NCBI RefSeq assembly: GCF_001419695.1 | Contig: NZ_LIRG01000168.1 | Coordinates: forward strand, 1-32,187 | DNA length: 32,187 bases | Origin: Streptomyces prasinopilosus | GTDB taxonomy: Bacteria; Actinomycetota; Actinomycetes; Streptomycetales; Streptomycetaceae | Direction: 5' to 3' | Part shown: positions 1-32,187 of the stretch, one piece after another | Layout: every line of letters starts with the position of its first letter | How positions within the stretch are numbered: position 1 is the stretch's first letter | The notes under the pieces: generated by a model | The model's database searches: none | Told to the model about the DNA's origin: nothing | Seen by the model: only the letters and a program-made list of their open reading frames with translations | Position numbers and translations under genes: made by a program

Positions 1-71
1 TATATCCCAGGTCACGCCGGGCGTTCTGGAACCTTCCCGAAGCCTCTCCGTCCGGCGTGACCTGGGATATA
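1..71. repeat. 20-bp perfect inverted repeat upstream of vanW-like gene
   Basis: The arm TATATCCCAGGTCACGCCGG (1-20) is exactly reverse-complemented at 52-71, with a 31-bp spacer. The left arm starts at the window edge, so it may continue outside. It ends 92 bp before the start codon of the VanW-type gene. The AT-rich outer ends are unlike the surrounding DNA. It could be a double operator, the terminator of a gene lying to the left, or the ends of a small mobile element; the sequence alone does not decide. Confidence 0.8.
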
Positions 72-163
72 CCCTTTGGTGCCCGGTTGCGCGTAGCCTG
101 ACCGGCTGTTCCCGCACACAGCATTGTGATGAGGACACGTCACGTCGATCGTTCAGGAGACCC

Positions 164-1909
164 ATGCGCCCCCGGATACCCTCCCCCTCCCGGATGCCCT
201 CGCTCCCGCCCGTCGCTCTGGCGGGCGGTGCGCTGACCGTCGGCATCGGCGGCCTGTACCTCGCCGGGCTGCTGCTCACCGGCGGTGAGATCGAGGCGGG
301 CACCACGGTGCGCGGCGTGGACATCGGGGGCCTGACCCGCGAGGAGGCCTCCCGGAAGCTGGAGCGGCACCTGGCGGCGGCCGGCCCGCGGAAGCTGGCC
401 GTGCAGGTCGGCGAGCGCAAGGGCGTGGTCGATCCGCGACAGGCGGGGCTCGCCTTCGACGTCCGGGAAACCCTTGACCGGGCGGCGTCCACCGGCGCCG
501 ATCCGGTCAGCGTGATCGGCGGGCTGTTCCGCTCGGACGGTGGTGACATCGAGCCGGTCGTGCGGATCAACGAGGGCAAGGCCCGTACCGCCCTCGGCGG
601 GCTGGCGAAGACGCTCGACGAGAAGGTGCGCGACGGCGCCGTCTCCTTCGCCGGCGGCAAGGTCGAGCAGACCGCCCCGCGCACCGGCTACGCGCTGGAC
701 GTCGATGCCGCGATCGGCGCCCTGCGCACTCCTTTCCTGCGCGGTGCGGCGGACGCGGTCACGGTGCTGCCCGCACGTGAGAGCAGGCCGAAGGTCACGG
801 CGGAGGAGGTGCGGCGGGCGGTGCGCGAGTTCGCGCGGCCGGCGATGTCGGCACCGGTCACGCTCACCGCGGAAGACCAGCGGTTCACGCTCCCCCCGGC
901 CGTGCTGGGCGAGTACCTGACGATGCGGCCGGACGACACCGGCAGGCTCACACCGGACCTCGACAGCACGGGCCTGCGCGCGGCCCCCACGGTGGCCGGC
1001 GCCCTGAACGGCCTTCCCACCACACCCCGAAACGCCCGGCTGGGGCTCGAGGGCGACAGGGTCGTGGTGACCGCCGATGCCAGGCCCGGCGTGGAGGTCA
1101 CCGACAAGGCCCTGGGCAAGGCCGTCCTGCCTCTGCTCACCAGGTCGGGCACCGCCCGCACCGGCGAGGTGGACACGCGGCGGATCCAGCCGGAGATCAC
1201 CCGTGAGAGCGCGGCACGCCTGGGCCTGACCGAGAAGGTGTCCTCCTTCACCGTCGGTTTCGAACCGGCCGCCTACCGCTCGACGAACATCGGCCGGGCC
1301 GTGGACCTCATCAACGGCTCCGTCGTCATGCCGGACGAGACCTGGAGCTTCAACCGGACCGTCGGCGAGCGCACCCGGGCCAACGGCTTCGTCGACGGCA
1401 TCATGATCCTCGACGACCAGTACACCAAGGCGCCCGGCGGCGGCGTCTCCGCCGTGGCCACCACGGTCTTCAACGCGATGTTCTTCGCCGGGGTCAAGCC
1501 CGTCGAGTACGGCGCCCACTCCTTCTACATCGAGCGCTACCCCGAGGGCCGCGAGGCGACCGTCGCCTGGGGCAGCCTGGACCTGAAGTTCACCAACGAC
1601 TCCGGCAAGGCCCTCTACCTCCTGGCCGAGTCCACCGACACCTCGGTGACCATCACCTTCCTCGGCACGAAGAAGTACGACGAGATCACGTCGGTCAAGG
1701 GACCGCGCACCGACACCCGGCAGCCGGCCAAGCGGGTGAGCACCGACGAGGGATGCGTGCCGCAGACCCCGCTCGAGGGCTTCGACGTCACTGTGGAGCG
1801 GGTCTTCCGTGACGGCGGCCGGGAAGTGAAGCGGGAACCGTTCCGCACGCACTACACCCCGCGCGACGAGGTCATCTGCGAAGAGGCGCCGGACAGGCGT
1901 CAGCCCTGA
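164..1909 (+). CDS. VanW family envelope protein (YoaR/PG_binding_4 type)
   Basis: A 581-residue protein with a short basic N-terminus and one hydrophobic segment at about residues 12-38, acting as a membrane anchor or uncleaved signal. The middle (about 45-365) resembles repeated peptidoglycan-binding-4-like modules (TTVRGVDIGGLTREEA is typical of their start). The VanW domain lies at about 370-500, with the family signatures NIGRAVDLINGSVVMP, TWSFN and the APGGGVSAVATTVFNA stretch. VanW was named from vancomycin-resistance clusters, but its biochemical role is unsettled; an extracytoplasmic cell-wall role is inferred. The start is chosen because CAGGAGA (154-160) lies a few bases before ATG 164. 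It appears monocistronic. No van resistance genes are nearby, so a glycopeptide-resistance role is not supported. Confidence 0.9.
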   Translation: MRPRIPSPSRMPSLPPVALAGGALTVGIGGLYLAGLLLTGGEIEAGTTVRGVDIGGLTREEASRKLERHLAAAGPRKLAVQVGERKGVVDPRQAGLAFDVRETLDRAASTGADPVSVIGGLFRSDGGDIEPVVRINEGKARTALGGLAKTLDEKVRDGAVSFAGGKVEQTAPRTGYALDVDAAIGALRTPFLRGAADAVTVLPARESRPKVTAEEVRRAVREFARPAMSAPVTLTAEDQRFTLPPAVLGEYLTMRPDDTGRLTPDLDSTGLRAAPTVAGALNGLPTTPRNARLGLEGDRVVVTADARPGVEVTDKALGKAVLPLLTRSGTARTGEVDTRRIQPEITRESAARLGLTEKVSSFTVGFEPAAYRSTNIGRAVDLINGSVVMPDETWSFNRTVGERTRANGFVDGIMILDDQYTKAPGGGVSAVATTVFNAMFFAGVKPVEYGAHSFYIERYPEGREATVAWGSLDLKFTNDSGKALYLLAESTDTSVTITFLGTKKYDEITSVKGPRTDTRQPAKRVSTDEGCVPQTPLEGFDVTVERVFRDGGREVKREPFRTHYTPRDEVICEEAPDRRQP

Positions 1910-2613
1910 GAGACGCAACCCCGTCGACCCGCCCGGCGTGCCCTCTTCCCGGGCCTCGCCCGCCTGGACTCCCCCGGCCGGCAGGCCGGGCGGCGTGGCG
2001 CAGACACCGCCCAGCACGGCCACACGGTCCCTCGGTGCGTCGGTGCGTCGGTGCGTCGGTGCGTCGGGCTGTGCGACATCCCACGGGTTCGTCCTGGCCT
2101 TCCTCTCCCCTTGGCACGGCTCAGCCCGGCAGACGGGAGCGATGGATCCCCCTGGGTCATGCCGGGCTTCGGTGTTCCTGAAGCGCCGTCATGCCCCAGT
2201 GCAGGTGAGCAGGTCGAGGGCGACGAGGCGCCTGGTCACGTCTTCCGGTGTGGGGACTGCCACCACCTGGATGGTGTGCGGGGCAAACCACCGACCGGGC
2301 CTCGACGTGGACCGTTCTCAACGGCTCATGCCGACTGTACGCACTGCACAGCAGCTCCTCCTGGAGCGAGGGGGAATTGCGCGACGCGGTCCACGACCCG
2401 GCCAATCACGGCGGGCCCTCCCCCAGCCCTCCACCCGGGCCCCGGCGTCGGGCGGCAGGCCGATGACGCGTACGAGGGACCCCTGGACCCGGCCACGGTC
2501 GGCGGGCTCCTGGCTCGGCCATCGAGGGCGAAGACGACCGTTTGCGCCCCCTCGGCTGGACGGACGGCCGATCTCGCCCCACGGCGCGGAGGGCGGGCAT
2601 AGGGTTTCGGTCC
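1910..2613. other. Intergenic stretch without a convincing gene
   Basis: About 700 bp. Open frames here have arginine/proline-rich, antisense-like composition. The only piece that reads like protein is a short minus-strand frame ending at 2189 (GTG at 2266, about 25 codons, containing VAVPTPEDVTRRLVALDLL), closed upstream by a stop. It may be a relic of a lost gene. A tandem octamer at 2035-2066 lies inside. Confidence 0.5.
2035..2066. repeat. Tandem octamer GTGCGTCG x4
   Basis: Four exact head-to-tail copies of GTGCGTCG, preceded by a partial copy (CTCG at 2031-2034) and followed by a degenerate one. The period of eight would shift the reading frame on copy-number change, but it lies in non-coding DNA here. 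It looks like a slippage-type microsatellite. Confidence 0.9.
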
Positions 2614-2877
2614 ATGAATGTAAACGCAGACCCCGGAGCCCCCGAGGCCAAAGACGTGTACGAGATCGGGCCCCTGACGTACCGCCAGGGGTACGTGATC
2701 GTGTGGAAGGAACTGCATGGGCAGAGGGAGGACGCGCTCATGCACGACCGCGCGATCGTCGGTGTGTACACCGGCACTCCGGATCGCCGGGCCGAGGGCG
2801 ACCAACTGTTCCGGGCCTGGGTGAACGCCGACGAGCTTCCCTCGGTCCTGGCCCACTGGGCCACCGTCCTGCGCTGA
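2614..2877 (+). CDS. Small hypothetical protein (87 aa)
   Basis: Not recognised as a named family. An 87-residue soluble acidic protein beginning MNVNADPGAPEAKDVYEIG and ending LPSVLAHWATVLR, with no signal peptide or membrane segment. Its codons show GC-rich third positions and ordinary amino-acid composition, unlike the arginine-rich frames around it, which argues that it is real. The frame is open 72 bp further upstream, but that extension (RPLGWTDGRSRPTARRAG) reads like non-coding sequence, so ATG 2614 is preferred; no strong Shine-Dalgarno is seen. A short hairpin follows the stop. Confidence 0.6.
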   Translation: MNVNADPGAPEAKDVYEIGPLTYRQGYVIVWKELHGQREDALMHDRAIVGVYTGTPDRRAEGDQLFRAWVNADELPSVLAHWATVLR

Positions 2878-2896
2878 GGGGGGCCGGGCGCCCCTC
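2876..2896 (+). terminator. Possible hairpin terminator
   Basis: GAGGGG (2876-2881) pairs with CCCCTC (2891-2896) across a 9-base loop and overlaps the stop codon of the small hypothetical gene. There is no T-run, as is common in actinomycetes. The stem is short, so the call is tentative. Confidence 0.35.
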
Positions 2897-3039
2897 GGTC
2901 CCCGATGCGGGGTACGGCCGGCACCCGGTAGGACGCGGGGCGGCATGATGGACGGGCCGACCCGTTGCGGCGGCTTGCGAAAACGGTCGATCCGGGCGTG
3001 GCTGGGGTCGTAGGATCAAGTGATCTCGTGGGGGTGGTC

Positions 3040-4062
3040 ATGCTCAGGCGGCGTACGGGCCCACCGACGCTCGAGGAGGTGGCCGCGCTCGCCGGTGTGG
3101 GGCGGAGCACCGTCTCCCGCGTCATCAACGACGCGGCGGGCGTGAAGGACACGACGCGCCGTGCCGTGCAGCGCGCCATCGCGGAACTGGGGTACGTCCC
3201 CAACCTGGCGGCCCGTACGCTGGCGGGCCGGCGTGCCGACGCGGTCGCGCTGGTCATGACGGAGCCGGACTGGCGGCAGTTCGGTGAACCCTTCTTCTCG
3301 GAGATCGTGCGGTCCGTCGGTGACGCGCTGACCGAGACCGAGGTGCAGTTGCTGCTCACCTTGGTGCGCACGAACGCCGAGCGGCAGCGTCTCGTGGAGT
3401 ACGCGCGCGGCGGCCGGGTCGACGGCGTCATGCTGATGTCCGTGCACGCCGAGGACGCGCTGCCCGACATGCTGGCCGAAGTGGGCCTGCCCACCGTCCT
3501 GCTGGGGCGGCGCTCCGGGGACGAGAGCGTGACCTACGTCGACGCCGACAACGTCGGCGGGGCCCGCAGCGCCGTGGCGCATCTGCTGGATACCGGCCGC
3601 CGCGCGGTCGCGACCATCACCGGACCGTCCGACATGTACGTGGCCCAGTGCCGGCTGCGTGGCTACCGGGAGGCGCTGGAGCGGGCGGGTGTCGAGGGCA
3701 GGCCGTCCTGGACCGTCGAGGGCGACTTCTCCGCGGACAGCGGGCACCGCGCGATGGCCGAACTCATCGAGCGTGCCCCGGAGATCGACGGGGTGTTCGC
3801 CGCGTCGGACACCATGGCCGCGGGCGCGTTGAATGCCCTGCGCGCGGCGGGGCGGCGGGTGCCGGACGACGTCGCGGTGATCGGCTTCGACGACTTTCCG
3901 CTCGCGCAGCACACCGATCCGAAGCTGACGACGGTGCGTCAGCCGCTGGAGGAGATCGGGCACACGATGGTACGGCTGCTTCTGGAGGAGATGGAGGAGC
4001 CGACGGTGGCCTGGCGGCACGTCATCCTCCGCACGGAGCTGGTGGTGCGCGGCTCCGCCTGA
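3040..4062 (+). CDS. LacI-family regulator, CebR-like
   Basis: A 340-residue LacI/GalR repressor. The N-terminal helix-turn-helix (about residues 10-35) contains LEEVAALAGVGRSTVSRVIN, followed by the hinge helix region (NLAARTLAGRRADAVALVM). The rest is a periplasmic-binding-protein-like sensor domain (SDTMAAGALNALRAAGR; DDVAVIGFDDFPLAQHTDP; LTTVRQPLEEIG). The frame is open upstream, but ATG 3040 starts the normal LacI N-terminus; GTG 3028 is an alternative. It stands just before three perfect CebR-type palindromes and the celB gene, so it most likely represses the cellulase locus and responds to a cello-oligosaccharide. Ligand and target are inferred from position. It could instead be a paralogue of the global CebR acting with it. 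Confidence 0.9.
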   Translation: MLRRRTGPPTLEEVAALAGVGRSTVSRVINDAAGVKDTTRRAVQRAIAELGYVPNLAARTLAGRRADAVALVMTEPDWRQFGEPFFSEIVRSVGDALTETEVQLLLTLVRTNAERQRLVEYARGGRVDGVMLMSVHAEDALPDMLAEVGLPTVLLGRRSGDESVTYVDADNVGGARSAVAHLLDTGRRAVATITGPSDMYVAQCRLRGYREALERAGVEGRPSWTVEGDFSADSGHRAMAELIERAPEIDGVFAASDTMAAGALNALRAAGRRVPDDVAVIGFDDFPLAQHTDPKLTTVRQPLEEIGHTMVRLLLEEMEEPTVAWRHVILRTELVVRGSA

Positions 4063-4064
4063 CG

Positions 4065-4088
4065 GCCCGCCGCCCCGGCCCGGCGGGC
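4065..4088 (+). terminator. Candidate terminator after the LacI gene
   Basis: GCCCGCCG (4065-4072) and CGGCGGGC (4081-4088) form a perfect 8-bp stem with an 8-base loop, two bases after the stop of the regulator gene. There is no U-tract. It separates the regulator from the celB promoter. Confidence 0.5.
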
Positions 4089-4114
4089 ACGCCCCCGGTG
4101 CACGTCGAATGTTT

Positions 4115-4128
4115 CGGGAGCGCTCCCG
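4115..4128. promoter_or_regulatory. CebR-type operator 1
   Basis: CGGGAGCGCTCCCG is a perfect 14-bp palindrome with the core GGGAGCGCTCCC. The established CebR consensus of streptomycetes is TGGGAGCGCTCCCA. This copy lies about 90 bp upstream of the predicted celB -35 and could act as an auxiliary operator. Confidence 0.8.
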
Positions 4129-4203
4129 GCGTTCGGAGTACGAGGGGATCACCCCTCTGAGCAGCGCCTTCGAAACGCGTTCGACGGGTTGCCGCGCACA
4201 GGG

Positions 4204-4232
4204 TTGTCAGGGACATGGACGCCTTCTACAGT
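4204..4232 (+). promoter_or_regulatory. Predicted celB promoter (vegetative sigma type)
   Basis: TTGTCA (4204-4209) and TACAGT (4227-4232, matching TANNNT) are separated by exactly 17 bp. This places the transcription start near 4239, upstream of two operators and about 90 bp before the celB start codon. The prediction is from sequence only. Confidence 0.55.
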
Positions 4233-4250
4233 CCCTTTCCGGAACACCTT

Positions 4251-4264
4251 TGGGAGCGCTCCCA
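4251..4264. promoter_or_regulatory. CebR-type operator 2 (exact consensus)
   Basis: TGGGAGCGCTCCCA matches the published CebR box exactly. It lies just downstream of the predicted transcription start, where a bound repressor would block elongation. Its centre is 26 bp from that of operator 3, about two and a half helical turns. Confidence 0.9.
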
Positions 4265-4275
4265 TCACGGGGGAA

Positions 4276-4291
4276 GCGGGAGCGCTCCCGC
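4276..4291. promoter_or_regulatory. CebR-type operator 3
   Basis: GCGGGAGCGCTCCCGC is a perfect 16-bp palindrome carrying the same GGGAGCGCTCCC core. It sits 36 bp before the celB start codon in the untranslated leader. Confidence 0.85.
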
Positions 4292-4327
4292 CGGTAACCC
4301 CGCACACCCTTCCGGAGAGGCCCCCAC

Positions 4328-5458
4328 ATGCCACGGTTACGGCACCACACCCGCACGATGCGCACCGTGTCGGCCGCGCTCCTCACCGCTCTCGCCGCTC
4401 TGGCGGCGCTGCTGACCGCGACCGCACCGGCCCAGGCCGACACCACGATCTGCGAACAGTACGGATCGACCGTCATCCAGGGGCGCTACGTCGTCCAGAA
4501 CAACCGCTGGGGCACCAGCGCCACCCAGTGCGTCACCGCCACGGACACCGGCTTCCGGGTCGCCCAGGCCGACGGCTCGGTGCCGACCAACGGCGCGCCG
4601 AAGTCCTACCCGTCGGTCTTCAACGGCTGCCACTACACCAACTGCTCGCCGGGCACCGCCCTCCCCGCCCGCATCAGCGGCATCGCGAACGCCCCCACCA
4701 GCATCTCGTACGGCTACGTCGACAACGCCGTGTACAACGCCTCGTACGACATCTGGCTGGACCCGACGCCCCGGACCGACGGGGTGAACCGGACCGAGAT
4801 CATGATCTGGTTCAACAAGGTGGGGCAGATCCAGCCGATCGGCTCGCAGGTCGGCACGGCCACCGTGGCCGGGCGCACCTGGCAGGTGTGGTCCGGCGGC
4901 AACGGCACCAACGACGTGCTGTCGTTCGTCGCGCCGTCGGCGATCAGCAGCTGGAGCTTCGACGTGATGGACTTCGTCCGGGCGACGGTGGCGCGCGGAC
5001 TGGCGGGCAACGACTGGTACCTGACGAGCATTCAGGCCGGTTTCGAGCCCTGGCAGAACGGCGCGGGACTCGCCGTGCACTCGTTCTCGTCCACCGTGAA
5101 CACGGGCGGTGGCTCGAATCCGGGGGACCCCGGCGCCCCGGCCGCCTGCACGGTGTCGTACGCCACGAATGTCTGGCCGGGCGGCTTCACCGCGAACGTC
5201 ACCGTCACCAACAACGGTCCGGCCGCCGTCGAGGGCTGGCAGCTCGCCTTCACCCTGCCCTCCGGGCAGCGCATCGGCAACGCCTGGAACGCGTCCGTCG
5301 CCCCCTCCTCGGGTGCGGTCACGGCGACCGCACCGGCCGGCAACACGCGTATCGCCGCCGGAGGGAGCCAGAGCTTCGGCTTCCAGGGCAGCTACAGCGG
5401 CGCCTTCGCACAGCCCGACGCCTTCCGGCTGAACGGCACCGCCTGCCGGACCGCGTGA
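4328..5458 (+). CDS. celB: Secreted endo-1,4-beta-glucanase CelB (GH12 + CBM2)
   Basis: A 376-residue secreted endoglucanase. The signal peptide spans residues 1-37, ending in APAQA before DTTICEQYG. The GH12 catalytic domain covers about 38-258: nucleophile Glu157 in NRTEIMIWF and acid/base Glu240 in AGFEPWQNG. In mature numbering these are 120 and 203, the positions known from Streptomyces lividans CelB. A Gly/Asn/Pro linker (about 259-271) leads to a CBM2 cellulose-binding module (Cys274-Cys373, with the surface tryptophans of NVWPGG, EGWQLAF and GNAWNAS). GGAGAGG (4314-4320) supports ATG 4328. Two CebR boxes in the leader indicate repression relieved by cello-oligosaccharides. It cleaves internal bonds of amorphous cellulose outside the cell, and the next gene encodes a cellulose-active LPMO. 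Confidence 0.96.
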   Translation: MPRLRHHTRTMRTVSAALLTALAALAALLTATAPAQADTTICEQYGSTVIQGRYVVQNNRWGTSATQCVTATDTGFRVAQADGSVPTNGAPKSYPSVFNGCHYTNCSPGTALPARISGIANAPTSISYGYVDNAVYNASYDIWLDPTPRTDGVNRTEIMIWFNKVGQIQPIGSQVGTATVAGRTWQVWSGGNGTNDVLSFVAPSAISSWSFDVMDFVRATVARGLAGNDWYLTSIQAGFEPWQNGAGLAVHSFSSTVNTGGGSNPGDPGAPAACTVSYATNVWPGGFTANVTVTNNGPAAVEGWQLAFTLPSGQRIGNAWNASVAPSSGAVTATAPAGNTRIAAGGSQSFGFQGSYSGAFAQPDAFRLNGTACRTA

Positions 5459-5460
5459 GG

Positions 5461-5486
5461 GCGGGGCGGGCCGCACTCCGCCCCGT
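5461..5486 (+). terminator. Hairpin after celB (proximal)
   Basis: CGGGGCGG (5462-5469) pairs with CCGCCCCG (5478-5485) across an 8-base loop, immediately after the celB stop, and can be extended by a G-T pair. It is probably a terminator or attenuator between celB and the LPMO gene. Confidence 0.5.
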
Positions 5487-5495
5487 CCCCTCGCT

Positions 5496-5540
5496 CCGGG
5501 GCCCGCTCTTCCCTCCCTGCGCCGACAGGGCGGGCCCCGG
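5496..5540 (+). terminator. Hairpin after celB (distal)
   Basis: CCGGGGCCCGC (5496-5506) and GCGGGCCCCGG (5530-5540) form a perfect 11-bp stem with a 23-base loop. With the proximal hairpin it makes a double structure in the 317-bp celB-LPMO gap, so the LPMO gene may have its own promoter or be only partly read through from celB. Confidence 0.5.
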
Positions 5541-5775
5541 GCGCACCGCACGGGGCGGCCGGCGACAGCCGCACACCGCCGCCCGGGCCTGACCGCGCCG
5601 CGAACGGCCGCGCCGAGGGCCGGTGCCGACGCACCGGCCGCCCGGCCGGTCCCGTTCCGCCGCGGGACGGTCCCTCCGAGCCCCCCGCCCGTCCGGTTGG
5701 CGCCCTCCCCGGCCGGGCGGGGGTTCCACCCCTCGCACCGCCCATGAAGAACTCGGCATCGGGACAGGAGACTCC

Positions 5776-6849
5776 ATGGTTCTGAGAAGCAGACTGGTCT
5801 CTCTGGCAGCGGTACTGGCGACCCTCCTCGGAGGGCTCGGGCTCAGTTTCCTCTGGCAGAAGGACGCGCAGGCGCACGGCGTGGCGATGATGCCCGGTTC
5901 GCGCACCTATCTCTGTCAGCTGGACGCCGTCACCGGCACCGGCTCACTCGACCCGACCAACCCCGCCTGCCGGGCCGCGCTGAACCAGAGCGGCGCGTCG
6001 GCCCTGTACAACTGGTTCGCCGTCCTGGACTCCCGGGCCGCCGGGCGCGGCCCGGGTTACGTGCCGGACGGTACGCTGTGCAGCGCCGGTGACCGCTCGC
6101 CGTACGACTTCTCCGGCTACAACGCGGCCCGCTCCGACTGGCCCCGCACGCACCTGACGTCCGGATCGACGGTCAAGGTGCAGTACAGCAACTGGGCCGC
6201 GCACCCGGGTGACTTCCGGGTCTACATCACCAAGCCCGGCTGGTCGCCCACGTCCCAGCTGGGCTGGAACGACCTGGAGCTGATCCAGACCGTCACCGAC
6301 CCGCCCCAGCAGGGCTCCCCGGGTGCCAACGGGGGCCATTACTACTGGAACCTGAAGCTGCCCTCCGGCCGCTCCGGTGACGCGCTGATCTTCATGCAGT
6401 GGGTGCGTTCGGACAGCCAGGAGAACTTCTTCTCCTGCTCCGACGTCGTCTTCGACGGGGGCAATGGCGAGGTGACCGGCATCCGGGGCTCGGGCAGTAC
6501 GCCGCCCCCGGACCCGGACCCGACCGACCCGCCCCACACGGGTGAGTGCATGGCCGTCTACAACGTGGTGAACTCCTGGAACGGCGGTTTCCAGGGCTCC
6601 GTCGAGGTGATGAACCACGGGACCTCGCCGCTCAACGGCTGGGCCGTGCAGTGGAAGCCCGGTCCCGGGACCACGATCGGCAGTGCCTGGAACGGCTCCC
6701 TCACCACCGGATCCGACGGCACGGTGACGGTACGCAACGCCGCTCACAACCGGGTGGTCAATCCCGACGGAAGTGTGACGTTCGGCTTCACGGCCACGTC
6801 GTCGGGCAACAACTTCCCGGTGGGCACGATCGGTTGTGTGAATCCATAA
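5776..6849 (+). CDS. Secreted cellulose-active LPMO (AA10 + CBM2), CelS2-type
   Basis: A 357-residue copper lytic polysaccharide monooxygenase. The signal peptide (1-33) ends KDAQA, leaving His34 as the mature N-terminal histidine, which is essential for the copper histidine brace. The second brace histidine is His143 (NWAAHPGDF) and the axial Phe218 lies in ENFFSCSD. This pattern and length match the cellulose C1-oxidising AA10 known as CelS2/ScLPMO10C. A Pro/Asp linker (about 241-254) joins a CBM2 (Cys258-Cys354, with SWNGGF, NGWAVQW and GSAWNGS). AGGAG (5766-5770) supports ATG 5776; the open frame upstream to 5623 is not coding. No GGGAGCGCTCCC box occurs between celB and this gene. It acts outside the cell on crystalline cellulose in synergy with CelB. 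Confidence 0.95.
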   Translation: MVLRSRLVSLAAVLATLLGGLGLSFLWQKDAQAHGVAMMPGSRTYLCQLDAVTGTGSLDPTNPACRAALNQSGASALYNWFAVLDSRAAGRGPGYVPDGTLCSAGDRSPYDFSGYNAARSDWPRTHLTSGSTVKVQYSNWAAHPGDFRVYITKPGWSPTSQLGWNDLELIQTVTDPPQQGSPGANGGHYYWNLKLPSGRSGDALIFMQWVRSDSQENFFSCSDVVFDGGNGEVTGIRGSGSTPPPDPDPTDPPHTGECMAVYNVVNSWNGGFQGSVEVMNHGTSPLNGWAVQWKPGPGTTIGSAWNGSLTTGSDGTVTVRNAAHNRVVNPDGSVTFGFTATSSGNNFPVGTIGCVNP

Positions 6850-6866
6850 CGACCGCCCCGCCAGGC

Positions 6867-6905
6867 GCGCCGCCCGCCCCGCCTCCACCGCGGGGCGGGC
6901 GGCGC
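6867..6905. terminator. Strong bidirectional terminator
   Basis: A perfect 16-bp stem, GCGCCGCCCGCCCCGC (6867-6882) with its complement at 6890-6905, and a 7-base loop CTCCACC. It lies between the convergent LPMO gene (stop 6849, plus) and GNAT gene (stop 6935, minus), so it can stop transcription from both sides. Confidence 0.85.
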
Positions 6906-6934
6906 ACCGTGTGGACCGTCACGAGACTTCGAGG

Positions 6935-7516
6935 TCACCCGCTCCTTCGCTGCCGGGATTCCGTGAGCCGGAGTGTCATCGCCCATACGGCCGGGCCGCC
7001 GCCGCTGTCGGTGCAGCTCGTGACGTGGAAGCCGTGCCGTTCGTACAGGCGGACGTTGCGGGCGTCGGATGTCTCGAGTCTCACCTCTTGTGCGCCACGC
7101 CGGCTCACGTCACGGAGGGCGTGCGCGATGAGCGCGCTGCCGAGCCCTCTGCCTTGATGGCTCGGACGCACGCCGAGTGTTTCCAAGGTCCACGCTCCCG
7201 GGGCGGGCTGGGAACCGGTGAGGCGGCCGATTCTTTCACCGTGCAGGGCGATGATCTGTTCCATGGTCGATTCGCTCGGCTCGGCCGCATCCGGCGGCAG
7301 CAACGCGGCTGCACCGGCGTGCTCCCGCGTCACGAGGACGACGCCGTGCCGGAGGGCGTGACGGAGGTACAGACGTTGCAGCTCACGGAGCCGCTTGGCG
7401 TAGTCGTCCTCCGGGATCACCCACCTGGTCCATGGATAGTCCATGAACGCGACGGTGAGCGTTTCTTCGGCAGGGGCAAGGTCCTCGATGGTCGCGAGGC
7501 GTGCATCGGCTTTCAC
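6935..7516 (-). CDS. GNAT-family N-acetyltransferase
   Basis: About 193 residues with the GNAT fold. Motif A is clear at LGVRPSHQGRGLGSALIAHA (the acetyl-CoA pyrophosphate-binding Q-x-x-G-x-G loop), followed by the motif B-like NVRLYERHGFHV near the C-terminus. An acyl group from acetyl-CoA would be moved to an unknown amine; the substrate cannot be told. The start is uncertain. GTG 7516 is preferred because GAAAGAG precedes it and the family N-terminus (ADARLATIEDL) begins right after; ATG 7597 is in frame but has no Shine-Dalgarno. The long open frame further upstream is antisense-type noise. It is convergent with the LPMO gene and not part of the cellulose system. Confidence 0.8.
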   Translation of the reverse strand: MKADARLATIEDLAPAEETLTVAFMDYPWTRWVIPEDDYAKRLRELQRLYLRHALRHGVVLVTREHAGAAALLPPDAAEPSESTMEQIIALHGERIGRLTGSQPAPGAWTLETLGVRPSHQGRGLGSALIAHALRDVSRRGAQEVRLETSDARNVRLYERHGFHVTSCTDSGGGPAVWAMTLRLTESRQRRSG

Positions 7517-7526
7517 GGCAACTCTT

Positions 7527-7637
7527 TCATGACTGTTCAACGGTGTTCTCGTGTCCTCGGGTTCCGAAGGCGATGATCTCTCCAAGCGCCTCCCCATGAC
7601 GGTTGAATACTCGGCCACCCTCATCGGTGACGCCCAC
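7527..7637 (-). pseudogene. Short protein-like remnant upstream of the GNAT gene
   Basis: From GTG 7637 a 36-codon frame reads as ordinary protein (GGRVFNRHGEALGEIIAF; GTRGHENTVEQS) and ends in TGA at 7527-7529, just before the GNAT start. The same frame is closed by a stop a few codons upstream of the GTG. It may be a very small gene coupled to the GNAT gene or the tail of a lost gene. The family is not recognised. Confidence 0.3.
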
Positions 7638-7877
7638 CCAGGTCCGGTTCCGTCACGTCCCGAGACCCGCCTCACAGTGCAGTCGCAGTTGCTGTGACCG
7701 GTGATCCGGCCGGTCGTCGTGCCGGTCACGGTGGGGGCGTCACGGTTGACGAAGTCCATGCCGGGCGGGCGGGCCGGATGTGCCGGCACGCCCGGGCTGC
7801 CCGTACCGTCTCGGGCCACCTTCCAGCGGCTCCTCCACCAGCTCGACGGTTCCGCCGGACGGGGATGATCCTTTGGA

Positions 7878-8072
7878 GTGGACGCCCTGACACGGGACTT
7901 CGTCTCCGCCCACCACGCCGACTTCGGCGTCCAGCGGATCTGCCGGGCGCGCGGGACGTCCCGCGCCGGCCACCACCGGTACCTGGCCACCCGGCAGGCC
8001 CGCGTCGAGCGCTCGGCCGAGGAGGAGCGGACGGCGATCGCGGCAGGACCGCACCTTCCGCGCCGGACCTGA
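7878..8072 (+). mobile_element. IS3-family transposase (OrfB) N-terminal relic
   Basis: The reading frame gives FVSAHHADFGVQRICRARG then TSRAGHHRYLATRQARVER, matching the N-terminal part of IS3-type OrfB transposases (typically a histidine pair, FGVQRICR, then a SRAGYYRW-like stretch). The DDE catalytic core is absent and the frame stops at 8072. In the same frame upstream, after a TGA, VPSRATFQRLLHQLD also has a transposase flavour. No inverted terminal repeats or target duplications were found. This explains much of the otherwise empty 7640-8290 stretch. Confidence 0.6.
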
Positions 8073-8295
8073 CGATGCGCGACCCTCGGCGGCATCCCCC
8101 GCCCGGCCACCTCACACCAGCCGGGTTCCAACGGCAACTGATCACCTCACGTACGCTGTCACCCGTCGCACGAAACCCGGTCCCCACCCCCCGGGATCGA
8201 CCTCACTCCCCTCTTGCCCGACCGGAGAGACCCGGTGCCCGGAGGCTGCGGGGCTGGGAGGAACTGGCGCGCTACCGGCTCGACGAAGGACCACC

Positions 8296-8709
8296 ATGAC
8301 AACCGACGTACCTCCGCCCGGGGCGGAGGAAGACGCTTTCTGGCAGGAACGACGGATCTGCTTCCTGGCCACCCACCGCCCGGACGGCAGTCCGCATCTC
8401 GTCCCCGTGGGCGTCACCTTCGATCCCGAGGCCGGCATCGCACGCGTCATCAGCAGCGCCGGCAGCAAGAAGGTCCGCAACGTCCGGGCGGCCGGACCCG
8501 GCGCGACGGTCGCGGTCAGCCAGGTCGAGGGGCGCCGCTGGTGCACCCTCGAAGGCACCGCGCTGGTCAAGGACGACCCGGAGTCCGTCGCCGAGGCCGA
8601 ACGGCGCTACGCCGAACGCTACCGGCCGCCCCGCCCCAATCCCGAGCGCGTGGTCATCGAGATCACCGTGACCCGTGTGATGGGCACAGTGCGGCCGCCC
8701 GGCTGGTGA
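8296..8709 (+). CDS. PPOX-class F420/flavin-dependent oxidoreductase-like protein
   Basis: A 137-residue split-barrel protein of the pyridoxamine-5'-phosphate-oxidase superfamily. Characteristic features are RRICFLATHRPDGSPHLVPV at the N-terminus, KKVRNVRAAGPGATVAVSQV in the middle and the closing strand VVIEITVTRVMGTVRP. Small actinobacterial members of this size often use coenzyme F420 (TIGR03618/03668-type); the cofactor here is inferred. GAAGGA lies 7 bp before ATG 8296. It looks monocistronic and stands directly downstream of transposase debris, so its promoter context may be recent. Confidence 0.85.
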   Translation: MTTDVPPPGAEEDAFWQERRICFLATHRPDGSPHLVPVGVTFDPEAGIARVISSAGSKKVRNVRAAGPGATVAVSQVEGRRWCTLEGTALVKDDPESVAEAERRYAERYRPPRPNPERVVIEITVTRVMGTVRPPGW

Positions 8710-8725
8710 CGTGCCTCGGCCGCGC

Positions 8726-9106
8726 TCACCGACGACAAGGGCCGACCGCTGTGGGGCTCGACGCCCGGTCCGGACGTGCCTCGGAGATCACCGCCCGGTG
8801 GCACGGCGGACCCACCGCCCGCCTCCGCACGGCCGAGCACGGCTTGTCGGCGGCCTGCTCGGTCAAGCCACGCCGGCGGGGCAGGGTCACTGTGCTTCTC
8901 CCCTCAGGGGGCACCACCGCCGGCGCGACGACGTCGGAGCAACTGGTCATGACCGGGGCGAACCTACCCGCTGCGAGGGCCTGTTCCAGGGCGGTCGAGC
9001 CGGGAAACGCGCCGGGCTCGCGGACCGGGACCTCCAGGTGATGAAGCTCGCAGCCACGCAGCGTCACGGAGACCACGTGGGTTCCCGAAGCCCGATCGCC
9101 GGTCAC
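8726..9106 (-). CDS. Hypothetical protein downstream of the broken dinB-like gene
   Basis: No family is recognised. The 126-codon frame starts at ATG 9106, only 7 bp after the stop of the DinB-type gene and on the same strand, as in an operon. The first ~70 residues (VVSVTLRGCELHHLEVPV; GSTALEQALAAGRFAPVMTS) read like real protein and have GC-rich third positions. The C-terminal third (RRRAVGPPCHRAVISEARPD) looks degenerate, so the gene may be frameshifted or truncated. Confidence 0.35.
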   Translation of the reverse strand: MTGDRASGTHVVSVTLRGCELHHLEVPVREPGAFPGSTALEQALAAGRFAPVMTSCSDVVAPAVVPPEGRSTVTLPRRRGLTEQAADKPCSAVRRRAVGPPCHRAVISEARPDRASSPTAVGPCRR

Positions 9107-9113
9107 CGGGAAG

Positions 9114-9677
9114 TCATGTGCGGCGTGGTACGGCTCCGTCCTGCCAACGGTAGAGGTCGCGCAGTAGGGAGATCTCGGCGCCGTGATGGATCAGCTCCCT
9201 GTTGACGTGCAGGACGATGCCCTCCATGGGAAACCGCTCGGGACCCACCGCGGGCGGATTCTCCAGGTCGGCGTCCGAGAGCCCGCGGACCCCCGCGTTC
9301 CATCTCCCGTACGTCTCGTCGAGCTGTTTCAGCGCCTCGTCAGCGGCCCCCGCGTAGGCGAACGTCCGGAAGTCGACGTCCTGGCCGCCGAAGTGCCATC
9401 CGACCCGATAGCCCAGGCAGGAGACGATGATGTGCGCTAGCCGCCAGGCGATCGTGGTCACCGGCGCCGGCACCGGGTCAGGGGACGCGGAGTCCATCGT
9501 CCATTCCCCCGAACCCGCCGACATCGGTGCGGCCGACGTGCCACGTGGGCGGATGCTCCAGCAACCGCGCACCGGCTCCCAGAAGTACTCCTCATCGGCA
9601 AGACCCTACAGCCGCGGCCGCAGGTTCTTGTGCCAGTGCCGGTCCAGCTGGTCCGCGAGTCGCTCGCTTCTCGTCAT
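9114..9677 (-). pseudogene. DinB-family (DinB_2-like) protein interrupted by an amber codon
   Basis: From ATG 9677 the frame reads MTRSERLADQLDRHWHKNL then RPRL, meets TAG at 9606-9608 (codon 24), and continues in the same frame with GLADEEYFWEPVRGCWSIRP to a normal stop at 9114, 188 codons in all. The sequence after the TAG has the DinB four-helix hallmarks: TIAWRLAHIIVSCLGYRV and NRELIHHGAEISLLRDLYRW with the metal-binding histidines. A GAG to TAG substitution is the simplest cause. DinB proteins are metal-dependent enzymes often acting with small thiols. As it stands the product is a 23-residue stub, unless translation restarts internally (for example at the ATG of PMSAGSGEWTMD) or the TAG is suppressed. 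A sequencing error should be excluded. Confidence 0.85.
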
Positions 9678-10383
9678 CTCCGCACGCTACCTGCAGCGGA
9701 GACCCGGCTGCGTCCCTCGCGGACGCCGTCGCCGGCCGTGGACCGCGAGGGCGTACCGCACCGGGAGGTGACGCTGAGGGCTGATGTGCCCTTCGGGCCG
9801 CGCCACCGCGAGCGGCCGTCTGACACCGACAACCCGGCTGGCTGGGCGGGGTGCGACGACCCGGATGCGACAGTCTCGACCGCCGGCATGACGGACGGCC
9901 GGGATCGCGGACTCCCGCCCGAGAGCAGCATGGGTGTCCCGAGCGGATGCCACGCCAGAGCCTCCGACCTGCATGCCCGAAGAGGGCGAGGACTCAATGA
10001 TCCAGATCCGAGCGGACGGCACCCTCGCCGATCAGCCGGATCGGCATCGAGGAGCGGTCGGTGCGGACCGGGACGGGACGGGACACCGCCCGGCGTCCGC
10101 AGCGCGTGGGCGCGGCCTTCGCGGAAGGCTTCCTGGCCGCAGGAGGCGGACACCCGGTGGACGGCCCTGCCCGAGTACGAGAGCCGGGGCGTCACCTCTC
10201 GTGCGGTGACACCCCACGGCAGCGATGCTCCACGGATCCCTCACCTCCAGGACAGTGGACCGAGGCCCCGGAACAGCCAATGACCAGCATCAACACATCC
10301 AGGCCTCGTTGTCCCCCCACCCCACCGTCCCGAAACCGGGAGACCGCACGGCGCACACCGGCGCAGCCCGTCGACCCGCTCGG
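9678..10383. other. Gene-poor stretch with a possible GNAT relic
   Basis: About 700 bp with no complete gene. On the plus strand near 10140-10200 a frame reads RWTALPEYESRGVTSRAVT, which resembles the acetyl-CoA-binding motif A of GNAT enzymes, but nothing before or after completes the domain. ATG 9997 with a purine-rich leader begins MIQIRADGTLADQPDRH and soon becomes arginine-rich. I read the stretch as decayed coding DNA. Confidence 0.4.
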
Positions 10384-10629
10384 TCAGTGCGGTGGGGAAA
10401 AGCGCAGGCCTGCGGTGACAAGCTTGCGGACGGCGATCACGGCGGCGGCCGTCACCACGGCGTCCCAGCTCGTCCCACCCGCCAGCCGCAGCAAACCCGC
10501 CGCGATGAGGAAGTCCAGCAGGACGGCCAGTGCGGGCATCAGCCGCCGTGCCGCCGCGAACACCACCGCGGCGGCGACGAGCCCGAAAGCGGTGGCGGCG
10601 AGGGCGGCCAGGTGCAGGAGGGCGGTCAC
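10384..10629 (-). CDS. Small membrane protein coupled to DUF1622 gene
   Basis: An 81-residue, strongly hydrophobic protein starting VTALLHLAALAATAFGLVAA with two or three predicted membrane helices (about 3-25, 30-48 and 53-72) and a short basic tail. GTG 10629 overlaps the stop of the upstream DUF1622 gene in a GTGA motif, a 4-bp overlap that implies translational coupling and a joint membrane complex. The much longer open frame running antisense across the glycosyltransferase gene is not real. No family name is assigned. Confidence 0.7.
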   Translation of the reverse strand: MTALLHLAALAATAFGLVAAAVVFAAARRLMPALAVLLDFLIAAGLLRLAGGTSWDAVVTAAAVIAVRKLVTAGLRFSPPH

Positions 10630-11045
10630 GCCGGCCCCTCCGGGGCACGGGAGCCGTCCACCTCCTTGCGGTGCTCGCGCTCGATCTCGGCGCGCTCCTC
10701 GGCGATCTCCCGGCCGAGGAAGTAGTTCAGGGCGGTCCGGATCGCGGCGATCGCGGCGAGCTGCCCGATCTCGGTGAAGCTCGGCGCGATGGCGGTGCGC
10801 AGCACATCCCCGGCGAGCTGGAACTCCAGGCCCAGCGCCAGGAACCGGCCCAGGGAGAGCCGGATCCGGTTGAACTGGCGGCCCACGCCGCCGCGGATTC
10901 CCGCACGGAGGAAACGGCCGAACGCCCAGGCGGCCCCCACGAAGATGATCAGGGCCCCGGCTGCCTCCACCAGTCTCACCAGCAGGTCCACCACGTCCCG
11001 GAGCATGGACTCGGGCAGTACTTCCACCGACAAGGAAACGTTCAC
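10626..11045 (-). CDS. DUF1622 family membrane protein
   Basis: A 139-residue protein beginning VNVSLSVEVLPESMLRDVVD. It has membrane helices at about residues 25-48 (AAGALIIFVGAAWAF) and about 70-115 (LGRFLALGLEFQLAGDVLRT; IGQLAAIAAIRTALNYFLG), then a charged C-terminal tail (REIAEERAEIEREHRKEVDG). The RxxLGRFLALGLEFQLAGDVLRTA block and IRTALNYFLGREI are characteristic of DUF1622 (COG4828). The function is unknown in the family. It is the first gene of a two-gene operon with the small membrane protein. GTG 11045 is the likely start, with a weak Shine-Dalgarno. Confidence 0.85.
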   Translation of the reverse strand: MNVSLSVEVLPESMLRDVVDLLVRLVEAAGALIIFVGAAWAFGRFLRAGIRGGVGRQFNRIRLSLGRFLALGLEFQLAGDVLRTAIAPSFTEIGQLAAIAAIRTALNYFLGREIAEERAEIEREHRKEVDGSRAPEGPA

Positions 11046-11397
11046 GAGCGGCCGGGTACCCCCACCCGGCCGGCACCCACTGGAGACCGGCCGGGCCCGC
11101 GTCGTCCGAGCGGGACCCGCCCCGCAGACCCTGCTGCCACCCGGTCACGCGGCAGCCCCGTCTCCCCCGCCGGCGGGGCTGTCCCGTGCCACTGCCCGGT
11201 ACGGTGCGCCGTTCGGGTGCATGTGCCGCTGGTTCGCGGTGCGGCTCCGTCCCCGGTGTTACGTTCCTCGCCCGTGGGCTCAGGTGATGCTCGTCCGTCG
11301 CCGTTCCGGGGACGGAGGGCGGTGCCGGAACCGGCGTTCCGCCACCGGTGGACACCGAGACCACCACGAACCCCAGTCGGACACGAGGGTGGATCCC
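11046..11397. other. Divergent intergenic region
   Basis: About 350 bp between the DUF1622 operon (minus) and the glycosyltransferase gene (plus), so it must hold both promoters. No consensus -35/-10 pair, operator palindrome or small gene stands out by eye. Confidence 0.5.
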
Positions 11398-13020
11398 GTG
11401 CTCAAAGTCAGCGTCGTCGTCCCCGTCTACAACGCGGGCTCCTACATCGACAAGTGCGCGCCGAGCCTGCTCGGACAGAGCATCGGCCGCGACGCCTACG
11501 AGGTCGTGTACGTCGACGACGGCTCGACCGACGACTCGGCCGAACGCCTGGACCGGCTCGCGACCCTGCACCCCCACGTGCGGGTGCACCACCAGGAGAA
11601 CTCCGGCTGGCCGGGGAAGCCGAGAAACGTCGGGGTGCGGCTGAGCCGGGGCGAGTACGTCCAGTTCGTCGACCAGGACGACGAACTGGGCCACGAGGCG
11701 CTCGAACGGCTCTACGACCTGGGCAGACGCAACGGATCGGACATCGTCCTCGGCAAACCGGCGGGCACCATGGCACGGCCCAGCAATGTCTTCGCCCGCA
11801 CGGTCGCCCGCTGCACCGTGGGCGACCACCCGCTGTTCGAGAGCCTGACGCCCCACAAGATGTTCCGCCGCGCATTCCTCCTGGACAACGGCATCAGGTT
11901 CCCGGAGGGCCGGTGCCGGCTCGAGGACCAGATGTTCATGGCGCACGCGTACGCGGTGGCGCGGTGCGTCTCGGTCCTGGGCGACTACCCCTGCTACTAC
12001 TGGATGCGCCGGGAGGACGGCGGGAACACCAGCAGCAGGCGGCTCGTCGTCGACGAGTACTTCGGCTGGCTGCGCAAGGTCGTGCAGACCGTCAAGGCGC
12101 ACACCCCGCCCGGCACGGTGCAGGACGCGATGCTCCGCCGGACCTACCGGGTGGAGATCCTCCGCCACGTGAGCGAGCCCTACGTGCTGAGCGGCCACGG
12201 TCAGGTCCAGGAGCGGTTCGAGACGGTACGGCGGCTGGTGCTCGAGGAGTTCCCGCCGTCCGTCCGGGAAGGGTTTCCGGCGGTGACGCGGCTGCGGGCC
12301 CGTCTGCTGGAGGAGGGCCGCCTCGACGCCCTGTCGCTGCTGGCCCGCCGGGTCAGCCAGGTGAGGCCCCTCGCGGAACTCGGCCGGCCCCGCTGGCACG
12401 ACGGCGCGCTCACCGCCCCGGTGCGGATGCACCTGACCCACCAGGACGGCAGGGCGGTGTCCCTCCTGGAGCGCGGGGGGCGCCTGGTGCTCGATCCGGC
12501 GCTGACCGAGGGGATCGCCGGAGCCGAGGAGTGGGCGGCCGGCGATCACCTGACCGCCGCCTACGGGGAGATCCGGCTCTCCCACCGCGGACAGAACGTC
12601 GGCTGGTTCCCCGCGTCGGACCTCACCGTGCGGCTCGAGAACGGCCGAGGCGGTCGGCGACGACCCGTGGTGGCCGGGACGATGCGGATCGACCCGCTCA
12701 CCGCGGCCGGCGGCGGTCCCCTGGACCGTGGCGTCCACGACGTGTCCGCGTACTTCCAGGTCCTCGGCGTCGGCCGGAGCGTGGCGCTGCGGGGGGACGT
12801 GGCGAGCCGGCCCCTGGGCGGGCGGGCCGTGCGGCTCGGGGCGCCTTCGCACACGGTCATCCCGTACTGGACCGCCGGCTGCCAGCTGGCGCTCGACGTC
12901 GGCGAGTTCTACCACCGTCTGGACGCGGTTCCGCGGCGGGCGGGGCTGCGGGAGCTGATCCGCGTCCCGGCACACATGCGGGGGCCGCTCGCGAAGGCCC
13001 TGCACCGGGTGCGCCGGTGA
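11398..13020 (+). CDS. Family 2 glycosyltransferase
   Basis: A 540-residue protein with an N-terminal GT-A fold. VSVVVPVYNAGSYIDKC opens the nucleotide-sugar site, VVYVDDGSTDDSAERLD carries the first Asp pair, NSGWPGKPRNVGVRLSRGEY is a conserved GT2 segment, and YVQFVDQDDEL holds the metal-binding DxD-type motif. The C-terminal ~220 residues (from about APVRMHLTHQDGRAVSL) form beta-rich domains resembling those following the GT domain in TarS/TarP-type wall-teichoic-acid glycosyltransferases. A cell-surface polymer acceptor is therefore plausible but inferred. ACGAGG (11383-11388) lies 9 bp before GTG 11398, so this start is preferred over GTG 11389. No membrane helix is obvious. Confidence 0.88.
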   Translation: MLKVSVVVPVYNAGSYIDKCAPSLLGQSIGRDAYEVVYVDDGSTDDSAERLDRLATLHPHVRVHHQENSGWPGKPRNVGVRLSRGEYVQFVDQDDELGHEALERLYDLGRRNGSDIVLGKPAGTMARPSNVFARTVARCTVGDHPLFESLTPHKMFRRAFLLDNGIRFPEGRCRLEDQMFMAHAYAVARCVSVLGDYPCYYWMRREDGGNTSSRRLVVDEYFGWLRKVVQTVKAHTPPGTVQDAMLRRTYRVEILRHVSEPYVLSGHGQVQERFETVRRLVLEEFPPSVREGFPAVTRLRARLLEEGRLDALSLLARRVSQVRPLAELGRPRWHDGALTAPVRMHLTHQDGRAVSLLERGGRLVLDPALTEGIAGAEEWAAGDHLTAAYGEIRLSHRGQNVGWFPASDLTVRLENGRGGRRRPVVAGTMRIDPLTAAGGGPLDRGVHDVSAYFQVLGVGRSVALRGDVASRPLGGRAVRLGAPSHTVIPYWTAGCQLALDVGEFYHRLDAVPRRAGLRELIRVPAHMRGPLAKALHRVRR

Positions 13021-13137
13021 GGCGCCGAAAGGGTGCGGGCGGGCCGCCGGCGGCGAGCCGGAGATTGGGGCGGCGCCCGGTGACGAGCGGGACGACGTGA
13101 CGAGGCGGCTCGGTGACGAGCCCGAGGAGGGGACGCG

Positions 13138-14364
13138 ATGACGGCACCCGGTACGGCCGATGCCGAGCAGGTCAACGCCGCGATGTGGCACACCTACGGG
13201 GCGCACCACCTCGACCGGGCCACGCCTCTGCCCGAGGTGGACGAGATCGCCTGGGGCCCGGCGGGAACGGGGCCGGGGGACGCTGTCCTCGGCGATCTGA
13301 CGGGCCTGCGCGTGCTCGACCTGGGGTGCGGCCCGGGCCGGCACGCCGCCCACCTCGCCCGTACCCGGCACGCCGCCGTGGACGCCGTCGACCTCTCCCC
13401 GACTCAGATCGAGCGCGCACGGGCGCACTACGGCGACGTGCCGGGCCTGCGGCTGATCCAGGCCGACGCCGTCGGGCATCTGCGCGCTTCGGCGCCGTAC
13501 GACGTGATCTGCTCCCTGTCCGCCGTCCACTTCATCGACCCGCACCGGCTGCTGCCCGCCCTGGCGGCGGCCCTCAGGCCCGGCGGACGGCTGTACTTCA
13601 CCGTGCTGCACACCAACTCCTCCGGGGACGGCCCCTCTTCGGAGGTGAAGCCACGCTCGGAGATCCTGCGCCTGGCCGGCGGCGGCGAACTGACCGGGCA
13701 CATGTGGGTGCTCACCACGAAGCTGTGGACGGACCTGCTCGCGCGGCACGGACTGCGCGTCGAGGAGGTCACCGTGCTGGACGCGCCCGAGGAGGGCAAC
13801 CAGGCCTCCTACCGGCTCTTCCAGGTCCGCAGGCCGGCCCGGATCACCTCCCGTCCCCGTACGGCCCGGCCGCCCGTCGCACACGCGGCGGCCGGGGTAG
13901 GCGCAGTGCTGGTGGGGCCGCGCGGTCTGCTGCTCGGCCGCCACCGGCGGGGGACCCTCGAACTACCCGGCGGCACGGTGGAGCCGGGCGAGTCGCTGGA
14001 GGAGACGGTCGTGCGCGAACTGGCCGAGGAGACCGGCCTGCGCGCGGACCCGGCCGACGTGCGCCTGCTGGGCATGCTCTTGGACCGGGTGGGCGACGTC
14101 GTCCGCATCACGTTCGGCGCACTCGTCACGCGGTGGCGCGGGGAGCCCGCCGACCAGCCGGGCGAGCGGGTCGGCGACTGGGGGTGGTGGCCGCTGGACG
14201 CGCTGCCGTCGGGCCTGTTCGAGTGCAGCGCCCAGATCCTCACCGCCTGGCGCCCGGACCTGCCCATTGACCACCCGCCCGCCCGCTTCACTCCCTTCGC
14301 CGAGCCGCACCCCACCGGTCAGGACACCACTGGTGGGGACGCCCTCGGTCAGGTCGGGAAGTAG
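13138..14364 (+). CDS. Fused class I methyltransferase - NUDIX hydrolase
   Basis: A 408-residue bifunctional protein. Residues about 1-235 form a SAM-dependent methyltransferase: motif [19 protein letters not shown], an acidic residue at DAVDLSP, and the later strands [13 protein letters not shown] and [14 protein letters not shown] Pro/Arg linker follows. Residues about 248-385 form a NUDIX domain with a complete box, [20 protein letters not shown] then ETGL, fitting G-x5-E-x7-REUxEExGU. Both active sites look intact. GAGGAGGGG precedes ATG 13138. Such fusions occur in streptomycetes, but the substrates are unknown; modification of a nucleotide-linked small molecule is only a guess. The last ~16 codons ([12 protein letters not shown] region) run into IS5-like sequence on the other strand, so the native C-terminus may have been replaced. 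Confidence 0.92.
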
Positions 14365-14492
14365 TCGCCCAGCACGCAGCGGAGGCAGCAGGTGGCCGAC
14401 CTGTCGAGGCGGGCGGCCACGGCCCGGAACCGTTTGAGCCTGCTGAGGCAGCGTTCGACGGCGTTGCGGGCCCGGTACCGCTCCGGAGGCCC
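14349..14492 (-). mobile_element. IS5-family transposase C-terminal relic
   Basis: The minus strand reads RYRARNAVERCLSRLKRFRA then [20 protein letters not shown] and ends in TGA at 14349. RNxVERCxxRLKxFRxVAxRxDK is the signature of the C-terminal catalytic region (the last Glu of DDE) of IS5-type transposases. Only ~45 codons remain, and no terminal repeats were seen. It overlaps the 3' end of the methyltransferase-NUDIX gene by 16 bp. Confidence 0.75.
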
Positions 14493-14889
14493 GCATGTTC
14501 CCGTCCGGCAGCCGGTCGGTCATCGGCCGGACCGGCCTGACCCGGTGCCGGGTCGCCCGCGGCAGACGGCTTCCGGCAGTTCCGGGCCCGGGCCCCCGGA
14601 TGCGGTGGGATGCGCCGGGGAGGCCGCATGCCCCGTCCCGGCGGCCGGAGCCAGGTTCACCGCGGTCGCCATACTGCTTTCATGCTCATGCTCCTCGCCG
14701 TGCTCGGCCTCGTCCTGTCGGTCGGCTCGGCCGCTCGGGCCGCCGAGCATTCCCTGCGCCGCACCCGCCGGCAGACCAGGTACGGGCGGTACGCACCGTG
14801 GATTCATCCACGGAGCCGAATCGCCGCACCGCTGAACTGGGTGGCCGACGGACGGGCCCTGGCGCCGCGCTTTTCCCGACTACGGGCGG
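14493..14889. other. Intergenic stretch, little coding signal
   Basis: About 400 bp. A plus-strand frame at 14682 encodes a hydrophobic peptide (MLMLLAVLGLVLSVGSAARA) that resembles a signal or single membrane segment. It continues into arginine-rich, frame-wandering sequence and lacks a Shine-Dalgarno, so no gene is called. Confidence 0.35.
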
Positions 14890-15120
14890 ATGCTCGCCTC
14901 CTGCGTGCCTCAGGACCGCGCGCTCTCGGTTCAGCCGTGGCATGGGCAGGTGACCCGGCAGGAGATCTCTCTGGGCATCCCCCTCGATTCCTGCACGGCT
15001 CTTTCCGGCCCGGTCGTCTCCGCGGCGGCCGGTGCCGTCATCGGAGACGCCGAACCGTTCGCCTTCCTGGTACCGCGCGTCAGGTTGCGCCTGGAGAGCG
15101 AAGAGCGCGATCCGATCTGA
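14890..15120 (+). CDS. Small hypothetical protein or gene remnant (76 aa)
   Basis: The frame MLASCVPQDRALSVQPWHGQ ... RLRLESEERDPI has normal residue composition and mostly G/C third positions, so it reads as coding. In-frame residues just upstream (FPDYGR) also look protein-like, but the frame is closed by a TGA about 20 codons earlier. It may be the 3' end of a gene whose 5' part was lost near the IS5 relic. There is no recognised domain and no clear ribosome-binding site. Confidence 0.3.
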   Translation: MLASCVPQDRALSVQPWHGQVTRQEISLGIPLDSCTALSGPVVSAAAGAVIGDAEPFAFLVPRVRLRLESEERDPI

Positions 15121-15598
15121 AGCGGAACGAAGCGCGGAGGGCGCGCCCTCCGCGTTCGAGGAGCCGGACTGGTGACCGGCGTCCGGTGCCCGGCGGCATC
15201 CTGGCGGGGCGCGACGCCCTCGTCGTCCCCGGCGCGGGCCCGAGCGCGACCGGCCGGCGGCACCGGCCCGGGAGGACGGCACGCTCGGCAGGAGGTCCTC
15301 GTGCCCGCGGCAACGCCTGCCGGGCATCCCGCGCCGCCGTCACCGACCGGCCGGTGGCGCGTCGGCCTCGAGGGTCTTCATCGCGAAGCGGAGCCGGAGC
15401 CCGGTGAGGCCGGCAGGGCGAACGGTCGCCGGGTCATGGACTGCCCGCAGCCGGGGCCGGTCCCTCGGTGGCGCAGGACGCCTTCAGTTCCGCCAGGGCC
15501 GCGGGAGCCGTTCCCGTGCCACCGGGGGCGGTTCCGCCGGTGGTTCAAGGGGCCACCGGCGGGACTCCTCCGGCGAGGAGGACACATACCCGCCACCG
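15121..15598. other. Intergenic stretch, no gene seen
   Basis: About 480 bp with only short low-quality open frames in either direction. It leads up to the SPFH operon promoter at 15599-15640. Confidence 0.4.
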
Positions 15599-15640
15599 AT
15601 TATCGTCCTCTTGACGATAATGAAGCCCCCCGTTATCGTC
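15599..15640 (+). promoter_or_regulatory. Operator repeats over the SPFH operon promoter
   Basis: ATTATCGTC (15599-15607) and GACGATAAT (15613-15621) form a perfect 9-bp inverted repeat with a 5-base spacer, and TTATCGTC recurs at 15633-15640. The second arm overlaps the predicted -35 and the third copy the predicted -10. An unidentified repressor binding these sites would shut the promoter. The A+T-rich motif stands out in the GC-rich surroundings. Confidence 0.75.
15611..15639 (+). promoter_or_regulatory. Predicted promoter of the SPFH / NAD-kinase-like operon
   Basis: TTGACG (15611-15616) and TATCGT (15634-15639, TANNNT) are spaced by 17 bp, a near-consensus vegetative promoter. The start of transcription would fall near 15646, about 20 bp before ATG 15667, just leaving room for the ribosome-binding site GAAGGGG. 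Confidence 0.65.
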
Positions 15641-15666
15641 GATGAGACGAGAAAGAAGGGGCTTCC

Positions 15667-16701
15667 ATGGCCGACATCACCCGGCGCCTGGGCTGGCGCC
15701 ACCTGCGCTCCACGCCCACGGCTCACATCCGTCACCACCGCGACGGCAAGCTGGTGCACGACGGACCAGGAATCGGTTTCTGGTTCCGCCCGTTGACCGC
15801 CGCGCTCTCCGAGGTGCCGGTCGAGGACCGTGAGTTGGCCATGACCTTCCGCGCCCGCACAGCCGATTTCCAGGACGTGTCGGTGCAGGCGACCGTCACC
15901 TACCGGATCGGTGACCCGGCACTCGCTGCCGCCCGCCTGGACTTCTCCGTCGACCCCGACACCGGAGCCTGGCGCGGGGCCCCGCTGGAGCAACTGGGCA
16001 CGCTGCTCACCGAGACGGCTCAACAGCACGCGTTGGACGTATTGGCGCGCACCCCGCTGTCCGCGGCGCTGGTCGACGGGGTGGCCGCGGTGCGCGACCG
16101 GATCACGGCAGGCCTCGGCACCGAGCCGCGGCTGCCGGCCACCGGGATCGAGGTGGTGGCCGTACGGGTCATGGCGGTGCGCCCCGAGGCGGAGGTGGAA
16201 CGCGCGCTGCGTACGCCCGCCCGGGAACAGATCCAGCAGGAGGCCGACCGGGCGACGTACGAGCGGCGGGCCGTCGCCGTCGAGCGCGAGCGCGCCATCG
16301 CCGAGAACGAACTGGCCAGTCAGATCGAACTCGCCCGCCGCGAGGAGCGATTGGTGGAACAGCGCGGGGCGAACGCGCGCCGCGAGGCGGAGGAGGGCGC
16401 GGCGGCGGACGAGGTGCGTGCGCAGGCCGAGGCAGCGCGCACGGTCAAGCTCGCCGAGGCCGAGGCCGCCCGTTCGGTGGCGCTCGCCCGCGCGGAGGCC
16501 CAGGCGGCGCGCGAGGTCGGCGAGGCCCGGGCCGAGGCCCGGGCGGCCTGGCTGCGCGTCCACGGCGAGGCCGAGGTGGCGACGCTGCACGCGCTCGCCG
16601 GGACACAGCTGGCGGAGAACCTGCCGCGCATCGACAGCGTGACCGTCTCCCCCGACGTGCTGACCGGGCTGCTGGCCCGGTTCGGCGGGGCCCGGGGATG
16701 A
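15667..16701 (+). CDS. SPFH/band-7 domain protein
   Basis: A 344-residue protein. The SPFH (stomatin/prohibitin/flotillin) domain covers about residues 20-200: LVHDGPGIGFWFRPLTAALS, FRARTADFQDVSVQATVTYR and GIEVVAVRVMAVRPEAEVER are typical of the family. Residues about 178-310 are a long Ala/Glu/Arg-rich coiled coil (EREREIAENELASQIELARR-like), used by the family for ring oligomerisation. Unlike most SPFH proteins there is no N-terminal membrane helix, so it is probably cytosolic or peripherally attached. GAAGGGG precedes ATG 15667. The stop overlaps the next gene in ATGA, so the two are translationally coupled. Family members scaffold membrane microdomains or protease/stress complexes; the function here is unknown. 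Confidence 0.9.
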   Translation: MADITRRLGWRHLRSTPTAHIRHHRDGKLVHDGPGIGFWFRPLTAALSEVPVEDRELAMTFRARTADFQDVSVQATVTYRIGDPALAAARLDFSVDPDTGAWRGAPLEQLGTLLTETAQQHALDVLARTPLSAALVDGVAAVRDRITAGLGTEPRLPATGIEVVAVRVMAVRPEAEVERALRTPAREQIQQEADRATYERRAVAVERERAIAENELASQIELARREERLVEQRGANARREAEEGAAADEVRAQAEAARTVKLAEAEAARSVALARAEAQAAREVGEARAEARAAWLRVHGEAEVATLHALAGTQLAENLPRIDSVTVSPDVLTGLLARFGGARG

Positions 16702-17609
16702 GTCTCGCCCCGCGGGCCGTCCTGGTCCACCGCACCACGGAGTACGAGGAACTGGTGGCCCGGCACGGCACCCACGGACAGGCCGCCTTCTTCCTCTCCT
16801 CCCGGGGCCGGGACCTCGGCGAAGTCGCCGAACGCCACCGCCGCGCGCACCGGGCGCTGGCCGAGGTGGCGGCCGCGGTTCCGCCGACCTGGCGGCAGGC
16901 CCGGGTGGAGCGGAGCGACCTGGACCGTTTCCTGTTCGCCCCGGAGGACATCGTGGTCGTGGTGGGGCAGGACGGACTGGTGGCCAACGTGGCCAAGTAC
17001 CTCGCCGGGCAGCCGGTGATCGGTGTCGATGCCGAGCCGGGACGCAACCCGGGCGTACTGGTGCGGCACCGGGCGGCCGACGCGGCGGCGCTGCTGCGCG
17101 GCGCGTCGGCGGCCCGGGCGGACGAACTCACCATGGTCGAGGCCGTCGCCGACGACACCCAGCGGCTGGTCGCGCTCAACGAGATCTACCTCGGCGCCGT
17201 CGGACACCAGACGGCCAGGTACCGCCTGAGCCTGGAGGGCGACGGGGGTGTCGTCGAGGCTCAGGCTTCCTCCGGAGTGCTGGTCGGCACGGGAACCGGT
17301 GCGACCGGCTGGCTCCGGTCGGTGTGGCAGGAGCGGGGCAGCGCCCTGCGCCTGCCACACCCCACGGAGGACAGTCTGCTCTGGTTCGTCCGCGAGGCCT
17401 GGCCGTCGCCGGCCACCGGGACGTCCCTGGTGGCCGGCGAACTCGCCGCCACCGGCCGGCTGTGCCTGACCGTCGAGTCCGAACGTCTCGTCGCCTTCGG
17501 CGACGGCGTGGAGGGCGACGCCCTGCAGCTGACGTGGGGGCAGACGGTACGCGTGGGCAGGTGCGAGCAGCGGCTGCGGCTGGTGACCCACGTTCCGGGG
17601 CGGCGGTGA
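16698..17609 (+). CDS. NAD(+) kinase-fold protein, divergent
   Basis: A 303-residue protein of the ATP-NAD kinase superfamily. APEDIVVVVGQDGLVANVAK replaces the usual GGDG motif with GQDG, LNEIYLGAV keeps the Asn-Glu motif, and SSGVLVGTGTGATGWLRS corresponds to the S-T/TPTGSTAY loop of NAD kinases. The N-terminal part (about 1-75, TTEYEELVARHGTHGQAAFF) has the length and layout of a domain used to bind partners. Since the first phosphate-binding motif is altered, kinase activity is uncertain; it could bind NAD(P) or another nucleotide or lipid as a sensor. It overlaps the SPFH gene by 4 bp (ATGA) and is almost certainly co-translated with it, suggesting a physical complex. It is not the housekeeping NAD kinase. 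Confidence 0.82.
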   Translation: MSLAPRAVLVHRTTEYEELVARHGTHGQAAFFLSSRGRDLGEVAERHRRAHRALAEVAAAVPPTWRQARVERSDLDRFLFAPEDIVVVVGQDGLVANVAKYLAGQPVIGVDAEPGRNPGVLVRHRAADAAALLRGASAARADELTMVEAVADDTQRLVALNEIYLGAVGHQTARYRLSLEGDGGVVEAQASSGVLVGTGTGATGWLRSVWQERGSALRLPHPTEDSLLWFVREAWPSPATGTSLVAGELAATGRLCLTVESERLVAFGDGVEGDALQLTWGQTVRVGRCEQRLRLVTHVPGRR

Positions 17610-18150
17610 CCCGGCGAGGCGGACGCCGAAGGTGCGGCCGCAGGGCGGCGGGGCCGATGACTTCGCGATCCCCCACGGCCCGTCCGGAGCGATCCGACTC
17701 CGCGTCTCCCGCCTCCCCGATGATCCTGACGACCGGTTCACCCCACAGGGCACGGTCCGGGACGTCGAGGATCAGAGGGCCGGGGGCCTGTGCACGGCGC
17801 GGAGCCGGCGGCGCCGCCCGCGAAACTCCGTGACGATGCCGCCGGGACAGCCCACGGCACCCAAGGGGAACACCGGCCGACCCGCGGCCTCCTGCACGCT
17901 CGCCCTGCCTGCACGGCCGCGGGGCTCCTTCGAGTTCGGATGGCTGGCCCTTAGGGGCCGCTGTCGTCGGAGGAGCCCCGCCGTCCTGGGCGGAGGCGCA
18001 CGGACGGGGCGTCTCGATGAGCAGGCCCGGGGACGTCGCCTGAGCGCCGTCACGGTGGGCGCTGCCCTCTGCGTTCCTCGTAGGGCGCCGGCCGCCGGGG
18101 CCGCGGCGTCGCCGTGACGGCGTTGCCGCCGGCTCCGACGACGGTGGTCC
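17610..18150. other. Intergenic stretch with one hairpin
   Basis: About 540 bp between the convergent NAD-kinase-like gene (plus) and alcohol dehydrogenase gene (minus). No reading frame has convincing composition. It contains the hairpin at 17919-17981. Confidence 0.45.
17919..17981. terminator. Large hairpin between convergent genes
   Basis: GCGGGGCTCCT (17919-17929) is perfectly complementary to AGGAGCCCCGC (17971-17981). A smaller GGCC...GGCC hairpin (17946-17959) lies inside the 41-base loop. Its position between convergent genes fits a bidirectional terminator, though the distance to both stops (over 160 bp) is long. Confidence 0.4.
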
Positions 18151-19422
18151 TCATGGCCGGTCCGCCGCAGGCGCGACCCCCTCGGCGTCCGTGGCCGGAG
18201 TGCGGAGTGCGCCGGTGGCCGGGAGGGTGGGGTCGAGGACGATCTTGATGGCGCCGTCCTGCTTCTTCTGGAAGATCTCGTACGCCGCCGGCCCGTCTTC
18301 CAGGGAGAGCCGGTGGGTGCGCAGGTCCAGCACGCCGAGCGGGTCGGCCGGGTCGCTCACCAGGGGCATGAGGTCGTCGGTCCAGTGCCGTACGTTGGCC
18401 TGCCCCATGCGGAGGTTCACCTGTTTGTCGAACAGCTCCAGCATCGGCACGGGGTCGACGACGCCGCCGTAGATGCCGGAGAGGGAGATGGTCCCGCCGC
18501 GGCGGACGGTGGAGATGGCCAGGTGCAGGGCGCCGAGGCGGTCCACGCCGAGGTTCTTGAGCATCGGTCGGGCCAGCGCGTCGGGCAGCAGGTTGACGCC
18601 CTTCTGGATCGCCTCGGCGGCGCTCGAGCCGAGCGAGCCGTGGGCCTCCATCCCGACGGCGTCGATGACGCTGTCCGGGCCCCGGCCGCCGGTCAGGTCG
18701 CGAACCGCCTCGGGCAGGTCGTCGGCGTCGCGCAGGTCGAGGGTGTCGATGCCGTGGCGGCGGGCCATCGCCAGCCGTTCGGGCACGAGGTCGACCCCGA
18801 TGACCTGGGCCGCGCCGCGGTGGCGGGCGATGCGGGCGGACATCTGCCCGATCGGGCCCAGTCCCAGGACGACGACGGAACCGCCGTCGGGGACGTGGGC
18901 GTACTCCACCGCCTGCCACGCGGTGGGCACGACGTCGGAGAGGTAGAGGTACCGCTCGTCCGGCTCGCCGTCGTCGGGGACGGGGATGGCGCCGTAGTGC
19001 GCCTGGGGCACGCGGAGGTACTCCGCCTGGCCGCCGGGGACGGCCCCGTAGAGCTTGCCGAAGCCGAGCAGCGAGGCCCCCGTGTTCTGCTCGTGCACCT
19101 GGGTGGTCTCGCACTGGCTCTGCAGCCCGCGGACGCACATCCAGCAGCTGCCGCAGGAGACGTTGAACGGGATGACGACCCGGTCGCCGGGCTTGATGCG
19201 GGTGACCTCGGCACCGACCTCCTGGACGATGCCCATCGGCTCGTGGCCGAGCACGTAGCCGGGATCGATGAACGCCCCCAACGGGCTGTAGAGGTGCAGA
19301 TCGGAGCCGCAGACGGCGGTCGAGGTGACCTTGATGACGGCGTCGGTCGGCTCGGTGATCTCCGGGTCCGGGACATCCTCGACGCGAACGTCCTCCTTGC
19401 CCTGCCAGGTCAGTGCACGCAC
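18151..19422 (-). CDS. Zinc-dependent alcohol dehydrogenase (MDR family)
   Basis: A 423-residue medium-chain dehydrogenase. Catalytic zinc ligands are Cys38 ([12 protein letters not shown]) and His60-Glu61 ([10 protein letters not shown]). The structural zinc cysteines are Cys90, 93, 96 and 104 ([17 protein letters not shown]). The Rossmann signature GLGPIGQ lies in [18 protein letters not shown], with the acidic residue [11 protein letters not shown] favouring NAD(H). The length and the insert around [20 protein letters not shown] resemble glutathione-independent formaldehyde dehydrogenase-type enzymes, but the substrate is not certain. The C-terminal ~20 residues (APAADRP) extend beyond the usual end. 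GAAGGGA precedes GTG 19422, whose codon sits in the small palindrome AGTGCACGCACT. Confidence 0.92.
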
Positions 19423-19486
19423 TGCGTCTTCCCTTCGTGGTGGGGCCGCCGGCGGTGCAAAGGCCCGTAAGCGCCGGCGCTGTGGT

Positions 19487-19629
19487 TCAGGCTGCCCAGG
19501 ACCGGTCCCCGCCGGGCTCCTCGTCCTCGCCCTCGGCCCGCGGGGACCGGTGGACGGCCTCGTGGGAGGCCGTGGAGTCCGTCCAGGTCATGGGGCGCCC
19601 GGGAGGTTCCCGGTCGGGTTCTCGCTCAT
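19487..19629 (-). other. Two tiny overlapping frames upstream of the dehydrogenase gene
   Basis: ATG 19629 opens a 13-codon frame ([13 protein letters not shown]). Its TGA overlaps ATG 19591 of a 34-codon acidic frame ([15 protein letters not shown] ... GDRSWAA) ending at 19487. The ATGA overlap and the co-direction with the dehydrogenase 64 bp downstream are suggestive of small genes or a leader peptide, but there is no independent support. Confidence 0.2.
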
Positions 19630-19832
19630 GCCACCACCATGTCAACGGTTCCGGGCGGCCGCATCCGGTGACCCCGGGGGGTACTCGGGGCCGCGACCAC
19701 GGAGTCGGCCCGGCGACCCCACGCAGCCCGCCCCGGGGCGGTCGGGCGCCGCGGCACTGCCGTTCCCTCCCGAGGAGGGATCCGGAACCGCCGCGGGCGG
19801 CGAGGCGGGGGAGGTCGTGTAGGGCGGACACC

Positions 19833-20147
19833 GTGACGCCAGTGGCGGTTCCCCCCTCCGCACCGGGCAGCTGTCCGGCCGCCTCCGCGCAGTCCCTCGT
19901 GCCCGCCGGCAGTCGATCGCCTGCTGAGCTGCCTGACGATTCACCCGACGACTTCGTGCGCGTCCGAGGCGCCGGTGAGCACACCCTGCGCGACGTCGAC
20001 ATCCCCCGGGAGGCGATGGTCGCCCTCACCGGCGTCTCCGGTTCCGGGAAGTCCTCGCTCGCGTTCGGCACGCTCTGCGCAAAGACGCAGCGCCGGTGCT
20101 TCGAGTCGCTCGCGCCCTACCTCGCCCGGCGGCTCGGGTGCCCCTGA
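19833..20147 (+). pseudogene. Truncated UvrA-like ATPase fragment
   Basis: From GTG 19833 the frame has a ~45-residue unremarkable lead, then [40 protein letters not shown] and [19 protein letters not shown], and stops. This is the N-terminus of UvrA-type ABC ATPases (excision repair, or the self-resistance/UvrA2 group), with an intact Walker [10 protein letters not shown]. The canonical SVAPYARRLxDQ stretch is disturbed by an extra residue, and everything after it (signature, Walker B, zinc modules, second ATPase half) is missing. It is most likely a pseudogene, and the start is uncertain. AGGGCGGA lies a few bases before the GTG. Confidence 0.75.
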
Positions 20148-20252
20148 GGGGCCCGGGTGCGACCCCTCTCCGGCGGGGCCCTCCGGCGTCGGCTGTCCCC
20201 CGCCTGTCCCCGTCTCGATCGCGGGAGTCGGTCAGGGACTGCGGACCAGCCG

Positions 20253-21221
20253 TCAGCTCTGCTGCGGGATGTCCGTGTGGAGGCGGATGGTGGTGCCCTG
20301 GTCCCGGGTGGAGCGGATCTCGACCAGGTCGCAGAGCTGGTGGGCGAGCCAGAGACCGCGGCCGCCGATCTGCTCGACGGTGGGACGGGTGCGGCCGGCC
20401 ATCACGTCGGCGATGTAGCCGGCGTCGCGGAACTCGCACAGGAACGTCGCGTCCTGGACCCAGGTGCGCAGGGTCCCGCCGCCCCCGCCGTGCCGGATGC
20501 TGTTCGTGGCGATCTCCGTGACGGCGACGGCCAGCTTGCGCTGCCGATCGTCCGGGACACCCGCGTCCGATGCGCACTGGGCGACCTTCGAGCGGATCGC
20601 GGTCAGGTCACCGCGTGTGTAGCTCAGTTCCTGGAAGGAATCGCACGGGGGCGGCAGGGCCTCGAAGGGATATTCCTCGACGGTGAGGTAGTCCTCGTTG
20701 TGGACGCCGCGGCCGTCCTGGCGGATCAGCGGGTGGCAGCGGGACAAGGACCGCAGGGCGTTCCGGTCCTCGTCGGTGTCGTCGTAGGGGCACAGCATCG
20801 ACCAGGCGGAACTGCGGGCGAAGGCCCGGTTCAGGAGCCACTCGTGATAGCGCAGCTCGGAGAGGTGCGCGGCGTTGCGGGCCTCGCGCCAGGCAGTCTC
20901 TCCGATGCCGCGTACCGGCCTGTCACCCTCACCGTGCTCGTTCATCCAGTCCACCCAGGCGCCGACGAGCCGGCCGGGGTTGGGTCCGAGCGTCGTGGTG
21001 TCGACGAAGGTGACGGCGGGCTCGTCGGCGAGTTCGCCGCGCAGGAGTGACGCCTTGTCCGGCGGGACGGCGACGACCACGGCCTCGTCGCCTTCCAGCG
21101 CCTCGTGGATGTAAGCCAGCGTGCCGGACAGGAACTGCGCGTCCCCGCGATAGGGATAGAGCTCGTGGCGGAACGGGGGGCGGGCCCGGCCGGACGGATG
21201 CGAGGACGAGATCGCGGTCAT
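20253..21221 (-). CDS. MEDS-domain anti-sigma / HATPase regulatory protein
   Basis: A 322-residue two-domain protein. The N-terminal ~175 residues form a MEDS (DcmR-like) sensory domain: FRHELYPYRGDAQFLSGTLA, EGDEAVVVAVPPDKASLLRG, AWSMLCPYD. The C-terminal ~130 residues are a GHKL/HATPase_c_2 domain of the RsbW anti-sigma type: N-box VTEIATNSIRHGGGGGTL, then FRDAGYIADVMAGR and GGRGLWLAHQLCDLVEIRS as the ATP lid. It would bind ATP and act as a kinase or anti-sigma factor gated by the MEDS sensor. ATG 21221 overlaps the stop of the upstream MEDS-STAS gene in ATGA, so the partner is presumably that protein. No cognate sigma factor is next to it. Confidence 0.88.
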   Translation of the reverse strand: MTAISSSHPSGRARPPFRHELYPYRGDAQFLSGTLAYIHEALEGDEAVVVAVPPDKASLLRGELADEPAVTFVDTTTLGPNPGRLVGAWVDWMNEHGEGDRPVRGIGETAWREARNAAHLSELRYHEWLLNRAFARSSAWSMLCPYDDTDEDRNALRSLSRCHPLIRQDGRGVHNEDYLTVEEYPFEALPPPCDSFQELSYTRGDLTAIRSKVAQCASDAGVPDDRQRKLAVAVTEIATNSIRHGGGGGTLRTWVQDATFLCEFRDAGYIADVMAGRTRPTVEQIGGRGLWLAHQLCDLVEIRSTRDQGTTIRLHTDIPQQS

Positions 21222-22024
21222 GCTGCCATCACCACCGGCATGCCGGCGGTCTCGTAGCCGGCGAGTTCCCAGCACAGGCGGACGATCTCGTTGGCGCCTT
21301 CCACGATGATCCGGCGGTTCGGCAGGTGACGGGCGGCGTCGACGAGTGCGTGCATGCCTGCCGCGTCGATCATGTCCAGGGCATCGAAGCGCATCCTCAC
21401 TTCGGGTGAGCACCGGATCGCTGCGCGTACCGCGACGTTGAAGGCGTGCGCGCACTCCGAGTCGATCACTCCGTCAACACTCCAGCTGTCGGCGCCCGTG
21501 CTGTACATCCGGAAGGCCGGACGTTCAGCGCGTATGCCCATCTCGTGCGGGTGCACACATGCCACGTGTTCCAGGGTAGACGCGTCCCACTGCGACGGCT
21601 TGAAAGCGCACACCACGATGGCGTTGCTCTCCGAGGCGAACTCGTCGAGCTTCAGCTCCTGGGCCACCAGTTCCTCGACCCCGCTGGGCGCTGCCGCGGG
21701 CACGCGCTCGGTGAGTACGCGCACCGACCGGTAGCCCTCCCTGACCGCGGTACGCGCTTCCCGGCGCACCGCGGCCAGGACGGAGTCGGGGTCCGCGACG
21801 CGCGGAAAGTCGAGAATCACCGAGGCCGGGGGCACGTCGTCACGGGCGAGGCCGGAGGCGGCGCCGGTGGAGCCGACCACCACGATCTTGTCGCCGTACA
21901 GGGCGCCGTCAGCCACGTAGGCGAGCACGTCCGCGGGGGAGGTGGCGGCCGAGTCCGCGCGCCAGCAGATGTGGTCACCGAGCTCGACGTCGTCGAACGC
22001 AGCCAACGTCCGCGCCGCTCTCAC
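21218..22024 (-). CDS. MEDS-STAS protein (anti-anti-sigma type)
   Basis: A 268-residue protein. The MEDS sensory domain (about 15-175) contains VELGDHICWRADSAATSPAD, LYGDKIVVVGSTGAA, VREGYRSVRVLTERV and AIVVCAFKPSQWDAS. The C-terminal STAS domain (about 185-268) contains SWSVDGVIDSECAHAFNVAV, MRFDALDMIDAAGMHALVDA and NRRIIVEGANEIVRLCWELA. In SpoIIAA/RsbV-type proteins the loop after the aspartate carries a phosphorylatable serine (DSSG). Here it reads DAAG, so classic phosphorylation control appears lost. GGAAAGGGG supports GTG 22024. It is co-translated with the MEDS-HATPase protein, and the pair looks like a partner-switching module with a shared small-molecule sensor fold. Confidence 0.88.
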   Translation of the reverse strand: MRAARTLAAFDDVELGDHICWRADSAATSPADVLAYVADGALYGDKIVVVGSTGAASGLARDDVPPASVILDFPRVADPDSVLAAVRREARTAVREGYRSVRVLTERVPAAAPSGVEELVAQELKLDEFASESNAIVVCAFKPSQWDASTLEHVACVHPHEMGIRAERPAFRMYSTGADSWSVDGVIDSECAHAFNVAVRAAIRCSPEVRMRFDALDMIDAAGMHALVDAARHLPNRRIIVEGANEIVRLCWELAGYETAGMPVVMAA

Positions 22025-22451
22025 CTGGGCCCCTTTCCGATCTTCCAACCCGTCCCGGGATACAGAGAGTACTGGGCCGCCCGGGAGATCATCGAGCCGG
22101 ATCAAGATCGGGCAGGTGAGCACGCACCGGCGGGAGGCCCGGTTCGCCCGCGTACCGGCGGGGACAGCCGGCCGGTGGTCCGCTCCGGGCCGCGCGGGCG
22201 GACGGGTACGGCTTCGGCCGACGGGAGCACCGGTCGGGGCGCGAAGGGACGGCGTGGTCGTGAAGCGGGGGCGCCGTTGCGGCACGGGGGCCTGCGCGCT
22301 TCGCGGAGGATGCGGCGCGGCTCGCGTCAGGATCGGCTTCCCCGTCCCCCGCACGCAGTCCGTGCACCGGGTGACCGCCGCGCGCCGCACTCCCGGATCC
22401 CTTTCCGTCCCGCTTGGGTGAGATTGCCCGTTCTGCGGGCACTCGCGGGCC
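22025..22451. other. Divergent intergenic region
   Basis: About 430 bp between the MEDS operon (minus) and tspO (plus). Promoters for both must lie here, but no clear -35/-10 pair, palindrome or small gene is recognisable. Confidence 0.45.
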
Positions 22452-22958
22452 ATGAGACCGACACGTTCCCACCGCCGCTCCTCCCGTTCCCCGTCCTGGC
22501 GTCGCTACGGCGCGGCGGCGGCAGCGGTGGCCGCCGCGGCCACGGCCGGTGCTCGGGCGGTCGACGCGGACAGCACCTGGTACCGCACGCTCCGGAAGCC
22601 GAGCTGGCAGCCGCCGCCCTGGACGTTCGGCGCCGTGTGGACGCCGCTGTACGCCACGGTCGCGTACGCGGCCGGCCACTCGCTCGGCCGCGCCGACGAC
22701 CCACGGCAGCGCAGGCGACTCGCGGGGAGCCTGGCGGGCAACCTGGCACTGAACGCGGGATGGAACTGGCTGTTCTTCGCTCGGCACAGCCTCAGGGCCG
22801 GGCTGGCCGGCACCCTGCTGCTCGACCTCAGCAACGCCGACCTGCTGCGCCGCACCGCCCGCGTCGACCCCACGGCCGCGCGCGTCCTCCTGCCGTACGC
22901 CGCCTGGTGCTGTTTCGCGACAGCGCTGAACGCCTCCCTCACCCGCCTCAACCGGTGA
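22452..22958 (+). CDS. TspO/MBR family tryptophan-rich sensory protein
   Basis: A 168-residue five-helix membrane protein related to bacterial TspO and the mitochondrial translocator protein. The hallmark motifs are WYRTLRKPSWQPPPWTFGAV followed by WTPLYA, the ALNAGWNWLFFARHSL helix, and PYAAWCCFATALNASLTRLN at the end. TspO binds tetrapyrroles and is linked to oxidative-stress or porphyrin control. It has a basic, Ser/Arg-rich N-terminus. ATG 22452 has only a weak Shine-Dalgarno (GCGGG). A hairpin overlaps the stop codon. There is no linked photosynthesis or heme gene to refine the role. Confidence 0.92.
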   Translation: MRPTRSHRRSSRSPSWRRYGAAAAAVAAAATAGARAVDADSTWYRTLRKPSWQPPPWTFGAVWTPLYATVAYAAGHSLGRADDPRQRRRLAGSLAGNLALNAGWNWLFFARHSLRAGLAGTLLLDLSNADLLRRTARVDPTAARVLLPYAAWCCFATALNASLTRLNR

Positions 22959-22963
22959 GGCGG
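22943..22963 (+). terminator. Hairpin at the tspO stop
   Basis: CCGCCTCA (22943-22950) and TGAGGCGG (22956-22963) form a perfect 8-bp stem with a 5-base loop, overlapping the tspO stop codon (22956-22958). It is a likely terminator. Confidence 0.55.
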
Positions 22964-22971
22964 TGGCTTCT

Positions 22972-23215
22972 CCGGGCAGGCGGCGGGCCATCGGGTCGGT
23001 CACGACGAGGTGGGTGGTGGCTTCGGAGCGGGCGGATGGGGTTCGGGTCGCGAGTCGGGTGACGGCGGAACACCGGCCGCCCGTGGGCCCACTCCGCGGT
23101 CCGGTGTCTCGGCGGCGGGATGCATCCCCCGGTTCCAGGGGCGCCGGACGATCTCCGCGCCGATGCCGAGGGCCGCGGCACGGTCGACGAGGACCCGGCC
23201 GGTACCGGGGCCCCG
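22972..23215 (-). mobile_element. Frameshifted IS5-family transposase relic
   Basis: Minus-strand pieces in successive frames align to one IS5-type transposase C-terminus: VLVDRAAALGIGAEIVRR (about 23200-23140), RHRTAEWAHGRPVFRR (about 23110-23065, matching the RWTVERTHGRLxxxRR block), and RLATRTPSARSEATTHLVVT followed by DPMARRL (about 23045-22975, matching the HPxRSEAMIHLAMIDLMARRL end). At least two indels separate them. It is therefore a dead element. No terminal repeats were identified. Confidence 0.6.
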
Positions 23216-23432
23216 CACGCTCGTGGCCGTGAGCGGCACCGCGGATGTCCGAACCAGGACATGCCCGGTGTCCCGCAGGTCAGGCACAGGGAGCGGGCTT
23301 CAGGAGAAGGTGGTGCTTGCGGGCGTCACGGAAGCCGGGCCGGAACCGCGGCTCACGTGTGCGGCCGGGCGCCGCTCTTCCGATGTGGTGCCGTACCGCC
23401 CTGTCCCGCCCCTCCCACCGGAGGCCGTAGCA

Positions 23433-23963
23433 ATGCACCACCGTGCCCATGGTTCCCCCCGGCCGGCTGTTTCACGGGCAGCGGGTCGGCGCCCGCCGGA
23501 ACCGCGACTGCTCAGCGGCGTCTACGGGCTCGTCCTGGCCAGTGCGCTGGCGGCCGCCCTCGAGTCCCCCGGCGAGAAGACCGATCCCGGGTCGGACGCG
23601 GTCTGGGTCCTGCTCACCGCCCTCGCCTCGGCGGCTGCCCACGGCTACGCCCACGTTCTCGCGCACCGGATGGCGGCGGACGGCAGCGGTGCCGGGGTGG
23701 GGCTGCGCGCCATGCTCGCCGAGTGGCCCGTCGTCGCGGCGGCCGTTCCCACCGTCGTGCTGCTGCTGACCGCGGTGCCCCACTGGTGGACGGAGGCCGC
23801 GGCGGTGAACACCGCCCTGGTGTTCAACACTCTGCTCCTCGCCGGTTCGGGAGCGTGGACCGCGCGCCGCGCGGGCCGTGGGTGGGGGGCTTCGCTCCGG
23901 GCCGGAACCGGCGACATGCTGATCGGCCTGGTGATCATCGCGGCCAACGCCCTGATCAAGTGA
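23433..23963 (+). CDS. Hypothetical four-helix membrane protein
   Basis: A 176-residue protein of no recognised family. After a basic, proline-rich N-terminus (MHHRAHGSPRPAVSRAAGRR) it has about four membrane segments: SGVYGLVLASALAAAL, AVWVLLTALASAAAHGYAHV, WPVVAAAVPTVVLLLTAVP and MLIGLVIIAANALI, plus a weaker hydrophobic stretch at NTALVFNTLLLAGSGAW. GGAGG (23420-23424) lies 8 bp before ATG 23433, fixing the start; the upstream open frame is antisense to the IS relic. It stands alone and on the opposite strand from the MerR operon. Confidence 0.75.
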   Translation: MHHRAHGSPRPAVSRAAGRRPPEPRLLSGVYGLVLASALAAALESPGEKTDPGSDAVWVLLTALASAAAHGYAHVLAHRMAADGSGAGVGLRAMLAEWPVVAAAVPTVVLLLTAVPHWWTEAAAVNTALVFNTLLLAGSGAWTARRAGRGWGASLRAGTGDMLIGLVIIAANALIK

Positions 23964-24158
23964 CGGCTGTGGTCGCCGGCGCACGGGCTGCCGCCGGACG
24001 CGTCCTCCGGGCGCAGGAGCACACGCACGCCGCCGGCGTCCCGGGATGAGGCAGGCGCAAGCCGCATCCCTCTCCGCGTGGCCCGGACCACGCCGGAGCC
24101 GCGTGGCCTCCCGGGGGCGTCCGCGGAGGGCCGGCCCCCCGCGCCGGGCCGGACGCGT

Positions 24159-25187
24159 TCAGGGTTCCCCGTCCGGCCGGTCTTCGGCGGACCGCTTCCC
24201 GACCACTCCGACGAGAGCCGAGGCGACGAGGGCGACGGTGCGGTCCTCGTCACGGGTCAGCCGGCGCAGGACCTCCTGGGCGGCGGGTCCCGCGACTTCG
24301 ACCAGCGCCTGGGTGATGCGGATCCGCGTCGCGGGATCCGCGTCGAGTTCGTCGACCAGGGCGGCCGTGATCCGGTCCGCGCACCCGGGGTCCTGGGACA
24401 GCGTTCCCAGGACCTCCGCCGCGTCGACGTCGTGGGAGCCCTCGACCACCATGCCGACGAGTACCGGCACGGCCGCGGTCACACCCTGCCCGCCCAGGGC
24501 CAGCGCGGCGTGCCTGCGCACCGTGGTGTCCGGGTCCCCGAGGGCGTCCGTGAGCACCGCGGTCGCACCCGGGGCCCCGGGCATCCCGGCGATCGTCCGC
24601 ACCGCGCGCCGCCGGATGTCGACGTCCTCCGCATGCGCGCCGGCGTCCAGCGCCGCCATGCCGTCGCCGCCCGCCCGGGCGAGCGCCCAGCGCAGCGCGC
24701 CCGCGACGTGCGGGTCGGATTCGGTCAGGACCGCCCCGGCCAGCACCTCGGCGGGAACCGACACGCCCTCCGGCCGGGTCAGGACGGCCTGCTGCCTGCG
24801 CGCGGCGCTGGTCGAGCCGAGTTCCCGCACGAGTTCGACGAGGCGCAGGACGCCCTGCCAGTCGGTGGGCGCCGACGCGTCGATCGCCCGGAGTCGCTCG
24901 AGGAGTTCCTGTTCCCGCGCCAGCCGGTCCTCCGTCCATCGGATGAGGTCGCTGACGAGGGCGGACGGCGTGAAGGCCGGGTCCTCCAGCGCGCGCCCGA
25001 TCTGCTTGAGCGAGAGTCCGAGAGACCGCAGGCTCTCCACGTGGAAGATCCTGCGGACGTCCTCGGGAGAGTACTCGCGGTAGCCGCCGGCGGTGCGGCC
25101 CGTCGGCCGCACCAGCCCCAGGGCGTCGTAGTGCCGGAGCATCCGGGCGCTCACCCCGGAGTGACGGGCCACATCGCCGATCAGCAA
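24159..25187 (-). CDS. MerR-family regulator with C-terminal HEAT repeats
   Basis: A 342-residue protein. Residues 1-~75 are a MerR DNA-binding domain (IGDVARHSGVSARMLRHYDA, LGLVRPTGRTAGGYREYSPE, DVRRIFHVESLRSLGLSLKQ), followed by the dimerisation helix (about 85-115). From about residue 125 a run of alpha-helical HEAT/armadillo-type repeats replaces the usual small ligand domain: VDIRRRAVRTIAGMPG, DTTVRRHAALALGGQG, DPATRIRITQALVEVAG, DRTVALVASALVGVVG. The start is taken as TTG 25187 because AGGAGG lies 7 bp before it (25195-25200, inside the preceding gene) and the MerR fold begins there; the upstream open frame is noise. It overlaps the HEAT-repeat gene by 7 bp. The dyad at 25961-25983 suggests autoregulation. 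Confidence 0.85.
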   Translation of the reverse strand: MLIGDVARHSGVSARMLRHYDALGLVRPTGRTAGGYREYSPEDVRRIFHVESLRSLGLSLKQIGRALEDPAFTPSALVSDLIRWTEDRLAREQELLERLRAIDASAPTDWQGVLRLVELVRELGSTSAARRQQAVLTRPEGVSVPAEVLAGAVLTESDPHVAGALRWALARAGGDGMAALDAGAHAEDVDIRRRAVRTIAGMPGAPGATAVLTDALGDPDTTVRRHAALALGGQGVTAAVPVLVGMVVEGSHDVDAAEVLGTLSQDPGCADRITAALVDELDADPATRIRITQALVEVAGPAAQEVLRRLTRDEDRTVALVASALVGVVGKRSAEDRPDGEP

Positions 25188-25942
25188 TCCGCGGCCTCCT
25201 GGATCTCCGCGGCCCGGGCGGCCTCCGCCGGCTCGGCCGTGGCCGCGGTCGCGGCGGCCGTGGCCGCAGCCGCGGCTCGTTCCGGGCCGAGCGCGGCTAC
25301 GCGCTTCGCCTCTTCGACGGCCGTGTCGAAACCGGCCTCCGGGTTCCGCCGGAGCAGTTCGGTGGCACGGGCGTGCGCGGCCACCGCCGGGTCGGGGTGC
25401 CGCGCGGCCTTCTCCAGGGCGGGGCCGACCGCGTCGCCGAGGCCGGTCAGGGCCCGGCTCAGGCTCAGTTGCACGGTGCGGTCGCCCCGGCCGAGTTGCA
25501 GGACCAGCTCGTCGGCCAGGTCCTTCTCCTCGCCCTCCGGCACGAGGGCGACCGCGACGCGCCACGCGGTCCGCGCGACCTCGTCATCGGCGTCACGCAG
25601 CATGTCACGGGTGATCCAGGCCCACGTGTCCTCGTCGCCGATCTTGGAAAGCGTGTGCAGCGCTTGACCGCGCGCCTGACGGCGCCCGGAGTCCAGTTCC
25701 TTGCGGATCCGGGGCAGGGTGATCTCCCGCGAGAGGCGGGTCAGCGCCCAGGACAGCATGTCCCGCACGAAGAAGTCGGGCTCGACGGCGCACCGTTCGA
25801 CGAGCGTCTCCAGGAGTGCGGGGTCGGCGCTCGAGCCGGCGGCCAGGGCCGCCTGCAGCCGGACCGACGAGTCCTCGGCGCTCAGGGCCTTGAGCACACG
25901 GGCGTTCTGCGGGGTCACGTTGGTCGTGTGGATCGGGACCAC
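25181..25942 (-). CDS. HEAT-repeat protein, first gene of the MerR operon
   Basis: A protein of up to 253 residues built of HEAT-like repeats: EDSSVRLQAALAAGSSADPA, EPDFFVRDMLSWALTRL, GRRQARGQALHTLSKIGDED, DDEVARTAWRVAVALVPEGE, DRTVQLSLSRALTGLGD, DPAVAAHARATELLRRNP. The tail is Ala/Glu-rich. There are no catalytic motifs, so a protein-binding scaffold is likely. It is co-transcribed with, and overlaps, a MerR regulator carrying the same repeat type. The start is unclear: GTG 25942 overlaps the best Shine-Dalgarno (AGGAGG, 25942-25947), an ATC sits 8 bp after that site, and GTG 25918 is the next normal codon. The coordinates give the longest form. Confidence 0.8.
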   Translation of the reverse strand: MVPIHTTNVTPQNARVLKALSAEDSSVRLQAALAAGSSADPALLETLVERCAVEPDFFVRDMLSWALTRLSREITLPRIRKELDSGRRQARGQALHTLSKIGDEDTWAWITRDMLRDADDEVARTAWRVAVALVPEGEEKDLADELVLQLGRGDRTVQLSLSRALTGLGDAVGPALEKAARHPDPAVAAHARATELLRRNPEAGFDTAVEEAKRVAALGPERAAAAATAAATAATAEPAEAARAAEIQEAADC

Positions 25943-25954
25943 CTCCTGTGCCCG

Positions 25955-25985
25955 AGTGAAGACCTTATCAACGTGTCAAGGTCAA
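25955..25985 (-). promoter_or_regulatory. MerR-type promoter and dyad operator
   Basis: On the minus strand TTGACC (25985-25980) is followed after 19 bp by TTCACT (25960-25955). The 19-bp spacing is the hallmark of MerR-controlled promoters. The spacer and -35 edge contain a 23-bp dyad, GACCTT-N11-AAGGTC (25961-25983), which is likely bound by the MerR-HEAT protein encoded two genes downstream of this site. The -10 is weak, as expected for an activator-dependent promoter. Confidence 0.6.
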
Positions 25986-25989
25986 GCCC

Positions 25990-26566
25990 GTGGCCCTGAC
26001 GGTCCTGGACGCGGGCACGCCGTTCGAGGCGGTGGCCTGCGTGTCCGCCCCACCGGGACTGCCGTGGACGCCGCCGGACCTGCTTCGGCTCATCGGTCCC
26101 GCGCTCCCCCTGCGCGTCGTCCCGAGGCCGAGCGGCTGCCGGACGGCGTCATGCAGGCCCTGCGGCAGTTCGTGAACCGGGCGGCGCGGGAGGGGGCGCC
26201 GGTGCGAAGGCGGCGGATCGTCCGGAGACGGTGTGAGGCGATCGTCGCTGAGGGCCGGGGGGTCACGATGTGTCGTTCTCCGAGTGCGGCACCGTTTCGG
26301 CCGGGGTGGCCCGGCCGTACCGGCGGAGTGCCGGGCAAGCGGGCGAACCGCCGGGCCACGGTCGGCGCGCGACCACCGGCACCGCGTCGTGCCCGCTGGA
26401 GGGGGAGCTGCCCCGCCCGAGGAAGGGGCGGACGGTGACCCGGGGCGCCGGACGGCCCGGGTGACCGACGGGGTCGGCCGGTCGAGGGCCGCGTACGGCA
26501 CCACCACGTCACCTCGTCACCGCCGCCCGGGCCTTCTGCACCCTGCGGCGGTTCGCACCGGAAACC
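25990..26566. other. Intergenic stretch, no gene called
   Basis: About 570 bp. Plus-strand frames (for example LTVLDAGTPFEAVACVSAPP near 25990, and ALRQFVNRAAREGAPVRRRR near 26160) have short protein-like pieces but no coherent gene or Shine-Dalgarno. It may be decayed coding sequence. Confidence 0.35.
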
Positions 26567-26639
26567 GAGGTGTCGGCCTGGCCTTGTATCAAATCCTTGA
26601 GTGCATAAAGGATTTGATACAAGGCCAGGCCGACACCTC
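26567..26639. repeat. Perfect 32-bp inverted repeat with 9-base loop
   Basis: Bases 26567-26598 are exactly reverse-complemented at 26608-26639, with the loop GAGTGCATA at 26599-26607. The inner half (TTGTATCAAATCCTT) is A+T-rich in a very GC-rich region; the outer half is GC-rich. Both strands are open across the element and encode the same peptide core (VGLALYQIL then KDLIQGQAD). It lies 67 bp beyond the stop of the minus-strand membrane-protein gene, so it could terminate that transcript, although no T-run follows. A miniature mobile element, a structured RNA or a protein-binding cruciform are alternatives. Confidence 0.95.
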
Positions 26640-26705
26640 CACCGCCCGCGGCCGCCCACTCGCCACCGGCAGAGCCCGAGCCCGAGCCCGACGGAGTGCT
26701 ACCGG

Positions 26706-26999
26706 TCAGGCATGCGCGTGACGTGGTGCGGTCGCCCTCCGGGACGCCGCGTGGTGTGCGGGGGTGTCCGGGCTTGCGGCCTTGAGGCGCTGCAGCCACA
26801 GGGAGGCCGTGAGCAGGAGGCCGGTGAAGACGCCCAGGAGGAGGGCGGACACCCACATCTGCCGGCTCCCGGGCGACTGCCAGCCGGTCCAGGCGGTCGA
26901 CGCGGCCCACAGCAGGACGCCTGCCATGTAGAAGGCGCGGATCCGATGCAGCTGCCGCACGGCCCGCAGGGATGTGACGCGATCAGTCTTGGATGCCAT
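26706..26999 (-). CDS. Small two-helix membrane protein
   Basis: A 97-residue protein with a basic N-terminus (MASKTDRVTSLRAVRQLHRI) and two membrane helices, FYMAGVLLWAASTAWTGW (about 24-41) and MWVSALLLGVFTGLLLTASL (about 49-69), then a His/Arg/Ala-rich cytoplasmic tail (PAHHAASRRATAPRHAHA). Two-helix proteins of this kind are common uncharacterised envelope proteins in streptomycetes. No family is recognised. ATG 26999 is preferred; an in-frame TTG at 27032 would add 11 residues. It is followed by the large palindrome and preceded by the zinc-ribbon gene on the same strand, 69 bp away. Confidence 0.65.
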   Translation of the reverse strand: MASKTDRVTSLRAVRQLHRIRAFYMAGVLLWAASTAWTGWQSPGSRQMWVSALLLGVFTGLLLTASLWLQRLKAASPDTPAHHAASRRATAPRHAHA

Positions 27000-27068
27000 G
27001 CCGGCCCGTATACCCCCGTGCACGCCGTTCAACGGTCCAGGTTCGTTCCTGTTGTTCCGCCGGTCGGG

Positions 27069-27263
27069 TCACCTTGGCCCTTGCTCCTGGGTGCGTCCTT
27101 CGAAGTCGCGCCGTACTGCCGCGCCTTGGTCCTCGACGAGCCCTGCATCGTCGGGGAGGTCCAGTACGGCACCGCAGCGCCCGCACAGTTTCCCGTCTTC
27201 GGCCGGCGTACCGCACACCTTGCAGAACCGGTTGCCCTTCTCGTTCTCAGTGTGGTGACTCAT
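27069..27263 (-). CDS. Small zinc-ribbon protein
   Basis: A 64-residue protein. FCKVCGTPAEDGKLCGRCGA holds two CxxC knuckles, the pattern of a zinc ribbon. The rest (VLDLPDDAGLVEDQGAAVRR, then DFEGRTQEQ) is acidic to mixed and without a domain. GGAGAG lies just before ATG 27263, fixing the start, although the frame is open further upstream. Stand-alone zinc ribbons often serve as nucleic-acid or protein adaptors; the role is unknown. It may be co-transcribed with the downstream small membrane protein. Confidence 0.7.
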   Translation of the reverse strand: MSHHTENEKGNRFCKVCGTPAEDGKLCGRCGAVLDLPDDAGLVEDQGAAVRRDFEGRTQEQGPR

Positions 27264-27688
27264 GACTCTCCGGGTCGGGGCGGACGGTGAGGGATACGGA
27301 GTACCCATGACGCCGGTGTCGATGCGCCAGGGGATGACAGAACCTCATCCGTCTTTTCCCGTCCCGGAGTCCGCTGACGTGGCGGGCGCGTCCCGGACGG
27401 GATCCGGCTGCGGCCGACCCGCCGCGGGACTCGTGGCGCTTGCCCCGGATCCGGGCGAACGGCGGGACCGCTGCCGACGGCTGCCGCGCACCGGGTGCTG
27501 AGGCATGACGGAGTTGCGGCGCCTTGGCCGGCGTCGCGCCCGGACGAGGACGGCGGTGATGCGGAGTACGGCCCGGCGGACGGGGGCGAGTTCGTCGCAC
27601 CGTAGGGCCGGGCCGCGCACTGGTCGGGGAGCCGGGGCGGGTGGCCGTGACCCGGTCCCCCGGAGGTGAGGGAAGCGGGGGAACGGGA
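27264..27688. other. Intergenic stretch, no gene called
   Basis: About 425 bp with only low-quality open frames. It holds the promoter side of the zinc-ribbon gene and, at its right end, the MMPL terminator. Confidence 0.4.
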
Positions 27689-27722
27689 GGAGGACGGGAC
27701 CGCTGTGCGGGTCCCGTCCTCC
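27689..27722 (-). terminator. Terminator of the TetR-MMPL operon
   Basis: GGAGGACGGGACC (27689-27701) and GGTCCCGTCCTCC (27710-27722) form a perfect 13-bp stem with an 8-base loop, 31 bp beyond the MMPL stop on the minus strand. Confidence 0.8.
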
Positions 27723-27753
27723 GGGGTGTGGCCAGGTTCGGCCGGTGCGCGGG

Positions 27754-29922
27754 TCAGACCGAGACGGGGTCCTCCTCGCGCGTCCTCGCGGCCAGCTGCC
27801 GGTTCAGCTTCTCGCCCTCGATGTCGAGGTCGGGCAGGGCCTTGTCGAGGGGCTTGGGCAGCCACCAGGCGGCACGGCCGAGCAGTGACATCACCGCCGG
27901 GACCAGCGTCATGCGGACGACGAAGGCGTCGATGACCACGCCGACGGCGAGGGCGAACCCGATGGATTTGATGATCGGGTCGTCCATCAGGACGAAGCCC
28001 CCGAACACGGCCGTCATGATGAGCGCGGCGGCCGTGACGACGCGGGCGTTGTGGCCCATGCCGCTGACCATGGCCGCCTGCGGGCCGGCACCGTGGACGA
28101 AGTCCTCGCGCATGCGGGAGACGAGGAAGACCTCGTAGTCCATGGCGAGGCCGAACAGGATGCCGATGAGCAGGATCGGCAGGAAGCTCACCAGCGGGCC
28201 GGGGGTGTCGACGCCCACCAGGCCGGCGAGGTGGCCCTCCTGGAAGATGGCGACGGTGATGCCGAAGGTCGCGCCCACGGTGAGCAGGAAGCCGAGGGCT
28301 GCCTTCAGCGGCACCAGGACCGACCGGAAGACCAGCATCAGCAGCAGGATGGACAGTCCCACCACCAGCAGCAGGTACACCGGCAGGGCGTCGGCGAGCT
28401 TCTCCGAGACGTCGATGCCCAGGGCGGTCGCGCCGGTGAGGGCGATGTCGGCGCCCTCGATGTCCGCGACCCGGTCGCGGATGTCGTGGACGGCGTCCTC
28501 GGTGGCGACGGCGGTCGGGCCGGCCTCGGGGATGATGGTCAGCAGGGCGGTGGTGCCCTGCTCGTTCAGCTGCGGCGGGGCCACGGTCAGGATGCCGTCG
28601 GTGTCCTTGATGAGCGCGGTGGCCTTCTCGGCCGCCGCTCCGGTGGACTGCGCGTCCTCGCCGTTGACGACGGCGATGAGACGGCCGTTGAAGCCCTCGC
28701 CGAAGCCCTCGGACGTCAGGTCGTACGCCTCGCGTGCGGGGGAACCCTCGGCCGCGGTGCCCGCGTCCGGCAGGGCCATGCGCATGTCCTGGGCCGGGAG
28801 GGTGAGTGCGCCCAGCCCGAGGATGCCGACGATCAGGAGCGGGACGCGCAGCTTGGTGACGATCCGGCCCCAGGTGAAGCCGAAGCCCTCGGGGGCGGTG
28901 CCGTTCTCGGCGGCGTGTCCGTCTGCGTGGCGCTGCTTGCGCGGCAGGATCTTCTCGCCGGCGAAGGCGAGGAAGGCCGGCAGCAGGGTGAGGGCGACCA
29001 GCACGGCGACGGCGACGGTGCCCGCCGCGGCCAGGCCCATCACGCTCAGGAAGGGGATGCCGACGACGGAGAGGCCGGCCAGGGCGATGACGACGGTGGC
29101 GCCGGCGAAGACGACGGCGGAGCCGGCGGTGCCGGTCGCGCGGCCGGCGGCCTCCTCGGGCTCGTGGCCCTCGGTGAGGTACTGGCGGTAGCGGGAGGTG
29201 ATGAAGAGCGAGTAGTCGATGCCGACGGCCAGGCCCAGCATCAGCGCCAGGATGGGGGCGGTGGAGGTCAGTTCGATGACACCGGTCAGGGAGAAGAGGC
29301 CGGCCATGCCGACCGCGACGCCGATCAGCGCGTTCAGCAGGGTCATGCCGGCGGCGACCAGCGAGCCGAAGGTGACGACCAGGACCACCGCGGCGACCAG
29401 CACACCGAGCGCCTCGGTGGAGCCGACCTCCACGTCGCCGCCCATGACCTCACCGCCGTGCTCGACCCGCAGGTCCTCGACGTCGGCACCGACGGCCTCG
29501 TAGGCCGACTTCTGCTTGTCGGTGACCTCGTCGGCGGGCTTGTCGAACTGCACCTGGATCAGGGCGTAACGGCCGTCCTGGGAGACGGAGCCGGTCCGGA
29601 ACGGGTCCATGGCGGCGATGACGCCGTCGAGCCCGGAGGCTTCCTTCACCACGGGCGCCACCGCGGCGGGGTCCAGCTTCTCGCCCTCGGGCGCGGCGAG
29701 GACGATGGCGCCGGTGGCTCCGCCGGCCTGGGGGAACTGCCGGTCGAGGTCGTCCAGCGCCCGCTGGGACTCGGTGCCCGGCATGGAGAACTTGTCACTG
29801 GTCGGGCCCATCAGGGTGGCGGCTCCGACACCCAGCAGGATCAGCAGGAGCAGCCAGACCGCGGCTATTCGGCCTTTCCTGCGGAAGGAGAACCGCCCGA
29901 GCCGGTACAGCAAGGTCGCCAT
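27754..29922 (-). CDS. MMPL family transporter (RND superfamily)
   Basis: A 722-residue inner-membrane exporter of the MmpL/YdfJ type with the duplicated RND layout: helix 1 (about 18-38), an extracytoplasmic porter domain (about 40-165), a five-helix bundle (about 170-335), then a second helix-loop-bundle copy. The essential Asp-Tyr proton-relay motifs are present in both halves: LAVGIDYSLFITSRYRQYL (Asp236-Tyr237) and FGLAMDYEVFLVSRMRE. The C-terminal tail is cytoplasmic and charged (NRQLAARTREEDPVSV). Family members export lipids, siderophores or small molecules using the proton gradient; the substrate here is unknown. It lies 26 bp downstream of its TetR regulator in one operon, so it is probably induced by the exported or a toxic compound. 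Confidence 0.95.
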   Translation of the reverse strand: MATLLYRLGRFSFRRKGRIAAVWLLLLILLGVGAATLMGPTSDKFSMPGTESQRALDDLDRQFPQAGGATGAIVLAAPEGEKLDPAAVAPVVKEASGLDGVIAAMDPFRTGSVSQDGRYALIQVQFDKPADEVTDKQKSAYEAVGADVEDLRVEHGGEVMGGDVEVGSTEALGVLVAAVVLVVTFGSLVAAGMTLLNALIGVAVGMAGLFSLTGVIELTSTAPILALMLGLAVGIDYSLFITSRYRQYLTEGHEPEEAAGRATGTAGSAVVFAGATVVIALAGLSVVGIPFLSVMGLAAAGTVAVAVLVALTLLPAFLAFAGEKILPRKQRHADGHAAENGTAPEGFGFTWGRIVTKLRVPLLIVGILGLGALTLPAQDMRMALPDAGTAAEGSPAREAYDLTSEGFGEGFNGRLIAVVNGEDAQSTGAAAEKATALIKDTDGILTVAPPQLNEQGTTALLTIIPEAGPTAVATEDAVHDIRDRVADIEGADIALTGATALGIDVSEKLADALPVYLLLVVGLSILLLMLVFRSVLVPLKAALGFLLTVGATFGITVAIFQEGHLAGLVGVDTPGPLVSFLPILLIGILFGLAMDYEVFLVSRMREDFVHGAGPQAAMVSGMGHNARVVTAAALIMTAVFGGFVLMDDPIIKSIGFALAVGVVIDAFVVRMTLVPAVMSLLGRAAWWLPKPLDKALPDLDIEGEKLNRQLAARTREEDPVSV

Positions 29923-29948
29923 GGAGGAGGGGTCTTTCCGTTAGGGGG

Positions 29949-30497
29949 TCAACTGGGGGTGTGGTCAAGCGTCCGCAGCGCACTGCGGATCATTTCGGCA
30001 CGCAGCACCTCGTCCGGCGCCACCTCGTCGTCGGTGGCACTGGTGATGAAGACGGCGCCCAGCACCATCCACGCGGCCACCCGGGACGGTGCCCGCTGCG
30101 AGCGGCCGGCCAGCGCGTCCAGCAGCCCGTCCGCCAGTTCCATGACGTTGAGGTCCTGGTGGCAGGACATCTCGGCGATGTCCTCGAAGAGAAGCCGGAT
30201 CTCGCGGCGGAACCGCAGCGTCAGGTCGACGTATCCGACGACGGTCTCCTCCACCAGCCGGCCGCCCTCCAGCCCGGCCACGCGGTCGAGCAGCGTGGCG
30301 AGGGCGTCCCGGGCCGGGGTCAGCAGCTCGGTGAGGATCTTTTCCTTGCCGGCGAAGTGGTAGAGGAGCGACGCCTTCGAGCAGCCCGCGTCGGAGGCGA
30401 TGTCCTGCAACGAGGTGCCGCGGAAGCCGTGCACGGCGAACAGTCGCAGTGCCGATTCGAGGATCTGGCCGCGCATGGCGGAGGCGGAACGTGCCAT
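29949..30497 (-). CDS. TetR-family repressor of the MMPL operon
   Basis: A 182-residue TetR regulator. The N-terminal helix-turn-helix contains ILESALRLFAVHGFRGTSLQ, then DIASDAGCSKASLLYHFAGK with the family YHFAGKE signature. The all-helical C-terminal domain (about 65-182) binds ligand and dimerises (VVGYVDLTLRFRREIRLLFE; MVLGAVFITSATDDE). The GGTGGGGA stretch precedes ATG 30497. A 34-bp palindromic operator begins 14 bp upstream of the start codon. The gene order TetR-MMPL on one strand implies autoregulation together with the exporter. Confidence 0.93.
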   Translation of the reverse strand: MARSASAMRGQILESALRLFAVHGFRGTSLQDIASDAGCSKASLLYHFAGKEKILTELLTPARDALATLLDRVAGLEGGRLVEETVVGYVDLTLRFRREIRLLFEDIAEMSCHQDLNVMELADGLLDALAGRSQRAPSRVAAWMVLGAVFITSATDDEVAPDEVLRAEMIRSALRTLDHTPS

Positions 30498-30510
30498 GTC
30501 CCCACCGTAA

Positions 30511-30544
30511 CTGTCCGATCGGTCAGGACTGACCGATCGGACAG
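30511..30544. promoter_or_regulatory. Palindromic TetR operator
   Basis: CTGTCCGATCGGTCAG (30511-30526) and CTGACCGATCGGACAG (30529-30544) are perfect reverse complements separated by GA. Each arm itself contains the near-palindrome CCGATCGG, so two TetR dimers could bind side by side. Its place directly upstream of the TetR gene makes it the obvious target of that regulator. Confidence 0.88.
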
Positions 30545-31003
30545 TATGTTCCTGTGGCTTGCGTCACTCTCCCCGTCCGGGGCCTGCACGGGAGGCGTGC
30601 GGGACCGGTGCAGGCACACGCGGTGGGCTTCGTCGGCTCGCGCACGGAAGCACCGGCCCTCGGAGGGCGGGGCGCCGGGGCGTCGGGACTCCGGCGGCAT
30701 GCGTTCAAGGGCGACCGGGACGCTTCACGGCATCGTCAGGATGCGGCAGCCGGTGCGGGCGGGGCCTGCGGCGGGTGCGGAGCACCCTGCCCGACACGCC
30801 GAAGTCCTTCCCCTCACCCGTGTCCGGGTCCACGGGGCGCGGATGCCGTCCACGGCCTCGCGCTCGGCGTCCGGCTGCCCGCCGTCCGGCCCGTTGAAGC
30901 CGCCGGCGCGCACGCCTTCCGCTCGCCGCCCCCGGAGTCCGGCGAGAAACCGGTGCGCCGGCACCGTCCGCCCGCCGCGCTGCACCCCCTGCGTGCAAGC
31001 TTC
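30545..31003. other. Intergenic stretch, nothing convincing
   Basis: About 460 bp between the TetR operator and the 3' end of the gas-vesicle-type gene. Open frames are Arg/Pro-rich and lack ribosome-binding sites. Confidence 0.4.
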
Positions 31004-31375
31004 CTACTTCTGCCGCGTCTCGTCGCGGGCCCGCTGGAAGGCCTCGGACACCGTCTGCGCGGCGCCGGAGAGGACTCCCTTAGTCGCGCCCCGGGCCCCC
31101 GACTCCTTCATCCGTCCCGGGAGTTCGGGCAGCCCGGCCGGCTTGCGCGGTCCCGCTTCCAGATCGAGGCGGTTGCACGCCTCGGCGAAGCGCAGGTAGG
31201 TGTCGACGCTGGCCACCACGACCCGAACGTCGATCTTGAGTATCTCGATGCCGACCAGGGAGACCCGCACGAACGCGTCGATCACCAGCCCTCGGTCGAG
31301 AATCAGTTCGAGTACGTCGTACAGGCCGCTGGAGCCTCCCCCACCGCCCTGCTGCGTCATCACCGTCATCGCCAT
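31004..31375 (-). CDS. Gas vesicle protein GvpJ/GvpA family
   Basis: About 123 residues. The core [40 protein letters not shown] and [19 protein letters not shown] is the GvpA/J/M fold that builds or nucleates gas vesicles. A Gly-rich N-terminus ([10 protein letters not shown]) and a ~45-residue C-terminal extension ([14 protein letters not shown] ... [12 protein letters not shown]) make it GvpJ-like rather than the main shell GvpA. GAGGAAGGGG precedes ATG 31375; the next ATG (31369) is also possible. No other gvp gene (A, F, G, K, L, N) is visible within the window, so it is either an orphan or the edge of a cluster beyond 32187. Soil streptomycetes carry gvp genes whose function outside flotation is unknown. 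Confidence 0.85.
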
Positions 31376-31848
31376 CAGCCCCTTCCTCGTCCCCTGCGGT
31401 CCCGCCCGGCGGTTCCCCCGTGGCCGCCCGCCGGCGCCCGGAAGGGCGGCCACGGCTCCGGGAGGACCCGTGGCTTCCGGCTGCCTGAGGGCCGGCATCT
31501 CCCCGCGCGCCGATCGCCCTGCCGTCTACGACTCGGATAACCCGTAACCGCGCGCTCACGCCCGCGGCACCCGGCCGACGGTGGTCGGTGCCGCGCCGTG
31601 TCACCCGCGCGGGTGCCGTCCTCCGCGCCCCCGCCTCACGGCCGATCCGCGTGCTTCCCCGCGTGGTCCGCCGGGCGCGGTCACCGGTGAGCGGTGCGCC
31701 GCGCCGTGAACCGTTCCCCGAGGGGGCCGTGCGCGGCGGCGTGCCGCGACCGGACGGGATACCGGCGGGGCCGACCGCGCGCGGCGCCGGTCCACCCCAC
31801 TGCCGGCGCGCGCCCCGTCCTCGGGATCACCCGGGGAGGCGGGGAGGA
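31376..31848. other. Intergenic stretch, no gene seen
   Basis: About 470 bp between two minus-strand genes. It should hold the promoter of the gas-vesicle-type gene; no clear promoter, operator or small gene was recognised. Confidence 0.4.
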
Positions 31849-32154
31849 TCAGATCCGGTGCCCCCGCTCGGCGAGCCACCGGTGCACGCTCTCCTTGTCC
31901 GCCGGGGTGATGCGGGCCGGACCGGTGACATCCGGTCCTTCCTCCTCGTTGAAGCCGGTGTCCGTGATGCGGGCGGTCACCCAGGTCGCCAGGTCACGCG
32001 CGGTGTCCTCCGGCAGCGTGCCGTCGTCCCAGTGCGAGTGCGCCCGCCGCGCCGCGTCGGCGTCGTGTCGTTCCATCTCCCGTAGCCAGACGGGTACCAG
32101 TCGATCCATGACCTGCTGGTCGGTCCGGGAGGTTTCCTGGTCGTGTGCGGTCAT
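31849..32154 (-). CDS. Hypothetical protein (101 aa)
   Basis: Not recognised as a named family. A 101-residue soluble, acidic, helix-rich protein: TDQQVMDRLVPVWLREMERH, WDDGTLPEDTARDLATWVTA, ITPADKESVHRWLAERGHRI. Composition and third-position GC indicate a real gene. The start at ATG 32154 fits the protein composition (MTAHDQETSRTDQQ) but has no obvious Shine-Dalgarno; ATG at the MDRL residue is an alternative. It is the last gene in the window, and upstream sequence that might link it to others is cut off. Confidence 0.65.
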   Translation of the reverse strand: MTAHDQETSRTDQQVMDRLVPVWLREMERHDADAARRAHSHWDDGTLPEDTARDLATWVTARITDTGFNEEEGPDVTGPARITPADKESVHRWLAERGHRI

Positions 32155-32187
32155 GCCGGCCGCGCGGAGGAGGCGTTGGGCGGGCGG

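Follow-up and report, generated by a model that had tools for sequence, protein, structure and literature searches.

A perfect 32-bp palindrome in a decayed IS701-family element of Streptomyces prasinopilosus, probably the product of template-switch correction of a quasi-palindrome

The window analyzed here, a stretch of 32,187 nucleotides of Streptomyces prasinopilosus DNA, contains at positions 26567-26639 a perfect inverted repeat whose two arms of 32 nt each are 100% complementary and enclose a 9-nt loop (Table 1). An inverted-repeat search confirms the exact arms and loop described in the first-pass annotation, as all 32 arm pairs are Watson-Crick and the stem has no G-U pair. Among the 55 inverted repeats found in the window this is the longest perfect one; the sole other perfect repeat among the 25 of these 55 that were listed has arms of 17 nt, and another inverted repeat with 32-nt arms is 75% complementary. 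The RNA fold of 26540-26680 has an energy of -89.2 kcal/mol (z = -11.1), and none of 200 shuffles folds as well. The annotation had proposed a search for other copies, which returned none: the palindrome is present once in its own genome (6.4 Mb in 1058 contigs, 89% complete), and among 295 genomes of the genus a match at E 1e-3 is found in its own genome only.

Elsewhere in the window, at 30510-30545, two perfectly complementary 17-bp arms separated by 2 bases form an inverted repeat just upstream of 29949-30497, a TetR-type gene; the MMPL transporter gene at 27754-29922 is nearby. This repeat looks like the putative operator of the TetR-type regulator. At the start of the contig (1-71) there is an inverted repeat of 23 nt (96%), which has one copy in its own genome.

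Table 1. Features of the palindrome, the element relic and the neighboring gene (positions in the window)
Feature	Position	Strand	Evidence or remark
IS701-family transposase relic, residues 106-133 of the L062 open frame	26118..26201	+	tblastn, 57% identity, E 7e-12 jointly with 26267..26428
Transposase relic, residues 155-209, another frame	26267..26428	+	tblastn, 45% identity
Internal deletion site	26478..26496	+	19 bp here; in L062 the flanking matches (2781 and 3417) are 635 bp apart
Main transposase frame, relic of its end	26499..26578	+	HHHVT, then LVTAARAFCTLRRFAPETEVSA in a shifted frame; 59% identity, E 5e-4; HHHVT alone E 2.2
Slippery heptamer position	26557..26563	+	CCCAAAA in relatives, ACCGGAA here (lost); positions counted by eye
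Left arm of the perfect inverted repeat	26567..26598	+	Codes the GVGLALYQIL relic, + strand extension frame
Relic of the -1 frame C-terminal extension	26572..26694	+	46% identity to the L152 extension, E 8e-6
Loop, 9 bases	26599..26607	+	Inverted-repeat search
Right arm	26608..26639	+	Over its inner part (pairs 11-32) complementary to the left arm, and less like the 57 related copies than any single copy is like the others
Decayed right end of the element	26688..26705	+	CCGACGGAGTGCTACCGG vs CTAACGAAGCACTACTAG in relatives; 11/18 alike, the 7 differences all transitions, by eye
Host gene	26706..26999	-	DUF2530 match scoring 21 bits (cut-off of 25.5 not reached); stop codon directly next to the element

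A flank search finds, in many genomes, repeated elements that match 26122-26477; the far end of these same elements matches 26497-26710. Relatives L062 and L060 encode IS701-family transposases (NF033540, 419.5 and 342.7 bits against a cut-off of 150; DDE_5), and pieces of the window align to the L062 transposase in changing frames, at residues 106-133 and 155-209 and weakly at 439-465; in the relic of the main frame, the TGA stop codon of most relatives reads TGG. Judged by this homology, the hairpin lies in the 3' end of a decayed IS701-family element, recognizable pieces of which extend from 26118 to the right end at 26705. Members of the IS701 family measure 1400-1550 bp and make a 4-bp target duplication, according to passages of PMC2266710. 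The relatives share with that family NF033540 scores above the cut-off and, in L062, inverted ends and a length of about 1.4 kb; CTAG is found at both ends of three G049 copies. The window copy differs in that it is, on alignment, a dead fragment and not a complete mobile element: the catalytic core is deleted, the frames are broken, and the left end was not found when sought in 25601-26200 (best match E 0.019 over 36 bases). Matches to this right end occur in 120 of 392 genus genomes. Locus L061 on contig C726 of the same genome carries another IS701 transposase fragment, interrupted by an internal stop, and the element family therefore occurs in this genome more than once.

The minus-strand gene beside the element is found at 13 other public loci, all from Streptomyces. 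Similarity to the window reaches 26704 in six of them and stops between 26705 and 26815 in seven, and none of the 13 matches the relic or the hairpin at E 1e-2, some of these loci holding only 140-210 bases beyond the gene. The hairpin therefore arrived with the element and did not belong to the gene. Of three of these loci that were searched for inverted repeats, L174 has one of 17 nt, unrelated, some 420 bases downstream. The DNA past the stop codon in L173, L174 and L175 is unlike the window and unlike one another; that of L173 looks transposase-like in sequence, and the site beyond the stop codon is possibly an insertion hotspot.

Both strands are open across the palindrome and read the same peptide, as the first-pass annotation had noticed. 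The plus frame reads GVGLALYQILECIKDLIQGQADT and lies inside a mechanical ORF at 26233-26721 that has a GTG start and no Pfam match, and the minus frame reads GVGLALYQILYALKDLIQGQADT inside 26509-26910, also with a GTG start. However, a perfect palindrome reads identically on both strands except in its loop, and the shared peptide is therefore not independent evidence of coding. Long overlapping ORFs abound in the G+C-rich window, which has 144 of 90 aa or more, and the basic tail NRRRVQKARAAVTR of the minus strand is the antisense of a stretch coding VTLVTAAQAFLTLRR in relatives (read by eye). On alignment, the plus-strand GVGLALYQIL.. frame is a relic of the C-terminal transposase extension (GLTLYQVLDALQDLLRCWTGTCTTC), so that of the proposed palindromic gene the plus-strand coding origin stands, as a relic, and a separate palindromic gene or two-strand coding is not supported.

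The other identities considered for the palindrome are affected in different ways. The suggestion of a MITE was right in pointing to a mobile element, of which the palindrome is a part; several copies with terminal repeats are required of a MITE itself, and the palindrome has one copy in its own genome and a match in one of the 295 genus genomes. No intrinsic terminator of the T-tailed form was found when both strands of 25900-27100 were searched for a hairpin with a T-run behind it, and the idea of a known structured RNA drew no match at gathering scores in an Rfam search of the window and five relatives' loci. The 141 bases around the hairpin match no phage record; among plasmid records there is one match, to a TetR gene of a Nocardia plasmid, covering 36% of the query. 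The exact 19-base arm pattern does not occur in the viral contigs searched.

The origin of the arms can be followed by comparison with related copies of the element. The 73 bases of the palindrome align without gaps with 25 such copies, which derive from 40 rows after 12 were dropped by end pattern (eight family copies with cut or changed ends and four second hits outside the subfamily) and two were merged as identical, so that the 25 copies and the window itself remained; L087, one of the 25, is cut by its contig end. A wider set of 57 copies was taken from 90 by keeping those with at least 50 of the 73 bases alike to L082 (33 dropped), and several of these come from one genome and are therefore not independent. 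Over the same stretch, the L082 extension reads DAGLTLYQVLDALQDLLRCWTGT in frame -1 to the transposase. Of 46 registers scanned in the family, that of the window pairs best (0.52 vs at most 0.40 for the others), and therefore the family carries a quasi-palindrome. In this register the window has 32 of 32 Watson-Crick pairs, compared with 12-23 (mean 16.6) in the 57 copies. The locus is a relic homologous to these copies and in register with them, and its pairing lies far above theirs. Under a simple model of independent mutation in which half of all changes are transitions, the probability of reaching 32/32, averaged over the 57 copies as ancestors, is 4e-14, 9e-15 and 1e-16 at site divergences of 0.15, 0.27 and 0.43, respectively, and for the best single ancestor it is 10^-11.6 (about 3e-12).

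The two arms did not change alike along their length. At the 14 pairs that are mismatched in the consensus of the 25 copies, the window has changed the right side only in six, the left side only in five and both sides in three; at five further pairs that are already paired in the consensus, both sides have changed. Six of these eight doubly changed pairs show a C to T or G to A change in the left arm. The inner right arm (pairs 11-32) agrees with the consensus at 10 of 22 positions and has six bases never seen in the 57 copies, with a mean log2 p of -3.04 against a family minimum of -1.51, whereas the inner left arm agrees at 15 of 22 positions, has no never-seen base and a mean log2 p of -1.34, so that it too is less typical than every family member (leave-one-out, -1.10). 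In the outer ten pairs (1-10) the left arm matches the consensus at 5 of 10 positions and the right arm at 8 of 10; here both values (left -1.69, right -1.42) are within the family range, and the lone never-seen base is on the right. Over all pairs, identity to the consensus is 19/32 for the left arm and 18/32 for the right.

The explanation that we consider very probable is that the quasi-palindrome of an IS701 relic was perfected by template-switch (quasipalindrome) correction, most likely without a selected function. In the starting state, the 73 bases would have coded the -1 frame extension, as they do in relatives, and formed an imperfect inverted repeat centered on the codons for QVL..LQDL. 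A replication or repair polymerase may then have taken one arm as the template for the other, so that the inner right arm would have been rewritten from the left arm and, perhaps and much less surely, the outer left arm from the right; the case for this outer-tract copying is weak. Point changes in one arm would likewise have been carried over to both, leaving a perfect 32-bp stem. Such correction best explains at least one tract, perhaps two: the changed bases are the complement of the other arm with length kept (32/32 pairs, 0 gaps), and 11 of the 14 mismatches were fixed one-sidedly. Against it stand the mixed direction, the three mismatched and five paired positions altered on both sides, and the atypical state of the inner left arm itself. 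One clean left-to-right copy was rejected, as both arms are equally near the consensus, which makes a single such event insufficient, and the asymmetry expected of it is confined to the inner pairs. No sister genome with an intermediate arm state was found, and the polymerase mechanism, together with the number and order of the events and their timing after the death of the element, is what we infer from this pattern.

Selection might instead have perfected the stem if the IS relic had been taken over as the 3' hairpin of the gene at 26706-26999, either as a terminator without a U-tract or as an mRNA stabilizer. Terminators of this type have been reported for actinobacteria. The hairpin lies 66 nt downstream of the minus-strand gene's stop codon and its fold is very stable, as takeover would have it, but selection on RNA would allow G-U pairs, of which the stem has none, no T-tailed terminator was found on either strand around it, and none of the 13 other loci of the gene matches the hairpin or the relic at E 1e-2. 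Takeover is therefore regarded as unlikely. An artefact of assembly or amplification is the least credible of the readings, even though the assembly is a draft of 1058 contigs and the perfect form was seen in its own genome only, because a fold-back would run into the reverse strand; past the second arm, the sequence here keeps the element register (0 gaps over 73 positions against the 25 copies).

It is also quite improbable that the hairpin is a working part of a diverged subfamily of the element, such as a stem-loop that stimulates frameshifting or regulates transposition. The family as a whole lends this some support, since its copies fold better than shuffles (mean z -2.15, with 30 of 57 below -2, compared with a mean of -0.78 for a 60-base upstream control) and pair best in the window's register, the inner 8 pairs being 77% Watson-Crick against 8-42% when slid. 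However, the window copy is without its catalytic core and its main frame is broken, and in relatives many stem pairs are broken on one side (for example, G-C to A-C in 12/57 and C-G to C-A in 13/57). Because inner pairs often break without compensation, the stem is not clearly maintained in relatives, and these breaks weaken the candidacy of the family stem as a conserved frameshift stimulator. In addition, the L062 stem begins 26 nt past the heptamer at which a shift would occur, which is farther than is usual for a stimulator. Template-switch correction of the relic remains the preferred explanation.

The comparison of the arms also exposes a frameshift candidate, unannotated so far, in a common transposase family. 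Comparative evidence suggests that programmed -1 frameshifting at C_CCA_AAA_G probably lengthens the transposase of actinobacterial IS701-family elements, with an extension reaching to or near the right end; the downstream quasi-palindrome within this extension would be a mutation hotspot, perfected in the dead copy of the window. In a survey of 90 distinct right ends other than the window's, 87 had a readable frame and 3 were left out. CCCAAAA is exact in 73 of the 87 and in the register C_CCA_AAA in 69, with another sequence in 14. Counted from the start of the heptamer, the zero-frame stop comes 22 nt later in 68 of the 82 in-register copies (exact or not) and 61 nt later in 8. In the same 82 copies, the -1 frame is open for at least 28 codons before a stop in 69, stops early in 5 and has no stop in the stretch read in 8. 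Sixty-six of these 69 open frames stop after 38-48 codons; a -1 shift would mostly extend the protein by 38-48 residues, among them a C-x2-C motif, to an end in or near the right end of the element. The synonymous share of single-base codon differences is 0.529 in the -1 frame, compared with 0.343 and 0.153 in the other frames, and codon positions 1, 2 and 3 of the -1 frame differ by 0.273, 0.227 and 0.293, which is a weak third-position excess.

An in-frame CCCAAAA with a -1 frame C-x2-C extension is seen in the IS701-like right ends L062, L082, L170, L172 and others, and a Rhodococcus plasmid copy has the same layout. The annotation of all three annotated plasmid copies ends at the zero-frame stop; one of them, L171, has no C-x2-C because its extension changes frame. 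L152, with one more A, reads through in one frame, and L188 from another family of the phylum, also with one more A, gives one open match over 60 of 68 residues (sequence by eye). The extended tail matches 20 of 296 genomes of a phylum sample, mostly weakly. When the heptamer filter was applied to five loci in a check outside the genus, L191 alone passed and belongs to the genus itself; in L190, core and extension are in different frames with no heptamer passing the filter. A weak stem-loop is present downstream of the heptamer in relatives, without compensatory support. The literature matches listed for CCCAAAAG with frameshift include, by title, none on IS elements, and a term look-up found no IS701 in the accessible portions of two recoding papers. 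One of these recoding papers lists large clusters of DDE_Tnp_1 with -1 shifts; relatives may be among them, and therefore the priority of the frameshift is not established.

Overall, a spectacular palindrome is here best explained by mutation and not by function, as a natural case of arm-to-arm copying whose imperfect starting state can still be read in many relatives. It also cautions that perfect hairpins or compensatory pairs are not proof of selected RNA structure.

Several known systems invite comparison. The relatives resemble IS elements with programmed -1 frameshifting in their slippery heptamer, which is in frame, and in the conservation of the -1 frame; unlike the OrfA-OrfB fusion, the product would be a C-terminal extension of a transposase that already holds its DDE domain, and the signal is lost in the window. 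Passages of PMC2266710 describe the IS4 family, the group out of which IS701 was split, as lacking a frameshift. Quasipalindrome correction is treated as an established mutation type in passages of PMC7202029 and PMC8794818, the former describing how template switching at quasi-palindromes perfects them in E. coli and the latter how it can create or repair hairpin stems in evolution. As in those cases, an imperfect inverted repeat appears to have become perfect with the changed arm explained by the other, whereas here the event would be a natural one in a relic, mixed in direction. The coding palindromes of Nematomorpha mitochondria, as portrayed in excerpts of PMC6649704, are likewise perfect inverted repeats overlapping protein-coding sequence; in those genomes the two arms encode conserved protein of working genes, whereas here the right arm has lost the conserved residues and the gene is dead.
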